Source: Synechocystis sp. PCC 7338 (GTDB lineage Bacteria; Cyanobacteriota; Cyanobacteriia; Cyanobacteriales; Microcystaceae). From it: 64,000 nt of DNA. Positions 1 to 64,000 of this stretch are shown piece by piece. The DNA lies in contig NZ_CP054306.1 of the NCBI RefSeq assembly GCF_018282115.1, positions 2,465,488 through 2,529,487 of the forward strand. Direction: 5' to 3'. Position 1 is the stretch's first letter, and every line of letters starts with the position of its first letter. Position numbers and translations under genes: made by a program. The notes under the pieces were generated by a model. It worked only from the letters and a program-made list of their open reading frames with translations, was not told the origin of the DNA and ran no database searches.

Positions 1-29
1 ACCTAGATTGATGAAAGAGGGATAGAACT

Positions 30-473
30 TGGGGTGTGCTTTATACAGGGGAGGTTTCACTGCATCAGGTCAAGCTAATGCTGGATTAGAGTAGTAACTT
101 TGTTCTTCTATCCAATGGTTCTGAACAAATCAGTGATGACGTTCGGGCTGAACTGACTTCAAATAGTGGAATCACTGTAGAAGACACGCCGATTGAATCT
201 TTAGTTGGTGAGGGAGAAAGTCTTAGTGGCATTAAACTCAAAGACCAGCGCACCATACCTATTAAAGCTTTATTTATCATTACCCGATCTTCCATTGCTA
301 GCCCATTAGTTTCACAACTGGGCTGTGAGCTAGAGGGCGGGGCATTTGGCCCGATGATAAAGACCAGTGATTTGAAGGAAACAACTACAACAGGTGTCTT
401 TGCTGCTGATGGAGTATTAGCAGGTATATTTGCTCATCAATCTTTAGTCGTGAGCGACAACCCCTATCATTGA
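30..473 (+). pseudogene. Decayed thioredoxin-reductase-like FAD/NAD(P) oxidoreductase, C-terminal remnant
   Basis: One reading frame runs from about base 30 to the TGA at 471-473 and reads like the C-terminal half of a flavin-dependent thioredoxin-reductase-like protein: a GEV-LHQ segment, then LLSNGSEQ, a central beta-rich part and a late GVFAA motif. It is broken. A TAG at 87-89 sits where the family usually has a Trp (LD-stop-SSN), an in-frame TGA at 12-14 closes the frame upstream, and the expected GD after GVFAA is missing along with the normal C-terminus. No N-terminal FAD-binding half is visible. It is best read as a dead fragment at the edge of the accessory segment. Family assignment is from motif recognition only. 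Confidence 0.6.
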
Positions 474-516
474 TAAAAAACTCCTTGTATATAGTTCATC
501 AGCTATGCCAGCGGAA

Positions 517-532
517 AGTGACTTAGATCACA
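517..532. promoter_or_regulatory. CRP/SYCRP1-like palindrome (orphan)
   Basis: AGTGA-N6-TCACA matches the CRP-type consensus TGTGA-N6-TCACA at nine of ten half-site positions. It lies between the decayed oxidoreductase (+) and the 3' end of the beta-lactamase gene (-), so it is upstream of no gene inside this window. It may be a chance match. Confidence 0.25.
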
Positions 533-561
533 TTAGGTAAAGATGTACTGATAAGGTAACG

Positions 562-1476
562 CTATTTGGGATTTTCTTCCGCAGGCAATGCATCAATGGA
601 TTGCAGGATATTGCGTGTAATTTTCTCTCTTTTATAGAGGTCATCCAATCGGTTTGGCGTATCGATATTGAGAGCGAAGAACACAGGGCCCGTTGTCCAC
701 TCGACCCATCCTACCCACCAGCCCCAGCGGCCTTCCCAGCCAGTTTTAGCCCGTAGAATCCAGTCCCGCTCTGCTTCAACGATCATAATATCCTTGACTA
801 ATCGTTGGTGCTCAACCCTAAAGGGGAGTTCATTCTGATACAGCTTCTGTAGAAAATAAACTTGCTCTTGTGCCGAGATTGCTAACGCTCCATCAATCCA
901 ATAAGCACCTTCGCTAGTGCTTGGGTCTGCGTTTCCGTAATCAATTTGGGTCAGATACTCTCTTGCTTTCGCTTCTCCGATTTCGTCAGCAAAAATTTCG
1001 TAAACCCAAACGGCTGAGTTTCGCATAGCTGAGCGCAACGTTTGATCCTGATTGTGTGGAGCGAAGTCCCGTTCCACTCCATCCCACTCAAAAACTTGAA
1101 ATTCATCCCGAACAACGCCTGCATCGAGCGCAAAGAGAGAATGCGGAATCTTAAATGTTGATGCTGGGGAATAAGCTCTGTCAGCCCGTTCCTGGTCGTA
1201 GACCCACAACTGCTGAGCATCTCCGCGCTGATCTAATACCACGATAGTTCCTTGAGCCTCAGCGCCGTCGAAGAAACTGGCCCAATCCGGTCGCTCTTGC
1301 CTGTCTACACTGCCCAAAGACCTATCATCTACGGTGGTCGAATTACTTATCTTTGGTCGCTGCGCAATCTGCGGAGTATTCAGTCTATTACTAAGCTCTG
1401 CTGAGATAGGTGAGGTAAATAGTATTTCTGCACTATCTATGACCAAAAAAGCAAGTAAAAGAAAACGATGATTCAT
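562..1476 (-). CDS. Class D (OXA-type) serine beta-lactamase
   Basis: A 304-residue protein with a hydrophobic N-terminal signal (about residues 4-26), so probably exported to the periplasm. It carries the full class D motif set: S-T-F-K at 106-109 (catalytic Ser106 and Lys109), S-A-V at 154-156, Y-G-N at 180-182 and K-T-G at 244-246, followed by a Trp-rich stretch (WGWWVGW). Class D enzymes hydrolyse penicillins through an acyl-serine intermediate. About 60 residues lie between the signal and the domain, longer than in typical OXA enzymes. It is the last gene of a minus-strand series (AraC, hydrolase, Rid protein, this gene), 81 bp after the Rid gene. The ATG at 1474-1476 is the natural start. 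The fold is certain from the motifs; the natural substrate is unknown. Confidence 0.9.
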   Translation of the reverse strand: MNHRFLLLAFLVIDSAEILFTSPISAELSNRLNTPQIAQRPKISNSTTVDDRSLGSVDRQERPDWASFFDGAEAQGTIVVLDQRGDAQQLWVYDQERADRAYSPASTFKIPHSLFALDAGVVRDEFQVFEWDGVERDFAPHNQDQTLRSAMRNSAVWVYEIFADEIGEAKAREYLTQIDYGNADPSTSEGAYWIDGALAISAQEQVYFLQKLYQNELPFRVEHQRLVKDIMIVEAERDWILRAKTGWEGRWGWWVGWVEWTTGPVFFALNIDTPNRLDDLYKREKITRNILQSIDALPAEENPK

Positions 1477-1557
1477 AATGCCATCTTGCTGCGGTAAAAG
1501 TTTTCGTTCTACGCATAGGCGACAGCGCTAACGACACTGCTGCCGCCCATGCAAAAC

Positions 1558-1959
1558 TCATGGAACAATTGCAGTCACGCGGATTTCAATCCGCATCGTT
1601 GGCAGTCCAAGCGCTGCGACTCCTACCTGTGTCCAAATTGGGGCATGGTTGGGCATGTAATGGCGATATAGCCTGACCATCACATCGTTCACCTCTGGGG
1701 GCAACCCGCCAGCATGGTAAGAATTGACGTGGACAACGTCCTCCCAGCCCGCCCCGGCAGTTGCCAGGGTTCGCTCTACGTTCCGAAACGCCTGGGCAAT
1801 CTCATCTGCGAGCGACTCGGGAATTTGCAGATTGTCATCCCAGCCGCCTTGTCCTGATGTCTCCACGCGATCGCCAATTTTTAGCGCTTGCGAGTAATGC
1901 AAGTTATTCAGCATGTATTCCCCATAGCCGGGGGTGACAAAAAACTTGGGCTTATTCAT
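1558..1959 (-). CDS. Rid (YjgF/YER057c/UK114) family protein, non-canonical
   Basis: A 133-residue small cytosolic protein of the trimeric Rid family, recognised from the C-terminal IEIRVTAIVP strand and the central segment with paired Asn and His residues (VNSYHAGG). Canonical RidA deaminates reactive 2-aminoacrylate-type imines with an Arg in an ARLP motif near the C-terminus. Here the aligned stretch reads AALGLP, so the Arg is absent and imine deaminase activity is doubtful; it resembles the other Rid subgroups. It follows the alpha/beta hydrolase gene by 140 bp on the same strand and is probably read with it or from its own promoter (see the palindromes at 2001-2057). Confidence 0.8.
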   Translation of the reverse strand: MNKPKFFVTPGYGEYMLNNLHYSQALKIGDRVETSGQGGWDDNLQIPESLADEIAQAFRNVERTLATAGAGWEDVVHVNSYHAGGLPPEVNDVMVRLYRHYMPNHAPIWTQVGVAALGLPTMRIEIRVTAIVP

Positions 1960-2000
1960 GGTATTCCTTTTTTGTGGTCATTAATTCTTTTGATCCAGGT

Positions 2001-2057
2001 GCTGAACGTTCAGCCTATGCCAGCCAGCCACCAGGATCGGAACCGTGGATAGGCTGA
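2001..2057. promoter_or_regulatory. Palindrome plus long stem-loop between hydrolase and Rid genes
   Basis: GCTGAACGTTCAGC at 2001-2014 is a perfect 14-bp palindrome. Overlapping it, TCAGCCTAT (2010-2018) pairs perfectly with ATAGGCTGA (2049-2057) around a 30-base loop. The position, 42 bp or more upstream of the Rid start on the minus strand, fits either an operator for the Rid and beta-lactamase pair or an mRNA processing or attenuation structure after the hydrolase gene. No U-run follows, so it is not an ordinary terminator. Confidence 0.4.
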
Positions 2058-2099
2058 ATTCACAATTTTTCACCAGTCAGAAATGCGGCAGATTACTGA

Positions 2100-2936
2100 C
2101 TATTTTTGCTGAAGAAAGTCCAGCAATATGGGATTGACCTGATCAGCGTGAGTCCAGTTGATGGCGTGCGGCCCGCCAGGGATAATCTCAAGCTGACTGT
2201 TTTTAATCAGTTTCGGGAGTCTTGCGGCGGTGGATTCAAGTGGCAAAATGCGATCAGCATCGCCATGAATGATTAAAGTAGGTATATCAATCCGGCGCAG
2301 ATCATCGCGGAAATCAGTGAGCCAGGACGGGACACAATCCAAAGTTCCTTTAGCAGAAGCCCTGGCTGCTACATTCCAGCAGGCTTGAATGGCATAGTTG
2401 CTGATGCGTTCGCCTAGCAGCACATCCACATTAAAAAATTCTCTGAAAAATTCAGAAAAGTAAGCGGGACGGTCTTTAACAATTGCTTTCATAATGCCAT
2501 CAAAAACGCTCTGGTCAACGCCTTCGGGATTATCAGCGGTCTTCAGCAGGAAGGGCGGCACTGGAGCCATCAGCACGGCTTTTTGCACCCGCTCTGAGCC
2601 GTATTTGCCAAGATAGCGCGTGACTTCGCCGGTTCCCATAGAGAACCCAACCAGCACAGCATTATGCAAGTCAAGTTTGGTCATCAGCGTGTTCAAATCG
2701 GCTGCAAAGGTATCGTAGTCATAGCCCAACGAGGGTTGGCTAGACGCACCAAATCCTCGGCGATCGTAGGTAATCACTCGATATCCTGCATTTAGCAGCA
2801 CCAAGACCTGCTTTTCCCAGGAATGGCCATTGAGGGGAAATCCATGAATGAGAACAATGGGTTGACCGGCCCCAAGATCTTCGTAATAGATATCAATGGT
2901 TGCAGAATTTTCTTGACCAACAGTCACATAAGGCAT
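2100..2936 (-). CDS. Alpha/beta hydrolase (non-heme haloperoxidase/esterase-like)
   Basis: A 278-residue cytosolic alpha/beta hydrolase. Visible elements are the oxyanion-hole HGFP at 31-34, the nucleophile elbow G-F-S-M-G with Ser99, an Asp in HGDADRILP (about 228) and a His in PGGPHAINW (257), making a complete Ser-Asp-His triad. The GFSMGTGEV stretch is typical of the cofactor-free haloperoxidase/arylesterase branch. A strong AGGAGG sits just before the ATG. The gene lies 116 bp downstream of the AraC-type regulator gene on the same strand, and that gap holds a promoter and a two-copy direct repeat. This suggests the regulator controls this enzyme in response to a small molecule. The substrate is unknown. 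Confidence 0.88.
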   Translation of the reverse strand: MPYVTVGQENSATIDIYYEDLGAGQPIVLIHGFPLNGHSWEKQVLVLLNAGYRVITYDRRGFGASSQPSLGYDYDTFAADLNTLMTKLDLHNAVLVGFSMGTGEVTRYLGKYGSERVQKAVLMAPVPPFLLKTADNPEGVDQSVFDGIMKAIVKDRPAYFSEFFREFFNVDVLLGERISNYAIQACWNVAARASAKGTLDCVPSWLTDFRDDLRRIDIPTLIIHGDADRILPLESTAARLPKLIKNSQLEIIPGGPHAINWTHADQVNPILLDFLQQK

Positions 2937-2985
2937 ATTGACCTCCTAATGAACATCGCAAAATGTTCTTATCTGATTTAACCGA

Positions 2986-3049
2986 AGTATAGTGAGTTCT
3001 AATGCTCGGTTTCTTTCAGATTCTTAGGGTAAATTGTCAAATTCTTAAG
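2986..3049 (-). promoter_or_regulatory. AraC-type direct-repeat operator and promoter of the hydrolase gene
   Basis: On the plus strand TCAGATTCTTAGG (3016-3028) and TCAAATTCTTAAG (3037-3049) are near-identical direct repeats exactly 21 bp apart, two helical turns, as AraC-family monomers prefer. On the minus strand a good -10, TATACT, lies at 2986-2991; the -35 position (3009-3014) is poor (AGAAAC) and abuts the nearer repeat. A weak -35 next to an activator site is the usual class II activator layout. The adjacent gene encodes an AraC-family regulator, the obvious candidate ligand of the site. Confidence 0.55.
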
Positions 3050-3052
3050 GTT

Positions 3053-3946
3053 TTAGCGAACCTGTTTCGGTGTTACTCCGGTGAGTCGCTTAAACTGTTG
3101 CGTCAGATGGCTTTGACTGGAGAAGCCGACTTGTAGAGCGATGTCGGCGATCGCCAAATCTGTTCCCTTCAACATTACTTCTGCCCGTTCCACTCGTTGT
3201 TTGATCACATACTGATGCGGCGAAATCCCCATTACTTTTTTAAACAAGCTTGCAAAGTAAGTCGGACTGATATTAACGACGCTTGCCAGTTCAGCTAAGG
3301 ATAAATCTCGATTTAAGTGAGCGTGGATGTAATCGATCGCCTGCTGCAACTGGGTATGGGTTAAGCGGTTGTTTGGTGATGCAATCGGTTTCGCTAGGGT
3401 CGAATAGTGTCGTAGTAAATGAATTACTAAAGCCTGAGTGAGTGATTCGATATATAGCTGCCCCATCATCCCGCCCGATTTCAATTCAGCGAACATTAGC
3501 ATGCCAATCTGATGAAGTTGCAAATCTTGCTGACCAAAGCAGGGCACGAGTTCAAACTGTTTTGAATCAACTTCAGAGACTTCAGCAACTTGTTGAATCA
3601 ATGCCGGTTTTAAGCAAATGTGCAGCGGCGCACAAATGACATCACTCATATCTGGTGCTTGACACCAATAGCTCGGTTGTCCAGCTAGAACTAGAAGGCT
3701 GTCCCCTTTGTGAAGGGTTGATTCATGCAGGCGATCGTCGCGTTTTTGAACTAAAGGGGCAGGATCTCCCGTGTGAAAGTATAGCCAATGATCGGCTAAA
3801 GCAGGGAGTTCCATTTCAAACGCTGAAGCAGGGCTCTGACACTTCTCTACCAAAATGCCATTCCAGTCCATTTGGCGACTGGAGAACATCAGTTGTTTAT
3901 TGAACCGTTGGCAGAGTTCAAGCGAGTTGAGCTGGTTGCTGGCCAT
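3053..3946 (-). CDS. AraC/XylS-family transcriptional regulator
   Basis: From the ATG at 3946 the protein has 297 residues. The C-terminal 100 carry the double helix-turn-helix of the family: LSLAELASVVNISPTYFASLFKK, split here by the recognition helix, followed by QHYVIKQRVERA-like packing and the second helix IADIALQVGFSSQSHLTQQF, ending in a typical GVTPKQVR tail. The N-terminal two thirds look like a cupin-type sensor domain. A GTG at 3988 would add 14 residues, but the ATG has a GGTGAG about 9 bp upstream and is preferred. It probably activates the hydrolase gene just downstream through the direct repeats at 3016-3049. The effector is unknown. Confidence 0.88.
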   Translation of the reverse strand: MASNQLNSLELCQRFNKQLMFSSRQMDWNGILVEKCQSPASAFEMELPALADHWLYFHTGDPAPLVQKRDDRLHESTLHKGDSLLVLAGQPSYWCQAPDMSDVICAPLHICLKPALIQQVAEVSEVDSKQFELVPCFGQQDLQLHQIGMLMFAELKSGGMMGQLYIESLTQALVIHLLRHYSTLAKPIASPNNRLTHTQLQQAIDYIHAHLNRDLSLAELASVVNISPTYFASLFKKVMGISPHQYVIKQRVERAEVMLKGTDLAIADIALQVGFSSQSHLTQQFKRLTGVTPKQVR

Positions 3947-4712
3947 GGAGCTTGCTCTCACCAATTGCTTACAGTTACAAAATAACACCTCTTAGCCTGA
4001 CTCTGGCGCAGCAAAAGCGTTTACCAGTTGGGAACCCAAGACAATCACTGACGCACTAATATACAAGCTAGCCATTAACGCTTCTCATGAATAATCCAGG
4101 TTAGGTAGGCACAGCGATGATCCACAACTTGTGGCACCCGCTTGGCTTCCCAGGAAGCCCCTGTGAGTCTAGTGCGTTGGGACAATTAGTACTTCTTCAA
4201 AGTGCTAGTTGGATAAAAATGCGATTGCCCTAAAGAGAAGAGGGATATGACCACATTTGAAAATATTTAATTCGGCGATTGATAGAGCAGGCATCTTACT
4301 TTTCGGTAAATTTTTACTTATGTTTGTCGCCCATTGTACCACTTTGTCATGGAATCCGCCGTATCCCTCTTGCGTCAGACTGGGCAAGTCGATTTGCTGG
4401 AAATCATCGAAAGCCTTTAGCAACAACGGTTTTATGTAGTGTACTTATTAAGATATTATCCCTCATGATTGTCGAGTCTTGAAAACATTGAAACGCCTCC
4501 ACGGTAAGACTTTTTGTGTGGTACTGAAAAATGTTCTTTCCGAGATTCAGGAAAGAGGGGTATGTTTATCAGTAATTGATCTAGGATAGGCTGCTCCATT
4601 AGTCAATAAAGTTAAATTTTTATAATGATTATCTTTGGTTTCAACTTAATACCGATTATTACCAAGATAAGTTCAGCAGGAGACGGTTAACTTTCAATAT
4701 TTATTGATTTTC
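3947..4712. other. Gene-poor accessory stretch
   Basis: About 770 bp with no convincing gene. It contains a short perfect stem-loop at 4144-4159 (GGCTTC/GAAGCC with a CCAG loop) followed by GCCCCTGTGAGTCTAG, which is reminiscent of a transposon right end of the IS200/IS605 kind, but no transposase is recognisable. A 73-codon minus-strand frame (4205-4426) lacks a good start and resembles nothing I know. The low GC, the many stops and the position at the junction with core genes suggest decayed insertion debris. Confidence 0.4.
4629..4670 (-). terminator. Candidate terminator of the MalK-like ABC ATPase gene
   Basis: TTATCTTTGG (4629-4638) pairs with CCAAGATAA (4662-4670) with one bulged base. 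It lies 43-84 bp past the minus-strand stop at 4713, and on that strand it is followed by AT-rich sequence, not a clean U-run. A weak call. Confidence 0.3.
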
Positions 4713-5939
4713 CTACCGTTGGTCGATCGCCTGTTCAGTTTTAGCGTCAAACAGATGGATTTTTTCAGGGTTGATCGCCAACCACAGTTGTTCCCCCACC
4801 TGGAGCAGATGATCAGGGGCAATGCGAGCCTGTAGGGTTAGCTCTGGCTCCGTCACTAAATGGGCATAGATAAAAGTATCGTTACCGAGGGCCTCCACTA
4901 AATTTACTTTGACAGGGAAAGCGTCGGCTCCTTCGGCACTAAGGACAAAACTTTCTGGCCTTACCCCCAAAATTAGGGAACGGCCCACGTAAGGAGCCAC
5001 TAGCCCGTGCCATTTTGCCGTCAGATTTAGGGCAAAGGCGAGATGTTGCAATACTGTAGCCGATGCCACTTTGAGGGTAAAAAAGTTCATCGGCGGAGAA
5101 CCGATAAATTCCCCCACAAAACGGTTAGCCGGTTGATTGTACAAAGTTAACGGGGGCGCAATTTGTTGGATTACCCCTTGGTTGAGCACCGCTATCCGAT
5201 CGCCCATGGTCATGGCTTCGGTTTGGTCGTGGGTAACATAAATGGTGGTGATGCCCAGTTGCCGTTGAATTTGCACAATCTGACTGCGGGTTTCCGCCCT
5301 TAGTTTTGCATCTAGGTTGGACAGGGGTTCATCCATCAAAAAGACCTGGGGATTCCTGGCGATCGCCCGACCGAGGGCCACCCGCTGCTTTTGCCCACCG
5401 GATAATTGTTTGGGCAGACGGTCTAGCAAATGATCAATTTGCAATTGTTGGGCCACTTGGTTGACCCGTTGAGCCAGCACCTTTTCCTGGGTTGACAGAT
5501 AATGCAAAGACTTGGGCAACGGTTTGGTGATGCCCCGTAAGCTGTCCCCTACCCAGCGGGGTAATTTATCCTCGGTCTGATTATTTTCCCGATCGGGCAT
5601 GCGCCGCAAACCAAAGGCAATGTTGTCGTAAACGCTCAGGTGGGGATAGAGGGCATAGCTTTGGAACACCATGGCAATGTCCCTGGCTTTGGGGGGTAAA
5701 TCATTCACCCGGCGATCGCCAATGTAAATTTGGCCCCCTGTCACAGTTTCTAAGCCCGCAATCAACCGCAGGAGAGTACTTTTGCCACAACCGGAGGGCC
5801 CCACCAGAACCATGAATTCCCCATCGGCAATTTCTAGGTTAATGGCCTTGAGCACATTTACCGGAGACCCTTCCTTGGCCTGATTTTTGCCTTGGGGAGG
5901 GAAACTTTTGTAGAGGTTTTCGACAATTACCTGGGCCAC
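4713..5939 (-). CDS. MalK/UgpC-type sugar ABC transporter ATPase
   Basis: A cytoplasmic ATPase subunit that would energise uptake of a sugar or compatible solute. Walker A is GPSGCGKST, the Q-loop lies in MVFQSYALYPH, the signature is LSGGQKQR, Walker B is VFLMDEP and the H-loop is in YVTHDQTEAM. A C-terminal TOBE-like regulatory domain follows. The stretch between Q-loop and signature is about 40 residues longer than in ordinary MalK (a segment with NNQTEDK and PRWVGDSLRG). I chose the GTG at 5937-5939 (MAQVIVENLYKSF); a TTG 18 bp upstream is also open. No membrane subunits are adjacent, so its partners are elsewhere, as is common for shared MalK/MsmK ATPases in cyanobacteria. Confidence 0.88.
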   Translation of the reverse strand: MAQVIVENLYKSFPPQGKNQAKEGSPVNVLKAINLEIADGEFMVLVGPSGCGKSTLLRLIAGLETVTGGQIYIGDRRVNDLPPKARDIAMVFQSYALYPHLSVYDNIAFGLRRMPDRENNQTEDKLPRWVGDSLRGITKPLPKSLHYLSTQEKVLAQRVNQVAQQLQIDHLLDRLPKQLSGGQKQRVALGRAIARNPQVFLMDEPLSNLDAKLRAETRSQIVQIQRQLGITTIYVTHDQTEAMTMGDRIAVLNQGVIQQIAPPLTLYNQPANRFVGEFIGSPPMNFFTLKVASATVLQHLAFALNLTAKWHGLVAPYVGRSLILGVRPESFVLSAEGADAFPVKVNLVEALGNDTFIYAHLVTEPELTLQARIAPDHLLQVGEQLWLAINPEKIHLFDAKTEQAIDQR

Positions 5940-6016
5940 AGCGGAAACCAAAATCAATGGGCATCAAAGCATCCTAGCACCTTAATTAGGCTTATTCCTG
6001 GTAATGAAGGTGGACA

Positions 6017-6940
6017 TTAACTTGCCAGAATTTGCCGCAGACTGGCTTCCAAAGTGGGGGCTTGGTATTCAAAATCCGCTTTGGCGATCGCCTCTGGTAA
6101 AACCTGCTGCCCTTCCAGCACTAACTTAGCCGCTTCCCCTAGCAGTAATTCCAAAGCAATGTCCGGCACTGGCAACCAAGAAGGACGGGCTAACACTTTC
6201 CCCAGGGTGTCGCAAAATTCTTTCATTTTGACCGGATTGGGAGCGGTGGCATTGTACGTCCCCCGTAAGGTTGAGTCAGTTAAAGCTTTATCGATCAAAG
6301 CAACCAAATCCTGCCGATCAATCCAGGAAAACCACTGTTCTCCACTGCCCAAGGGCCCCCCCGCAAATAATTTAAATGGCGGTAACATTTTGTTCAAAGC
6401 ACCGCCATCGGCCCCCAGCACAATGCCAATGCGGAAGATGACCAGCCTAACACCCAGGAATTCCACTTGGTGGGCGGCATTTTCCCATGCCTGACAAACT
6501 TCAGCCAGGAAATCATCCCCAGGATCACTACTTTCCGTAAAAGTCTCTGTCTCGCTGGTGCCGTAGTAACCAATGGCTGACCCAGAAATCATTACCTTGG
6601 GCTTCCGTTCCGCTTTGGCGATCGCCTCCACCAACTTTTCTGTGCCTAGTTTCCGACTATCAAAAATTGCGGTTTTATAAGCTTCCGTCCACCGTTCCGA
6701 AATGGGTTCTCCCGCCAGATTGATCACCGCATCTTGTCCATTGACCTGTTCCTGCCAGGGACCACTCTCCGTCGCTTCATAGGCGATCGTCGTTAACTGG
6801 GGGAAACTGCTGGGGGGAAATAACCGTTGAGCCTTGGGCACACTACGCACCAACAAAGTTAACTCATGGCCCTGTTGATGTAGCAGGGGCACCAAAGAAC
6901 GCCCCACAAAGCCCGTCACCCCAGTCAAAATAATTTTCAT
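6017..6940 (-). CDS. TIGR01777-family NAD(P)-dependent epimerase-like protein
   Basis: A 307-residue extended short-chain dehydrogenase-like protein. The N-terminal Rossmann motif is [10 protein letters not shown] (residues 7-16), INLAGEPI follows the fourth strand, and SGSAIGYYG carries the Ser and Tyr of the usual active-site region. The family has been annotated as a 'cell division inhibitor SulA-like' protein, but this name is inherited and poorly supported; no substrate is established. It stands 59 bp or more upstream of the MalK-like ATPase gene on the same strand and is divergent from the bifunctional-nuclease gene at 7106. Confidence 0.85.
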
Positions 6941-7105
6941 TAATGTACGCCTCCCACCACCAGCGGTAATGTGCCATTGCCAATCTTCCCCATCTTAGGG
7001 GGAACCGTCCCTGGTGACCAACCAGCCTTGACCCTGGGTAGAGTAGGAGTAAGTTAAAATGAAAACCTGCATTGTGCTGTCAATGTTCCCCAGAGGATCT
7101 ACCCA

Positions 7106-7627
7106 ATGATTGAGATGAGAGTAGCTGGCATTGCCCTCGATGCGGTAAGTCGCAGTCCCATCGTACTGCTCAAGGATGGATCTGAACGGCGGGCATTACC
7201 CATTTATATCAGCCAAGACCAGGCCCGGTCGATTATCGGAGCCCTAGAAAACCAAAAGCCCAGCCGTCCCCTCACCCATGACCTGATGGTTAATCTCCTC
7301 ACCACCTGGGATGTGGACCTGAAAAAAATTATCATTCATTCCCTACAGGACAACACCTTTTACGCCGTGCTCTGCTGTGCCCAGGGGGATCAAATCAGGG
7401 AAATTGACTGCCGCCCCAGTGATGCCATTTCCCTCGCTCTGCGGATGGACAGTCCCATTTGGGTAATGGAAGAAGTGTTGGCCGATGCTTCCATTCCAGT
7501 GGACCGGGATGCGGACGAAGAGGAAAGACAAGCTTTTCGCGATTTTCTCGACAACGTTAGCCCGGAAACCCTGATTAAACAGGCTCGCCTCAGTTCCGAT
7601 AGCTTTGAGGCGGAATCCGATAGCTAG
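7106..7627 (+). CDS. Bifunctional nuclease (DUF151) family protein
   Basis: A 173-residue protein with the family core: an N-terminal MRVAGIALD strand, a LPIYISQDQARSI segment, HDLMVNLL and the very characteristic REIDCRPSDAISLALR motif, followed by an acidic C-terminal tail. Members have been reported with DNase and RNase activity in plants and as stress-linked proteins in bacteria, but the in vivo role in cyanobacteria is not established. It is followed after 163 bp by the UvrD-type helicase on the same strand, which is at least compatible with a nucleic-acid role. Confidence 0.88.
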   Translation: MIEMRVAGIALDAVSRSPIVLLKDGSERRALPIYISQDQARSIIGALENQKPSRPLTHDLMVNLLTTWDVDLKKIIIHSLQDNTFYAVLCCAQGDQIREIDCRPSDAISLALRMDSPIWVMEEVLADASIPVDRDADEEERQAFRDFLDNVSPETLIKQARLSSDSFEAESDS

Positions 7628-7790
7628 CCCAGTCAACACCATTGGGCAATGTTAGTTCAGGTCGGTAAATTGTGGCGTGGGTCTATCAACAACGGGCAGT
7701 GGAAATAGAGAAGGACAACAGCAAAAAAATAATTTCCCTTGGTTGATTGCTAAACTTAATTGTTGATTGAACCTTAAGCTTAGTGTGCCC

Positions 7791-10166
7791 ATGCCTGTTG
7801 TCCCCGACTACCTTGCCCATCTTAATCCTTCCCAAAGGCGGGCGGTGGAGCATTTTTGTGGCCCTCTTTTGGTGGTGGCCGGGGCCGGCTCAGGGAAAAC
7901 CAGGGCATTAACCTACCGCATTGCCCACCTCATTCGCCAACATCGTATCAATCCGGAAAATATTTTGGCGGTCACCTTCACCAATAAGGCCGCTAAGGAA
8001 ATGAAGGAAAGGTTGGAAAAGATCTTTGCCCAGGCCTGGGCCCAGCAGGAATTTAATCAACGCTGGGAATTGCTGGGGGCATATGAACAAAAACAGTTGC
8101 TTTCCAGGGTATACAAAACGGTCACCAAACCCCTCTGGATCGGCACTTTCCACAGTCTGTGTTCTCGTATTCTCCGCTACGACGTTGATAAATATCAGGA
8201 CACTAGTGGCCGCCGTTGGACAAAACAGTTTTCTATTTTTGATGAAAGTGACGTGCAAAGTTTGTTTAAAACTATTGTCACTAAAGATATGGATTTGGAC
8301 GAAAAACAGTTCAATCCTAAAAGTATTCGCTACCAGGTCAGTAATGCGAAAAACCTCGGGCAATCACCAGAAACCTATCTACGGGAAAATCCCAGCTATA
8401 AAGGCAGAGTCATTGCCGAAGTTTACCAGGCTTACCAAAATCAATTGGCGGCTAATAATGCCCTAGATTTTGATGATTTAATTCTGATTCCCACCCGTTT
8501 ATTTCAGCAAAATGAATCAGTTTTAGGCTACTGGCATCGTAAGTTTAACCATATTTTGGTGGATGAATATCAAGACACTAATCGTATCCAATATGATTTG
8601 ATTCGTCTGCTGAGCACCAATGGGGAAGAACGACAGTCGGAGTGGGATTGGCGGGGACGTTCCACCTTTGTGGTGGGGGATGCGGATCAATCCATTTACA
8701 GTTTTCGCATGGCGGACTTTACCATTCTGCTCAATTTTCAGGATGATTTTGGCGATCGCCTGGTGGATGAGGAAACGGAAACCATGGTCAAACTGGAGGA
8801 AAATTACCGTTCCCGGGAAAATATCCTCCAGGCAGCTAACCATTTAATTGAACATAATAGCCAACGCATTGATAAGGTGCTAAAAGCTACCCGCAGCGGT
8901 GGGGATGATATTATCCTTTACCAAGCCGATGATGAAAGGGATGAGTCCCGTTTTGTAATTAATAAAATTCTGAGCTTAAGAAAAAATAATCCCGAACTAA
9001 ACTTTGGTAGCTTTGCCATTTTGTATCGCACCAATGCCCAATCCCGAGCCTTTGAAGAACAGCTATTAAATAATAATATTCGCTACAATATTGTTGGTGG
9101 GTTTCGCTTTTATGATCGCCAGGAAATTAAAGATGCCATTGCCTACCTCCGGATATTGGTTAATCCTGCCGATACGGTAAGCTTGTTGCGGATTATCAAT
9201 ACTCCCCGACGGGGCATTGGTAAATCCACCATTGAAGGTTTTGTAAATGCGTCCAAAGAATTGGAGATTCCCCTGTGGGAAATTATCACCGATGAAACTT
9301 CTGTGAACACCCTAGCCGGGCGATCAGCCAAGAAAACCCTCCAATTTGCCCGCATGCTCCAGGAGATTCAAAGCCAGATTAGCGACCTTACGGCATCGGA
9401 AGCCCTTAGTATGGTGCTGGAAAAATCTAATTATGTGGAAGATCTAAGGCAAAAGGGTACGGAAGAAGCGGAGAATCGCCTAGCTAACCTGGGGGAATTG
9501 GACAATGCAGTGCGACAGTTTCAAGCAGAAAGTGAAGATCCCAGCCTAGTGGAATTTTTGGCTTCGGCATCCCTCACCTCCGACCTCGATGACTTGGAGG
9601 AATCCGGGGATGAAGTTTCCCTTATGACTCTCCACTCCGCCAAGGGACTGGAATTTCCGGTGGTCTTTTTGGTGGGGTTGGAGCAGGGCACTTGTCCCCA
9701 TGCCCGCAGCTTAAACGATCCTTTGGATCTGGAGGAGGAGCGTCGTTTATGTTACGTGGGCATTACCAGGGCCCAAGAAAATCTCTTTTTAACCCATGCC
9801 CGTATGCGTTATGTCTGGGGTTCTTTGGAAACCAAAATCCCCTCCCAATTCCTCCAGGAATTACCGCCGGATTTACTGGCCGATGGCTCAACGGGTCGAA
9901 AAAATAGTCGCTATGTCCCCGCCGCCGATCCCAAGGACCCTTCCATTGCCCAAAAACAGGCCCGGAAAAAAGGCAGTTCCCAGTCCGCCAAACCAGCCAA
10001 AGACCTGATCTGGAATGTTGGCGATCGGGTCATGCATAACAATTTTGGGGAAGGCACTGTAACCCACATTTTGGGCAAAGGCCATAAGGCTAATTTGGCC
10101 ATCAAATTTCCCGGCATTGGAGTGAAAATTATTGACCCCAGTTTCGCCCCTCTACGCCACCCTTAA
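7791..10166 (+). CDS. pcrA: UvrD/PcrA/Rep-type superfamily 1 DNA helicase
   Basis: A 3'-5' DNA helicase of the UvrD/PcrA type, acting in repair and in clearing replication blocks. Walker A AGAGSGKT lies near the N-terminus (LNPSQRRAVEHF just before), AVTFTNKAAKEM is motif Ia, VDEYQDTN motif II, VGDADQSIYSFR motif III, LEENYRS motif IV, LMTLHSAKGLEFPVVFLVG motif V and RRLCYVGITRA motif VI. A C-terminal basic linker and a Tudor-like end (VGDRVMHNNFGEGTV) match PcrA. I chose the ATG at 7791 (MPVVPDYL), giving 791 residues; an upstream TTG at 7767 is less likely. A MITE-like element begins 1 bp after the stop codon. Confidence 0.93.
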   Translation: MPVVPDYLAHLNPSQRRAVEHFCGPLLVVAGAGSGKTRALTYRIAHLIRQHRINPENILAVTFTNKAAKEMKERLEKIFAQAWAQQEFNQRWELLGAYEQKQLLSRVYKTVTKPLWIGTFHSLCSRILRYDVDKYQDTSGRRWTKQFSIFDESDVQSLFKTIVTKDMDLDEKQFNPKSIRYQVSNAKNLGQSPETYLRENPSYKGRVIAEVYQAYQNQLAANNALDFDDLILIPTRLFQQNESVLGYWHRKFNHILVDEYQDTNRIQYDLIRLLSTNGEERQSEWDWRGRSTFVVGDADQSIYSFRMADFTILLNFQDDFGDRLVDEETETMVKLEENYRSRENILQAANHLIEHNSQRIDKVLKATRSGGDDIILYQADDERDESRFVINKILSLRKNNPELNFGSFAILYRTNAQSRAFEEQLLNNNIRYNIVGGFRFYDRQEIKDAIAYLRILVNPADTVSLLRIINTPRRGIGKSTIEGFVNASKELEIPLWEIITDETSVNTLAGRSAKKTLQFARMLQEIQSQISDLTASEALSMVLEKSNYVEDLRQKGTEEAENRLANLGELDNAVRQFQAESEDPSLVEFLASASLTSDLDDLEESGDEVSLMTLHSAKGLEFPVVFLVGLEQGTCPHARSLNDPLDLEEERRLCYVGITRAQENLFLTHARMRYVWGSLETKIPSQFLQELPPDLLADGSTGRKNSRYVPAADPKDPSIAQKQARKKGSSQSAKPAKDLIWNVGDRVMHNNFGEGTVTHILGKGHKANLAIKFPGIGVKIIDPSFAPLRHP

Positions 10167-10167
10167 C

Positions 10168-10390
10168 TAACGTGAGTTCGGGATGAGAAAGATGACTGAC
10201 AATAGGCTACAAGCTTTATAGGTCAATACATTCGGGAATGACATCAGACTCGTGATTTGTGTTTTTGCATCCTCACAAGTGATTTTTTTGAAGTCCTGAA
10301 GCTCCAAATCCCCCAGTGTAGCTGGCGAAAAAACCTCCATTGCAGTCAGAGCAATACTTCTAAGGATTGGCTTAACCCGAACTCACATTA
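10168..10390 (+). mobile_element. MITE-like element, copy 1 (219 bp plus TA duplication)
   Basis: A 219-bp unit (10170-10388) with 13-bp terminal inverted repeats, ACGTGAGTTCGGG at the left and CCCGAACTCACAT at the right (one mismatch), flanked on both sides by TA. The TA target is typical of IS630/Tc1/mariner transposition. It carries no transposase; the longest internal frame is 57 codons. The second copy at 11411-11629 is the same length and reverse-complementary with only about three differences. It starts immediately after the stop of the helicase gene. Confidence 0.8.
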
Positions 10391-10428
10391 AATATTAACC
10401 CCAGTGTCTTTGCACTTGAACGACTACA

Positions 10429-11364
10429 TTGACTCTCACCCTCTGGAAGCGTTTTCAATCCTCCGCCTCTAACCCTTTAATTTCACCCTGTGACCCTACT
10501 GAGCTCGATATCCTTGCACGCACAACCCTTCTTTCTCCCTGGCAGTTCTACCGCTACGTCTGCAACATTTGCCAGCAAAATGGCTATGAGCGTTTGTATT
10601 TCGGTCATTTGCCTTGTATTTTCTGTGATTATTTGCCAGAACCACTGCTTCTTGCTTTTTTTGATCGCTTAGCACAGAGTGTAGGGAGATCACCGCAGCC
10701 CTTCCCAAAAACAACTCTCCACCTTCAGAGTCTGCAAAGTACTCTGGAACTTCGCATCAGCCATGCTGGAAGTGGAATGATCGGACAAGTAGTTAGGCTT
10801 GATATAACATACGGGGAGAAGACGCACTCCTGGGCATTTAAAGCCTTTTTCGAACCGGATTTCGTCTGGCAACATGGCGTTTGGTCCGAGATACCAGTAG
10901 GAATATATTTGCAATCCCAGCATGTCACCCGTGACGTAGCGCAGTTCCATGCCGCTGGACTCACCTGGATGCTGTGTGAATGGATCGAACCGGATGATTG
11001 TCCTAAAACTCGTCCTGGACGCTCCTATGATAGTCTAGCTCAACAGCAGCAACTCACACCCCTTAATCCTCTCAACTACGCCAACTACAGTCGCCATGGC
11101 ATTCGTCTTGATCTCGGTGGCATTCAACGGATCTACTGGGGACGAAGAATTCGCGATTTTGCTTACACGCTGGTTTTCTATCACAGGCGAGTCCATCGGG
11201 AAGGATGGCGCTTTCTCAGTCCCTATCTCAATCGTTGGACTCTCCGCTACCTTCTGGCAAGGGTGAAATGGTTGCTGTTTCTAAGAGGATCAACGTGCGC
11301 ATTTGAACAAAAAGTTACAGTTTCGGAGGAAAAGCCTTCAAGGCAAGGGTCTCAAGAATCTTGA
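10429..11364 (+). CDS. Unrecognised 311-residue cargo protein between MITE copies
   Basis: I do not recognise this protein. It is basic and rich in Trp, Tyr and Arg, has no signal peptide and no clear transmembrane segment, and contains a CNICQQNG...CIFCDY cysteine cluster near residues 45-66, a conserved-looking HGIRLDLGG stretch around 225 and a basic, aromatic C-terminal part. The first usable codon is a TTG at 10429, with an in-frame TGA at 10417 and no ATG for about 120 codons, so the 5' end may have been cut by the MITE insertion. It has no HIP1 site. It could be an intact gene with a weak start or a truncated foreign gene. Confidence 0.55.
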   Translation: MTLTLWKRFQSSASNPLISPCDPTELDILARTTLLSPWQFYRYVCNICQQNGYERLYFGHLPCIFCDYLPEPLLLAFFDRLAQSVGRSPQPFPKTTLHLQSLQSTLELRISHAGSGMIGQVVRLDITYGEKTHSWAFKAFFEPDFVWQHGVWSEIPVGIYLQSQHVTRDVAQFHAAGLTWMLCEWIEPDDCPKTRPGRSYDSLAQQQQLTPLNPLNYANYSRHGIRLDLGGIQRIYWGRRIRDFAYTLVFYHRRVHREGWRFLSPYLNRWTLRYLLARVKWLLFLRGSTCAFEQKVTVSEEKPSRQGSQES

Positions 11365-11408
11365 GGTGGAACATGGCTTAGTATTAGCAACGGAAAAATT
11401 TTGGTAGT

Positions 11409-11631
11409 TAACGTGAGTTCGGGTTAAGCCGATCCTTAGAAGTATTGCTCTGACTGCAATGGAGGTTTTTTCGCCAGCTACACTGGGGGATTTGGAGCTT
11501 CAGGACTTCAAAAAAATCACTTGTGAGGATGCAAAAACACAAATCACGAGTCTGATGTCATTCCCGAATGTATTGACCTATAAAGCTTGTAGCCTATTGT
11601 CAGTCATCTTTCTCATCCCGAACTCACATTA
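11409..11631 (-). mobile_element. MITE-like element, copy 2 (inverted)
   Basis: Same 219-bp unit as at 10170-10388 in opposite orientation (11411-11629), again with a TA on each side. The two copies differ at only about three positions, two of them in the terminal repeats. A 57-codon frame (11459-11632, starting MEVFSPATLG) opens inside it and stops at the right end; it shows no transposase motif that I recognise and may be a scrap of the parent element. Confidence 0.8.
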
Positions 11632-11681
11632 GTCACAATACAAGTGACCCAATAAAGATGCAAAACTGGTTAAATCAGAGA

Positions 11682-12635
11682 CTATTCTTCATAATATTCA
11701 GGCATTTTTTCCCGGCGGGTTTCTGGAATATTTACCCGGGGAGGACTATAGGGGGCAGCGGCTTCATCGTCGTCCCAGACATCGCCGGCCACCTCATCTT
11801 CGTAGCCATAATCGGGTTCTGGAGCAGAGGAACGGGGCACCGCCTCTCCCCAGTTGTCCACTTCATAGTCATCTTCGTATTCCGGTTCTGGGTAGCGTAG
11901 GGGGGCTACTTCCCGACGAGGGGGGGGCGCAGGGCGATTATCTTGCCAATCGTCTTCGTTCCAACGCTCTTCCAACACAGGCTCTGGTTGACGGACCTGC
12001 ACCGGGGGCCGCACGGGGATGCCACTACCTAGTTGGTTCTCGGGACGGGTGGTGGGAGGATAATACAAATCTTCTTCCATGCGCTCCCAGGATGGGCGAC
12101 CAATACCAAGCCGTTCCAGCAATCCCACGCTCAGTTGGTTGAGTCTTTCTTCGGCACCTTCAAAAACTATCAAACGGTTGGGGCCACTACTGACCACTTC
12201 GTCAATGGATAGCTCGTAGGTGCTGATCAATTGCTCTGGAATCTGTGGTAATCCCAGAGAAGCAATGATAATGGAGGAAACTTTACCCGTGGCGAGGTCA
12301 AACTGAAAATCCCTTACCCGGCCCAGGGGTTCTCCCGTTTCGGTCACCACTTCGCTATTGACCAGAGGGGAATAAAGATCCACTTCCACCAGTTCGAAAA
12401 CGTCATCGTTCTCTACCAAGACCACGTCCCCGGTTTGGACAATGCTGTTCAGATAAAGATATTGGGGCATTCCCGTCAGGGATAGAAAGTTGTCCCGCAG
12501 TCCCAGGGCGACAATTTCTCGCTGATCGACATCGACTAGCACTTCTTTGACTACCCCAAGTTTTTTGCCACTACTGCGGGTAATAACTTCGGTGTTAATA
12601 AATTCGTTTCTAAGACGGATGTTATCAATTGTCAT
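11682..12635 (-). CDS. PRC-barrel domain protein
   Basis: A 317-residue protein with two PRC-barrel-type repeats in the N-terminal half: residues 1-70 open with RLRNEFINTEVITRSSGKKLG and the second copy begins near residue 90 with LYSPLVNSEVVTETGEPLG. The C-terminal 130 residues are low-complexity, rich in Pro, Glu, Asp, Arg and Tyr, with repeated EPEYEDDYE-like acidic runs. No signal or membrane segment. PRC barrels occur in RNA-processing and photosynthetic reaction-centre proteins; the role of this cyanobacterial form is unknown. It is 51 bp or more from the right MITE and opposite to it. Confidence 0.8.
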   Translation of the reverse strand: MTIDNIRLRNEFINTEVITRSSGKKLGVVKEVLVDVDQREIVALGLRDNFLSLTGMPQYLYLNSIVQTGDVVLVENDDVFELVEVDLYSPLVNSEVVTETGEPLGRVRDFQFDLATGKVSSIIIASLGLPQIPEQLISTYELSIDEVVSSGPNRLIVFEGAEERLNQLSVGLLERLGIGRPSWERMEEDLYYPPTTRPENQLGSGIPVRPPVQVRQPEPVLEERWNEDDWQDNRPAPPPRREVAPLRYPEPEYEDDYEVDNWGEAVPRSSAPEPDYGYEDEVAGDVWDDDEAAAPYSPPRVNIPETRREKMPEYYEE

Positions 12636-12859
12636 TTTGGTTTGGCGATCGCCGTGGTCAGAGGGGAGTGAAAACTAAGGTTGGGAGGATTGGGGTTTGA
12701 TTAATTACGTTACAGAAAGCATTGGGAACAGAGTCGGGAATGGCCAGCGCAAAGTTGTTGCCAGTCAGTTTACTTTACTTCATGAAAACATTGTAGCGAA
12801 TGGCTTGATTTTCTTGGGCAAAATTGCTAGGAATGTCTATTTAAGAGCAAAAAAACATC

Positions 12860-13288
12860 CTAATGACCGTGAAAAGCGCCCCGTTCAGGAAAAAAGGGTG
12901 CAGTTATTTCCGCCACACTAACCCCCAAACCCCGGAGCATATCAGCCAATACTGGATCCGGCGCTAATCGCAGATAATCCAAGTTCACTTCCAGGGGCAC
13001 ATGACGATTACCCAGATGATAGGCGGACTTTAATAGGATAAGGCGATCGCCACTGGTGACGTGGAGGAGAGGTTCTGTTGCCGCCAGAATGGCCAGGGTT
13101 TCTCCGGTGGGGGAACCGAGGTAATCCCCTGGGTGCAAAAAACTTCCCCTGGGCAGTTGGATAAATAGGGAGGGAAAACCAGGTTTATCAAAACGATAGC
13201 GGGTGCGACTCCGTTCCTCGGCGGTGAGGGGGAGTTCCCAGGTGGCGGTGTCAGGAACTTTTTCTAGACGATGATCAAAAATCACCAT
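12860..13288 (-). CDS. ureE: Urease accessory protein UreE
   Basis: A 142-residue nickel metallochaperone that delivers Ni2+ to urease with UreD, UreF and UreG. The N-terminal beta domain has LTAEERSRTRYRF and LPRGSFLHPGDYL. The central metal-binding domain has AYHLGNRHVPLEV with the conserved His (GNRH), and the C-terminal end has a short His-containing tail (GAFHGH) instead of a long His-rich tail. Length is normal for the tail-less form. It stands alone here; ureF is 31 kb away in this window, as expected for scattered cyanobacterial urease genes. Confidence 0.9.
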   Translation of the reverse strand: MVIFDHRLEKVPDTATWELPLTAEERSRTRYRFDKPGFPSLFIQLPRGSFLHPGDYLGSPTGETLAILAATEPLLHVTSGDRLILLKSAYHLGNRHVPLEVNLDYLRLAPDPVLADMLRGLGVSVAEITAPFFPERGAFHGH

Positions 13289-13439
13289 GGGGATTTAAAT
13301 CAGAATTTACAGGGCTGAAGTGAAATTAACGGCAATTTATGGGCAAATTTACGCTTTTTCCCCAACTAAAGCCTAAAATTTACCATTCGATCACCGATTT
13401 TAGCTAATCTAAACAACTAACCAAAGTTTAATCCCGGCA

Positions 13440-13916
13440 TTAACGGCGGAGATTAATAATTGCCCGTTGAATTTGGGCCTTAAGGTTGGCGTTATTCCTG
13501 GCCGCTTCGGTGATGCGATTAAATTCTCCTGGTTTGAGGCCGCTTTCTTCAGCAATTTGTTTGGAACGATTGCAGAAATTAACGGCGATCGCCTGGGCAT
13601 TGCGGGGCAACTTACGGATGCTGTCCCGATTGGTGCAGGTAAGTTGGGGCGGAACCCGACCAATGAGGGTTTGAATTTCCTCGAAGGCCTTTTTGCGTTC
13701 CACTTCGATCGCCAACACCGCCTTTGCATAGTGATTAATGCTATCGGGGGAAAATTCCTGAGAATAGGCCGACCAACGAAAGACGAGGGCAGTTGGTTGC
13801 CAACTCACCTCCGGCACCATTCCCCCGAACACACCGAGGAAAGCGAGAGTATTGGCAATAAAAAGTCGACTCAGAACACCGTTCAAGCCGCTTAAGGAAC
13901 GTGAGCTAATAACCAT
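13440..13916 (-). CDS. DUF4168-like exported protein
   Basis: From the ATG at 13914-13916 the protein has 158 residues: a hydrophobic N-terminus (LFIANTLAFLGVFGG) that looks like a signal peptide or anchor, then a helical domain (SPDSINHYAKAVLAIE...FNRITEAARNNANLKAQIQRAI) typical of DUF4168 proteins. The open frame continues upstream into the divergent rsmH 5' region, but that part is a reading-frame shadow. Function unknown. It is divergently arranged with rsmH, 147 bp between starts. Confidence 0.75.
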   Translation of the reverse strand: MVISSRSLSGLNGVLSRLFIANTLAFLGVFGGMVPEVSWQPTALVFRWSAYSQEFSPDSINHYAKAVLAIEVERKKAFEEIQTLIGRVPPQLTCTNRDSIRKLPRNAQAIAVNFCNRSKQIAEESGLKPGEFNRITEAARNNANLKAQIQRAIINLRR

Positions 13917-14063
13917 GCGCCTAGTCGCTTTCGGGTGAATAGGATGACAAAATTCTAATGGTTTGCATTTCCTGTTTGAATTACTTTGCCGGGGATAAGT
14001 TCCGTGGGGACTGGTACCCTGGGGGAGCAGGATCTTGCGGGGGCTGAAATGGGAGGCAAATCC

Positions 14064-14966
14064 ATGGAAGGAATTAATTCGGAAAAGATGGTGATGGCAG
14101 ACTTTCACCACATTAGCGTTCTGCCCACGGCCCTGGTGGAGGGATTGGCCCCAAAGCCCGGAGGACATTACCTTGATGCCACCGTGGGAGCTGGAGGCCA
14201 CAGTGAAAAATTGCTCAAATTGGGCATTCCCCTCTCCCTAACTATGATTGACCGGGACACCCAGGCGATCGTCGCGGCCGTAGAACGCTTGGAACCCCTA
14301 GTTGCCGATCGGGAGGGCATAACAATTAACACTTGGCACGGAAACTTTGCCGATTTTCCTGGCCACCCCAGTCAGTTTGACGGCATCATCGCAGATTTAG
14401 GGGTAAGCTCTCCCCAACTCGATCAAGGCGATCGGGGCTTTAGTTTTCGTCAAAATGCCCCCTTGGATATGCGCATGGATCAAAGCCAAGACCTCACCGC
14501 CGCAGAAATTGTTAACCATTGGTCCGAAAAGGATTTAGCCCGCATTTTCTATGAATACGGCGAAGAACGGCTTTCTCGACGTATTGCTCGGCAGATTGTG
14601 GAACAGCGCCCCTTTCAAACCACTACCGACTTGGCTGAGGCGATCGCCCGTTGGGTACCAGGGAAATATCGCCATGGACGCATCCATCCCGCCACCAGAA
14701 CCTTCCAAGGTTTACGCATTGCAGTGAACGATGAATTGAGATCCCTGGAAACATTCATTGCCCAGGCCCCCCATTGGTTAAACTCTGGTGGGAGACTGGG
14801 TATTATCAGTTTCCACAGCTTGGAAGACCGCATTGTTAAACATCGTTTTCGGGAAACGGAAAATTTACGGGTGCTAACCAAAAAGCCCATTGTTGCTGGG
14901 GAAGAAGAGCAGAGGGAAAATCCCCGGGCTCGATCCGCCAAATTACGTTGGGCCGAAAAAATTTAA
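14064..14966 (+). CDS. rsmH: 16S rRNA (cytosine-1402-N4) methyltransferase RsmH (MraW)
   Basis: An S-adenosylmethionine-dependent enzyme that methylates N4 of C1402 in the ribosomal P site. The N-terminus [14 protein letters not shown] is diagnostic, with the SAM-binding [12 protein letters not shown] (GxGGHS) and [23 protein letters not shown]-like and [14 protein letters not shown] motifs all present. I chose the ATG at 14064, preceded at 8 bp by GGGAGG, giving 300 residues; further in-frame starts exist at 14049 and 14088. In many bacteria this gene heads the division cell-wall cluster; here it is on its own. Confidence 0.92.
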
Positions 14967-15072
14967 GGAATTGGGGAAAGTCAAACTAAGGCTACCGATC
15001 CTCTCCGCCGGTTGTGGATTTGCACGTCAGATAGTCTCAGTAGAATATAACTTCCCAAACCTAAACGTTAAT

Positions 15073-15716
15073 TCACAGGGTAGTAGAAGGGTCAATACCC
15101 AATTCCCGCAATTTGGCAAAGGCCCGATCCCTTTCCTCAAAAAGGGTTTCCGGATCTTTAAATGGTTCTCCGTTGGGAAAAAACAGTTTCAAACCATCGG
15201 CAAACATTTCAAAGCGAATTCCTAGGGTTGGGGAAGTCCAGGGAAAATTGAGCAGGGTGATGGTCTCAAATTCTGCATCTGGCTCGGTTTCTGTAATTCT
15301 TCTTACTTCATTAAGTAGGACTCTGGATCTTAAAAGAACATCTCCAATACTCCATACCGCCGATAAAAAGTTTGCTTATGGAGCATTTCCCTGGCACTGT
15401 TACTCTCAGAGAAAATTTCAAACACTACCTGGGGGGCAATATTGTCTTCTTCCCATTGTTTGTAACTGCGTCGTTCCCCGTCAGGTCTTCCTAGAACTAC
15501 CATGGCATCGGGAGCCTGACAGGGCGCAGGGGGAGCAGTCACCTGTTCGGGATACCAAAGTAAATCCCCCGCCACAAAGACAGTTTTGCGCTGAAATAAA
15601 TGCTTGAGGTTGATTACCAAACGGACAATCCAATGATACTGCAGAGTATTGTCAGCCATGGGTTTACCATCGGATTCCGGATACAAATTGGGAAAGTCGA
15701 GGGGAAGCAGAACCAT
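15073..15716 (-). pseudogene. Frameshifted Uma2-family (DUF820) gene
   Basis: The 5' part (15330-15716) encodes a Uma2-type endonuclease-like N-terminus with the DAMVVLGRPDGERRSYKQW and APQVVFEI motifs, then stops after YRRYGVLEMFF. A second frame, from about 15360 down to the TGA at 15073-15075, continues the same protein: SPTLGIRFEMFADGLKLFFPNG and ending ELGIDPSTTL, which matches the end of the intact paralogue at 39171-39833 (ELGVDPEEI). One small indel near 15335-15365 separates the halves. The family has a PD-(D/E)XK-like fold of unclear function and is greatly expanded in cyanobacteria. Confidence 0.8.
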
Positions 15717-15754
15717 AGACTTTTACCGAATAGAATTGCACAAGCCCATTCAAC

Positions 15755-17026
15755 CTACTTAGAAGCGGTTTTGTTGACCTGTTGCATTAGCACTTCATAG
15801 GCCTTGGCAAATTGAGGGTCTTCTAGAGTGCCTACTTTTTCCCGATTTTGCTGTAGCTCTTTGCGCTGGGCGTCGGTGAGTTCCACTTCTACATCGGGGT
15901 CAATGCCATGTTTATTAATATCCCGGCCGTTGGGGGTTAAATATTTGGCGATCGTCACTGCCATACCCGAGCCATCCCCTAGTTCTCGCACCGATTGCAC
16001 CAGCCCCTTACCGAAAGTTTTGGTGCCCACAATGACCGCCCGTTGATTGTCTTGTAGGGCTCCGGAGACAATTTCACTGGCACTGGCGGAACCACCATCT
16101 ACTAACACCACCAAGGGACGGTTACTCAACTGCCGTTTGTTAGCACTTTGTTGTTCCACTTCCCCTCGGCGATCGACAGTGGAGACAATGCCCCCTTCAT
16201 CCAGCCAAATGCGGGCGATATCCACACTAGAATATAGTAAGCCACCGGGATTGGAACGAAGATCGAAAATGTAACCGATCACATTCTCTTTCTCCAACTT
16301 TTGCACCGCTTGGCGCATTTCTTCCGAAGCTTGGGCGCTGAACTGATTTAAACGGATATAACCCACCTTGGCACCATCAATATCTTCCACTTGGGCCCGT
16401 ACTGGGTGAATTTCAATCAAGGTTCTTACTAAGGGATATTCGATCGCCTGGCCTTCCCGTTCAATGGTGAGGACCACACTGGTGCCTGGTTTACCCCGGA
16501 TCAACTTAACCGCGTCGTCCACCTCCATGCCATCGGTGGATTTACCGTCAATTTTGGTAATCACATCCTTAGAAAGAATGCCAGCGTTGTAGGCGGGGGT
16601 ATCCTCAATGGGAGCCACCACCACAATTTTTTTCGTGTCTTGGTCCTGGGTAATCTGAATCCCCACCCCAGTTAATTCCCCGGAGGTATCGATGCGCATC
16701 GACTGGAACTCATCGGGAGACATGAAGCGAGTGTAGGGATCGTTCAACTTCTCCAGCATCTCCCGGATAGCTGTGTAAGCTTCTTCTTGGTTGCTATATT
16801 CCCGCTTCAGATAATCCTGACGAACAGCTACCCAATCCTCACCGTTGAAAGTACCATCTACATAGGTGCGATTGACAATTTGCCAAACTTCGTCCACCAA
16901 CTCCTTGGGGTTGTCCTGCAAGTAGCCCTGGGAGCGGGCCAATCGCAACCCAATTCCAGTCACCGCTACCGTTGTGAGTAACAGAGCTGTAGTTCCCAAA
17001 ATCAGACTGCGCTTTTGTTTAAACAT
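15755..17026 (-). CDS. ctp: C-terminal processing peptidase (S41 family, CtpA/CtpC type)
   Basis: A 423-residue serine protease with an N-terminal signal or anchor (residues 7-30), so periplasmic or lumenal. A PDZ domain spans about residues 100-190 (GVGIQITQDQ...GKPGTSVVLTI). The S41 catalytic core carries the nucleophile in DGGSASASEIVSGAL and the general-base Lys in GTKTFGKGLVQ. Cyanobacterial Ctp proteins include the one maturing the D1 protein and at least two relatives; I cannot say from sequence alone which this is, though it resembles the CtpC/Prc type. It is divergent from ftsQ. Confidence 0.9.
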   Translation of the reverse strand: MFKQKRSLILGTTALLLTTVAVTGIGLRLARSQGYLQDNPKELVDEVWQIVNRTYVDGTFNGEDWVAVRQDYLKREYSNQEEAYTAIREMLEKLNDPYTRFMSPDEFQSMRIDTSGELTGVGIQITQDQDTKKIVVVAPIEDTPAYNAGILSKDVITKIDGKSTDGMEVDDAVKLIRGKPGTSVVLTIEREGQAIEYPLVRTLIEIHPVRAQVEDIDGAKVGYIRLNQFSAQASEEMRQAVQKLEKENVIGYIFDLRSNPGGLLYSSVDIARIWLDEGGIVSTVDRRGEVEQQSANKRQLSNRPLVVLVDGGSASASEIVSGALQDNQRAVIVGTKTFGKGLVQSVRELGDGSGMAVTIAKYLTPNGRDINKHGIDPDVEVELTDAQRKELQQNREKVGTLEDPQFAKAYEVLMQQVNKTASK

Positions 17027-17140
17027 GGGATTTGCTGGACAGTTGGTGAAGATTGATTAAGAAAGTAAACTCTGGAGAAGTCCTTAGAGTCCTTGATTCC
17101 TAGGTTATAACATTTCAGTGATGATGGTTATTGAACTCCC

Positions 17141-17950
17141 ATGACGGATTTAGTTGTGTCTGACTCCCTGAAAAATCGCCGGGAACAACTGATGTGGCAG
17201 AGGCGTTGGAGACGTCTACGATCCTGTTGGCAGTTTGTGTGTGTGTGTGGTTTGACGGGGGGCATGGTCTGGGTAATGAGTTGGCCCGAATGGTCCATTC
17301 GCTCCGATCGCCAAGTGGAGTTTGTGGGCAATAAATTAGTGGGACGAGAAACGTTATACAAAAATCTAGACCTTGCCTATCCCCAGGCGATTTGGCAACT
17401 CTCCACCCAGGCCTTGGGGGATGAATTGATCAAAAATCCGGCCCTCCTCAGAGTAGAAGTGACAAGGCAGTTGTTTCCGGCCCAGGTAAATGTGGCGGTA
17501 CAGGAACGACGACCAGTGGCGATCGCCGTGGCGGACGAAGGTTTGGGCTATTTGGATGAAGAGGGAAATTATATTCCGGCCACCCTTTACAGCCAAACTG
17601 TCAGAAAAACCTTGCCCCAAACCCCTCAGTTTTTGGGCTACGGCCCCCAGTACCGCAGTTTTTGGCAGACCCATCAAATCCAGATTCAACAGTCCCCCGT
17701 CAATATTCGGATTATCAATGGCAACAACCCCAGTAACATCAGTTTGACGACGGACTTGGGGTTGGTTTTTCTCGGTTCTGACCTTTCTCGCTTCGAGCAA
17801 CAAGTGCAGGTTTTAGAAAAAATGCAGAATTTGCCCAGTCGGGTGCCCAAGGAGCGTTTACTATTTATTGATCTAACTAATCCAGACAGTCCCAGCATCC
17901 AACTTCGTCCCCAGGCCCCCAAAGAAAAAGCCGCCGTCAACAAGCCTTAA
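17141..17950 (+). CDS. ftsQ: Cell division protein FtsQ (POTRA/DivIB type)
   Basis: A 269-residue bitopic division protein: short basic cytoplasmic N-terminus, one transmembrane helix at about residues 28-49 (VCVCGLTGGMVWVMSW), then a POTRA domain (VEFVGNKLVGRETLY) and a beta domain with LPQTPQFLGYG. In the divisome it links FtsA/FtsK-side proteins to FtsL/B and FtsI. It sits 247 bp ahead of ftsZ on the same strand, a pairing usual in cyanobacteria. The C-terminal 20 residues are Pro/Lys-rich. Confidence 0.88.
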   Translation: MTDLVVSDSLKNRREQLMWQRRWRRLRSCWQFVCVCGLTGGMVWVMSWPEWSIRSDRQVEFVGNKLVGRETLYKNLDLAYPQAIWQLSTQALGDELIKNPALLRVEVTRQLFPAQVNVAVQERRPVAIAVADEGLGYLDEEGNYIPATLYSQTVRKTLPQTPQFLGYGPQYRSFWQTHQIQIQQSPVNIRIINGNNPSNISLTTDLGLVFLGSDLSRFEQQVQVLEKMQNLPSRVPKERLLFIDLTNPDSPSIQLRPQAPKEKAAVNKP

Positions 17951-18010
17951 CATTTCTACCCTCCACTCTAGGCATTCTCCCTGGGTGGGGGAAAAAAGCT
18001 TAGATTCACA

Positions 18011-18039
18011 TTGACAAATTTGCTCAATATGCCTAGTGT
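18011..18039 (+). promoter_or_regulatory. Candidate promoter of ftsZ
   Basis: TTGACA at 18011-18016 and TAGTGT at 18034-18039 are 17 bp apart, within the ftsQ-ftsZ gap. The implied start leaves a leader of about 150 nt before ftsZ. The -35 is perfect and the -10 keeps only the TAN3T positions, so strength is moderate. Confidence 0.45.
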
Positions 18040-18197
18040 AGGGACGATAGACCGCTGGGATTTGTGCTTGGGCGAGGGAGTCTCTGTCGTCGTAAAAAGG
18101 CTTCAATACCCTGCTGCCTCGGAAGCGTTGTTCTCCCTGTGGTTGCTTTTGCGCCTTAAGAATTGCCCATTTTGATCCCCTAATACTTCCCCCTGCA

Positions 18198-19490
18198 ATG
18201 ACGCTCAATAATGATTTACCTCTAAACAACATAGGTTTTACCGGTAGTGGTCTCGATGATGGGACGGAGGGGTTAGATGATTTATTTTCGTCCTCCATCG
18301 TTGAAAATGAACCGTTGGAGGCCGTGGTAGAAGCGCCCGCTTTTGCCAGCCCTAGTCCTAGCCTAAAAAGGGATCAGATTGTGCCTAGTAACATTGCCAA
18401 AATTAAAGTGATCGGAGTTGGGGGAGGCGGTTGCAATGCCGTCAACCGTATGATTGCCAGTGGGGTGACAGGCATCGACTTTTGGGCAATTAATACCGAT
18501 TCCCAGGCCTTGACCAATACAACAGCCCCGGATCGAATTCAGATTGGCCAGAAACTCACTCGAGGTTTGGGGGCCGGTGGTAATCCGGCGATCGGGCAAA
18601 AGGCGGCGGAGGAATCCCGAGATGAAATTGCCCGTTCCCTGGAGGGTACGGATTTAGTCTTTATCACTGCTGGTATGGGAGGCGGCACTGGCACCGGAGC
18701 GGCCCCCATTGTGGCGGAAGTGGCGAAGGAAATGGGTTGTTTGACGGTGGGTATTGTCACCCGCCCCTTCACCTTTGAAGGCCGGCGGCGGGCCAAACAA
18801 GCGGAGGAAGGCATTAGTGCTCTCCAGTCCCGGGTTGATACCCTGATTGTGATTCCCAATAACCAATTATTGTCAGTTATCCCCGCCGAAACTCCTCTCC
18901 AGGAAGCTTTCCGAGTGGCTGACGACATTCTCCGCCAGGGGGTACAGGGCATTTCAGACATTATCATCATTCCCGGTTTGGTGAATGTGGACTTTGCGGA
19001 TGTGCGGGCTGTGATGGCCGATGCGGGCTCAGCGTTAATGGGTATTGGGGTTGGCTCTGGTAAATCCCGGGCCAAGGAAGCGGCCACCGCCGCCATTTCT
19101 TCGCCTCTGTTGGAATCTTCCATCCAGGGAGCCAAGGGGGTCGTATTTAATGTCACCGGCGGAACGGATTTAACCCTCCATGAAGTTAATGTTGCCGCAG
19201 AGATTATCTATGAAGTGGTGGATGCCGATGCCAATATTATCTTTGGGGCGGTGATTGACGATCGCCTGCAGGGAGAAATGAGAATTACCGTCATTGCCAC
19301 GGGCTTCAACGGTGAAAAGGAAAAACCCCAGGCAAAAACCGTCAGTAAAAACACCATCAGTGGCCCGCCGGCCGGAGTAGAGAAGTTGGAATCAGCAACG
19401 GCTCCGGAAGATTCCCTAGGGGAAATCCCAATGGCCCCCGAGTTAGACATTCCTGATTTCCTCCAGAAGCGACGTTTTCCCCGCCGTTAG
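18198..19490 (+). CDS. ftsZ: Cell division GTPase FtsZ
   Basis: A 430-residue tubulin homologue that polymerises into the Z ring. The core starts near residue 67 ([17 protein letters not shown]); the tubulin signature [10 protein letters not shown], the T7-loop region [11 protein letters not shown] and the [10 protein letters not shown] stretch are all intact. An N-terminal extension of about 65 acidic and Ser-rich residues precedes the core, longer than in E. coli but usual in cyanobacteria. The C-terminal tail ends with [14 protein letters not shown], the conserved partner-binding peptide. A possible promoter lies at 18011-18039. Confidence 0.97.
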
Positions 19491-19595
19491 GTTCCCCAAA
19501 ATTGCTGGTTGGAGCCAAATAATTTGACCAAGGAAGTTTCCTGGGCTACACTGTTAACCTCGAATTGTTGTTTCAAGCTAAAGAGGTTGATTGAT

Positions 19596-19919
19596 TTGCG
19601 ATTTTTGTTTGCTAGCCTACTAATTCCCTTGGTATTGCCCTTGCCGGTGCTGGCCCAGTCCGCCACTTTCTATGGCAATCAATTTGTAGGTCGGAAGATG
19701 GCCAACGGCCAGGTCTACAACCACGGTCGCATGGTGGCAGCCCACCCCAGTCTGCCCCTAGGCACCCGAGTTAGGGTAACCAATCGTCGCACAGGAAAAT
19801 CGGTTGTAGTGACTGTGAGTGATCGCTGCAATTGCTCCATCGACCTTAGTCGCGCTGCTTTCCAACAAATTGCTAATCCGCGCAAGGGTCGAGTTCCCGT
19901 CAGCATTACCCGTCTCTAG
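19596..19919 (+). CDS. RlpA-like exported double-psi beta-barrel protein
   Basis: A small exported protein of the RlpA family (septal lytic transglycosylase-like fold). It has a signal peptide ending PVLAQS, then the RlpA core ATFYGNQFVGRKMANGQVYN, MVAAHPSLPLGTRVRVTNRRTGKSV split across two strands, and SDRCNCSIDLSRAAF containing the catalytic Asp region. No ATG is available; the TTG at 19596 lies 9 bp after AAAGAGG and gives a classical signal peptide (107 residues). A TTG at 19509 would add 29 residues without a signal at the end. It is just downstream of ftsZ, in keeping with a septal role. Confidence 0.75.
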   Translation: MRFLFASLLIPLVLPLPVLAQSATFYGNQFVGRKMANGQVYNHGRMVAAHPSLPLGTRVRVTNRRTGKSVVVTVSDRCNCSIDLSRAAFQQIANPRKGRVPVSITRL

Positions 19920-20560
19920 GTGCTGGGTAAACTGCGCAGATAGGGACTAAGGTGGGAGCGTTCCGCAATACAGTGAAATAGTGGTCCCCGGGAGGATAAT
20001 TCCACCACGCTCAGTCCGGTAACGGGCATGGCAAAACGGTCTCGGTAACGACCCACATCGATGCCCAGTAAACAACACAGTAGGATGCGGATGGTGGCCT
20101 TGTGGGAAACCAACAACACATTGCCGTCCTCGAAGCGATCCTCAACTTCCTCTAGTACCCTAGTGCTTCTGCGGGCGATGTCAATGCCCCTTTCCCCTCC
20201 AGGGGGGGAGTTCCAAGCTGGATCAGTGAGCCATTGCATGTAAAGGTCATGGTCCCGTTGATAGACTTCGTCGGGATGGAGTCCTTCCCATTCCCCATAG
20301 GCCACTTCCCTTAGACCAGGGCGAATTTGCATTTCAATGCCTAGGCGATCGCACAGGGGGTGGGCTGTTTGTCGGGCCCGTTGTAGGGGACTGACATAGA
20401 CTGCCTGCCAAGGGTGTTGAGCGTAGGCTTCGGCAAATTCCTTGGCCATTAAAATTCCTTCTGGGGTCAAGCCAGGATCATTTTCCGGGGTACCGCAATA
20501 GCCTCCGGTGGCGCTGTAGGCGGTTTGTGCGTGGCGCAGAAAATAAAGTTTGAGGGCCAT
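19916..20560 (-). CDS. Histidine phosphatase (phosphoglycerate mutase-like)
   Basis: A 214-residue branch-1 histidine phosphatase. The phospho-His motif is LYFLRHAQTAYS near the N-terminus, followed by the conserved Arg and Glu positions (SPLQRARQTAHPL, LREVAYGEWEG) and the second catalytic His in LLVSHKATIRILLC. It resembles the alpha-ribazole phosphatase/phosphoserine phosphatase group; no substrate can be assigned. I chose the ATG at 20560 (MALKLYFLRH) over 20581. Its stop overlaps that of the convergent RlpA-like gene by 4 bp. Confidence 0.88.
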   Translation of the reverse strand: MALKLYFLRHAQTAYSATGGYCGTPENDPGLTPEGILMAKEFAEAYAQHPWQAVYVSPLQRARQTAHPLCDRLGIEMQIRPGLREVAYGEWEGLHPDEVYQRDHDLYMQWLTDPAWNSPPGGERGIDIARRSTRVLEEVEDRFEDGNVLLVSHKATIRILLCCLLGIDVGRYRDRFAMPVTGLSVVELSSRGPLFHCIAERSHLSPYLRSLPST

Positions 20561-20635
20561 GGGCGAGTTGAAAGGCAGCAACGTTACAGAGGAGGGGCTT
20601 AGAGCCTGTTTGGAAAGTTGAGTTTTGGCTGTTTA

Positions 20636-20707
20636 ATCCCCCTAGCCCCCTTGGGGAGGGGGGAAATGTCACAAAAGTCTCCCTTTTTAAGGGGGATTTA
20701 GGGGGAT
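20636..20707. repeat. Cyanobacterial CCCCCTAAATCCCCCTT-type inverted repeat
   Basis: ATCCCCCTAGCCCCCTT at 20636-20652 is nearly the reverse complement of AAGGGGGATTTAGGGGGAT at 20689-20707, giving a long GC-rich stem with a 36-base loop. Repeats with this core are spread through many cyanobacterial genomes. It lies between the divergent histidine phosphatase and TrpD-like genes. I see nothing else of note in the rest of the gap up to 20908. Confidence 0.7.
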
Positions 20708-20908
20708 AAATACCTAGCTTTGTACTTTTCAAACACTTTCTTAGACCTGTCCCCTTTCATTGTACGTAAATACTCTGTTTTTTCTCGTCCACAAGTCTTC
20801 CAACTGTTCAAAAGTTGATTGGTAGCCAAAATCACCTTTGTTCCCTAGCCAAAAAGTTATAAAAAATCTTTGCGAAGCAATACTTAAACTGCCCATTTTT
20901 GCGGAACT

Positions 20909-21958
20909 ATGAGCAAGGAATTTCGAGAGCTGTTGAGAAAAGTGGGTAGTGGTCCCCATACCAGCAAAAATTTGAGCCGAGGGGAGGCTTGTCGGGCTCT
21001 GGAGCTGATGCTGAGTCAGGAAGCGACCCCGGCCCAGATCGGTGCTTTTTTGATTGCCCATCGCATTAAACGCCCCACCGGCACTGAATTGGCAGGGATG
21101 TTGGATGCCTTTGAGCAATGGGGACCCAAAATTCCAGCCCTTAGTTCCGGTCAAACGGTGGTTATCCTCAGTCAACCCTACGATGGTCGCGATCGCACCT
21201 GCCCCCTGGGGCCTCTCACAGCCCTAGTGTTGGCAACGGCGGATTGTCCCGTAATTCAACATGGCGGCGATCGGATGCCCACCAAAGAGGGAATTCCCCT
21301 GGTGGAGTTATGGCAAGGTCTAGGGGTAAATTGGCGATCGCCATCCTTGTCGGCCATGCAGAATATTTTGGAAAAAACCAATGTGGGCTTTGTTTATCTG
21401 CCCAAATATTTTCCCGAGGCCCAGGAGTTAGTCATTTACCGGGAAGAAATTGGCAAAAGACCTCCTCTGGCAACCCTGGAGTTAATTTGGGTTCCCTATG
21501 CTGGTAAACACCATATGGTAGCGGGGTTTGTCCATCCCCCGACGGAAAACATGATTGCCGAGGCTCTCAGCCAGCGGGGCGTCCATGCGTTCACTACGGT
21601 TAAGGGGTTGGAAGGGAGTTGTGATTTGCCCCAGGAGCGCACTGCCATCATTGGTCTATACGACTTAACCAAGGCCGAAGATTCCCTCACCCGTTTGCGG
21701 CTCCACGCCGCCGACTTTGGTCTGGGGGGAAAAAATCCAGTCTGGACTGATTTGGCCGATTATCTTGAGTTGGCCCAGGCTACTTTGAACGGGGAACAAA
21801 CCCCCCTCCGGTCAGCCTTAATTTGGAACAGTGCCTTTTACCTCTGGCAACATACAGATGCCCCCAATCTGGAAACGGCGATCGCCACAGCGGAAAAGCT
21901 CATTGATGATGGCCTCGTTAAACAACAATGGCATCGACTGCAGTTATATGCAAAATAA
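20909..21958 (+). CDS. TrpD-like anthranilate phosphoribosyltransferase paralogue (TrpD2/YbiB type)
   Basis: A 349-residue protein of the glycosyl transferase family 3 fold: helical N-terminus (SRGEACRALELMLSQEATPAQIGAFLIAHRIKRPTG split over helices), then a phosphoribosyl-binding region. The TrpD signature GTGGD is replaced by SQPYDGRDR and VIQHGGDRM, and the order of catalytic residues differs from true TrpD, so it is probably not an anthranilate enzyme but one of the DNA-binding or unknown-substrate TrpD2 relatives. It stands alone upstream of the nitrate operon and ends 135 bp before nrtA. Confidence 0.8.
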   Translation: MSKEFRELLRKVGSGPHTSKNLSRGEACRALELMLSQEATPAQIGAFLIAHRIKRPTGTELAGMLDAFEQWGPKIPALSSGQTVVILSQPYDGRDRTCPLGPLTALVLATADCPVIQHGGDRMPTKEGIPLVELWQGLGVNWRSPSLSAMQNILEKTNVGFVYLPKYFPEAQELVIYREEIGKRPPLATLELIWVPYAGKHHMVAGFVHPPTENMIAEALSQRGVHAFTTVKGLEGSCDLPQERTAIIGLYDLTKAEDSLTRLRLHAADFGLGGKNPVWTDLADYLELAQATLNGEQTPLRSALIWNSAFYLWQHTDAPNLETAIATAEKLIDDGLVKQQWHRLQLYAK

Positions 21959-21998
21959 GCCAGCAAAAATGCATTAACCGCATGAAATTTAATTATTA

Positions 21999-22012
21999 GT
22001 TACAAACTATAC
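21999..22012 (+). promoter_or_regulatory. Candidate NtcA site upstream of nrtA
   Basis: GTT-N8-TAC matches the NtcA consensus GTA-N8-TAC at five of six positions and lies 82 bp before the nrtA start. A weak -10-like CAGTCT follows after 22 bp, which is the canonical spacing. Nitrate genes are classical NtcA targets in cyanobacteria, so the context supports the call. Confidence 0.5.
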
Positions 22013-22093
22013 AAATATTTACAAGGAAAAAATCCAGTCTAGGAATGTGATCGTCAGCAGTTGCCCTTTCTGGCTTTAGTTATTGCCTAAACT

Positions 22094-23428
22094 ATGAGTA
22101 ATTTTTCCCGAAGCACCCGCCGTAAGTTTATGTTCACCGCAGGGGCTGCCGCCATTGGAGGAGTGGTTCTCCATGGTTGTACTTCCCCCACCACCACATC
22201 CACAGGAACCGGTTCCGGCACGGATAAAGCCATTAGTCCCTTGGTTGAAGGGGAAAATGCCCCGGAAGTAACCACCGCCAAATTAGGCTTTATTGCCCTA
22301 ACCGATGCGGCTCCTTTGATTATTGCCAAGGAAAAGGGCTTTTATGCCAAATATGGCATGCCTGACGTGGAAGTGTTGAAGCAAGCGTCCTGGGGCACCA
22401 CCAGGGATAACCTCGTCTTGGGTTCCGCCAGTGGCGGTATTGATGGGGCCCATATCCTCACCCCCATGCCTTATCTAATTACCATGGGCACTGTGACCGA
22501 CGGGAAGCCAACCCCGATGTACATTTTGGCCCGCTTAAATGTCAATGGCCAAGGCATTCAGTTGGGCAATAATTACAAAGATTTAAAAGTAGGTACTGAT
22601 GCTTCTCCCCTGAAAGAAGCCTTTGCTAAAGTAACAGATCCCAAGGTAGCCATGACCTTTCCTGGCGGCACCCACGACATGTGGATTCGCTATTGGTTAG
22701 CCGCGGGAGGAATTGAGCCCGGCAAGGAAGTTTCTACCATTGTGGTTCCGCCGGCCCAGATGGTGGCCAACGTCAAAGTCAATGCGATGGAATCTTTTTG
22801 TGTGGGGGAACCATGGCCATTGCAAACTGTTAACCAAGGGGTAGGCTACCAGGCCTTGACCACAGGTCAACTTTGGAAAGATCACCCTGAAAAAGCTTTT
22901 GGTATGCGGGCAGACTGGGTGGATCAAAATCCCAAAGCCACCAAGGCTTTATTAATGGCGGTGATGGAAGCCCAGCAATGGTGTGACCAGCCGGAAAATA
23001 CGGAAGAAATGTGCCAAATTCTCTCAAAACGGGAATGGTTTAAGGTTCCCTTTGATGACATCATTGACCGCTCTAAGGGGATTTACAATTTTGGCAATGG
23101 TCAGGAACCCTTTGAAGACCGAGATATTATGCAGAAATACTGGCGTGATAATGCTTCTTATCCCTATAAAAGCCATGACCAATGGTTCTTAACGGAAAAT
23201 ATTCGTTGGGGCTATTTGCCTGCAAGTACGGACACGAAAGCCATTGTGGATAAAGTCAATCGCGAGGATCTATGGCGAGAAGCGGCCCAGGCCATCGGGG
23301 TGCCAGCGGATCAAATTCCTAGCAGTCCCTCCCGGGGGGTGGAAACGTTTTTTGATGGAGTAACCTTCGATCCGGAAAATCCCCAGGCTTATCTAGACAG
23401 CTTGAAGATTAAGACCATCAAAAGTTAG
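22094..23428 (+). CDS. nrtA: Nitrate/nitrite ABC transporter substrate-binding lipoprotein NrtA
   Basis: A 444-residue periplasmic binding protein for nitrate and nitrite. The N-terminus carries a twin-arginine motif (STRRKFMF) followed by a hydrophobic stretch and an LHGC lipobox, so it is a Tat-exported, lipid-anchored protein. The mature part has the NrtA/SsuA fold with KLGFIALTDAAPLIIAKEKGF and GGTHDMWIRYWLAAGG. First gene of nrtA-nrtB-nrtC-nrtD-narB-narM, with short gaps of 93, 73 and 73 bp. A probable NtcA site lies at 21999-22012. Confidence 0.97.
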   Translation: MSNFSRSTRRKFMFTAGAAAIGGVVLHGCTSPTTTSTGTGSGTDKAISPLVEGENAPEVTTAKLGFIALTDAAPLIIAKEKGFYAKYGMPDVEVLKQASWGTTRDNLVLGSASGGIDGAHILTPMPYLITMGTVTDGKPTPMYILARLNVNGQGIQLGNNYKDLKVGTDASPLKEAFAKVTDPKVAMTFPGGTHDMWIRYWLAAGGIEPGKEVSTIVVPPAQMVANVKVNAMESFCVGEPWPLQTVNQGVGYQALTTGQLWKDHPEKAFGMRADWVDQNPKATKALLMAVMEAQQWCDQPENTEEMCQILSKREWFKVPFDDIIDRSKGIYNFGNGQEPFEDRDIMQKYWRDNASYPYKSHDQWFLTENIRWGYLPASTDTKAIVDKVNREDLWREAAQAIGVPADQIPSSPSRGVETFFDGVTFDPENPQAYLDSLKIKTIKS

Positions 23429-23521
23429 TGCTTAGCTGTGGCGTTCTAGGTTAGCCCTCTGGGCTAATCTTTCCCTTGGTCTGATTACTCCAGTTCATTT
23501 CATCACTATCAGGTAAAAATT

Positions 23522-24349
23522 ATGGCTAGTTCCACCGCTGGGCTCCGTCCCCGCCGTCAGAAAAATCCCCTCAGTTTCATCTACTCCCCTAAAGTTATTC
23601 GCCCCGCCGTGGCGATCGCCGTTTTGTTGGTGGTTTGGCAAATTCTGTGCTCCGGGGAGGGCTCTAACCTGCCTAGTCCTGTACAAGTGCTAGAACAGAC
23701 CTATCCCTTGATTCTCAATCCCTTTTTTGACAATGGCGGCACCGATAAAGGTTTGGGCATCCAGATTTTTGCCAGTCTAACCAGGGTGGCCGTGGGCTTT
23801 AGTGCGGCGGCGGTGGTGGGCATTGCCCTGGGCATTTTAATTGGCAGCAGCAAATTTATGTACGATGCCCTAGACCCAATTTTTCAGGTTTTAAGAACTA
23901 TCCCCCCCTTAGCTTGGTTGCCCATTGCCCTGGCCGCGTTGCAGGAAGCAGAGCCTTCAGCCATTTTCGTTATTTTTATTACAGCGATTTGGCCCATTGT
24001 CATCAACACGACCGTGGGAGCCCAGCAGGTTCCCCAGGATTATCGTAATGTTTCCCGGGTTCTAAAGCTTTCTAAAAGCCAGTATTTTTTCAATATTTTA
24101 TTTCCGGCAGCAGTGCCCTATATCTTCACTGGCCTACGCATTGGTATTGGTCTTTCCTGGTTGGCGATCGTCGCTGCAGAAATGCTAATTGGTGGTGTGG
24201 GTATTGGCTTTTTTATCTGGGATGCCTATAACAGTTCCCTGATCAGTGAAATCATTATTGCCTTAATTTATGTGGGCATTGTCGGTTTATTGCTGGATCG
24301 TTTTATCGCTTTTCTGGAAAGTTTAGTAGTACCGGCAGAGCAAAAATAA
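23522..24349 (+). CDS. nrtB: Nitrate ABC transporter permease NrtB
   Basis: A 275-residue inner-membrane permease with about six transmembrane segments (for example AVAIAVLLVVWQIL, VGIALGILIGSS, LIYVGIVGLLLDRFI). The cytoplasmic EAA-like loop is in the stretch PQDYRNVSRVLKLSKSQYF, which contacts the ATPase subunits. It forms the membrane channel of the NrtABCD nitrate importer and is followed 73 bp later by nrtC. Confidence 0.95.
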   Translation: MASSTAGLRPRRQKNPLSFIYSPKVIRPAVAIAVLLVVWQILCSGEGSNLPSPVQVLEQTYPLILNPFFDNGGTDKGLGIQIFASLTRVAVGFSAAAVVGIALGILIGSSKFMYDALDPIFQVLRTIPPLAWLPIALAALQEAEPSAIFVIFITAIWPIVINTTVGAQQVPQDYRNVSRVLKLSKSQYFFNILFPAAVPYIFTGLRIGIGLSWLAIVAAEMLIGGVGIGFFIWDAYNSSLISEIIIALIYVGIVGLLLDRFIAFLESLVVPAEQK

Positions 24350-24422
24350 CCAACATCCATAGGCCGGCCATTTTTCCCAGTTATTAGTTCTCCATTTTTG
24401 ATTTGTCACCCCCGGACTAACT

Positions 24423-26435
24423 ATGATGCCCTTTATTGAAATTGATCATGTTGATCGTATTTTTCCCCTCCCCGACGGGGGACGTTACATCGCCCTCAAA
24501 AACATTGAGCTGAAAATTAATCAGGGGGAATTTATTTCCTTGATTGGTCACTCTGGTTGCGGTAAATCTACCCTGTTGAACATGATCTCTGGACTAGATA
24601 AGCCTACGTTTGGCGGGGTCATCATGGAGGGGAAAGAAATCATCGAGCCTGGTCCTGAACGGATGGTGGTTTTTCAAAATTATTCCCTGTTGCCCTGGTT
24701 GACGGTGCGGCAAAATATCGCCCTGGCCGTGAATCGAGTTCTACGGAATTTGCCCAAGCCAGAACAGGAAAAAATTATTGACGACAACATTGCCCTAGTG
24801 GGGTTGCAACGGGCGGCCCATAAACGACCAGGGGAATTGTCCGGGGGCATGAAACAGCGGGTGGCGATCGCCAGGGCCTTGGCTACTCGACCAAAAGTCC
24901 TACTGCTGGACGAACCCTTTGGGGCCTTGGATGCTTTGACCCGGGGGAATTTGCAGGAGCGGCTCATGGAAATTGTCCAGGAAAGTGGCGTGACCTGCAT
25001 TATGGTGACCCATGACGTGGACGAAGCTCTGTTATTGTCAGACCGGGTGGTGATGTTAACCACGGGTCCCGAAGCCCACATTGGCCAAGTTTTGGAGGTG
25101 CCCATTCCTCGGCCTCGTCACCGTTTGGAAGTGGTCAACCATCCCAGTTACTACGCCCTGCGGGGGGAAATCGTCTATTTCCTCAATCAACAAAAACGGG
25201 CTAAAAAAGTTGGGGCCGTCAGTCAGTTTGCCGGAGCTATGAGTGGCAATGGCTTGGAAAAAATCAACCTCAATTTGGGTTTCATTGCCCTGAGTGATTG
25301 TGCTCCGTTGGTAATTGCCAAGGAAAAAGGTTTCTTCCAAAAGCATGGTTTAGAGCAGGTTAACCTGGTAAAAGAACCTAGTTGGCAGGCGATCGCCGAT
25401 GGCATTCGGGAAAGACGCCTAGACGGTGCCCCCATGGTGGCCGGTATGCCCCTGGCCCTAACCCTGGGCATGGGCGGAAAAACTCCTCTACCAATGATCA
25501 CCGCCCTAGTGATGGGCCGCAACGGCAATGCCATTACCCTAGGGAAAAAGTTTGCCGAAGCAGGGGTTAAAAACCTAGAAGATTTAAAAACTAAACTGAC
25601 AGAAACCCCCGATCAAGTATCCACTTTGGGTATGGTTCATCCGGCTTCCATGCAAAATCTTTTACTGCGCTATTGGTTAGCCTCCGGAGGCATAGACCCC
25701 GACCAGGATGTTAATTTAATCCGCCTACCGCCCCCCCAAATGGTAGCCAATTTAAAAGCAGGAAATATTGATGGTTTTGCTGTGGGGGAACCGTGGAACT
25801 CCTATGCGGTTAAGGAAGATTTAGGCTATGTCATTGCCACCGATTTGGATATTTGGGATGGCCATCCTGAGAAGGTTTTAGGAGTGCGGGAAGAATGGGT
25901 CAATAAATATCCTGCAACCCATTTGGCCCTAGTTAAAGCCCTACTGGAAGCCTGTGAATATTGCGACGATCGCCGTCATCGTCGGGAAATAGTTGATTAT
26001 CTGGCCCAGCCCCAATACCTGGGGGTATCAGCGGAATATATCAGCCCCGGCTTCATTGACGCCTATGAAAAAGGTAACGGGACTGAGCCGGAAATGTTAC
26101 TGCAATTTAATCAATTTTATGTTCAACAATCCAACTATCCTTCCCGTAGTGAAGGACTCTGGATTCTAACCCAATTAGCCCGCTGGGGATACATTAATTT
26201 TCCGAAAAATTGGCTAGAAATTATCGAGCGGGTGCGGCGGCCTGATCTGTTTGGGGAAGCTTGCCGTCAATTGGGCTGGCCTGGCTTGGAGGGAGACCAT
26301 CATAACGTTAATTTGTTTGATGGCATGGTTTTCACCCCCAATGATCCCATTGGTTACATCAAACGCTTTACTATCCACCGGGATATTCGAGTGACAGAAA
26401 TAATGATCGATCCCGTGGACTCCCCTAGTAAATAG
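24423..26435 (+). CDS. nrtC: Nitrate ABC transporter ATPase with NrtA-like regulatory domain, NrtC
   Basis: A 670-residue fusion. Residues 1-260 form an ABC ATPase: Walker A GHSGCGKST, signature LSGGMKQR, Walker B VLLLDEP and THDVDEAL. From about 275 onwards the protein resembles NrtA (NLGFIALSDCAPLVIAKEKGF, ASGGIDPDQDVNLIRLPPPQMVANLKAG). In cyanobacteria this C-terminal domain mediates ammonium-promoted inhibition of nitrate uptake, so the gene encodes both energiser and regulatory brake. The gene structure is the standard one. Confidence 0.96.
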   Translation: MMPFIEIDHVDRIFPLPDGGRYIALKNIELKINQGEFISLIGHSGCGKSTLLNMISGLDKPTFGGVIMEGKEIIEPGPERMVVFQNYSLLPWLTVRQNIALAVNRVLRNLPKPEQEKIIDDNIALVGLQRAAHKRPGELSGGMKQRVAIARALATRPKVLLLDEPFGALDALTRGNLQERLMEIVQESGVTCIMVTHDVDEALLLSDRVVMLTTGPEAHIGQVLEVPIPRPRHRLEVVNHPSYYALRGEIVYFLNQQKRAKKVGAVSQFAGAMSGNGLEKINLNLGFIALSDCAPLVIAKEKGFFQKHGLEQVNLVKEPSWQAIADGIRERRLDGAPMVAGMPLALTLGMGGKTPLPMITALVMGRNGNAITLGKKFAEAGVKNLEDLKTKLTETPDQVSTLGMVHPASMQNLLLRYWLASGGIDPDQDVNLIRLPPPQMVANLKAGNIDGFAVGEPWNSYAVKEDLGYVIATDLDIWDGHPEKVLGVREEWVNKYPATHLALVKALLEACEYCDDRRHRREIVDYLAQPQYLGVSAEYISPGFIDAYEKGNGTEPEMLLQFNQFYVQQSNYPSRSEGLWILTQLARWGYINFPKNWLEIIERVRRPDLFGEACRQLGWPGLEGDHHNVNLFDGMVFTPNDPIGYIKRFTIHRDIRVTEIMIDPVDSPSK

Positions 26436-26508
26436 TTCGTTGACTAATTATTTTCAGTGATTTTTGTTTTAACGATTTACTGGTCTTTAACTATCCACTA
26501 TTACCCCT

Positions 26509-27510
26509 ATGACTATGCAAACGATGAATGCTAATGACTCTACCCTCACCCAAGAAAAAACTGCTTTTTTAGCCATTGAAAATGTTAGTAAAGTTTATCC
26601 CACTGCCCAGGGATCCTACACAGTGTTAGATGGGGTCAATTTAGAGGTCAAACAGGGAGAATTTATTTGTGTAATTGGCCATTCCGGCTGCGGTAAATCT
26701 ACACTTTTGAATATGGTTTCTGGGTTTAATCAACCCACTGGCGGTACCGTTAAGCTGAAAAATCAGTTAATTACGGCCCCGGGCCCTGACCGGATGATGG
26801 TTTTCCAAAATTATTGTTTACTACCCTGGAAATCTGCTTATGATAATGTTTCTCTAGCGGTGGAATCAGTTTACCCGGACAAATCCAAAACAGAAAAAGA
26901 GGAATTGGTTGGCCACTACCTCGAAATGGTGGGTTTGACAGAAGCGGCCCAAAAGAAGCCTGGTCAAATTTCCGGGGGGATGAAGCAACGTGTGGCGATC
27001 GCCAGAGCTTTGGCCATTTCTCCAGAGGTTTTGATCTTAGATGAACCCTTTGGAGCGTTGGATGCTATTACCAAAGAAGAACTACAGGAAGAATTATTAA
27101 AAATTTGGCGAGAAAATAATCTGACTGTGTTGATGATTACCCACGACATTGATGAAGCCTTATTCCTAGCCGATCGCCTAGTGATGATGACCAATGGCCC
27201 CGCCGCCAAAATTGGTGAAATTCTGGATATTCCCTTTGACCGTCCCCGTAACCGCAGTCAGATTACCGATGATCCTAAATATTATCAACTACGTAATTAT
27301 GCCCTGGATTTTCTTTACCATCGTTATGCCCACGATGATGACGATGACCTCAAAGAGGATAAACCCAATCCCGGTTTGTTGTTCAAAAAGGTTATGGCTG
27401 GAGCCCTAGGACTGGCGGCGATCGCCTTGGTGGGCATTGGTTTAGTACAAACCTTTGGTTCCAGGGGAAACAGTGGCCCCACTCCCGCAGTGGAATCTTC
27501 TGAAAACTAA
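26509..27510 (+). CDS. nrtD: Nitrate ABC transporter ATPase NrtD with membrane tail
   Basis: A 333-residue ABC ATPase: Walker A GHSGCGKST, signature ISGGMKQR, Walker B VLILDEP and ITHDIDEAL. The ATPase proper ends near residue 270. Then comes a highly acidic linker (HDDDDDLKED, about 274-284) and a clear transmembrane helix at about 295-316 (VMAGALGLAAIALVGIGLVQTF) with a short Ser/Pro-rich end. NrtD proteins known from other cyanobacteria stop near 275 residues, so the tail is an extension. It may tether the subunit to the membrane near NrtB. Confidence 0.94.
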   Translation: MTMQTMNANDSTLTQEKTAFLAIENVSKVYPTAQGSYTVLDGVNLEVKQGEFICVIGHSGCGKSTLLNMVSGFNQPTGGTVKLKNQLITAPGPDRMMVFQNYCLLPWKSAYDNVSLAVESVYPDKSKTEKEELVGHYLEMVGLTEAAQKKPGQISGGMKQRVAIARALAISPEVLILDEPFGALDAITKEELQEELLKIWRENNLTVLMITHDIDEALFLADRLVMMTNGPAAKIGEILDIPFDRPRNRSQITDDPKYYQLRNYALDFLYHRYAHDDDDDLKEDKPNPGLLFKKVMAGALGLAAIALVGIGLVQTFGSRGNSGPTPAVESSEN

Positions 27511-27603
27511 TTAACCCACCTAGATTATTTAATATTTTGACTATTGCCTAACGCTCACTACTCCTCTGCTTGGGCCGAAAATTTACAATTAGCCCCTAAG
27601 ACA

Positions 27604-27873
27604 ATGTCAATCATCAACGACTCCGATAACGCTCTCACTCCGGCCGTAAATATTTCTAAAGACGACAATAATCAGCTTTGTTACTATCGTAATAGTGGCA
27701 ATAAATTACAACAAATAATTATTGATGGCACCTGGAAAAAGGAAAAATTAATTTTTCCTGGAGAACAATTATTATTTTGGGCTCACCCCCAGGATCAATT
27801 AACCGTTAAGATTTTTCAATCTGATCGAGTGCTGGTCGATTCCATTACCTGCGACCGTCTTTTGGTGCACTGA
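27604..27873 (+). CDS. DUF1830 small protein in the nitrate operon
   Basis: From the ATG at 27604 the protein has 89 residues (a TTG at 27544 would add 20). The core, LCYYRNSGNKLQQ, then FPGEQLLFWAHPQ and SDRVLVDSITCDRLLV, matches the cyanobacterial DUF1830 family. No signal or membrane segment. It lies between nrtD and narB on the same strand, so it is probably co-expressed with them. Function is unknown; a small beta-rich protein beside a nitrate transporter could be an accessory or regulatory partner, but that is inference. Confidence 0.78.
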   Translation: MSIINDSDNALTPAVNISKDDNNQLCYYRNSGNKLQQIIIDGTWKKEKLIFPGEQLLFWAHPQDQLTVKIFQSDRVLVDSITCDRLLVH

Positions 27874-28089
27874 TGGAGAGCTGTTAAACTTAATTAGCTT
27901 CGGCTACTTCGGCAAGGTTATTGCTTAGGCCCAGATCTTCTCACTCAAACTCCGATCAGAGTGGGTAAGAACCGTCAATTTTTCTGACATCGGCCGTAAA
28001 TCCAATAAAACAGGCCGGCAGGAAATTTTCGGAGCTTTTAAAATCTATTTTTAATCACATTTATTTTAAAATCAACCGTTGATACTTTA

Positions 28090-30234
28090 ATGGATGCTTT
28101 AGCCATTCTTCCCCCCACCAGAACCATTTGTCCCTACTGTGGGGTTGGCTGTGGCTTGGAAGCCGTTGCTAGTCCTCAAAAATCAGCGGTTCAATCCAGC
28201 AATAGCTATAAAATAAGAGGCGATCGCCAACATCCTTCGAGCCAGGGAATGGTCTGTGTCAAAGGGGCTACGGTAATGGAGTCGATGGATAAACAGCGAT
28301 TACTTTACCCCATGTTTCGGTCAAGTTTAGACCAGCCGCTGCAACGAATTAGCTGGGAAACAGCTCTGGAAATTATTGTTGATAAAGTCCAACAAGTTAA
28401 GCAGACTTTGGGCGTGAATGGTTTGTGTATGTACGCCTCTGGGCAAATGCAAACAGAGGATTACTATATAGCCCAAAAGCTATTTAAAGGTTGTTTGGGT
28501 ACTAATAATTTTGACACAAACTCCCGTCTTTGTATGTCTTCAGCGGTTTCAGCTTATGGCTTGAGCTTTGGTTCCGATGGTCCTCCCTGTTGTTACGAAG
28601 ATTTAGAACTAACCGATTGTGCTTTTTTAATTGGCACCAATACCGCCGACTGCCATCCCATTATTTTTAATCGTTTACGCAAACATCACAAACAAAATAC
28701 CCACGTTAAATTAATTGTGGTAGATCCACGTTATACTGCCACGGCGGAGGTTGCTGATTTACATTTAGCGATTAATCCTGGCACTGATATTTCTTTGCTC
28801 CATGGTATTGCCTATTTACTAAAAAAGTGGAATTTAATTGACCAAAAATTCATTGATAACCATACCCAAGATTTTGAACATTATTGTCAAGTTATTAGCC
28901 ATTATACTCCGGAAAAAGTTACCCAAATTTGCGGCATTAGTTTGGAACAATTAGAAACCGTTGCTCGCTATTGGGGCAATGCTAGAACAGTGCTTTCCCT
29001 TTGGTCTATGGGCCTTAATCAATCATCTCAAGGCACCGCTAAAAGTCGTTGTTTAATTAATCTTCATTTACTTACTGGTCAGATTGGTAAACCAGGGAGC
29101 GGTCCTTTTTCACTTACTGGTCAACCCAACGCCATGGGGGGTAGGGAAGCTGGGGGATTATCCCATCTACTGCCTGGTTATCGCTCTATTCAAAATGCCC
29201 AGCACCGCCAAGAAGTGGAACAACTTTGGCAAATTCCCCCCGGTCGCATCGATGCTCAGCCCGGTTTATCGGCGTGGGAAATGTTTATGGGACTGGAAAC
29301 TCAACAAGTTGGTTTGCTATGGATTGTGGCCACCAATCCAGTGGTCAGTATGCCAGATTTAGAAAGAGTTAAAAATGCCCTGCGGCGATCGCCATTTACC
29401 ATCCACCAGGATGCATATTTCCCCACCGAAACAGCGGCATATGCCCATTTAGTTCTGCCAGCAGCTCAATGGAGTGAAAAAACGGGTACGATGACCAATT
29501 CAGAACGGAGAGTTACCCTGTCTCCTGCGTTCCGTTCTCCTCCTGGGGAAAGCAGACCTGATTGGGAAATTTTTGCTGAAGTGGGACGCAGACTCGGTTT
29601 TGAAGCACAATTTAATTTTCCTGATGCGGCGGCTGTCCATTCGGAGTACGTACAATTAACCGCCGGTAGATTGTGTGACCAATCGGGTATAAGCTACGGC
29701 GCCTTGGAAAGATTTGGTCCCCTCCAATGGCCCTGCCCCAGTGCCGAACATGAAAAGGAAATTTCAAGTTCCAAAAGACTGTACACCGACCACAAATTTT
29801 GCACAACAACCGGTAAGGCAAACTTTTGCTTAGACCATAGTCAAGGATTAGCTGAACCGGTCGATCTCGACTATCCTTTTGTTCTCACCAACGGTCGTCT
29901 TTATGGTCATTGGCATACCCAAACCCGCACTGGCCACATTGAGAAAATCAAAAAAATGCATCCTAAGCCCATACTGGAAATGCATCCCAAAGACGCAGAA
30001 AAGTTGAGAATTAAAAGTCAAGATTTAGTCTCAGTTAAGTCTCGACGGGGTTCCGCTCAGCTAGAGGTTTTAGTTACTAGGGCCATTGCTCCTGGTACGG
30101 TTTTTATGCCCATGCACTGGGGCTTTTTATGGCAAGATAACGCAGAGGTTAATACCTTGACTCATCCCACCGCTTGCCCAATTTCTAAACAGCCAGAATT
30201 GAAAGCCTGTGCTGTTAATGTGAAGCCCCTTTAA
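28090..30234 (+). CDS. narB: Ferredoxin-dependent nitrate reductase NarB
   Basis: A 714-residue molybdopterin enzyme that reduces nitrate to nitrite with ferredoxin. The N-terminal [4Fe-4S] motif is CPYCGVGC plus a fourth Cys in GMVCVKG. The Mo-bis-MGD region has [15 protein letters not shown] (Cys ligand), and the C-terminal MGD-binding part has [17 protein letters not shown] and [11 protein letters not shown]. The length is normal for the cyanobacterial assimilatory enzyme. It follows the transporter genes after a 216-bp gap and is followed by narM 9 bp later. Confidence 0.97.
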
Positions 30235-30243
30235 TACAAAGTG

Positions 30244-30714
30244 ATGATGTTTTTTCAATTTGAAGCCGATTTTGTTGATTCCCTCCGCTGTATTCCTATG
30301 GTTGTGCGCTATAAACTAGACACCTGTGGCGTTAAATTGAAACTAAGTCATTGGCATCAACTAAGTTTTGCTCAAAGGCAGTATTTAACTGAAGCTAACT
30401 GCGAAACACTGGCAGAAGTTAGCCAATATGGTGAAAAGTTGCAAAACTGGGTTACGGAATTAACTGGTCAGCCAGCTTCTACACTGTCAGTACCTGATTT
30501 GCCCGAATGGTTAAATACTGATCAAATTCCAGCTCAGATATTAACGGAACTAGCCAATAAGTTACCCTCTGTGCAATCTCCCGGCATTACGTTGACCCAA
30601 TGGCAATCCCTAACCCCTTTGCAAAGATTTGCTTTAATTAAACTAAGTCGTGCTAGCCACGAAAATCGTAACTTTCTACCAGCTATCAAGGAGTTTGGTC
30701 TTATGCCAAGCTAA
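30244..30714 (+). CDS. narM: Nitrate reductase-associated protein NarM (TIGR02664)
   Basis: A roughly 156-residue soluble protein matching the nitrate reductase-associated family, required for nitrate reductase activity in Synechococcus elongatus. Recognisable parts are MVVRYKLDTCGVKLKLSHWHQL near the N-terminus (split by its two strands) and the C-terminal LTPLQRFALIKLSR. It begins about 9 bp after narB, so translation is probably coupled. GTG 30241, ATG 30244 and ATG 30247 are all possible starts. It is likely to help assemble or deliver the NarB cofactor. Confidence 0.88.
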   Translation: MMFFQFEADFVDSLRCIPMVVRYKLDTCGVKLKLSHWHQLSFAQRQYLTEANCETLAEVSQYGEKLQNWVTELTGQPASTLSVPDLPEWLNTDQIPAQILTELANKLPSVQSPGITLTQWQSLTPLQRFALIKLSRASHENRNFLPAIKEFGLMPS

Positions 30715-30786
30715 TAAAAAAGTTACAATTCGTTAATTTCCCTCCCATTGAGTTAGTTTAAGATCGACTGGTGTTTATCAAATTAT

Positions 30787-33321
30787 TTATTTAAAAATTG
30801 CTGGCTCCGATTTGCGTGGATAAAATTTCAAGGTGATCGCTGTAATGATTAATGTTAACCAAGCAATAAAACTGATCAGGTTTGCCCAGGTTAGACCAGT
30901 GAACTTGACTTGGATTCGGTGTTTGCCCGGACTCAAATTAAGGCTGAGTAAATTAAAGTCTCGATAATTAGTAAAAAATCCTGCCGTCGATTGATTATCC
31001 ACCACGACTTGTTGCATGTCAGGATAGTATAGGATCGGTAACTGCACTAGCCCTGCTTCCGTCGGTATTTCAACTTCGCAGTTAGTGACAATTCCCTTTT
31101 GGCTACACATTTCCTTAGTTTCATAGACAGGTAGAAGGGTATTTTGGGCTGAGAAATCGTCAAAATATAGATGATCCATTCTGATATAGAGAGGATTACC
31201 ATCTGTGGTTTCCCCATCAATAATGAACTTTAACTCAAAGGCATTGCCAGCTAGTTTAATGTCCGTAAAAGGAATTTCTACTTTTAATTCTTCCTGGGTC
31301 AACGGAATGGAAGTTAAGGGTTGTTGATCAACAAAAATTATTAAATTAGCTTGGTTTTTAATTTTATCCATGGGAACCCTACCCTGTAAAATTAGGGTGG
31401 GTTTTTCGGTTTCTGGCCAGGCGGGATAGGGAATATCTACATCAATGGGCAAGGGGCCATTAATGAACACATCCCAGGAAAGGTAACCAGGAATCCAGTC
31501 GGGATGGAGCAGTTGCAACTCAGCTTTGCCATATATATTTTCCACTGCTGATTGGGACTTTGTACTCACAGGAACGGATTTGTTGGGCAAGCGATAGAGA
31601 TAATCCAAAGCGCCAGAATAACGGAAGAGGGGATCTTGTAATAACTCTTCCACAGTCACTGTGCCCCGGGGAATGGGTAACCAAGGACGGCTAGCAATGA
31701 CAATAATTAAAATTCCTAAGATTAAATGGCGACTGCGTAGTCTTTCTCGAAAAATTAGAATAATAGCCAACGTAGTTAACAAAGCCCCAGACCACATGAC
31801 ATGGGTCAAAAAACGAAAAGTAAATTGGGTTACCCATAACTGTCGGGGTAACAGATTCCAAATATTAACGGGACTCCAAGTTAGAAATATAGCTAGTATA
31901 AATATGCTCAGTAGAGGAGTCAGCCATGGTTGCGATCGCCATAACCGTCGAGGCAATGATTTACCAGCAAAAACAAAGTAAATTACTGTGCCAAAGCCGG
32001 CTAAAAGAATCCACCCCACAGCAGCATGAAAACCGTAGGTGGGAGCAATACCGAGTTCCGTTGGTTGATGGGGTAGGGAGTCGGGGGCTAATAAATTGGC
32101 GATCGGGGTGATATCGGTGGTGTTAAAGGGATTGATAGCTTCAATTTGCCGACGAATGGCTAGACTGCTAGATTCCAGAGCCACGGGAGCCAAAAAGTAG
32201 AGAGCTAACAACCAAGCCCAGATGTAACTTACACTAATATAAATAACTCCTTTTTGCCAATGTTTAGGTTTATTTTTTATTAGAAAAATTCCACCTAATA
32301 AAGCAATGAAAATAGTTGTGTAAACAAAGGTAATAATATGGGTTAACCCTAGGGCACACCAGGCCAAAGTTCCCAAAATTAAATAACGATAATGGGGATA
32401 ATAAAAAGTTTGAATAACGTAAAATAAAACAATGGCCAAAATTCCCTGGGCGATCGCCTCGGTAAAAGCACCCCTAGCATGGACATTGTTAAGGAAGTAG
32501 GGGGCAGACATATAGGCAACTCCCCCCAAAATGGCAGCAATTTGAGAGCGGGTAAAGAAAAAACCCAGACGATAGATGAAAATCCCCCCCAACCAAAGAG
32601 CAGACCAAAGCAAAATTTTATAGGCAGTATAGGGATTTGTGGGAGTCAAAAACTTGTAAATTATAGCCCCCAGAAAATAGGGCAGTTGACTATAAAATTG
32701 AAACCCAGGATAGCGAAAACCAAAATTCTCTAAAGGAGCTACCCTCAGAGGAAATTGTCCTTCCTCTAGGGCCATTCTGCCCTGGACAATGTAACCAATG
32801 TGGGAAGTGTGGTCGTTGATGGAAAAAATTATCTTTGCCGATGCCATGGGGGCCATCCAAGCCAAGGCAATCAGAGCTAGTAAAACATAGGTGAGAATGG
32901 CAATGCGATTTTTATAATTAAAAGCGCCAATTTTTCGCCAAATTGCCATGGTAGTAACAGGCTTGATCCAATCAAGCAAATACTGATGAAAAGTTACTCC
33001 AAAAAGTAATAAACTAAGGATGATTAAGTTACGTCTTAAGGCTTGCAAATCGGCCGCACTAAGCTTCGGTTCTAGAATCCCCCAATAACCCACTAACCCT
33101 AAAGCTAAACCTGTGACAAGGCATAATAAAGCAAGGATAAAAAGGGGGTTATTTTTATGAATAATGAGGAATTTAAATTTTTTTAAAATGCCAGCTTCCT
33201 GAGAGAGCAGAAAAAATCCAATCAATAAAATAACAGCTAAACCAAAACCGATTACAGGAATTAGCATTAGATTCAAGAATGACTCAGTTGGGGGCATTTC
33301 GGGCGACCGATAACGCCACAT
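30787..33321 (-). CDS. Large polytopic membrane protein, GT-C/YfhO-like
   Basis: An 844-residue membrane protein. The first 550 residues form 10 or more hydrophobic helices with a long loop carrying SINDHTSHIGYIVQGRMALEEG, resembling the active-site loop of GT-C glycosyltransferases or YfhO-type membrane proteins. The last 250 residues are a largely soluble beta-rich domain with a final helix (FIAWLTLIITAITLKFY). It probably transfers sugars from lipid carriers during polysaccharide or glycoprotein synthesis, an inference from the fold and the neighbouring FkbM and GT2 genes. A second ATG at 33297 is possible. Confidence 0.65.
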   Translation of the reverse strand: MWRYRSPEMPPTESFLNLMLIPVIGFGLAVILLIGFFLLSQEAGILKKFKFLIIHKNNPLFILALLCLVTGLALGLVGYWGILEPKLSAADLQALRRNLIILSLLLFGVTFHQYLLDWIKPVTTMAIWRKIGAFNYKNRIAILTYVLLALIALAWMAPMASAKIIFSINDHTSHIGYIVQGRMALEEGQFPLRVAPLENFGFRYPGFQFYSQLPYFLGAIIYKFLTPTNPYTAYKILLWSALWLGGIFIYRLGFFFTRSQIAAILGGVAYMSAPYFLNNVHARGAFTEAIAQGILAIVLFYVIQTFYYPHYRYLILGTLAWCALGLTHIITFVYTTIFIALLGGIFLIKNKPKHWQKGVIYISVSYIWAWLLALYFLAPVALESSSLAIRRQIEAINPFNTTDITPIANLLAPDSLPHQPTELGIAPTYGFHAAVGWILLAGFGTVIYFVFAGKSLPRRLWRSQPWLTPLLSIFILAIFLTWSPVNIWNLLPRQLWVTQFTFRFLTHVMWSGALLTTLAIILIFRERLRSRHLILGILIIVIASRPWLPIPRGTVTVEELLQDPLFRYSGALDYLYRLPNKSVPVSTKSQSAVENIYGKAELQLLHPDWIPGYLSWDVFINGPLPIDVDIPYPAWPETEKPTLILQGRVPMDKIKNQANLIIFVDQQPLTSIPLTQEELKVEIPFTDIKLAGNAFELKFIIDGETTDGNPLYIRMDHLYFDDFSAQNTLLPVYETKEMCSQKGIVTNCEVEIPTEAGLVQLPILYYPDMQQVVVDNQSTAGFFTNYRDFNLLSLNLSPGKHRIQVKFTGLTWANLISFIAWLTLIITAITLKFYPRKSEPAIFK

Positions 33322-33431
33322 AATATCATAGGGGATTGCATTTTTTAGCTGGTTCTAGATGGGGTTGATTTTTGTGGGAGAATGTTAGCCAACCTAAGGA
33401 TAAACCATCGGATTTTTTGGGACCCCCCCCT

Positions 33432-34340
33432 ATGCAAAAATTTTTCAAACAATTACGTCGCAAGCTTTTTGGCCTAGATGAGCAGGAAGCGGCCATGATC
33501 AAAGCCATTGCCGACACCAACGATTTAATTGCCGGTTTGCAAAAATCCTTTGACCACCTCCATCTGGACTACAGTCGGGCTTTGGTGGAAGTTGTGGCTC
33601 AAGCCCAACCCCAGACTACCCTAAGCTGTGAAATCAATGGAGTCCCCCTCAGGGTACCGGTGGAAATTTTACGGGCCTATGCCCATTGTTTGGAAACGTC
33701 CCAGGAGTTTAGTTTCACCTATTGCATAGAAAGTCACTGCGTCCATTGGTTGGGGCAATATCTAGGGCCGGGGGATGTGTTTTTCGACGTGGGGGCAGCC
33801 TATGGGGTGATTAGTATTCCTTTAGCTGAAATTGTGGGTGGTACGGGTCATATTTACGCCTTTGAACCGGCTCGCCAAACCCGCCATAGCCTGGAGCAAA
33901 TTATTAGGGGTAATCACCTGGAGCATATCACGGTACTTCCCCTGGCGATTGCCGATGAAACAGGGGAAGCGGAATTCATTGAGTACAGCACAGATAATCG
34001 TTTTTCCTGGGCGGCGGACACTTCCACTTTGGCCAAAGACGTGGAGCCGAGCTTGGATAACTATGCCACCTATACGGTGAAAATCACCACCATTGATAAA
34101 TTTGCTAAGGAAAATAATCTCCGCCCCAAGGCGATCAAAATCGACATTGAAGGCTTTGAACTGTATGCCCTCCAGGGGGCCATGGAAACGTTAAAAACCT
34201 GCCGCCCCTATCTTTGTATTGATATCCATGCCGATGTAAAAACAAAAAAATCAGCCTTATTGGGAGTTCGACCGCTGTTGGAAGGCCTTGGTTACCGTTG
34301 TGACAGCGATGGCCATACCCTTTTTGCTAGTCCCATGTAA
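33432..34340 (+). CDS. FkbM-family methyltransferase
   Basis: A 302-residue SAM-dependent methyltransferase of the FkbM type. The SAM-binding region is DVFFDVGAAYGVISIPLAEIVG (near residue 120), followed by YAFEPARQTRHSL, and the family signature KAIKIDIEGFELYALQGA lies near 245. Such enzymes O-methylate sugars or polyketides. I chose the ATG at 33432 over the upstream TTG at 33372. It is transcribed away from the GT-C-like gene, and its cluster suggests a surface polysaccharide or glycan substrate. Confidence 0.82.
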   Translation: MQKFFKQLRRKLFGLDEQEAAMIKAIADTNDLIAGLQKSFDHLHLDYSRALVEVVAQAQPQTTLSCEINGVPLRVPVEILRAYAHCLETSQEFSFTYCIESHCVHWLGQYLGPGDVFFDVGAAYGVISIPLAEIVGGTGHIYAFEPARQTRHSLEQIIRGNHLEHITVLPLAIADETGEAEFIEYSTDNRFSWAADTSTLAKDVEPSLDNYATYTVKITTIDKFAKENNLRPKAIKIDIEGFELYALQGAMETLKTCRPYLCIDIHADVKTKKSALLGVRPLLEGLGYRCDSDGHTLFASPM

Positions 34341-34498
34341 TCTCTACTTAGGCAATTAATGATCACCATGCTTTTGGCTAGACAAACTTGCGGAGGGACA
34401 ACGGGCCAGATAGAATTAGCCCCAGTTCTGAGAAGCGCCTGAGCAGGCCTTAATCAATACCCTAAATTGTCCGGGTTGGGAAAAATTGGGGCTCTGGG

Positions 34499-35500
34499 GT
34501 GTTTTCTCAGCCTATTTTTATCAAAATTTTAGCTAAATTAACGGTGTCAACCCCCTTTTCCAGTGCCTATCGTTTGGCGGTGCTAGTTCCTTGCCGTAAT
34601 GAAGCGTTGACCATCGCCCAGGTTGTAACTGATTTTCGCCAGCAGTTGCCCAATGCCGCCATCTATGTTTACGACAATTGTTCCACCGATAACACCGCCA
34701 CCGTCGCCCGCCAAGCAGGAGCCATCGTCCGCTATGAAAAACAACCAGGCAAAGGTAATGTGATCCGCCGCATGTTCGCTGATATTGAAGCGGATATTTA
34801 CATTTTGGTGGATGGGGACAATACCTATGAAGCCGAAGCGGTGGGTAGATTAATTGATCGCCTGATTAATGAACAGTTGGATATGGTGGTGGGAGCCCGG
34901 CGATCAGAATTTAAGGATAAGGAAGCCTACCGTTTTGGTCACCGCAGTGGCAATCAGTTCCTCAAGGGCATTGTGGAATTACAATTTGGAGCCCGGCTGA
35001 ACGATATGTTATCGGGCTACAGAATTTTTTCCCGCCGCTTCGTCAAGTGCTTTCCAGCCATTTCTAACGGCTTTGAAATTGAAACGGAATTGACCATTCA
35101 TACCCTGGAATTGCGCTTGCCTTTTGCAGAGGAACCGGTGTTATACCAATCCCGCCCTTCCGGTTCTGAAAGCAAGTTAAATACTATTAGTGATGGTTTT
35201 CGGGTTTTGGGCACTTCATTTTTACTGATGAAGGAAACCAGGCCGTTCTTGTTTTTTGGAGTTTTCTTTGCCCTTTTTTCTGGAGCGGCGATCGCCTTAA
35301 TGGTGCCGGTGCTGTGGACTTATCTAGAAACGGGACAAGTGCCTCGATTTCCCACGGTAATCATTGCCGCTTCTTTGATGTCTTTGGGCTTCGTTTTCTT
35401 TACCTGTGGCTTGATTTTAGACTCCGTTGCCCGGGGGCGGCGGGAACTTAAGCGTATGGCCTATTTAAGGATTCCCAGGGTGGAAATTAAGGAAATCTAG
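34499..35500 (+). CDS. Family 2 glycosyltransferase with two membrane helices
   Basis: A 333-residue inverting glycosyltransferase of the GT2/DPM-like kind: VLVPCRNEALTIAQVV, YDNCSTDNT and VDGDNTYEA (the DxD-type Asp pair), then MLSGYRIFSRRF. Two C-terminal hydrophobic helices (about 250-275 and 288-308) anchor it in the membrane. It probably makes a polyprenyl-phosphate sugar that could feed the GT-C-like protein at 30787-33321. The start is a GTG at 34499; no ATG is nearby. Confidence 0.82.
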   Translation: MFSQPIFIKILAKLTVSTPFSSAYRLAVLVPCRNEALTIAQVVTDFRQQLPNAAIYVYDNCSTDNTATVARQAGAIVRYEKQPGKGNVIRRMFADIEADIYILVDGDNTYEAEAVGRLIDRLINEQLDMVVGARRSEFKDKEAYRFGHRSGNQFLKGIVELQFGARLNDMLSGYRIFSRRFVKCFPAISNGFEIETELTIHTLELRLPFAEEPVLYQSRPSGSESKLNTISDGFRVLGTSFLLMKETRPFLFFGVFFALFSGAAIALMVPVLWTYLETGQVPRFPTVIIAASLMSLGFVFFTCGLILDSVARGRRELKRMAYLRIPRVEIKEI

Positions 35501-35558
35501 GGGCCAATCAAATTGTCTCAGCCATTAGCCCCTAAGAAAAAATTGAGTTGGAAAGATC

Positions 35559-37091
35559 TCAACCCTCAGCACCAGCTTCCTGATTTTTCAACAACGGAAA
35601 AGCAATCACATCCCGAATACTGGGGGAATCCGTTAGTAACATGACCAGGCGATCGATGCCAATGCCCAAACCACCGGTGGGGGGCATGCCATATTCCAAC
35701 GCAGTGAGGAAGTCTTCATCGACACTGTGGGCTTCTAAATCCCCCGCCGCTTTTTTGGCCGCTTGGGCTTCCAAGCGAGTTCTTTGATCAATGGGATCTG
35801 TCAACTCGGAAAAGCTATTAGCCAATTCTCGACCGTAAATAAAGAGTTCAAATCGTTCCACCAGCCCTGGTTTACTGCGATGGGGCTTGGCCAAGGGGGA
35901 AATTTCCACTGGAAAATCGGTGATGAAAGTTGGTTGCATTAACGTCCCTTCCACTTTTTGCTCAAAGGCCTGGTTTAACAAATGCCCCAGGGAAGGACAA
36001 TCTTCGGCCACGCCAATGCCTGCCTCGGCAGCGGCCTTTTTCGCTGTTTCTAAGTCGGTAAATTGATTAAAATCTACCCCCGTTGCTAACTTCACTGCTT
36101 CGTGCATTGTTATGCGTTTCCAGGGAGGAGTCAGGTCAATTTCCTCCCCTTGGTAGGTAATTTTCAGTGTGCCTAGCACCGATTGGGCTGCGGTGGTAAC
36201 GAGGGCTTCCGTCAAAGCCATCATCTCGTTATAGTCCACATAGGCTTGATAGACTTCAATGGAGGTAAATTCAGGATTATGCCTGGTGGAAACCCCTTCA
36301 TTGCGGAAAATACGACCCAGTTCAAAAACTTTTTCAAAGCCTCCTACCACCAATCGTTTCAGGTGCAGTTCCGTGGCAATGCGGAGATACAGAGGCATAT
36401 CCAGGGTGTTGTGGTGGGTGATAAAGGGTCTTGCCTCTGCACCGCCCGATTCTCCTTGTAAGACCGGAGTTTCAATTTCAATAAAGCCCTGTTCATCTAA
36501 GTAACGGCGGATGGCGGCGGTAATCTGGGCCCGGCGGCGGAACGTCTGACGCACGGTGGGGTTAACAATTAAATCCACGTAACGTTGGCGATAGCGCTTT
36601 TCCGTATCGGTTAAGCCGTGCCATTTATCCGGCAGGGGCAATAGGGATTTGGTGAGTACAGCATAGGTTTGCACATAAACCGACAATTCCCCCTTTTCCG
36701 TGCGCTTCAGGGTGCCCGTTACCCCCAAAATATCGCCCACGTCGGTGATTTTTTTCAGCAAATTAAAAGCGTTTTCCAACTCCGGCATGTGTTCCGTCAG
36801 CCGTTGCTTTTCCAAATAAAGTTGGATAGTACCGCTTTCATCCTGGAGGGTAAAAAAGGCCAATTTTCCCATGACCCGCCGCGCTAAAATTCGACCGGCG
36901 ATCGCCACTTTGAGGTCTACTTCTTCACCATTGGCCAGGTCTTGATAGGCTGCTTGAAGTTCCTTTGCTTGGTGGGTAACATCCCAGGTATAGGCGTAGG
37001 GATTAAGGCCGAGTTGTCGTAATTGTGCCGCTTTTTCTAGGCGGTTGGCACGGATTTCTTCGAGGCTGGAGTGGGAATGGGAATCGGCCAT
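35559..37091 (-). CDS. lysS: Lysyl-tRNA synthetase, class II
   Basis: A 510-residue class II aminoacyl-tRNA synthetase that charges tRNA-Lys. The N-terminal OB-fold anticodon-binding domain (residues 60-150, [19 protein letters not shown]) is followed by motif 2, [14 protein letters not shown], and motif 3, [15 protein letters not shown]. Length and motifs are normal. It begins 53 bp upstream of the small membrane protein gene's end and is convergent with the GT2 gene. Confidence 0.97.
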
Positions 37092-37144
37092 GGTGACGCA
37101 AACGGGAAAAATTAGAAATAAAATACCTTTGAACTATTTGCTGA

Positions 37145-37342
37145 CTATTTCATGTTGGCCCTAGTGTCCTGCACCGCAATCCAAAAGAAGATGGCCGTCA
37201 GGGGAATGCTACCCAGCAAAATGGCCGTGGTGGTGGCACTGCCTAATTCCGGTTGCCCCGATGACAGTTCAAATACGCAGCCCACAGCGGCGATCGCCGA
37301 CACACAGGAAAGGAGCAAAAGAATACCACTTTTAGGAGTCAC
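37145..37342 (-). CDS. Small two-helix membrane protein
   Basis: A 65-residue protein with two hydrophobic segments, about residues 6-25 (GILLLLSCVSAIAAVGCVF) and 38-58 (AILLGSIPLTAIFFWIAV), and a basic C-terminal end. The start is GTG with a GGAGG 10 bp upstream, which is good support that it is a real gene. It sits 53 bp ahead of lysS on the same strand. Function unknown. Confidence 0.6.
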   Translation of the reverse strand: MTPKSGILLLLSCVSAIAAVGCVFELSSGQPELGSATTTAILLGSIPLTAIFFWIAVQDTRANMK

Positions 37343-37559
37343 AGAAAATCAACCTCCGGGACGAATGAACAGTCAACAGTCCAGTTTACCGTTAAGGGGT
37401 TGTCGGAAAGGTCTTAAATTTCCCCTCTATGCAGCGGTCAGAGGTCCGGAAAGAGGGCAAATCCCCATCGGCTTCCCTCCCTATCTAAAGTTACGGAGAC
37501 CTGAAAAAATAGACCCCCAGACAAAATGGAGTCCATTAGGCTATGTTTACAGGGCCAGG

Positions 37560-38123
37560 CTAGGTCATAGGCTTCACAGCCTGCATGGAAAAACCTTCTT
37601 TCTTCAAAGATTCTGCCAAAGCCAGGGGATTGTCCACCCGGTCCACAAACATAACACCATTAAGGTGGTCCATTTCGTGTTGAATTACCCTAGCAGTTAG
37701 CTCAGCAAAAAGGCGTTTTTGGGGGCGGCCATGCTCATCCTTGTAGGTCACTTCGATCGCCCTGGGTCGGGTAACATCCATATAAACATTGGGTACACTC
37801 AGACAACCCTCTTCCACCACACAAAGTTCTTCGCTAGTGCGGGTAATCTGGGGATTGATCATAATTAGGGGCGGTTCATCAGGCTTATCCTGTTCACAGT
37901 CCACCACCAATAATTGTTTGTTAACCCCCACTTGGGGCGCAGCTAAACCAATGCCGTTAGCACTGTACATGGTCTGCAACATCTCCTTGGCCAATTTGCG
38001 GATACTGTCATCTACCTTGGCAATGCGCTTGGCCGGTTGTCGGAGCACTTTATCTCCCAGGTAATGGAGTTCCAAAGGGGGATGATCAACTTTTTGCTTT
38101 TCAACGAGGAGGGTGGCAGTCAT
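37560..38123 (-). CDS. def: Peptide deformylase
   Basis: A 187-residue Fe/Zn hydrolase that removes the formyl group from nascent proteins. The three family motifs are intact: GIGLAAPQVG, EEGCLSVP (Cys ligand) and QHEMDHLNG (His ligands and catalytic Glu). It is divergent from surE, and a 217-bp gap with nothing recognisable separates it from the small membrane protein gene. Confidence 0.96.
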   Translation of the reverse strand: MTATLLVEKQKVDHPPLELHYLGDKVLRQPAKRIAKVDDSIRKLAKEMLQTMYSANGIGLAAPQVGVNKQLLVVDCEQDKPDEPPLIMINPQITRTSEELCVVEEGCLSVPNVYMDVTRPRAIEVTYKDEHGRPQKRLFAELTARVIQHEMDHLNGVMFVDRVDNPLALAESLKKEGFSMQAVKPMT

Positions 38124-38252
38124 GGACGTTCTACGGGCCTATCTCAACAATGGGGTCTCAGACTACATCTTAACAAAATCACGGCCTGGACAATTTTCGC
38201 TATGGTTTAAAGGGCTTGTTTAGCTTTGCCAGTTTGATTAGTGCTTTATCCT

Positions 38253-38930
38253 ATGAATTTTTTGCTCACCAATGACGATGGCATTGACGCCCCTGGTATT
38301 GAAGCTCTCTACGAAGCCCTTGGTAAACGGGGTGTGTGGGTGGCCCCAAAAAATCAACATTCCGGCTGTGGCCATAAGGTGACCACAGACCAGGCGATCG
38401 CCGTGGAGCAGAGGGGCAAAGACCGTTACGCAGTGGACGGCACTCCGGCGGACTGTACCCGTTTAGGGGTGGTTCATTTTTATCCAGAAGTGGACTGGGT
38501 CATTGCGGGCATTAATGCGGGGGGCAATATGGGCATCGACTCCTATCTCTCCGGCACAGTGGCGGCGGTACGGGAGGCCGCGATCCTTGGCCACAAGGCG
38601 ATCGCCATTTCCCATTGGATCAACAAACCCCGCACCATTGATTGGGCCTGGGCTTCCCACTGGGCTAACAAGGTCTTGACCACCCTGTGGCAACAGGATT
38701 TACCTCCCCAACATTTTTGGAACGTTAACCTCTCCCATTGGCAAAGCGGCGATCCGGAACCGGAATTGATTTTTTGTGAACCCAGTCGAGATCCTCTCCC
38801 CGTAGCCTTCACCATAGAAGGGTCAAATTTCTTTTACCGGGGAGAATATAGCCAGCGACCGCGACAACCTGGATCCGACATTGACGTTTGCTTTTCCGGC
38901 AACATTGCCATCACCCAGCTCAAAATTTGA
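38253..38930 (+). CDS. surE: 5'-nucleotidase SurE
   Basis: A 225-residue metal-dependent nucleoside-monophosphate phosphatase. The N-terminal metal-binding motif is LLTNDDGIDAPGI; the second Asn region is VIAGINAGGNMG and SGTVAAVREAAI follows. ATG 38253 is preferred to the GTG at 38241. The next gene begins 240 bp further on; the gap holds only a weak CCCCT/AGGGG hairpin and no gene. Confidence 0.94.
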   Translation: MNFLLTNDDGIDAPGIEALYEALGKRGVWVAPKNQHSGCGHKVTTDQAIAVEQRGKDRYAVDGTPADCTRLGVVHFYPEVDWVIAGINAGGNMGIDSYLSGTVAAVREAAILGHKAIAISHWINKPRTIDWAWASHWANKVLTTLWQQDLPPQHFWNVNLSHWQSGDPEPELIFCEPSRDPLPVAFTIEGSNFFYRGEYSQRPRQPGSDIDVCFSGNIAITQLKI

Positions 38931-39170
38931 TTGGGTCAGTCCCAATATCGAGAAAATGGTCAACGTATTTAGATGGGAACTGGTTTAGTAGGTTGTGCCC
39001 AGCCCCTTAAATTTTTGCCCTAAAGCTCTAGGCTACTCTGGGGTTATCCCCTTTGAATTAGGGGTCAGGGGGATTCTTGAAACACATTCTGGGTAAATCG
39101 CCAAACGCGGCTCCTAGGGATTTCTGAGTAAAATACAGGGGAAGTTGCCCGTTTTAGGAAACTTAAGCAA

Positions 39171-39833
39171 ATGGTTATAGCTCCCCATCGCACCATTATT
39201 TATCCCGACAGCGACGGCCAACCCATGGCGGGTAATACAGAACAGTTTCAATGGATTGTTTTACTCAAGGAAAATCTGGAATGTCTTTTTGCCCAAGATG
39301 CCAACATTTTTGTGGCAGGGGATTTACTCTGGTATCCGGTGGAAGGACATCCCGAAATTCGTGTGGCCCCTGATGCCATGGTGGCCTTAGGGCGACCCAA
39401 GGGAAAACGAGGCTCCTATCGGCAATGGGAGGAAGATAATACTGCTCCCCAGGTGGTCTTTGAAATCCTCTCTCCCGGTAATCGTGCCAAGGAAATGATT
39501 CGCAAATTACAATTTTATGAACGCTACGGAGTGAATGAGTATTACGTTTATGACCCTGATGACAACGAATTAACTGGACTGCAGCGGGGAGAAAACGGAT
39601 TAGAGATGATTGAGACCATAGAAGATTGGACTAGCCCCCTCCTGGGCATTCGTTTTCTACTTACCCCCGATACCCTAGAAATTTATTATCCTGACGGCCG
39701 CAAGTTCCTGACTACGGTGGAGTTTAATCAAGAAATGGCCAAGGAAAAGCAACGGGCTAACGAGGAACAACAACGGGCCGATCGCCTGGCGGCCAAACTA
39801 AAGGAATTGGGCGTTGATCCTGAAGAAATTTAA
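39171..39833 (+). CDS. Uma2-family (DUF820) endonuclease-like protein
   Basis: A 220-residue intact member of the Uma2 family, with PDAMVALGRPKGKRGSYRQW, APQVVFEILSPGN and YERYGVNEYYVYDPDDN, and a charged helical C-terminal tail (EKQRANEEQQRADRL). The PD-(D/E)XK-like fold suggests nuclease activity, but function is unproven. It is a paralogue of the frameshifted gene at 15073-15716. It stands 44 bp ahead of hypE on the same strand. Confidence 0.85.
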   Translation: MVIAPHRTIIYPDSDGQPMAGNTEQFQWIVLLKENLECLFAQDANIFVAGDLLWYPVEGHPEIRVAPDAMVALGRPKGKRGSYRQWEEDNTAPQVVFEILSPGNRAKEMIRKLQFYERYGVNEYYVYDPDDNELTGLQRGENGLEMIETIEDWTSPLLGIRFLLTPDTLEIYYPDGRKFLTTVEFNQEMAKEKQRANEEQQRADRLAAKLKELGVDPEEI

Positions 39834-39877
39834 GTTCTTGGCCGTGATTTTCCCTCCCATAAAGAGATTAACTTCTA

Positions 39878-40915
39878 GTGAACTTAGCCTGTCCCATCCC
39901 CCTTGAACGTTATCCCCAGGTGCTGTTGGCCCACGGTGGGGGCGGTAAGTTGAGCCAACAATTACTCAAGCAAATTTTTCTACCGGCCTTTGGCGCTTCC
40001 GAAACAGGCAGCCATGACGCGGCGGTGTTTACAGTTAACCCTGGATCCTGGGCCTTCACCACCGATTCCTACGTAATTAATCCCCTCTTTTTCCCTGGGG
40101 GCGATATTGGTTCTTTGGCAGTCCACGGTACTGTTAATGACCTGGCCATGGCCGGCGCTACTCCCCGTTACATTAGCGTTGGTTTTATCCTGGAAGAAGG
40201 ATTGTCGATGGAAACCCTCTGGCGGATAGCCCAATCCCTGGGGCAAGCGGCGAAAAATTGTGGCGTGGAAATTATTACTGGCGATACCAAAGTGGTGGAC
40301 CGGGGTAAGGGGGACGGCATTTTCATCAACACCAGTGGCATTGGTTCCCTTGACCATCAACAAACTATCCATCCTAGTCAGGTACAGGTGGGCGATCGCC
40401 TGATTCTTAGTGGGGATTTGGGTCGTCACGGCATGGCCATTATGGCGGTGCGTCAGGGGTTGGAATTTGAAACCACCATTGAGAGTGATTCAGCCCCGGT
40501 TCATCAAGAAGTGGAAGCTTTATTGTCGGCGGAGATACCGATCCATTGTCTACGGGATTTAACTAGGGGAGGGCTGGCCAGTGCGGTGAATGAAATTGCC
40601 CAAGCCGCCGGAGTAACCATGGCTTTGCGGGAAAATTTGATTCCGGTGGAGACAGAAGTGCAGGCCGCCTGCGAACTATTGGGTTTTGACCCCCTTTATG
40701 TAGCCAATGAAGGACGATTTTTAGCCATTGTGCCCCCAACAGCAGAGCAAAAAACCCTAGAAATTTTGCAAACTTTCCACCCCCAAGCCACGGCGATCGG
40801 TGAAGTTACAGGCAAAAGTGAGCAGAGTTTGGGGTTAGTCAGCCTGGAGAGTCGCATTGGTGCGTCCCGTTTGCTAGACATGATCAGTGGGGAACAATTG
40901 CCTCGTATTTGTTAG
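39878..40915 (+). CDS. hypE: Hydrogenase maturation protein HypE
   Basis: A 345-residue enzyme that, with HypF, makes the cyanide ligand of [NiFe] hydrogenase by dehydrating a thiocarboxamide on its own C-terminal cysteine. The AIR-synthase-like fold is visible (LAHGGGGKLSQQL, AVFTTDSYVINPLFF-like segment, ITGDTKVV), and the protein ends in LPRIC, supplying the essential terminal Cys. The start is GTG at 39878. No other hyp or hox gene lies in the window. Confidence 0.95.
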   Translation: MNLACPIPLERYPQVLLAHGGGGKLSQQLLKQIFLPAFGASETGSHDAAVFTVNPGSWAFTTDSYVINPLFFPGGDIGSLAVHGTVNDLAMAGATPRYISVGFILEEGLSMETLWRIAQSLGQAAKNCGVEIITGDTKVVDRGKGDGIFINTSGIGSLDHQQTIHPSQVQVGDRLILSGDLGRHGMAIMAVRQGLEFETTIESDSAPVHQEVEALLSAEIPIHCLRDLTRGGLASAVNEIAQAAGVTMALRENLIPVETEVQAACELLGFDPLYVANEGRFLAIVPPTAEQKTLEILQTFHPQATAIGEVTGKSEQSLGLVSLESRIGASRLLDMISGEQLPRIC

Positions 40916-41045
40916 ATTGCAAGTCACCAAACCCTAGGCTGAAGGCCATCGCCCAGAAATATTGCCTTAGGTTAGGGATATGATGAGGAAAGGCCGGTCA
41001 AGTAGATCGCCAGATTTCTTTGTTCAGTTACTCTCCTCCCCACCC

Positions 41046-42932
41046 ATGGCCATCAAACCCCAACCCCAATGGCAACGTCGCCTTGCTAACGTTCTGCTAT
41101 GGGGTGCCACCATTTACCTATTAGTCAACCTTCTTGCCCCGGCATTATTTGGCTCACAACCCCCCCAAGTGCCCTACAGTCTTTTCATTGACCAAGTGGA
41201 AGGGGACAAGATTGCCAGCGTTTATGTGGGACAAAACGAGATTCGCTACCAACTCAAACCGGAAGCAGGGGATGAGGACAAAGATAAGGCCGCCGATGGA
41301 CAAATTTTAAGAACTACTCCTATTTTTGATCTTGAGTTACCCAAGCGTTTGGAGGCGAAGGGCATTGAATTTGCCGCCGCTCCCCCAGCGAAAAATTCTT
41401 GGTTTGGCACCCTTTTAAGTTGGGTCATTCCGCCGCTGATTTTTGTTGGTATTTGGTCATTTTTCTTGAACCGTAATAACAACGGTGCCCCCGGCGGAGC
41501 TTTGGCCTTCACTAAAAGTAAAGCAAAAGTCTATGTGGAAGGAGACTCCACCAAAGTTACCTTTGATGATGTGGCCGGGGTAGAAGAGGCCAAAACAGAA
41601 CTGAGCGAAGTGGTGGATTTTCTCAAATTTCCCCAACGTTACACTGCCCTAGGGGCAAAAATTCCTAAGGGTGTATTGCTGGTGGGCCCTCCCGGCACAG
41701 GTAAAACCCTACTCGCTAAGGCGGCGGCAGGGGAAGCAGGAGTGCCATTTTTTATCATTTCTGGTTCTGAATTTGTGGAACTCTTTGTGGGGGCTGGGGC
41801 CGCTCGAGTGCGGGATTTATTTGAGCAAGCAAAAAAACAAGCTCCTTGCATTGTCTTTATTGACGAATTGGATGCCATCGGTAAATCCCGGGCCAGCGGC
41901 GCTTTTATGGGGGGCAACGATGAGCGAGAACAGACCCTAAACCAACTGCTGACGGAAATGGATGGGTTCAGTGGGGCGGGAGCAACAGTGATTGTATTGG
42001 CAGCCACTAACCGCCCAGAAACTTTAGACCCAGCTTTATTACGTCCTGGCCGTTTTGATCGCCAGGTGTTGGTGGACCGGCCAGATTTGGCGGGCAGGCT
42101 GAAAATTTTAGAAATTTATGCCAAGAAAATTAAATTGGACAAAGAGGTGGAGTTAAAAAATATTGCCACCCGTACCCCTGGTTTTGCCGGGGCTGACTTG
42201 GCTAATTTAGTCAACGAAGCGGCATTGTTAGCCGCTAGGAATAAGCAAAATAGCGTTACCGAAGCTGATTTCCGCGAGGCGATCGAACGGGTGGTGGCTG
42301 GCTTGGAGAAGAAAAGTCGGGTGCTATCGGATAAGGAGAAAAAAATTGTTGCCTACCATGAAGTGGGCCACGCACTAGTGGGAGCAGTGATGCCCGGCGG
42401 TGGTCAGGTGGCGAAAATTTCCATTGTGCCCCGGGGGATGGCCGCCTTGGGTTATACCCTACAAATGCCCACAGAGGATCGCTTTTTGTTAAACGAGTCT
42501 GAGCTACGGGACCAAATTGCCACTCTGCTGGGGGGAAGGGCCGCCGAAGAGATTGTTTTTGATAGCATCACCACTGGCGCCGCCAATGATTTGCAAAGGG
42601 CCACGGATTTAGCAGAGCAAATGGTCACCACCTACGGCATGAGCAAGGTTTTGGGGCCCCTCGCCTACGATAAGGGTCAGCAAAATAACTTTCTGGGGCA
42701 GGGCATGGGCAATCCCCGGCGCATGGTCAGTGATGACACTGCCAAGGAAATTGATCTAGAAGTCAAAGAAATCGTTGAGCAGGGCCATAACCAGGCTTTG
42801 GCAATTCTTGACCATAATCGCGATTTACTAGAGGCGATCGCCGAAAAAATTCTTGAAAAAGAGGTCATTGAAGGGGAAGAACTGCATCAGCTTTTAGGCC
42901 AGGTCGAAGCCCCTGCCACCGTAGCGGTGTGA
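41046..42932 (+). CDS. ftsH: ATP-dependent membrane metalloprotease FtsH
   Basis: From the ATG at 41046 the protein has 628 residues: two transmembrane helices (about 17-37 and 124-144), an AAA+ domain with Walker A GPPGTGKT, pore and Walker B (FIDELDAIG), SRH region ([18 protein letters not shown]) and the zinc motif HEVGH. FtsH degrades membrane proteins such as damaged D1. The longer frame from 40980 adds 22 residues and is not needed. The length matches an FtsH4-type homologue. It is 130 bp after hypE on the same strand. Confidence 0.96.
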
Positions 42933-42964
42933 GAAATTTCCTTACTTGCCCTCTTTAACAAAGA

Positions 42965-43993
42965 TCAAAGTTTATTTTCCAAATTGCCTTGGGAAAATAG
43001 GCGGCCAATAATTTCTTCGATGGGAGGGTCAGACACGCTTAAATCTGATACCGGCAACTCCGCTAAAATCTTGGCGATCGCCGTGGTTAGGATTTCCCGT
43101 TTTAGCAAAAAGCGCACCAGTAAACCCTCCACACTCTCCACTTCCCCATAGAGCTGTAATTTTTCCAGAGCTATGGGATTAGATAATTCCACCGCCACTT
43201 GTCGGTAAGGGGAAAATCGCTCCACCAGGGCTTCTAGATCACCGTCATACATCAGTTGTCCCTGGTGAATCAATAGCACCCGTTCACAAAGGGTGGTGAT
43301 GTCTGCCATGTAATGGCTGGTCAATAACACGGTGGCTTGGTAACGCTGGTTGTACTCTTGTAAAAACTGCCGCACTGCCACTTGGGCATTAACATCTAGC
43401 CCCAAGGTGGGTTCATCCAAAAATAAAACGGTGGGGTGGTGGAGCAGGGCCGCTAACAATTCCGCTTTCATTCTTTGCCCCAGGGAAAGCTTCCGCACTG
43501 GTTGCTTCAATTCCGTGGTTAGACCGAGCATTTCGCTCAACTCCCCTAGCCGTTGCTCAAAGATTTGGTCAGGAATTTCGTAAATTGCCCCATTGATGCG
43601 GAGGGAATCCAGGGTAGGTAAATCCCAGATTAGCTGTTGCTTTTGCCCCATTACTAAACTGGTGCGCCGTAAAAAGGCTGTTTGTCGACGGAAGGGATCA
43701 AAGCCCGCCACCCGCACTTTGCCCCCGGAGGGTTTAATCAGCCCCGTGAGCATTTTCAACGTGGTGGTTTTGCCCGCTCCATTGGCACCGAGGAAGCCCA
43801 CCATTGCACCCGGGGGAATGGTAAAGGAAATATCTTGCACTGCAAGAATTTGGCGGTAACGTCTCTGCCAAAAATGTTGCAATGTTCCCTTGAGACCGGG
43901 GGATTTGAGGGCAATGGGATAAACCTTACTCAAATTTTCCACCACAATGGTGGGGGCAGACTTTGATACCAACGGAGTTGCTAACCTAGACAA
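42965..43993 (-). CDS. ABC-2-type transporter ATPase
   Basis: A 342-residue ABC ATPase of the NatA/DrrA kind: Walker A GANGAGKTT, signature LSLGQRMK, Walker B VLFLDEPTLG and H-loop TSHYMAD, followed by a 100-residue C-terminal regulatory part. Such ATPases partner ABC-2 permeases that export lipids, drugs or polysaccharides. No permease is adjacent here. The start is a TTG with an AGGTGA 7 bp upstream. It lies only 11 bp after the DUF3386 gene and is probably co-transcribed with it. Confidence 0.88.
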   Translation of the reverse strand: MSRLATPLVSKSAPTIVVENLSKVYPIALKSPGLKGTLQHFWQRRYRQILAVQDISFTIPPGAMVGFLGANGAGKTTTLKMLTGLIKPSGGKVRVAGFDPFRRQTAFLRRTSLVMGQKQQLIWDLPTLDSLRINGAIYEIPDQIFEQRLGELSEMLGLTTELKQPVRKLSLGQRMKAELLAALLHHPTVLFLDEPTLGLDVNAQVAVRQFLQEYNQRYQATVLLTSHYMADITTLCERVLLIHQGQLMYDGDLEALVERFSPYRQVAVELSNPIALEKLQLYGEVESVEGLLVRFLLKREILTTAIAKILAELPVSDLSVSDPPIEEIIGRLFSQGNLENKL

Positions 43994-44004
43994 AACGCTG
44001 TCAC

Positions 44005-44646
44005 CTATGCCAAAAGTTCTAAATTGGTGAAGCTAAAATCAGTGAAGTTTTTTTCCCCTCCAGCGACGATCGCCTCTACGGTTTGCTGACTGGGCAGATA
44101 ATAACCTCCTAGTTCCACATAGGTTTCGATGAAGTCCCTTTTACCTTTGAGGGTGTCAGTTTTAGGATCTTTAAAAATGGCGTTATACTTGACGGCAATG
44201 TAGCCGGAGCCGGTATCCAAACTTTCTTCGGTGTTGATGGTGAAGGCCACAGGCCCCATCACTCGACTGACCTGGCAGATTTCCGTACCCCGGATTTTAT
44301 AGTTCGACCCCATGGCATCTCCCTTCACATCAATGGCGATCGCCCCAGACGTATCGGTTTCCCCAAAGCTGAACTGATTTTTGCCATGGGAATTTTCAAA
44401 GTTCCCCTGTTTTCTGTGGGTAACAATGTCCCGCATTTGGTTATAAACGCTTTCCTGTACCGTTTCGTCACTAAAACCAGTCACGGTGACGGTGTAGTCT
44501 GCCTTCACCTCCACTTCCCCTTCATAGCGTTCATCCCCCTGGGTAACGGTGAGATGGGCCCGATAACCGGGAAAATTTTCGTCCCAAGTGTAGCGGTTTT
44601 CATAGGCGGCTCGGAAAGCTTCTTGGGCAGTAACAGTAGCAGTCAT
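44005..44646 (-). CDS. DUF3386 family protein
   Basis: A 213-residue soluble protein, all beta by appearance, with a start motif TAQEAFRAAYENRYTWDENFPGY and many Asp/Thr/Val-rich strands. It matches the cyanobacterial DUF3386 family, whose function is not known. A TATACT -10 at 44670-44675 precedes it at a short distance. It heads a likely two-gene unit with the ABC-2 ATPase gene. Confidence 0.8.
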   Translation of the reverse strand: MTATVTAQEAFRAAYENRYTWDENFPGYRAHLTVTQGDERYEGEVEVKADYTVTVTGFSDETVQESVYNQMRDIVTHRKQGNFENSHGKNQFSFGETDTSGAIAIDVKGDAMGSNYKIRGTEICQVSRVMGPVAFTINTEESLDTGSGYIAVKYNAIFKDPKTDTLKGKRDFIETYVELGGYYLPSQQTVEAIVAGGEKNFTDFSFTNLELLA

Positions 44647-44669
44647 AGGATGAGGTAATAGATTAATTG

Positions 44670-44675
44670 AGTATA
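44670..44675 (-). promoter_or_regulatory. Candidate -10 of the DUF3386 gene
   Basis: TATACT on the minus strand (AGTATA on the plus strand) about 24 bp before the ATG. No good -35 is visible. The remaining gap up to 44942 is AT-rich and shows no gene. Confidence 0.3.
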
Positions 44676-44942
44676 ACCAGCATTACATAGGAGCCGGTAC
44701 TTTGTGCAAAGGGATACAAAAACAGCATACTTTTGTCTTCAACTACCGCAAGGTCTGAAATTCGACTAAATTATTGATTGCCTAAATACTTTCAATCATA
44801 GCCTCGACATTGTATTGAAATTTTTGATTAAATCCTTCTATAAGACAAAAAAATTAGTCTTTTAAACACAGTAATGTCTTCTTTAATTTGTTCTATAAAC
44901 AATGGAAACTACTCAATGGTTGAGGATCATTACTAGCGAAGG

Positions 44943-45674
44943 CTAACTCCGGAATAATCTAGTGTATTGACTTTCATGGCCCATGCTAGCTAGGGCTAAC
45001 CCCCAACTGCAACTGTACAAATCATCATCCTCTAGCAATAAAATTCTCTGCCATTGATGCAAAATGATGGGTGTTAAATGCAACAATAGTTTTTGTCCTG
45101 CCGTTTGTCCCAACGGAATCAGTCTTACCCCCGCTGAAATCAAATTATTAGCCCAACTGTGGAGATAGCCCAACCCACTCTGATGGAGATGAATGTTCCA
45201 AAAAGCCGCCCCTATGCCAAAGGCGATCGCATAGTTACAGGGTTCTGTGAAAGGAATAGGCTCAAACCAATCCTGTACGGCCGGGTATAAATCCACCAAC
45301 AATTTTCGCAGGGATCCTCCCATTTGCAAACTTTGTTCTCTTAATTCCCGACTTTCCCTAGTGGCCGTTAACCATTGATTCCAATACTGTAAATGTTTAA
45401 CAGTGGAGCTGGATACCATATCGGTTTTGGCAAGTTGGCCAGCAAGGCGATGGGCCCGAACCATAATGGCTGTGTCCACCGTAATGGAGCCCTGACTTAA
45501 TTCCTCAGTGATCCAGGCTCCCAGGGTATCTCCATTGGTAACATCACCCCGTTCTATCAACCATTCCAAGGCTTCGGAATAGTTGTAGGCTCCCACCGGG
45601 AGGGTCGGGCTGACCAATTGCAACAGTTTTAACTGAGCAGACCCTGAGAGCAATGGTAAAAAGTTATCGTCCAA
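44943..45674 (-). CDS. ureF: Urease accessory protein UreF
   Basis: A 243-residue all-helical urease maturation protein, a GTPase-regulating partner of UreG and UreD. The N-terminal LVSPTLPVGAYNYSEALEWLIERG and the C-terminal AFGIGAAFWNIH and AGVRLIPLGQTAGQKLL stretches are typical. The reading frame begins with TTG at 45674. It lies 61 bp downstream of argB on the same strand, which places a urease factor in an operon with an arginine gene. Confidence 0.93.
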   Translation of the reverse strand: MDDNFLPLLSGSAQLKLLQLVSPTLPVGAYNYSEALEWLIERGDVTNGDTLGAWITEELSQGSITVDTAIMVRAHRLAGQLAKTDMVSSSTVKHLQYWNQWLTATRESRELREQSLQMGGSLRKLLVDLYPAVQDWFEPIPFTEPCNYAIAFGIGAAFWNIHLHQSGLGYLHSWANNLISAGVRLIPLGQTAGQKLLLHLTPIILHQWQRILLLEDDDLYSCSWGLALASMGHESQYTRLFRS

Positions 45675-45735
45675 AATGATTGCTTAATCAATTGTTGAAG
45701 GAGTGTTGAAGGAGTTGAAAAAAATTTCTTCCACC

Positions 45736-46629
45736 TCAAAGATCATAGCCCGAAGCCACAATCATCGAACCAATGCCTAGATCGGTGAATACTTCCAGCA
45801 ACAGGGCATGGGGTAAACGACCATCCAGAATATGGGCTGCTCTCACCCCCTGGGCTAGGGAGCGCACACAACAGTTGACTTTGGGAATCATGCCTCCGGC
45901 CACTATGCCGGAGCCAATCAGTTCCCGCGCCTGTTGAATATCTAACTTATGGATTAGGGTGGAGGAGTCTTGATAATCTCGCAGAATGCCTCTGGTGTCG
46001 GTGAGGAGGATTAATTTTTCTGCCCCCAGGGCCGCCGCCAATTCCCCAGCACAGGTGTCGGCATTGATGTTGTGGGCTTGGCCGAATTCATCCGCCGCCA
46101 CACTGGAAATAACGGGAATATAACCGCTTTTCACTAAAGTTTCCACCACCCGGGCATCAACGGAACTCACCTCCCCCACAAAACCAACGTCCTTATTGGT
46201 CATGGTGCGGGCAGTCATTAATTGGCCGTCTTTGCCACAAAGTCCCACCGCTTTGCCCCCGGCTTGGTTAATTAAATTGACCAATTCTTTGTTAACCCTA
46301 CCCACCAGAACCATTTCCACAATATCCATGGTGGCCGCATCGGTGACCCTTAACCCATCTTTGAATTGGGGTTGAATGCCCACCTTATCTAACCAAGTGT
46401 TAATTTCTGGCCCCCCGCCATGGACCACCACTGGGCGAATGCCAACGGAGGCCATAAAGACGATGTCCCGGATCACCTTGTCTTTGAGGTTGCTGTCCTT
46501 CATGGCAGCTCCCCCATATTTGACCACCACAGTGCGGCCAGCAAAGTGTTGGATGTAGGGCAGAGCTTCACTAAGGATTTTGACTCTGGTGGCGGCTTCC
46601 TCGCCGATATAATCTTGGGTACTGTTCAT
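45736..46629 (-). CDS. argB: N-acetylglutamate kinase
   Basis: A 297-residue enzyme that phosphorylates N-acetylglutamate, the controlling step of arginine synthesis. The core has [19 protein letters not shown] and GLCGKDGQL motifs, and the protein belongs to the PII-regulated, arginine-sensitive class known from cyanobacteria (N-terminal extension before the kinase). The ATG at 46629 is the natural start. A 260-bp gap upstream to the sugar-binding protein gene holds no gene. Confidence 0.96.
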
Positions 46630-46889
46630 GGCGATCGCTAGGTGAATGGTGGAGATGGGTTTTGACTCCAGGGAGCAAAACTGCCTGTCAGTTTAAATGC
46701 TAAAGGCAACGTGAAAACTGTTCAGAGCTAACAGTTGCCCTAGGGGGGTGAAGATTTTTAGCAATGCCTTTGGCAATGGGTCTGCTGTAAGTTGTGCTTG
46801 TTTCTGTCCATCTCCATCGACGAAAGGGTTGGATAAAGACAACGGCTGGGCTATGAGAAAAGCTTGACTGTAACTACAACTACTTTTGT

Positions 46890-48191
46890 TTAGCCTTTCA
46901 AATTGTCATTCCAGACTTGTTCTGCATCCTGTAGGGCCTGGTCTACGGTTTTGTTGCCCACCATGGCGGCCCCAAGATTTTCGTAGATGATGCGCTTAAG
47001 TTGATTAAGGTTGGCCATGGGAGGAATTAACACTTCTGCAGTAGGCAATTGTTCCAATGCTACCCGGCGGGCATTTTCCAAGGAACTGGCGTTACTGATT
47101 TGTGCCAACTGCTGTCGATATTTATCAACAGCACCAATGGTAGAGGGTAAGACGTTGGCTTCTTTGATGAAGGCAAATTGGTTATCAGTATTGGTCACAA
47201 ATTCGGCAAATTTAATTGCTCCAGTGGGATTTTTGGTGCTCCGGGGAATGACTAGATTCATCACTGCCACATTTCTTTTCCCGGTTTCCCCGACAATTTG
47301 GGGCGCTGCGGCAGAAACTTTCGCAATGCTGGGGGCATTTTTCTCCAAACTAGCTAATAGTTCTGGCCCCGCTGATAAAAAGGCGATCGCCCCGGACTGA
47401 TAAAGGTCCCCGGCCCGACGATGTCCTTCGGTTAAAACTTCCGGTGGCAGTAGTCCCTGCTGATACAAATCCACCCAATATTGAAAGGCCATTTTGCCGG
47501 CGGGACTGTTAAAGGCGGCTCGGCCGTCATCGTCCACCAGCCTGACTCCCATTTGCACTAGGCTTTCTAGGGCTTCGGCGGAATCGGAGGGGGAAAAAGT
47601 GATGAAAAAACCATACTTGCCGGTGGTTTCTCGAATTGCTTTGGCGGCCACCGCTAACTCTGCAAAGGTGGCTGGAGGAGCGGACAACCCCGCCTGTCGT
47701 AGTAGGTCCTGGTTATAGATGGTGATGCGGGTGGTGAGGTACCAGGGGAAACCAAACACCTCCCCTTCCCTAAGACTGTTGGCTTGCCAAATACTAGGCA
47801 GATAGCGGGCCTTAACTTCGGGGCTCACCTCCTGTTCCAAATTGAGCCAGGCATTTTTACTGGCTAATAAAGAAGCAAAAGTGGGGTTGAGGTTAACTAC
47901 GTCGGGGGCTGTGTTAGCCGAGACAGCGGTGAGAATTTTGCTCTCCATGGCATTCCAGGGAATATCCACCCAACTTACCTGCTCCGGTGGATTTTTTCGT
48001 TCAAAGGTACCAATTAATTCGTCAAAATACTGGTTAAATTTTGGTTGTAGTTGCATGGTCCAAAAGCTGACTTCCCCCTCCATGCTCTGGGGTTGCTTAC
48101 CCTGGCAACTGATTAACCCACTGAGCAACAGTCCCAGACACGCAAACAGAAACCAACGTCTTGGCGATCGCCATCGGCACCATGAAACCAT
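46890..48191 (-). CDS. Sugar ABC transporter substrate-binding lipoprotein
   Basis: A 433-residue solute-binding protein of the family 1 (MalE/UgpB) kind. It begins with a basic signal peptide and an LISC lipobox (Cys29), so it is a lipid-anchored periplasmic protein. PPEQVSWVDIPWNAMESKI and DVVNLNPTFASLLASKN are typical family features. The substrate is unknown; a sugar or compatible solute is likely, perhaps with the MalK-type ATPase elsewhere in the window. It is divergent from petJ. Confidence 0.87.
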   Translation of the reverse strand: MVSWCRWRSPRRWFLFACLGLLLSGLISCQGKQPQSMEGEVSFWTMQLQPKFNQYFDELIGTFERKNPPEQVSWVDIPWNAMESKILTAVSANTAPDVVNLNPTFASLLASKNAWLNLEQEVSPEVKARYLPSIWQANSLREGEVFGFPWYLTTRITIYNQDLLRQAGLSAPPATFAELAVAAKAIRETTGKYGFFITFSPSDSAEALESLVQMGVRLVDDDGRAAFNSPAGKMAFQYWVDLYQQGLLPPEVLTEGHRRAGDLYQSGAIAFLSAGPELLASLEKNAPSIAKVSAAAPQIVGETGKRNVAVMNLVIPRSTKNPTGAIKFAEFVTNTDNQFAFIKEANVLPSTIGAVDKYRQQLAQISNASSLENARRVALEQLPTAEVLIPPMANLNQLKRIIYENLGAAMVGNKTVDQALQDAEQVWNDNLKG

Positions 48192-48288
48192 CGTAAAAGC
48201 TGGGGAAATTATAAAAATCGGTGGGCTAGGAATGGGACTGCCATGGCCCCTCCATAAACCTAGTCAATTTTAGCCTGGCCGTAACTTT

Positions 48289-48330
48289 GACAGATTGTCT
48301 TTTGACTTTGCCATGTTCCCCTCCCATAAT
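48289..48330 (+). promoter_or_regulatory. petJ promoter with GACN5GTC operator
   Basis: GAC-AGATT-GTC (48289-48299) is a small inverted repeat matching the GACN5GTC motif that I recall being described for the copper-responsive BlaI/CopY-type repressor PetR. It sits 2 bp before a -35, TTGACT (48302-48307), with a 17-bp spacer to a -10, CATAAT (48325-48330). The layout would let a repressor block petJ. Confidence 0.6.
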
Positions 48331-48371
48331 ACCTTCGCGTCTTGAAGACTGTATCTTTGAAAGGAGAACTA

Positions 48372-48734
48372 ATGTTTAAATTATTTAACCAAGCTAGCCG
48401 AATTTTTTTGGGCATTGCCCTCCCCTGTCTGATTTTCTTAGGGGGGATTTTTTCCCTGGGTAACACAGCCTTCGCCGCTGACCTGGCCCATGGTAAAGCT
48501 ATTTTTGCCGGTAACTGTGCCGCTTGCCACAATGGGGGTCTCAATTCCATCAACCCCAGCAAAACTTTGAAAATGGCTGATTTGGAAGCCAATGGCAAGA
48601 ACTCCGTGGCCGCAATTGTTGCCCAAATTACCAATGGTAATGGAGCTATGCCCGGCTTTAAGGGTCGCATCAGTGACAGCGACATGGAAGATGTGGCGAC
48701 CTACGTGCTTGACCAAGCAGAAAAGGGCTGGTAG
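48372..48734 (+). CDS. petJ: Cytochrome c6 (petJ)
   Basis: A 120-residue precursor of the soluble lumenal electron carrier between cytochrome b6f and photosystem I, used when plastocyanin is short of copper. A signal peptide ends in NTAFAADL; the haem motif is C-A-A-C-H, and an axial Met is in AMPGF. The ATG at 48372 has an AAAGGAG upstream. The upstream promoter and inverted repeat at 48289-48330 fit copper control. Confidence 0.97.
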   Translation: MFKLFNQASRIFLGIALPCLIFLGGIFSLGNTAFAADLAHGKAIFAGNCAACHNGGLNSINPSKTLKMADLEANGKNSVAAIVAQITNGNGAMPGFKGRISDSDMEDVATYVLDQAEKGW

Positions 48735-48759
48735 ATATCCCAGTTTTCAATGGTTTGAT

Positions 48760-48800
48760 CAGGGAGAATAGGGGGCTGGGGGGTTGAGTGAGTCTCCCTG
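48760..48800 (+). terminator. Candidate terminator after petJ
   Basis: CAGGGAGA (48760-48767) pairs with TCTCCCTG (48793-48800), an 8-bp stem with a 25-base G-rich loop just past the petJ stop. No U-run follows directly, so efficiency is uncertain; it would also lie before the convergent gene at 48814. Confidence 0.35.
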
Positions 48801-48813
48801 GCCCATTTCTTTG

Positions 48814-49206
48814 TCAATGCAATGGGAGCTTGTGGATAGCCATGTAACTGAGCAACCAATTAACTGCTGTAGCTCTGCGGGTGTGGCGGGGGGTAAACTC
48901 GCCAATTTTATAACCAGTAAAACCCAATTGTTCCTTGAGCAATTGTTTATTTTCCGGGGGAATAGACCGGGTCAGTTTAACTGTAGGGGGGCGATTTTCG
49001 ATGAAATTGGGCGGTTCGGGATACTCCTGGGCCCAGCTTGACTCCACTTCTTCTAGTTCCCACCGTTGGCGATCGCCGTCGAATCGATAACCGAGATAGT
49101 AGGCAAGTAGAGCGTTGACCACCTCATCACTGATTTCTTGGTTGATGATGGCCCAGAAGGTGTCTTTGTTGAGGGGGGGGAGATTGTTTGGGGTAACTAC
49201 AGCCAT
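48814..49206 (-). CDS. Hypothetical protein, 131 residues
   Basis: From the ATG at 49204-49206. I do not recognise the family. It is soluble and has a charged N-terminus, a VNALLAYYLGYRFDGDRQRW stretch and a C-terminal KQLLKEQLGFTGYKIGEFTPR segment, with a hydrophobic helix near the end. An earlier start (49239) adds 11 residues. It lies between petJ and the metallophosphoesterase gene, convergent with petJ. Confidence 0.65.
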   Translation of the reverse strand: MAVVTPNNLPPLNKDTFWAIINQEISDEVVNALLAYYLGYRFDGDRQRWELEEVESSWAQEYPEPPNFIENRPPTVKLTRSIPPENKQLLKEQLGFTGYKIGEFTPRHTRRATAVNWLLSYMAIHKLPLH

Positions 49207-49297
49207 GGTCTGAAAAAAAATTGGCAAGTCTGGGGACAAATCCCCATGGTAGTTTTAACTGGCCATTGATAACTAACCATCCCAACTAGTCAGTTGC

Positions 49298-50458
49298 TCA
49301 CCTAACATTGCATAGGGCTGAGCCCAAACTTGCTCCACAGGCCTGCTGTTCCGCTGGGGTCAAATTTGCTTCCCTCAGGTCTCGACGGATTACCCGTCCA
49401 TTATGGCCCAACAGAAACCGGGGTAAAGATTCCAGTCCCACAGGGCTCAAATCCTTCATATCGTAGGTGGTGTACTGCACTTGATCCAGTTGACCGAAAG
49501 TGAAATCTAAAATGGTTAACGTCTTTGGCGATCGCCGTTCTTGGCCAATTAAAGCTCTGGGGCCTGCCCCCAAAATACCAGTGTGCAGTAACTCTAAATT
49601 ACCCCGCCGGCCAGGATAGTAAGCGTGTTGGTGACCGCTGATATAGGTATGGACTTGGTACTTTTCCAACAAACCCCTTAACTGCTCAGCATTGGCCATC
49701 ACCTCCCCCGGCTTATTGCGACCTTCCGCCACGCCATAGAGGGGTAAATGTCCGATCGCCAGTCTTAACTTAGCTTGCCGAGCCGGGGCACTGGCCAGGG
49801 CCATTTCCACCCAAGACAATTTTTCCGGGGGAATCCGGTGGGTTGACCCATCCCACACCAGAAAAAAAACACCATTTTGACTAAAAGTGTAGTAAAAGGG
49901 AAAATCACTTTTATCCAGGAAAGTTATGCCTGGATCATGGGCTGGGTTACGCCAATAACGAGCCGCCAACTCCCGTTCATTTTGGAAACGAAAACGACGA
50001 TTTTGATCCAGGGCACCGGAAGCATCGTGGTTGCCCAAGGTAAAACCAAAGGGAATTCTGGCTTGCCGCAGGGGTTGGGCCACCACCCCGTCAAAGGCGT
50101 CCCACATCGCTTGAATTTGGGCATTGGTTAATTTGGGACTCTGCCCCGCCACCATATCTCCACTACAAAGGACAAGATCTGGTTGCAAACTGGGAATGAG
50201 TTGCAACGCCTTGGGGACTTCCGGTTCATAGTTGGTGGAACCATAGACGCTGTTGAGGTCACTGATCACCGCAATGCGTAGATCCCCCCTAGGTGGAAGC
50301 GCTTGTCCCAGCCCCACCGATCCCCCTGGAGATGTTAACCATGACCCGGTAATAATCCCAACAAAAACGGCGATCGCCAGAATCCAGAAAGCCCACCGCC
50401 GTAGCGTGAGTTTGTTATCATCAAAAAAGTCACGAAAATGTAAAGTTTTGTAACGCAC
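49298..50458 (-). CDS. Calcineurin-like metallophosphoesterase
   Basis: From the GTG at 50456-50458 (AAGGGG 8 bp upstream) the protein has 386 residues, with one N-terminal transmembrane helix near residues 22-42 (FWILAIAVFVGII) and a periplasmic or cytosolic phosphoesterase domain. Metal motifs are ISDLNS (the usual DxH is here DxN), LCSGDMV, LGNHD and SGHQHAYYP. The DxN change in the first metal motif is worth noting. Substrate unknown. A longer frame to 50512 overlaps the divergent ycf21-like gene, so the shorter start is preferred. Confidence 0.8.
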   Translation of the reverse strand: MRYKTLHFRDFFDDNKLTLRRWAFWILAIAVFVGIITGSWLTSPGGSVGLGQALPPRGDLRIAVISDLNSVYGSTNYEPEVPKALQLIPSLQPDLVLCSGDMVAGQSPKLTNAQIQAMWDAFDGVVAQPLRQARIPFGFTLGNHDASGALDQNRRFRFQNERELAARYWRNPAHDPGITFLDKSDFPFYYTFSQNGVFFLVWDGSTHRIPPEKLSWVEMALASAPARQAKLRLAIGHLPLYGVAEGRNKPGEVMANAEQLRGLLEKYQVHTYISGHQHAYYPGRRGNLELLHTGILGAGPRALIGQERRSPKTLTILDFTFGQLDQVQYTTYDMKDLSPVGLESLPRFLLGHNGRVIRRDLREANLTPAEQQACGASLGSALCNVR

Positions 50459-50470
50459 AGGCAGTTCCCC

Positions 50471-51076
50471 TTGAACCTTTCTCCGGCCGTTTCCCCTTCC
50501 CTTGCTTGGCATTCACTGGACCTACTCTGGCAGGGGGATCAACACGACATTAGGCATGGTCTACCCCACAGCATCCTGCCTCCCCCATGGCAAATCCTCA
50601 TCCTTGGGGACGGTTCCCCCACCAGGCACCTGCAACTACTCACTGGAGAGAAGACAGAGGTAGATGTGATTCACATGGCCCCGGTGGGTCCCAGGGATGA
50701 CGGCGCCCCCCCCCAAATTAACACTGTACCCAGTCCTCATCTGCGACGCCAGGTGTGGCTGAGAACCCAATCTGGCCAAAGGCTAGCCTACGCTGTTTCC
50801 TGGTGGGATGCCAGCCATGTGGACGAATATTTGCAAAATCGCAATTTACCCATCTGGGACAGCCTTTCCCGCTTACATACCGAGTTATATCGAGACATCC
50901 AGGCAATATACTGTGGCCACAACCGTGCCTTAGCCGATGCTTTTGATCAGGAAGGGCCTTTTTGGGGTCGTCATTACCTTTTTTGGCATGACCGTAAACC
51001 CCTAACCCTAATTTATGAAATTTTTTCTCCCTACCTATCCCGCTACCTAGGAGAATTGCCCAGGGCGAAATTCTAG
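50471..51076 (+). CDS. Ycf21-like chorismate pyruvate-lyase family protein
   Basis: A 201-residue protein of the Ycf21/chorismate lyase fold, with HILPPPWQILILGDGSPTRHLQLL near residues 35-58 (split over strands), RRQVWLRT and LFWHDRKPLTLIYEIFSP. In plastoquinone-making organisms such an enzyme would supply 4-hydroxybenzoate. The start is a TTG at 50471, only 12 bp from the divergent start at 50458. No Met precedes the domain, so TTG is likely. Confidence 0.75.
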   Translation: MNLSPAVSPSLAWHSLDLLWQGDQHDIRHGLPHSILPPPWQILILGDGSPTRHLQLLTGEKTEVDVIHMAPVGPRDDGAPPQINTVPSPHLRRQVWLRTQSGQRLAYAVSWWDASHVDEYLQNRNLPIWDSLSRLHTELYRDIQAIYCGHNRALADAFDQEGPFWGRHYLFWHDRKPLTLIYEIFSPYLSRYLGELPRAKF

Positions 51077-51110
51077 TAAAGTTTCAGCCAGGAATAGGTA
51101 AAACTGAAGT

Positions 51111-51581
51111 CTATTTGTTCATGGCCCGTAACATCCAAGCCGTCTTTTCATGGACTCGCATCCGGTCTGAAGCCAAGGCAATGGTGGATTCATCATCAGC
51201 AGGTTGGGAAAACTTGAGCACATCCCGACAGGACTGGACAATGGTTTCGTGACCCTTGGTCAAAATGTCGACCATTTCTTTGCTGGTGGGGATGCCATCC
51301 ACTTCTTGAACAGAACTCAGCTTGCCAAATTCTTTATAGGTACCGGGGGCAAAAACATCCAAACTGCGGATACGCTCCGCAATGTCATCCACTGCCAGAG
51401 CCAACTCATTGTACTGTTCCTCAAACATGAGGTGTAAGTCGCGGAATTGGGGGCCAGTAACGTTCCAATGGAAGTTATGGGTCTGTAGATAAAGGGTGTA
51501 GGTATCGGCCAACAGTTTTTTCAGGGACTCGGCAATTTTGACGCGATCCGCTTCAGGAATGCCGATATTGATCGTAGCCAT
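51111..51581 (-). CDS. mrgA: Dps-family ferritin-like stress protein (MrgA)
   Basis: A 156-residue dodecamer-forming ferritin-like protein that stores iron and protects DNA from peroxide. The N-terminal ATINIGI, the ferroxidase helix [20 protein letters not shown] (with His and Asp/Glu ligands) and [19 protein letters not shown] are typical of Dps. I chose the ATG at 51579-51581, giving a normal length. It is divergent from the ribosomal operon; the gap holds its promoter region and the S10-operon promoter. Confidence 0.94.
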
Positions 51582-51699
51582 ACAGGAATATCTCCATTTA
51601 ACAAAATTTAACACAGTACCATTTTAACGAAATTTGCGCGTCAGCGAAAGAATATTTGTTCTTGCACCTCCGAGGAGATGCCCTGCCAGGAAAATTAAT

Positions 51700-51728
51700 T
51701 TGACGGGGGTTCCCTTTATGGCTATGAT
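51700..51728 (+). promoter_or_regulatory. Strong promoter of the ribosomal (rplC) operon
   Basis: TTGACG (51700-51705), a 17-bp spacer and TATGAT (51723-51728) form a near-consensus sigma-70-type promoter. The implied start leaves a 5' leader of about 340 nt before rplC. The rest of the gap 51582-52078 shows no gene. The long leader may be used for autogenous control, as in other S10 operons. Confidence 0.6.
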
Positions 51729-52078
51729 GGTTAGTCGCGGTCAAAACTGGATATTAGATCGAGATAATATCAAAACGTTAAACTGCTATTTTTGAAGACC
51801 CCCTGCAGATACTGGAATGCCATAGGGTTTCTAAGTCTGACCAGGAATTAGGGTTATCCGCCTTCTGAACCCATGTAGGACTAACTCTCCCTACCGCTAG
51901 GACACAAGGTGGTCTCTCAAGCCAAGCTTGATTGAAACGCTCCATCGACGTAACTAAATCAGTTATTTATCGGGCTCAAAGCCGTTGACCAAAGGCATTC
52001 TCCTGGGGTCTGTGCTTTATGTCCGGGGTGTTTCTTGTTTGTTTATTCACATTAATTATTTAGTGCAGAGGGTTGACC

Positions 52079-52720
52079 GTGTCTATCGGTATTTTAGGAA
52101 CCAAGCTGGGCATGACCCAGATATTTGATCAAGAAAGCGGCATTTCCATCCCCGTGACGGTAGTGCAAGCCGGGCCCTGTCCCGTTACCCAAGTTAAGAC
52201 CCAGGACACCGATGGCTACAATGCCGTACAGGTGGGTTTTTTGCCGGTTAAAGAAAAAGCCTTGTCCAAGCCTGAATTGGGCCATCTGAAAAAATCCAAC
52301 ACTGACCCCATGCGTCACTTGAAGGAGTACCGTTTGACGGAAGCTCCCAGTTTGCAGGCCGGGGACGCGGTCACAGCGGACATTTTCCGAGCTGGGGACC
52401 TGGTAGATGTGGCTGGCCAAAGTATGGGTCGCGGTTTTGCCGGTTACCAAAAGCGCCACAATTTCCGTCGGGGTAACATGACCCACGGTTCTAAAAACCA
52501 CCGCTTGCCCGGTTCTACTGGGGCTGGTACTACCCCTGGTCGGGTCTATCCCGGTAAAAGAATGGCTGGTCAGTATGGTGCTTCCCAGGTTACGGTGCGC
52601 CGTTTAACGGTGGTGCGAGTGGATGCGGAACGGAACTTGCTGATCATCAAAGGGGCTCTGCCCGGTAAGCCCGGCACTCTTTTGAACATCACCCCTGCTA
52701 AAACCGTTGGTCGGGGCTAG
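52079..52720 (+). CDS. rplC: 50S ribosomal protein L3
   Basis: A 213-residue primary rRNA-binding protein of the large subunit. The [15 protein letters not shown] start and [14 protein letters not shown]...[27 protein letters not shown] segments (split across loops) are diagnostic. The GTG at 52079 (GAGG 7 bp upstream) gives the usual length; a TTG 6 bp earlier is open. It is the first gene of the operon, since rpsJ is not upstream here. Confidence 0.97.
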
Positions 52721-52759
52721 GTTGCCTTTTCTATCCGTCACTGCTGAAGGAACAAAACT

Positions 52760-53392
52760 ATGGTTGATTGTATTGTAAAAAACTGGCAGGGAGAGGAGGT
52801 AGGTAATGCCTCCTTGACCCTCAAGGTTGCTAAGGAAGAAAATGCGGCCCACATTGTTCACCGGGCCCTGGTGCGACAACAAAATAATGCCCGCCAAGGC
52901 AATGCTTCTGCCAAAACCCGAGCGGAAGTTCGGGGGGGCGGCCGCAAACCCTGGAAACAGAAAGGCACTGGTCGGGCCCGGGCGGGTTCGATCCGTTCTC
53001 CCCTCTGGCGGGGTGGTGGGGTAATCTTTGGTCCCAAACCCCGGGATTATAGCCAAAAAATGAACCGCAAGGAACGGCGTTTGGCCCTGAGAACGGCGAT
53101 CGCCTCCCGAGCGGAGCATATAGTGGTAGTGGAAGAATTTAGCGATCAGTTCAGCCAACCCAAGACGAAAGAGTTGGCCACGGCATTGACTCGTTGGGGT
53201 GCTAAACCAGAAAAACGGGTATTGTTAATCCTCGATGAAATTTCAGAAAATGTATTTTTTTCTGGGCGCAACATTCCCTATTTGAAAATTTTACGGGCAG
53301 ATAACCTCAATATCTACGACATCCTCGTTGCAGACACCATTGTGGCCACCGCCACTGCCCTCGAGAAAATCCAGGAGGTTTACGGTGAGTAA
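52760..53392 (+). CDS. rplD: 50S ribosomal protein L4
   Basis: A 210-residue large-subunit protein that shapes the exit tunnel and, in E. coli, can repress its own operon. [29 protein letters not shown] is split by the long basic tunnel loop, and [22 protein letters not shown] follows. It starts 40 bp after rplC and its stop (TAA at 53390) overlaps the start of rplW by 8 bp. Confidence 0.97.
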
Positions 53393-53690
53393 GGTAATTG
53401 ACCAGCGTCGTTTGGCGGACTTGATTATTAAGCCGATTGTGACGGAAAAGGCCACCCTACAACTCGAAGACAATAAATATGTCTTTGACGTGCGCCCCGA
53501 AGCCACCAAGCCGGAAATTAAGGCGGCGATCGAGCTACTTTTTGACGTCAAAGTAACTGGCGTTAATACGGCGCGTATGCCCCGCAAACAAAAACGGGTG
53601 GGTCGTTTCATGGGTTTTAAAGCCCAAGTAAAACGGGCCGTTGTCACCCTCAAAGAAGGCGATAGCATCCAATTGTTCCCCGACGTGTAA
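53385..53690 (+). CDS. rplW: 50S ribosomal protein L23
   Basis: A 101-residue protein of the tunnel exit that docks trigger factor and SRP. The GTG at 53385 has an AGGAGG 6 bp upstream and overlaps the end of rplD, suggesting translational coupling. The sequence [23 protein letters not shown] and the basic [11 protein letters not shown] segment are typical. A frame opening earlier is an overlap shadow. Confidence 0.95.
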
Positions 53691-53732
53691 GCCACGTTTA
53701 GACCACCACTGCATTAACTGTTATCTAAACCC

Positions 53733-54563
53733 ATGGGTATTCGCAATTATCGGCCAATGACACCAGGAACTCGGCAGGCAAGTGTCTCCGATTTCACTGA
53801 AATTACTAAAAGTACGCCGGAAAAGTCATTAACTACCAACCGCCACGACCATAAAGGTCGCAATAACCGCGGGGTGATCACCAGTCGTCACCGGGGGGGA
53901 GGGCACAAGCGTCTTTACCGGATTATCGACTTCAAACGCAATAAACAAAACATTCCGGCCCGGGTGGCGGCGATTGAATACGATCCCAACCGAAACGCCC
54001 GCATCGCCCTCTTGTTCTACACCGATGGGGAAAAGCGTTATATTCTTGCCCCCGCTGGACTACAGGTCGGCATGACTGTCATCGCGGGGGAAGAAGCCCC
54101 CTTTGAAGTGGGCAATACCTTACCCCTGAGTCGCATTCCCCTGGGTAGTGAAGTCCACAATGTGGAATTGGTAGCCGGTCGGGGTGGCCAAATGGTGCGC
54201 TCCGCTGGGGCTTTTGCCCAGGTGGTGGCTAAGGAAGGAGACTATGTGACCATTAAACTGCCTTCTAAGGAAGTGCGCATGGTTCGGAAGGAATGTGTGG
54301 CGACCCTTGGTAGGGTGAGCAATGCCGAATTCCGTAACCTCAAACTTGGTAAAGCCGGTCGTAAACGTCACCTTGGTCGTCGTCCCCATGTCCGGGGGAG
54401 TGTGATGAACCCCTGTGACCACCCCCATGGTGGTGGGGAAGGCCGGGCGCCCATCGGTCGTTCCGGTCCTGTATCCCCCTGGGGTAAACCGGCTCTGGGG
54501 GCTAAAACCCGCAACAAGAAGAAGCGCAGCAGTGCTCTGATTGTCCGTCGCCGCACCAAATAA
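53733..54563 (+). CDS. rplB: 50S ribosomal protein L2
   Basis: A 276-residue protein near the peptidyl-transferase centre. [20 protein letters not shown], the [15 protein letters not shown] motif and the C-terminal [24 protein letters not shown] segment (with its conserved His) are intact. Length normal; ATG start 42 bp after rplW. Confidence 0.97.
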
Positions 54564-54595
54564 TTATTTTTGTTTTTATTCGTTGGAACTGAACT

Positions 54596-54874
54596 ATGGG
54601 TCGTTCACTGAAAAAAGGTCCTTTTGTGGCTGCTTCCCTGCTCCGCAAAATTGACAAGCTCAATGACAAGGGGGATAAGCAGGTGGTTAAAACCTGGTCC
54701 CGGGCTTCGACAATTCTTCCCCAGATGGTGGGCCATACCATCGCCGTTCACAACGGTCGCCAGCATGTGCCAGTGTTTGTTTCCGAGCAAATGGTGGGCC
54801 ATAAGTTGGGGGAATTTGCGCCGACTCGCACCTTCCGCAGTCATTCTAAAAGCGATAAAAAAGCGCGTAAGTAA
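54596..54874 (+). CDS. rpsS: 30S ribosomal protein S19
   Basis: A 92-residue head protein of the small subunit. [30 protein letters not shown] and [16 protein letters not shown] are diagnostic. It lies 32 bp after rplB and 15 bp before rplV. Confidence 0.97.
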
Positions 54875-54889
54875 CCAGAGGTAAGCAGT

Positions 54890-55255
54890 ATGACAAAACT
54901 TGATACGACGGCCGAGGTCAAGGCGATCGCCCGTTACGTGCGGATGTCTCCTCTAAAAGTGCGCCGGGTGCTGGATCAAATCCGGGGGCGCTCTTATCGA
55001 GAAGCTCTGATAATTCTGGAATTTATGCCCTATAAAGCCTGCGAACCAGTGCTCAAAGTACTGCGTTCCGCCGTGGCCAACGCTGAGCATAACGAAGGTT
55101 TGGAACCTGCAGATCTAGTTGTTAGCCAGGCCTTCGCCGACGGTGGCCCCAGTTTGCGACGTTTTCGTCCCCGAGCCCAGGGCCGTGCCTACCAAATTCG
55201 CAAGCCTACTTGCCACATTACCGTTGCCGTTGCCCCGGCCTTGGCAGATAACTAA
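54890..55255 (+). CDS. rplV: 50S ribosomal protein L22
   Basis: A 121-residue protein lining the exit tunnel. [24 protein letters not shown] and the C-terminal [23 protein letters not shown] (the tunnel hairpin) are the family hallmarks. It is preceded by rpsS at 15 bp. Confidence 0.97.
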
Positions 55256-55284
55256 CATCGCTGTTCACGTCACGCATACAAAAC

Positions 55285-56007
55285 ATGGGACAAAAAATAC
55301 ATCCAGTTGGCTTCCGCCTCGGTATTACCAAAGACCACAAATCCTGTTGGTATGCCGATCCCAAGCGCTACCCGGAGCTTTTACAGGAAGACCATAAAAT
55401 TCGCCAATATATTGAGAAGACCCTCAACAATGCCGGTATTTCCGATATCCGCATTGAGCGTAAAGCTGAACAGATTGAGTTGGGCATCCACACCGCTCGC
55501 CCTGGGGTTGTGGTGGGTCGGGGAGGCTCTGGTATCGAACAACTACGGGAAGGTTTACAAAAACTGCTGGGTTCAGCCCGCCAGATTCGAGTCAATGTTA
55601 TCGAAGTACCCAATGCCGATGCTGATGCTGCTCTAATGGCTGAGTACATCGGTCAACAGTTAGAACGTCGGGTTTCCTTCCGGCGCGTCGTGCGCCAAGC
55701 CCTACAACGGGCGGAACGGGCCGAAGTTAAAGGCATCAAAATTCAGGTTAGCGGTCGTCTCAACGGGGCAGAAATTGCCCGGACGGAATGGGTGCGGGAA
55801 GGCCGGGTGCCTCTCCATACTCTGCGGGCGGATATTGATTACGCCTACCGCACTGCCCTGACCACCTACGGCATTTTAGGTATTAAAGTCTGGATTTTTA
55901 AAGGGGAAGTTATTCCTGGACAGGAAGCTACCATCGTTGCTCCCCCCAGCCAACCCCGTCGTAAATCCCGTCGGCAACAGTTCGATGACCGTTCCCAGGA
56001 CGGTTAA
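55285..56007 (+). CDS. rpsC: 30S ribosomal protein S3
   Basis: A 240-residue head protein with a KH domain ([21 protein letters not shown]) and the C-terminal [12 protein letters not shown]-like region. The N-terminal [20 protein letters not shown] is diagnostic. It has a basic C-terminal tail. Start is ATG 29 bp after rplV. Confidence 0.97.
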
Positions 56008-56059
56008 GCGCCATCCCTTTGGCGATCGCCACTCATTAACGCCTATTCGTTAACGCACT

Positions 56060-56479
56060 ATGTTAAGTCCTAGAAGAACAAAATTCCGTAAACAGCAACG
56101 GGGCAGGATGCGGGGTCTAGCGGAGCGGGGCAGTACCCTCAACTTCGGTGAGTTCGCCCTCCAGGCCACCGAACCCTGTTGGATCACCTCCCGGCAAATC
56201 GAAGCCGCCCGTCGAGCCATGACCCGTTACATCCGTCGGGGTGGGAAGATTTGGATCCGTATTTTTCCCGACAAACCCGTCACCATGCGTCCCGCTGAAA
56301 CTCGGATGGGTTCCGGTAAAGGTTCCCCAGAATATTGGGTAGCGGTGGTTAAGCCCGGCCGCGTCATGTTTGAATTGGCTGGAGTATCAGAGGAAGTGGC
56401 TCGGGAAGCCATGCGCCTCGCCGCCCAGAAGTTGCCCATTAAGACTAAATTTATTACCCGTCAGGAGGATTACATTTAA
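56060..56479 (+). CDS. rplP: 50S ribosomal protein L16
   Basis: A 139-residue protein at the A-site side of the large subunit. [19 protein letters not shown] and the [28 protein letters not shown] segment are typical. It ends 1 bp before rpmC. Confidence 0.97.
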
Positions 56480-56480
56480 C

Positions 56481-56702
56481 ATGGCTCTTCCCAACATTGC
56501 GGACGCAAGGAAACTCGGCGACGAAGAACTGGCTACGGAAATCCTCGCTACCAAGCAAAGATTATTCCAACTCCGGTTTCAACAGGCTACCCGTCGTCCC
56601 GAAAATCCCCATGAATTTAAACATGCCCGCCATCGCTTAGCCCAACTATTAACGGTGGAAAGGGAACGACAACTTGAGAACAGTCCTTCCGAGGAGGAAT
56701 AG
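56481..56702 (+). CDS. rpmC: 50S ribosomal protein L29
   Basis: A 73-residue two-helix protein at the tunnel exit. The helical [28 protein letters not shown] and [15 protein letters not shown] segments are typical of L29. The ATG at 56481 has GGAGG about 17 bp upstream in the end of rplP. The C-terminal tail is slightly long and acidic. Confidence 0.94.
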
Positions 56703-56709
56703 AAACACC

Positions 56710-56955
56710 ATGGCGATTAAAGAACGTGTGGGTATTGTGGTCAGTAACAAAATGGATAAAACCGTGGTTGTTGCTGTGGAAAGCCGTTCTCCCCACCCCA
56801 AGTACGGCAAGATTGTCGTCAAAACCAAGAAATTTAAGGCTCACGACGAAGAAAACCAGTGCCAAGAAGGGGACAAGGTTCGCATCCAAGAAACCCGCCC
56901 CCTGAGCAAAACCAAGCGCTGGCAAGTAATCAACATTATGAGCCATTCATCCTAG
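56710..56955 (+). CDS. rpsQ: 30S ribosomal protein S17
   Basis: An 81-residue OB-fold primary binder of 16S r[41 protein letters not shown] and [13 protein letters not shown] are diagnostic. The true start is the ATG at 56710; the upstream frame is a shadow. Confidence 0.95.
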
Positions 56956-56978
56956 TCTGATTTTTTTAGGAAAACGCC

Positions 56979-57347
56979 GTGATTCAACAACAAACCTATC
57001 TCAATGTCGCGGACAACAGTGGGGCTCGTAAGCTCATGTGTCTGCGGGTTCTGGGCACGGGGAACTGCACCTATGGTGGTATTGGCGACCAAATTATTGC
57101 CGTGGTGAAGGATGCCCTACCCAACATGCCGATCAAAAAGTCCGATGTGGTACGGGCGGTGATTGTCCGAACCAAGCAGCCCCTGCGCCGAGCCAGTGGC
57201 ATGAGTATCCGCTTTGACGACAATGCCGCTGTGATTATCAATGCCGAAGGTAATCCCCGGGGTACCAGGGTATTTGGCCCCGTGGCCCGGGAACTGCGGG
57301 ACAAAAACTTTACCAAGATTGTTTCTTTGGCTCCGGAGGTGCTCTAA
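56979..57347 (+). CDS. rplN: 50S ribosomal protein L14
   Basis: A 122-residue large-subunit protein at the inter-subunit bridge. [22 protein letters not shown] and [14 protein letters not shown] are typical. The start codon is GTG at 56979. It abuts rplX, which begins at the next base after its stop. Confidence 0.97.
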
Positions 57348-57695
57348 ATGACTAAAACCAAACAAGCTCCCCACCGGGTGAAGATGCACGTCAAAAAAGG
57401 CGACACCATCCAAGTAATTTCTGGCAAGGATAAGGGCAAAGTGGGGGAAGTCCTGCAAACCATTCCGAGCCAAAGTCAAGTGGTGGTCAAAGGGGTTAAT
57501 ATCCGCACCAAGCACGTCAAGCCCCGCCAGGAAGGGGAATCGGGGCAAATCAGTAGCTATGAAGCTCCCATCCATAGCTCTAAGGTGATGCTCTATTCCA
57601 CGAAGGAAAAAATTGCCAGCCGCATTTGCTACACCGTCACTGACGATGGTCGTAAGGTGCGCATGCTGAAAAAGACGGGAGAAATCATCGACTAA
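57348..57695 (+). CDS. rplX: 50S ribosomal protein L24
   Basis: A 115-residue assembly-initiator protein with a KOW motif ([22 protein letters not shown]). It starts directly after the rplN stop, so the two are translationally coupled. A 96-bp gap with no gene follows before rplE. Confidence 0.96.
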
Positions 57696-57791
57696 AGGCT
57701 GGCGCCGTTGCCTCCTGGCAGACCCCAGACTTCAGCTTGATGTGCCCGGTTCATTTATTCTCTGACCAAGCCCAGAGACCCTGTAAATACC

Positions 57792-58334
57792 ATGACTCAA
57801 CGACTTAAAACCCTTTACCAAGAGACCGTTCTTCCTAAGTTACAGGAGGAGTTTGGCTATAAAAATATCCACCAAGTTCCCAAATTGATCAAGGTTACTG
57901 TCAACCGGGGATTAGGGGAAGCTTCCCAAAATGCCAAAGCTTTGGAGTCTTCCCTGGCGGAGTTGGCCACCATTACAGGGCAAAAGCCGGTAGTGACCAG
58001 GGCCCGCAAGGCGATCGCCGGTTTTAAAATCCGGGAAGGTATGCCGGTGGGGGTGATGGTTACCCTCCGTTCCGAGCGGATGTATGCCTTTTTGGATCGC
58101 TTAATTAACTTAGCTTTGCCCCGTATTCGGGACTTCCGTGGCATCAGCCCCAACAGCTTTGATGGCCGGGGTAACTACAGCTTAGGCATTCGCGAACAAC
58201 TGATTTTTCCCGAAATTGATTACGACACTATCGATCAAATTCGGGGCATGGACGTTTCCATCATTACCAGCGCCCAAACCGACGAAGAAGGCCGTGCATT
58301 GCTCAAAGCTCTGGGCATGCCCTTTAGAAGTTAA
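57792..58334 (+). CDS. rplE: 50S ribosomal protein L5
   Basis: A 180-residue 5S-rRNA-binding protein. [40 protein letters not shown] and [21 protein letters not shown] are diagnostic. The 91-bp gap before rpsH contains no rpsN (S14), which is elsewhere in cyanobacteria. Confidence 0.97.
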
Positions 58335-58425
58335 TTTAGTCGCGGCTCAGGGTGATTGATCAGTAACAAGTTTCCATCAATCCACCTGAATCATCATCCA
58401 TTAGGAGAATCTACCAGCAGGAATA

Positions 58426-58827
58426 ATGGCTTCAACAGACACAATTTCCGATATGCTCACCCGCATCCGCAATGCCTGTGCGGTGAGACATAGCACTACC
58501 CAGGTGCCCACCACTAAAATGACCTTGAGCATTGCCAAGGTGCTCAAAAGCGAAGGATTCATCGAAGACTATGCTGAAACCGGCGAAGGCATTAACCGGA
58601 CTTTAGTACTCACTCTGAAGTATAAAGGTAAGACCCGTCAGCCCCTAATCAATACCCTCCAGCGGGTCAGTAAGCCTGGTTTAAGGGTCTATGCCCCTTC
58701 TAAAAAAATTCCTCGGGTGTTGGGCGGCATTGGCATCGCCATTGTTTCCACCTCCCACGGCATTATGACCGACAGGGAAGCCCGTCGCCAGGGCATTGGG
58801 GGCGAAATCCTTTGTTACATTTGGTAG
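58426..58827 (+). CDS. rpsH: 30S ribosomal protein S8
   Basis: A 133-residue primary 16S-rRNA binder; in E. coli it represses the spc operon by binding rplE leader [27 protein letters not shown] and the C-terminal [23 protein letters not shown] are typical. Confidence 0.97.
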
Positions 58828-58886
58828 TCCTGGTCGAAGGCTACTATTGCATTACTACTTAAACTTAACTTTACAGAATTAATCCT

Positions 58887-59426
58887 ATGTCCCGTATCGG
58901 AAAACGCCCCATTCCCATCCCAGCGAAGGTCAGCGTAGATATTCAAGGCACCCATCTGAGTGTGAAAGGTCCCAGGGGTTCCCTGGAAAGACATTTGCCG
59001 GAAAAGGTAATTGTGGCCCTGGAGGGGGAAACCATCACCGTCACTCGTCAGGATGAGTCCCGCACTGCCCGGGAACGTCATGGCTTGGTACGTACCCTCG
59101 TTGCCAATATGGTGGATGGGGTAGCCCAAGGCTTTGAGCGTCGCCTGGAGATCCAAGGGGTGGGCTATCGAGCCCAGGCCCAGGGCAATAAGTTGACTCT
59201 GAATGTCGGCTATAGCAAGCCCGTGGAAATGACCATGCCCGAAGGCATTGAGGTCAAAGTTGAAAATAACACCCAGGTAATTGTCTCCGGTATTGACAAG
59301 GAACTCTTGGGTAATACAGCGGCCAAAATCCGGGCTGTGCGGCCACCGGAACCCTACAAGGGTAAAGGTATCCGCTACCAAGGTGAATATGTCCGTCGTA
59401 AAGCTGGTAAGACAGGGAAAAAATAA
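58887..59426 (+). CDS. rplF: 50S ribosomal protein L6
   Basis: A 179-residue protein near the GTPase centre with two related domains. [15 protein letters not shown] and [31 protein letters not shown] are the family's conserved ends. It starts 59 bp after rpsH and is followed by rplR after 3 bp. Confidence 0.97.
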
Positions 59427-59429
59427 ACC

Positions 59430-59792
59430 ATGAAAAGTACTCGTAAATCTGCCACCCAACGTCGTCACCATCGTCTGCGTCGCCATCTATCTGGTACCAG
59501 CGAGCGGCCCCGTTTGGCGGTTTTTCGGTCCAATGACCACATCTACGCCCAGGTGATCGATGACGTGGCCCAACACACCCTTGCGGCGGCCTCCACCCTC
59601 GACCCCGATTTGAAAAAGTCCCTCAGTTCCAGCGCCACCCAGGATGCTTCCGCAGAGGTGGGCAAATTGGTAGCCCAACGGGCGATCGCCAAAGGCATTA
59701 ACCAAGTAGTTTTTGACCGGGGTGGTAAGTTGTATCACGGACGGGTAAAAGCTCTGGCGGAGGCGGCCAGGGAAGCCGGTCTCGATTTCTAA
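59430..59792 (+). CDS. rplR: 50S ribosomal protein L18
   Basis: A 120-residue 5S-rRNA-binding protein. [24 protein letters not shown] and [27 protein letters not shown] are typical. It follows rplF by 3 bp. Confidence 0.96.
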
Positions 59793-59831
59793 CAACGTTA
59801 ACCAAACCCATTAACATCCAAGGAAATTACT

Positions 59832-60353
59832 ATGGCAAAGCGTCGTAAAACCAGCCGAGAAAAAAAAGAAGACACCAACTGGCAGGAACGGGTTATCCAA
59901 ATCCGTCGGGTCAGTAAGGTGGTCAAAGGCGGTAAAAAACTCAGCTTCCGGGCGATCGTGGTAGTCGGTAACGAAACTGGCCAGGTCGGCGTGGGAGTGG
60001 GTAAAGCTGGGGACGTAATCGGAGCCGTCCGTAAGGGGGTGGCCGATGGCAAAAAACAACTGATTGAAGTGCCCCTGACCAAGTCCAATTCCATTACCCA
60101 TATCACCAATGGGGTTTCCGGGGGAGCCAAAGTAGTGGTTCGTCCTGCCGCCCCTGGTACCGGGGTAATTGCCGGTGGTGCTGTTCGTACTGTGCTAGAA
60201 CTAGCCGGAGTTAAGAATATCCTGGCTAAACAACTAGGCTCCAATAATCCTCTCAACAATGCTCGGGCTGCCATCAACGCCCTGGAAACCCTGCGCACTT
60301 TCTCGGAAGTGGCGGAAGAGCGGGGAGTTGCCGTGGAGCATCTCTACACGTAA
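59832..60353 (+). CDS. rpsE: 30S ribosomal protein S5
   Basis: A 173-residue small-subunit protein at the mRNA channel. The double-stranded-RNA-binding-like N-terminus ([23 protein letters not shown]) and [19 protein letters not shown] are diagnostic. The gap of 68 bp to rplO contains no rpmD (L30), which cyanobacteria lack. Confidence 0.97.
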
Positions 60354-60421
60354 GCCCAAGGTTCTAAGCCTTTGGTAGGTGAAAATTCCATCTCCTGTGA
60401 ACTTAATTTTTGATATTAGCC

Positions 60422-60865
60422 ATGAATTTGAGCGAACTCTCTCCCAAGGACGGTGCCAAAAAACGCCGTCGCCGTGTTGGCCGGGGTATTGCGGCAGGGC
60501 AAGGCGCTAGCTGTGGTTTTGGTATGCGGGGTCAAAAATCCCGTTCCGGTACCGGTACCAAAGCTGGTTTTGAAGGGGGACAAATGCCCCTCTACCGTCG
60601 TCTGCCTAAATTAAAACACTTTCCCCTCTACAACCCTAAGCATTTTACGGTGGTTAACGTCGGTAAATTGGCCGGCCTAGCCCCCAACACCGTGGTCACC
60701 CTAGAAAGCTTAATGGAAGCGGGTATTGTCACTAGTAACGACGGCCCTTTAAAAATCCTGGGTAACGGAGAATTAGCCGTGGCTCTCACCGTCCATGCTC
60801 CCTGTAGCAAAGCGGCCCAAGCCAAAATTGAAGCGGCCGGTGGCAGTGTGGTGGCGCAGGGCTAA
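60422..60865 (+). CDS. rplO: 50S ribosomal protein L15
   Basis: A 147-residue late-assembly protein. [28 protein letters not shown] and [19 protein letters not shown] are typical. The ATG at 60422 is preferred over the frame opening at 60410. A stem-loop lies between its stop and secY. Confidence 0.96.
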
Positions 60866-60880
60866 CAATAGTAACCAAAA

Positions 60881-60906
60881 TCCTTCCCCATTAACGGGGA
60901 GAAGGA
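60881..60906 (+). promoter_or_regulatory. Stem-loop in the rplO-secY gap
   Basis: TCCTTCCCC (60881-60889) pairs with GGGGAGAAGGA (60896-60906) with one bulge and a short AT-rich loop, about 9 bp of stem. It stands 60 bp before the secY ATG in a 101-bp gap. It could attenuate or stabilise the transcript between ribosomal genes and secY. Confidence 0.45.
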
Positions 60907-60966
60907 GATAATAGGTTCATTCATTGTTTTGCTTCATCCCTCGCACTTTTACTCAGGTATAAATAA

Positions 60967-62295
60967 ATGGTCGTAAGTCGAGACAAAGCCCCCTCTGCCC
61001 AGGAAACTTTCCTGCAGATGGCCCAAGCGGCTGGCCTTCGGGGTCGGCTGCTTATTACTATTGGGCTACTAATTTTAGTCCGGGTGGGAATTTTTATTCC
61101 GGTACCGGACATTGATCGCCAGGCCTTTAGCCAGGCCATCAACGATAACTCTGTTATTGGTTTTTTGAATATTTTTACCGGGGGCGGTTTATCCACCGTG
61201 GGGATTTTTGCCCTGGGGATTTTGCCTTACATTAACGCTTCCATCATCATGCAACTGCTAACAGCGGCCATTCCGGCCCTGGAAGATTTGCAGAAAAATG
61301 AAGGGGAAGCAGGGCGGCGGAAAATTTCCCAATACAGCCGTTATATTGCCTTTGGCTGGTGCATTATCCAAGGTTTAGGTTTAACCATTGGTTTACTACG
61401 CCCCTATGCCAACAACTATGGTCCCTTATTTATTTTTCAAACGGTTTTAGCTATCACCGCCGGCTCCATGTTTGTGATGTGGATTTCGGAGTTGATCACA
61501 GAAAGGGGTATTGGTAACGGTGCTTCCTTGTTGATTTTTGTCAACATTGTGGCTACCCTACCCCAGACCTTGGGTCAAACCATTGAGTATGCCCAGTCTG
61601 GAGGCCGGCAGTCCATCACTGCAGTGGTGCTGTTGATGCTGGTTTTCCTGGTCATGATTGTGGGAATCGTGTTTGTACAGGAAGGTACTAGGCGCATTCC
61701 GATTATTTCTGCCCGCCGTCAGGTAGGGAAAAAGCTCTATCGGGAACGCACTAGCTATTTGCCACTGCGCTTGAACCAAGGGGGGGTAATGCCAATCATT
61801 TTTGCCTCCGCTGTGCTGATTTTGCCCTCTTCCCTGGCTGGTTTTGCCACTGGTAATGAAGGCTTAGGAGGGTTTGGGGAAATTCTCATCCAAATTTCCA
61901 ACGCTTTACGCCCTGGTACTTGGGTCTACACTGTGATTTATTCCGTGATGATTTTCTTCTTCAGTTATTTTTACGCCAGTCTGATTGTCAACCCAGAGGA
62001 CGTGTCAAAGAATCTAAAAAAGATGGGCTCTAGTATTCCCGGTATTCGCCCTGGGAAAAAGACTGAACAATATCTGGAGGGAGTGCTTAACCGTCTCACC
62101 TTTTTAGGGGCAATTTTTCTCAGTTTTGTGGCTACTCTACCCATTTTTGTGGAGCAGGCCACCGGGGTGACGACCTTCCAGGGTTTGGGGGCCACATCCC
62201 TGTTGATTCTGGTCGGGGTAGCCATTGATACGGCAAAACAGATCCAGACCTATGTCATTTCCCAGCGTTATGAAGGGATGATCAAACAGCCCTAG
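60967..62295 (+). CDS. secY: Protein translocase subunit SecY
   Basis: A 442-residue ten-helix channel of the Sec translocon. GILPYINASIIMQLLTAAIP is diagnostic, with GGGLSTVGIFALG, TERGIGNGASLLIFVNIV and SVMIFFFSYFYASL segments (each shown in part). In cyanobacteria it serves both the cytoplasmic and thylakoid membranes. It follows rplO, and adk follows after 165 bp. Confidence 0.97.
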   Translation: MVVSRDKAPSAQETFLQMAQAAGLRGRLLITIGLLILVRVGIFIPVPDIDRQAFSQAINDNSVIGFLNIFTGGGLSTVGIFALGILPYINASIIMQLLTAAIPALEDLQKNEGEAGRRKISQYSRYIAFGWCIIQGLGLTIGLLRPYANNYGPLFIFQTVLAITAGSMFVMWISELITERGIGNGASLLIFVNIVATLPQTLGQTIEYAQSGGRQSITAVVLLMLVFLVMIVGIVFVQEGTRRIPIISARRQVGKKLYRERTSYLPLRLNQGGVMPIIFASAVLILPSSLAGFATGNEGLGGFGEILIQISNALRPGTWVYTVIYSVMIFFFSYFYASLIVNPEDVSKNLKKMGSSIPGIRPGKKTEQYLEGVLNRLTFLGAIFLSFVATLPIFVEQATGVTTFQGLGATSLLILVGVAIDTAKQIQTYVISQRYEGMIKQP

Positions 62296-62460
62296 GGTGT
62301 CCTTGGGTATTGATGGGAACGAATTGGTAACGATGGATCGTGCATCAATGGAGCAAATTTGTTGGTCACATTGTTAAACAAATGGTGCGGTTGGGGGAAG
62401 TTGGCGCAGACATTTCCTTGACCGCTTTTTATTAGTAATTTTTTGGAGTTTTTACGGACT

Positions 62461-63024
62461 ATGGCCATGGCTAAAGGTTTAATTTTTCTAGGGGCCCCTG
62501 GCTCTGGTAAAGGGACCCAGGCGGTCGGTTTGGCGGACACCCTTGCGATTCCCCATATTTCCACTGGAGACATGTTGCGTCAGGCGATCGCCGATGGCAC
62601 AGAGTTGGGTAACCAGGCCAAGGATTATATGGATCGGGGGGAACTGGTGCCCGACCAATTAATCCTGGGGTTAATTGAGGAGCGGTTGGGCTATAAAGAT
62701 GCCAAAGCTGGCTGGATTTTGGATGGTTTTCCCCGTAACGTTAACCAAGCAATTTTTCTCGATGAGTTGTTAGTTAATATTGGTCACCGTACCCATTGGG
62801 TCATTAACCTAAAAGTTCCCGATGAAGTAATTGTGGAACGCCTGTTGGCCAGGGGGCGGGCGGACGATAACGAAGCCACCATTCGCAATCGGTTGTTGGT
62901 TTACACAGAACAAACCGCTCCCCTCATCGCCTACTACCAGGAACAGGGCAAACTTTACTCCCTCGATGGTAATCAGCCAGTGGAAGTCATCGCCGCCAGC
63001 CTAGAAAAATTGGTCAAACCCTAG
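62461..63024 (+). CDS. adk: Adenylate kinase
   Basis: A 187-residue enzyme that interconverts ATP, ADP and AMP. Walker A is GAPGSGKGTQ; AMP-binding THISTGDMLR and DGFPRN follow. The LID part (GRADDNEATIRNRLL) is short, so this is the short-LID form without a zinc finger, as in many cyanobacteria. ATG 62461 is preferred; a second ATG at 62467 would shorten it by two residues. Confidence 0.95.
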   Translation: MAMAKGLIFLGAPGSGKGTQAVGLADTLAIPHISTGDMLRQAIADGTELGNQAKDYMDRGELVPDQLILGLIEERLGYKDAKAGWILDGFPRNVNQAIFLDELLVNIGHRTHWVINLKVPDEVIVERLLARGRADDNEATIRNRLLVYTEQTAPLIAYYQEQGKLYSLDGNQPVEVIAASLEKLVKP

Positions 63025-63143
63025 GGGCAAAATGTTAAGGCAAGCATAGGTTGGCCAATGGAGCAACCTAGATTTGTTATGATTGACGATGGCGCTTTTT
63101 TCGATATTTTATTCCATTCTATTTTTAGGAGGTCATTAACCGC

Positions 63144-63371
63144 TTGTCTAAACAAGATTTAATTGAGATGGAAGGCACGGTGATGGAGTCATTGCCCAAT
63201 GCCATGTTTAGGGTCGACCTTGACAATGGTTTCAACGTTTTGGCCCACATCTCCGGCAAAATTCGTCGTAACTACATCAAAATTCTCCCCGGCGATCGGG
63301 TCAAGGTGGAATTAACTCCCTACGACCTCACCAAAGGTCGCATAACCTATCGTCTTAAAAATAAAAAGTAA
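63144..63371 (+). CDS. infA: Translation initiation factor IF-1
   Basis: A 75-residue OB-fold factor that occupies the A site during initiation. [29 protein letters not shown] and [32 protein letters not shown] are diagnostic (shown in parts). The start is a TTG at 63144 with AGGAGG 11 bp upstream. It lies 119 bp after adk. Confidence 0.95.
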
Positions 63372-63410
63372 TCATTAATTTGACATTGGCAAAGGCTAAA
63401 AATTAAATGC

Positions 63411-63427
63411 TTCCCCTCGTTGGGGAA
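63411..63427 (+). terminator. Candidate weak terminator after infA
   Basis: TTCCCC-TCGTT-GGGGAA, a 6-bp stem with a short loop, lies about 40 bp past the infA stop and just before the internal promoter at 63447-63475. There is no clear U-run after it, so it may attenuate but not stop transcription. Confidence 0.35.
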
Positions 63428-63446
63428 AGCTGATTTAAAATTTGCC

Positions 63447-63475
63447 ATGACACGGCTACGATAACTTGTTATAAT
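63447..63475 (+). promoter_or_regulatory. Internal promoter before rpmJ-rpsM
   Basis: ATGACA (63447-63452), a 17-bp spacer and a perfect TATAAT (63470-63475). The transcript would begin about 28 nt before rpmJ. It suggests rpmJ, rpsM and the genes beyond the window can be expressed separately from the upstream cluster. Confidence 0.55.
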
Positions 63476-63509
63476 TAAGAGCTTGCAGTGTTGCCAAAGA
63501 AAATCAGGC

Positions 63510-63626
63510 ATGAAAGTTAGAGCTTCCGTTAAGAAAATGTGTGATAAGTGCCGCGTTATTCGTCGGCGCGGTCGTGTGATGGTCATCTGTTCCGCCAACC
63601 CCAAGCATAAACAGCGTCAAGGTTAG
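63510..63626 (+). CDS. rpmJ: 50S ribosomal protein L36
   Basis: A 38-residue zinc-binding protein of the large subunit, too short for most gene tracks: it starts [21 protein letters not shown] and has the CxxC...CxxxxH zinc ligands (Cys at 11 and 14, Cys at about 27, His near 32). It ends at the TAG at 63624-63626. It lies between infA and rpsM, the usual place. Confidence 0.97.
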
Positions 63627-63708
63627 CAGTTCCCCTAGTGATTACCATCCCGGTTTGTCTTAAACCCTACTCCATAAATTTATTGAACTTATTTAGAGGA
63701 AAATCAAC

Positions 63709-64000
63709 GTGGCACGCATAGCTGGTGTTGACCTGCCTCGGGATAAGCGTGTGGAAATCGCCCTCACTTATCTGTACGGTATTGGTCTGTCGCGCTCCCA
63801 TGAAATTCTGGACGCAACCGGGGTTAGCCCCGATGTCCGAGTTAAAGATCTCAGTGATGAAGATGCGCTGAAGTTAAGAACCTACATCGACGAAAATTAT
63901 GAGATCGAAGGGGATCTCCGTCGTTGGGAGGCCATGAACATCAAACGCCTTGGAGACATCGGCACCTATCGTGGTCGTCGGCATCGCCAAGGCTTACCAG
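63709..64000 (+). CDS. rpsM: 30S ribosomal protein S13 (partial)
   Basis: The first 97 codons of S13, cut off by the window end: GTG start at 63709 with AGAGGA upstream, then [31 protein letters not shown] and [20 protein letters not shown]13 binds 16S helix 41 and contacts L5 and P-site tRNA. The remaining C-terminal part is outside the window. Confidence 0.95.

Follow-up and report, generated by a model that had tools for sequence, protein, structure and literature searches.

A single 311-codon gene in Synechocystis sp. PCC 7338 is bracketed by two near-identical, inverted 219-bp elements, and the locus raises the question of whether this pair carried the gene in as a passenger or came to surround a gene that was already resident. 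The DNA analyzed, referred to here as the window, is a stretch of 64,000 nucleotides, and positions are numbered from its first letter. The feature is real and well delimited. The kind of event behind it is ordinary, with a useful before-and-after comparison in a sister species, Synechocystis salina LEGE 00031, and the locus has the look of a routine DNA rearrangement, not of a novel transposon with a cargo gene. The features of the locus are as follows.

7767..10166, + strand: helicase gene from the list of open reading frames, presumably of the UvrD/PcrA type from its sequence; homologues in S. salina and in a second relative (G002)
10164..10169: TAACTA, the reverse complement of 11405-11410; read as the helicase-side target duplication copy of a younger insertion
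10170..10388, + strand: left 219-bp IS982-ended element, with ends ACGTGAGTTCGGGATGAG and ATGTGAGTTCGGGTTAAG
10389..10394: TAAATA (reverse complement TATTTA), the flank on the 5' side of the gene; read as a duplication copy of the older element; TATTTA adjoins the S. salina element
10429..11364, + strand: 311-codon gene, an open reading frame with a putative TTG start; member of a sparse family of cyanobacteria, in the opposite orientation to S. salina
11405..11410: TAGTTA (reverse complement TAACTA), now 3' of the inverted gene; taken to pair with 10164-10169
11411..11629, - strand: 219-bp IS982-ended element on the right side, in the opposite orientation to the left one
11630..11635: TAGTCA, where S. 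salina has TACTTA; taken as the outer duplication of the older element after decay
11682..12635, - strand: 317-aa neighbour gene, which we take to be PRC-barrel-like; borders the unit in S. salina too, and is not beside the helicase gene in G002

Anatomy and family of the paired elements

The longest inverted pair in the window (10166-10394 vs 11405-11633) spanned 229 nt, was 98% complementary, and had arms 1010 nt apart. The initial annotation had described two near-identical 219-bp copies with about three differences around the gene, and this was borne out, with mismatches at exactly 3 positions (2, 199, and 218). Its view that two non-autonomous, transposon-derived elements bracket one gene was supported as well, and no open reading frame of at least 70 aa overlapped either element. 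Chance cannot account for 98.6% identity over 219 bp. In the 3.83-Mb genome of this strain, 2 copies were found and none besides (all 6 candidates were scored), and exact matches to GTGAGTTCGGG were limited to the four ends of both elements. Folding of the left element as RNA gave a z of -2.4, which is expected because of its inverted ends.

Some details were corrected. The 13-bp terminal repeat was right as ACGTGAGTTCGGG, but one end of each window copy is altered to ATGTGAG. The left element, earlier placed 1 bp past the helicase stop, does adjoin the helicase end, but three bases separate the stop from the element proper; the stop codon TAA (10164-10166) supplies the first three bases of the 6-bp repeat TAACTA. 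The lack of a HIP1 site in the gene is correct but carries little weight, since the 47 sites in 64 kb predict about 1.1 per 1.46 kb and zero is expected about one third of the time. At one end of each copy, the second base of the terminal repeat has changed from C to T (10387 and 11628), and both altered ends lie at what would be the older insertion site.

The family of the elements was assessed in 386 genomes drawn evenly across the phylum, with 2 candidates scored per genome; rarer or diverged copies may be missed by this design. Matches at E <= 0.01 were obtained in 19 of the 386 genomes. Full-length matches were confined to this strain (2 copies) and to S. salina (which we take to be genome G001; 1 copy), and the remaining 17 genomes held short pieces, many of them at element ends. 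We examined 12 of the 26 listed match places, namely those at element ends, and at 2 of these 12 (L040 and L044) the open reading frames were IS982 transposases (262 and 265 bits on NF033520, cut-off 130; DDE_Tnp_1_3). A scan of five genomes of the genus identified one, S. salina, with a full IS982 transposase (298 aa, 244 bits on NF033520, cut-off 130), besides which there were three weak matches below the cut-off. The IS982 element of S. salina is 989 bp long with ends ACCTGAGTTCGGGATAAG and ACGTGAGTTCGGGTTAAA, and the window element is identical to the right end of this element over runs of 15 and 13 bases and to its left end over 12 bases. The element ends begin with AC (ACGTGAG); the S. 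salina copy has AC at both ends, and one end per window copy is now AT. In an IS982 survey, 57 of 69 elements begin with AC, and target duplications, when present, are given as 2-10 bp, with 6 bp for ISNsp1 of Nostoc (excerpts of PMC7335449). Because the ends match the S. salina IS982 element, the starts are AC, and the duplication lengths lie within the range of that survey, each 219-bp unit is classed from its sequence as a non-autonomous IS982-family element (MITE). No IS982 transposase was found in the genome of this strain (16 of 16 candidates scored), and the elements look immobile there at present.

The rule for target duplications was derived from G404 and G194, two genomes with many MITEs that end in this way. 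Both ends were present in 29 of the best 30 loci of G404, where 17 duplications were perfect at 6 bp, 4 were perfect at 7 bp, and three more were perfect at 8 bp; by comparison, 27 of 812 mismatched control pairs were perfect at 6 or 7 bp. G194 had 19 loci, 18 of them with both ends, and showed 6 perfect 6-bp and 5 perfect 7-bp duplications and two more at 8 bp, against 19 perfect pairs among 306 mismatched controls. Agreement of at least 5/6 or 6/7 between unrelated sites was common (192 of 812 pairs in G404 and 67 of 306 in G194). In 16 of the 29 G404 loci, the 6 bases both began and ended with TA, and the partner began with TA as well. Among the three full IS982 elements, a perfect 6-bp repeat was seen for L040 alone, while L044 and the S. 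salina element each agreed at 3/6. One MITE of G404 (G404:C1, loci L072-L101) is 145 bp long and IS982-ended; 117 matching pieces were listed, with about 40 long copies among the 40 of 126 candidates scored. Many of these copies carry intact duplications, and this MITE would be a good system for IS982 target choice.

An IS630-type parent, proposed at the outset, was not upheld: IS982 transposases are encoded by full elements whose ends are very similar, and related MITEs mostly have 6-8 bp duplications. An IS630/Tc1-mariner MITE was likewise rejected, with IS982 elements as partners and duplications longer than TA in MITEs with such ends. The TA noted at each end is present, but as the edge of a 6-8 bp duplication and not as TA alone. 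The family assignment is thus corrected, in that cyanobacterial elements with ACGTGAGTTCGGG ends and flanking TA are IS982-type, mostly with 6-8 bp duplications. The IS630/Tc1-mariner element ISY100 of Synechocystis PCC 6803, as described in excerpts of PMC2170065, also has TA beside its ends, but it has 24-bp repeats and duplicates TA, whereas duplications here are longer and the partners are IS982; this distinction was drawn from its published description.

The surveyed IS982 family has autonomous members of about 1 kb, ends that mostly begin with AC, and, when present, short duplications of 2-10 bp (excerpts of PMC7335449); the window elements resemble it but have no transposase in their 219 bp. 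A 240-bp IS982-derived MITE was already known in Cardinium (MITECca01), which resembles the window element in its size of about 240 bp, IS982-type ends, and lack of a transposase gene (excerpts of PMC9769881). According to the same excerpts, MITECca01 has 169 copies beside intact parents; in contrast, the present genome has 2 copies and no IS982 transposase, and S. salina has one copy and one full IS982. Among plasmids, the element had no credible match (1 weak 37-base match, E 0.7), and its 32-base core had 0 exact matches in viral contigs.

The arrangement in Synechocystis salina

The flanks inside the window can be paired in two ways. Without an inversion, each pair agrees at 5/6 (TAACTA/TAAATA and TAGTTA/TAGTCA); with an inversion, the pairs agree at 6/6 and 4/6. 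These pairings are equally good, so reading an inversion from the window flanks alone was given up and a sister genome was needed. The window flanks by themselves do not prove an inversion, and the case depends on S. salina.

On S. salina contig NZ_JADEVV010000007.1 (L003), the order is the helicase gene, the junction CCCTTAACTTCC, the gene in reverse, one element, and the neighbour gene. The protein encoded by the gene is 96% identical, and the gene lies between the same two neighbours in the opposite orientation. The single element is at the 5' end of the gene, and the helicase-side junction CCCTTAACTTCC has no element and an empty site, TAACTT. When the window segment was turned back and one TAACTA was removed, the result aligned to the S. 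salina junction without gaps and with one substitution. After this un-inverting, the helicase-side flanks are TAACTA/TAACTA, and the older duplication is decayed (TATTTA/TAGTCA in the window and TATTTA/TACTTA in S. salina). Short direct duplications like those of IS982 MITEs would thus be present, conditional on the inversion.

The window copies differed from the S. salina copy at 10 and 9 positions, and 8 states were common to both window copies against S. salina. Position 16 is G in both window copies and A in S. salina and nearly all listed IS982-type ends, although the search pattern had TAAG built in, with as many as 3 mismatches allowed, and position 16 is therefore weak evidence. The timing of the copies supports a younger second copy, and gene conversion between the copies could also be the source of their young look.

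The inversion case rests on one sister genome; the other three of the five genus genomes had no match to the gene or the element. In a relative (G002), the helicase gene lies at 236 kb and the 317-aa neighbour gene at 3,288 kb on a single contig, and neither the 311-codon gene nor the element was matched. Because the helicase and neighbour genes are far apart in G002, with gene and element unmatched there, the site at 10166-11682 is, as far as gene order indicates, a synteny break and an older rearrangement point.

Divergence from S. salina was uneven along the locus. The NG86 dS was 0.09 for the gene, 0.36 for the helicase gene, and 0.48 for the neighbour gene, and per-site divergence was 3-4% for gene and element and 8-10% for the flanks. 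We considered low divergence of gene and element as proof of recent mobility and set this aside, with housekeeping genes at 37.6-40.9 kb about as low; we read it instead as exchange between lineages by homologous recombination. In that housekeeping stretch (37560-40915), by eye with peptide deformylase-, SurE-, Uma2-, and HypE-like genes, dS vs S. salina was 0.07-0.16 for four real-looking genes, and most other genes had 0.2-0.5; the dS table includes antisense and start-extended open reading frames, and its lowest values are not all real genes. The low values at 37560-40915 also suggest exchange between lineages.

Possible routes to the inverted arrangement

The history that we consider probable begins with an old element next to a gene that was already resident; a second copy then entered at the helicase stop, and the gene was inverted afterwards. 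The common ancestor would have resembled the S. salina arrangement, and the second copy would have entered TAACTA in the lineage of the window. The helicase reading frame would have been left intact because this insertion site overlaps its stop codon. The gene, then lying between inverted copies, would have flipped, and the most likely cause is that the 219-bp repeats underwent homologous recombination with each other. Such a flip would have placed the two copies of TAACTA in inverted orientation at a distance of 1.2 kb and changed the orientation of the gene from convergent with the helicase gene to downstream of it on the same strand. The locus would then be a concrete case, with a sister-species "before" state, of a tiny non-autonomous element being duplicated locally and a resident gene reversed with neighbouring frames unbroken. 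A weaker variant is that the pair forms a recombination-driven invertible cassette, with the gene either downstream of or convergent with the helicase gene.

Insertion followed by recombination is preferred only moderately because the precise mode of IS982 transposition is stated as unknown in the excerpts of PMC7335449. This statement leaves room for a one-step route, in which the older element transposed replicatively "in trans" within the chromosome into TAACTA, copying the element and inverting the gene. We regard this as a distinctly less likely course. A single event would suffice from the S. salina state, and the inverted copies, inverted segment, and inverted duplication fit a replicative adjacent inversion, as in the product of intramolecular replicative transposition "in trans" shown in excerpts of PMC5142620. 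Those excerpts describe the route for elements other than IS982, however, and for IS982 replicative transposition is hypothetical. In addition, the genome now has no IS982 transposase, and insertion then recombination yields the identical end product. There is thus perhaps some chance, tentatively put at well under one half, that IS982-type replicative intramolecular transposition left its natural footprint here, with the MITE copied and the adjacent gene inverted in one event. If so, it would bear on the IS982 transposition mode.

The orientation call depends on assembly across a 219-bp inverted repeat. It is therefore conceivable, if unlikely, that no inversion took place in the cell and that a simple second insertion was followed by mis-orientation of the 1-kb middle in the assembly, or that the culture holds both isomers. 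Such a mis-orientation would account for all of the observations. The un-inverted segment does read as two simple insertions (TAACTA/TAACTA and TATTTA/TAGTCA) with the S. salina gene orientation; on the other side, the chromosome is one 3.70-Mb contig in a 4-contig assembly, which suggests finishing or long reads.

Very unlikely, in our estimate, is the opposite polarity, with the paired-element arrangement of the window as the ancestral one. S. salina would then have reversed the gene and, through precise excision between TAACTA repeats, shed the element next to the helicase gene. The un-inverted 5/6 duplications possible from the window flanks would permit this history, but both a flip and a precise excision are required in S. 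salina, all 8 common states must be put down to change in S. salina or to spread through conversion, and position 16 looks derived in the window.

A composite transposon of two MITEs bringing the gene as a passenger, as first proposed, can be dismissed almost entirely: the anatomy is suggestive, and the flanks have diverged from S. salina more than gene and element have, but the outer flanks of the pair (TAACTA vs TAGTCA) match at only 3/6, S. salina has this gene in the same place beside a single element, and low dS is not peculiar to the unit (0.07-0.16 in the housekeeping genes at 37.6-40.9 kb). MITE-bounded composites of the TIME-COMP type (PMC13367494) likewise consist of two non-autonomous elements bracketing DNA, and are reported to mobilise it, but the window unit has no sign of whole-unit movement. 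On the best reading the two elements have separate insertion histories, with one element in S. salina and the other site empty there; the initial annotation had named such separate histories as a result that would refute its proposal. Sequence comparison thus points to a resident gene and to an element pair that is not a composite transposon.

The 311-codon gene

Family members of the gene were found in 9 of 98 relatives and in 14 of 386 genomes of the phylum sample, both counts including the present genome and S. salina; at most 5 candidates were scored per genome in the phylum-wide search, and rarer or diverged copies may be missed. The 14 phylum-sample members comprised 10 strong matches and 4 weak ones, the latter all from a single distant family whose genomes are small. 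The gene had been suspected of being captured or truncated. This did not hold up, because close members have open frames of 289-366 aa, and their alignment covers almost the full length of the gene, starting near residue 23.

The gene had no match in Pfam, NCBIfam, or PADLOC and one chance-level match in PHROG (E 0.32), and its homologues gave only weak single-member family matches, such as FTA2 at 0.041. No solved structural relative was found by sequence, and the structure model of the gene product was unusable (pLDDT 33). There was no match in plasmids or phages, and a pattern scan gave no viral relative. Promoter and terminator scans were not above chance, and Rfam gave no match.

The motifs GxGxxGxV, AFK, and RLDxGG were invariant in 9 aligned rows, and one later member has ALK. 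The 311-aa protein family has no clear catalytic-loop Asp; a weak relative in L071 has HMDLYSADN ahead of IIDLGG. When compared by hhalign with 12 kinases from its own genome, the Gly loop and Lys were paired, but not significantly (probability 0.5%, P 0.11). The label "kinase-like" from GxGxxGxV, A[FL]K, and DxGG may serve as a lead only. The weak relatives in L068-L071, from small genomes of the same phylum, are kinase-like by eye, and two of them are in proteins with HEAT-type repeats (L069 over and L070 under the Pfam cut-off). In three genomes (L010, L012, and L013) the homologues adjoin permease genes, which we assume to be MacB-like, and in L010 and L013 a presumably MacA/HlyD-like gene lies on the opposite side. 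This neighbourhood hints at a possible link with export.
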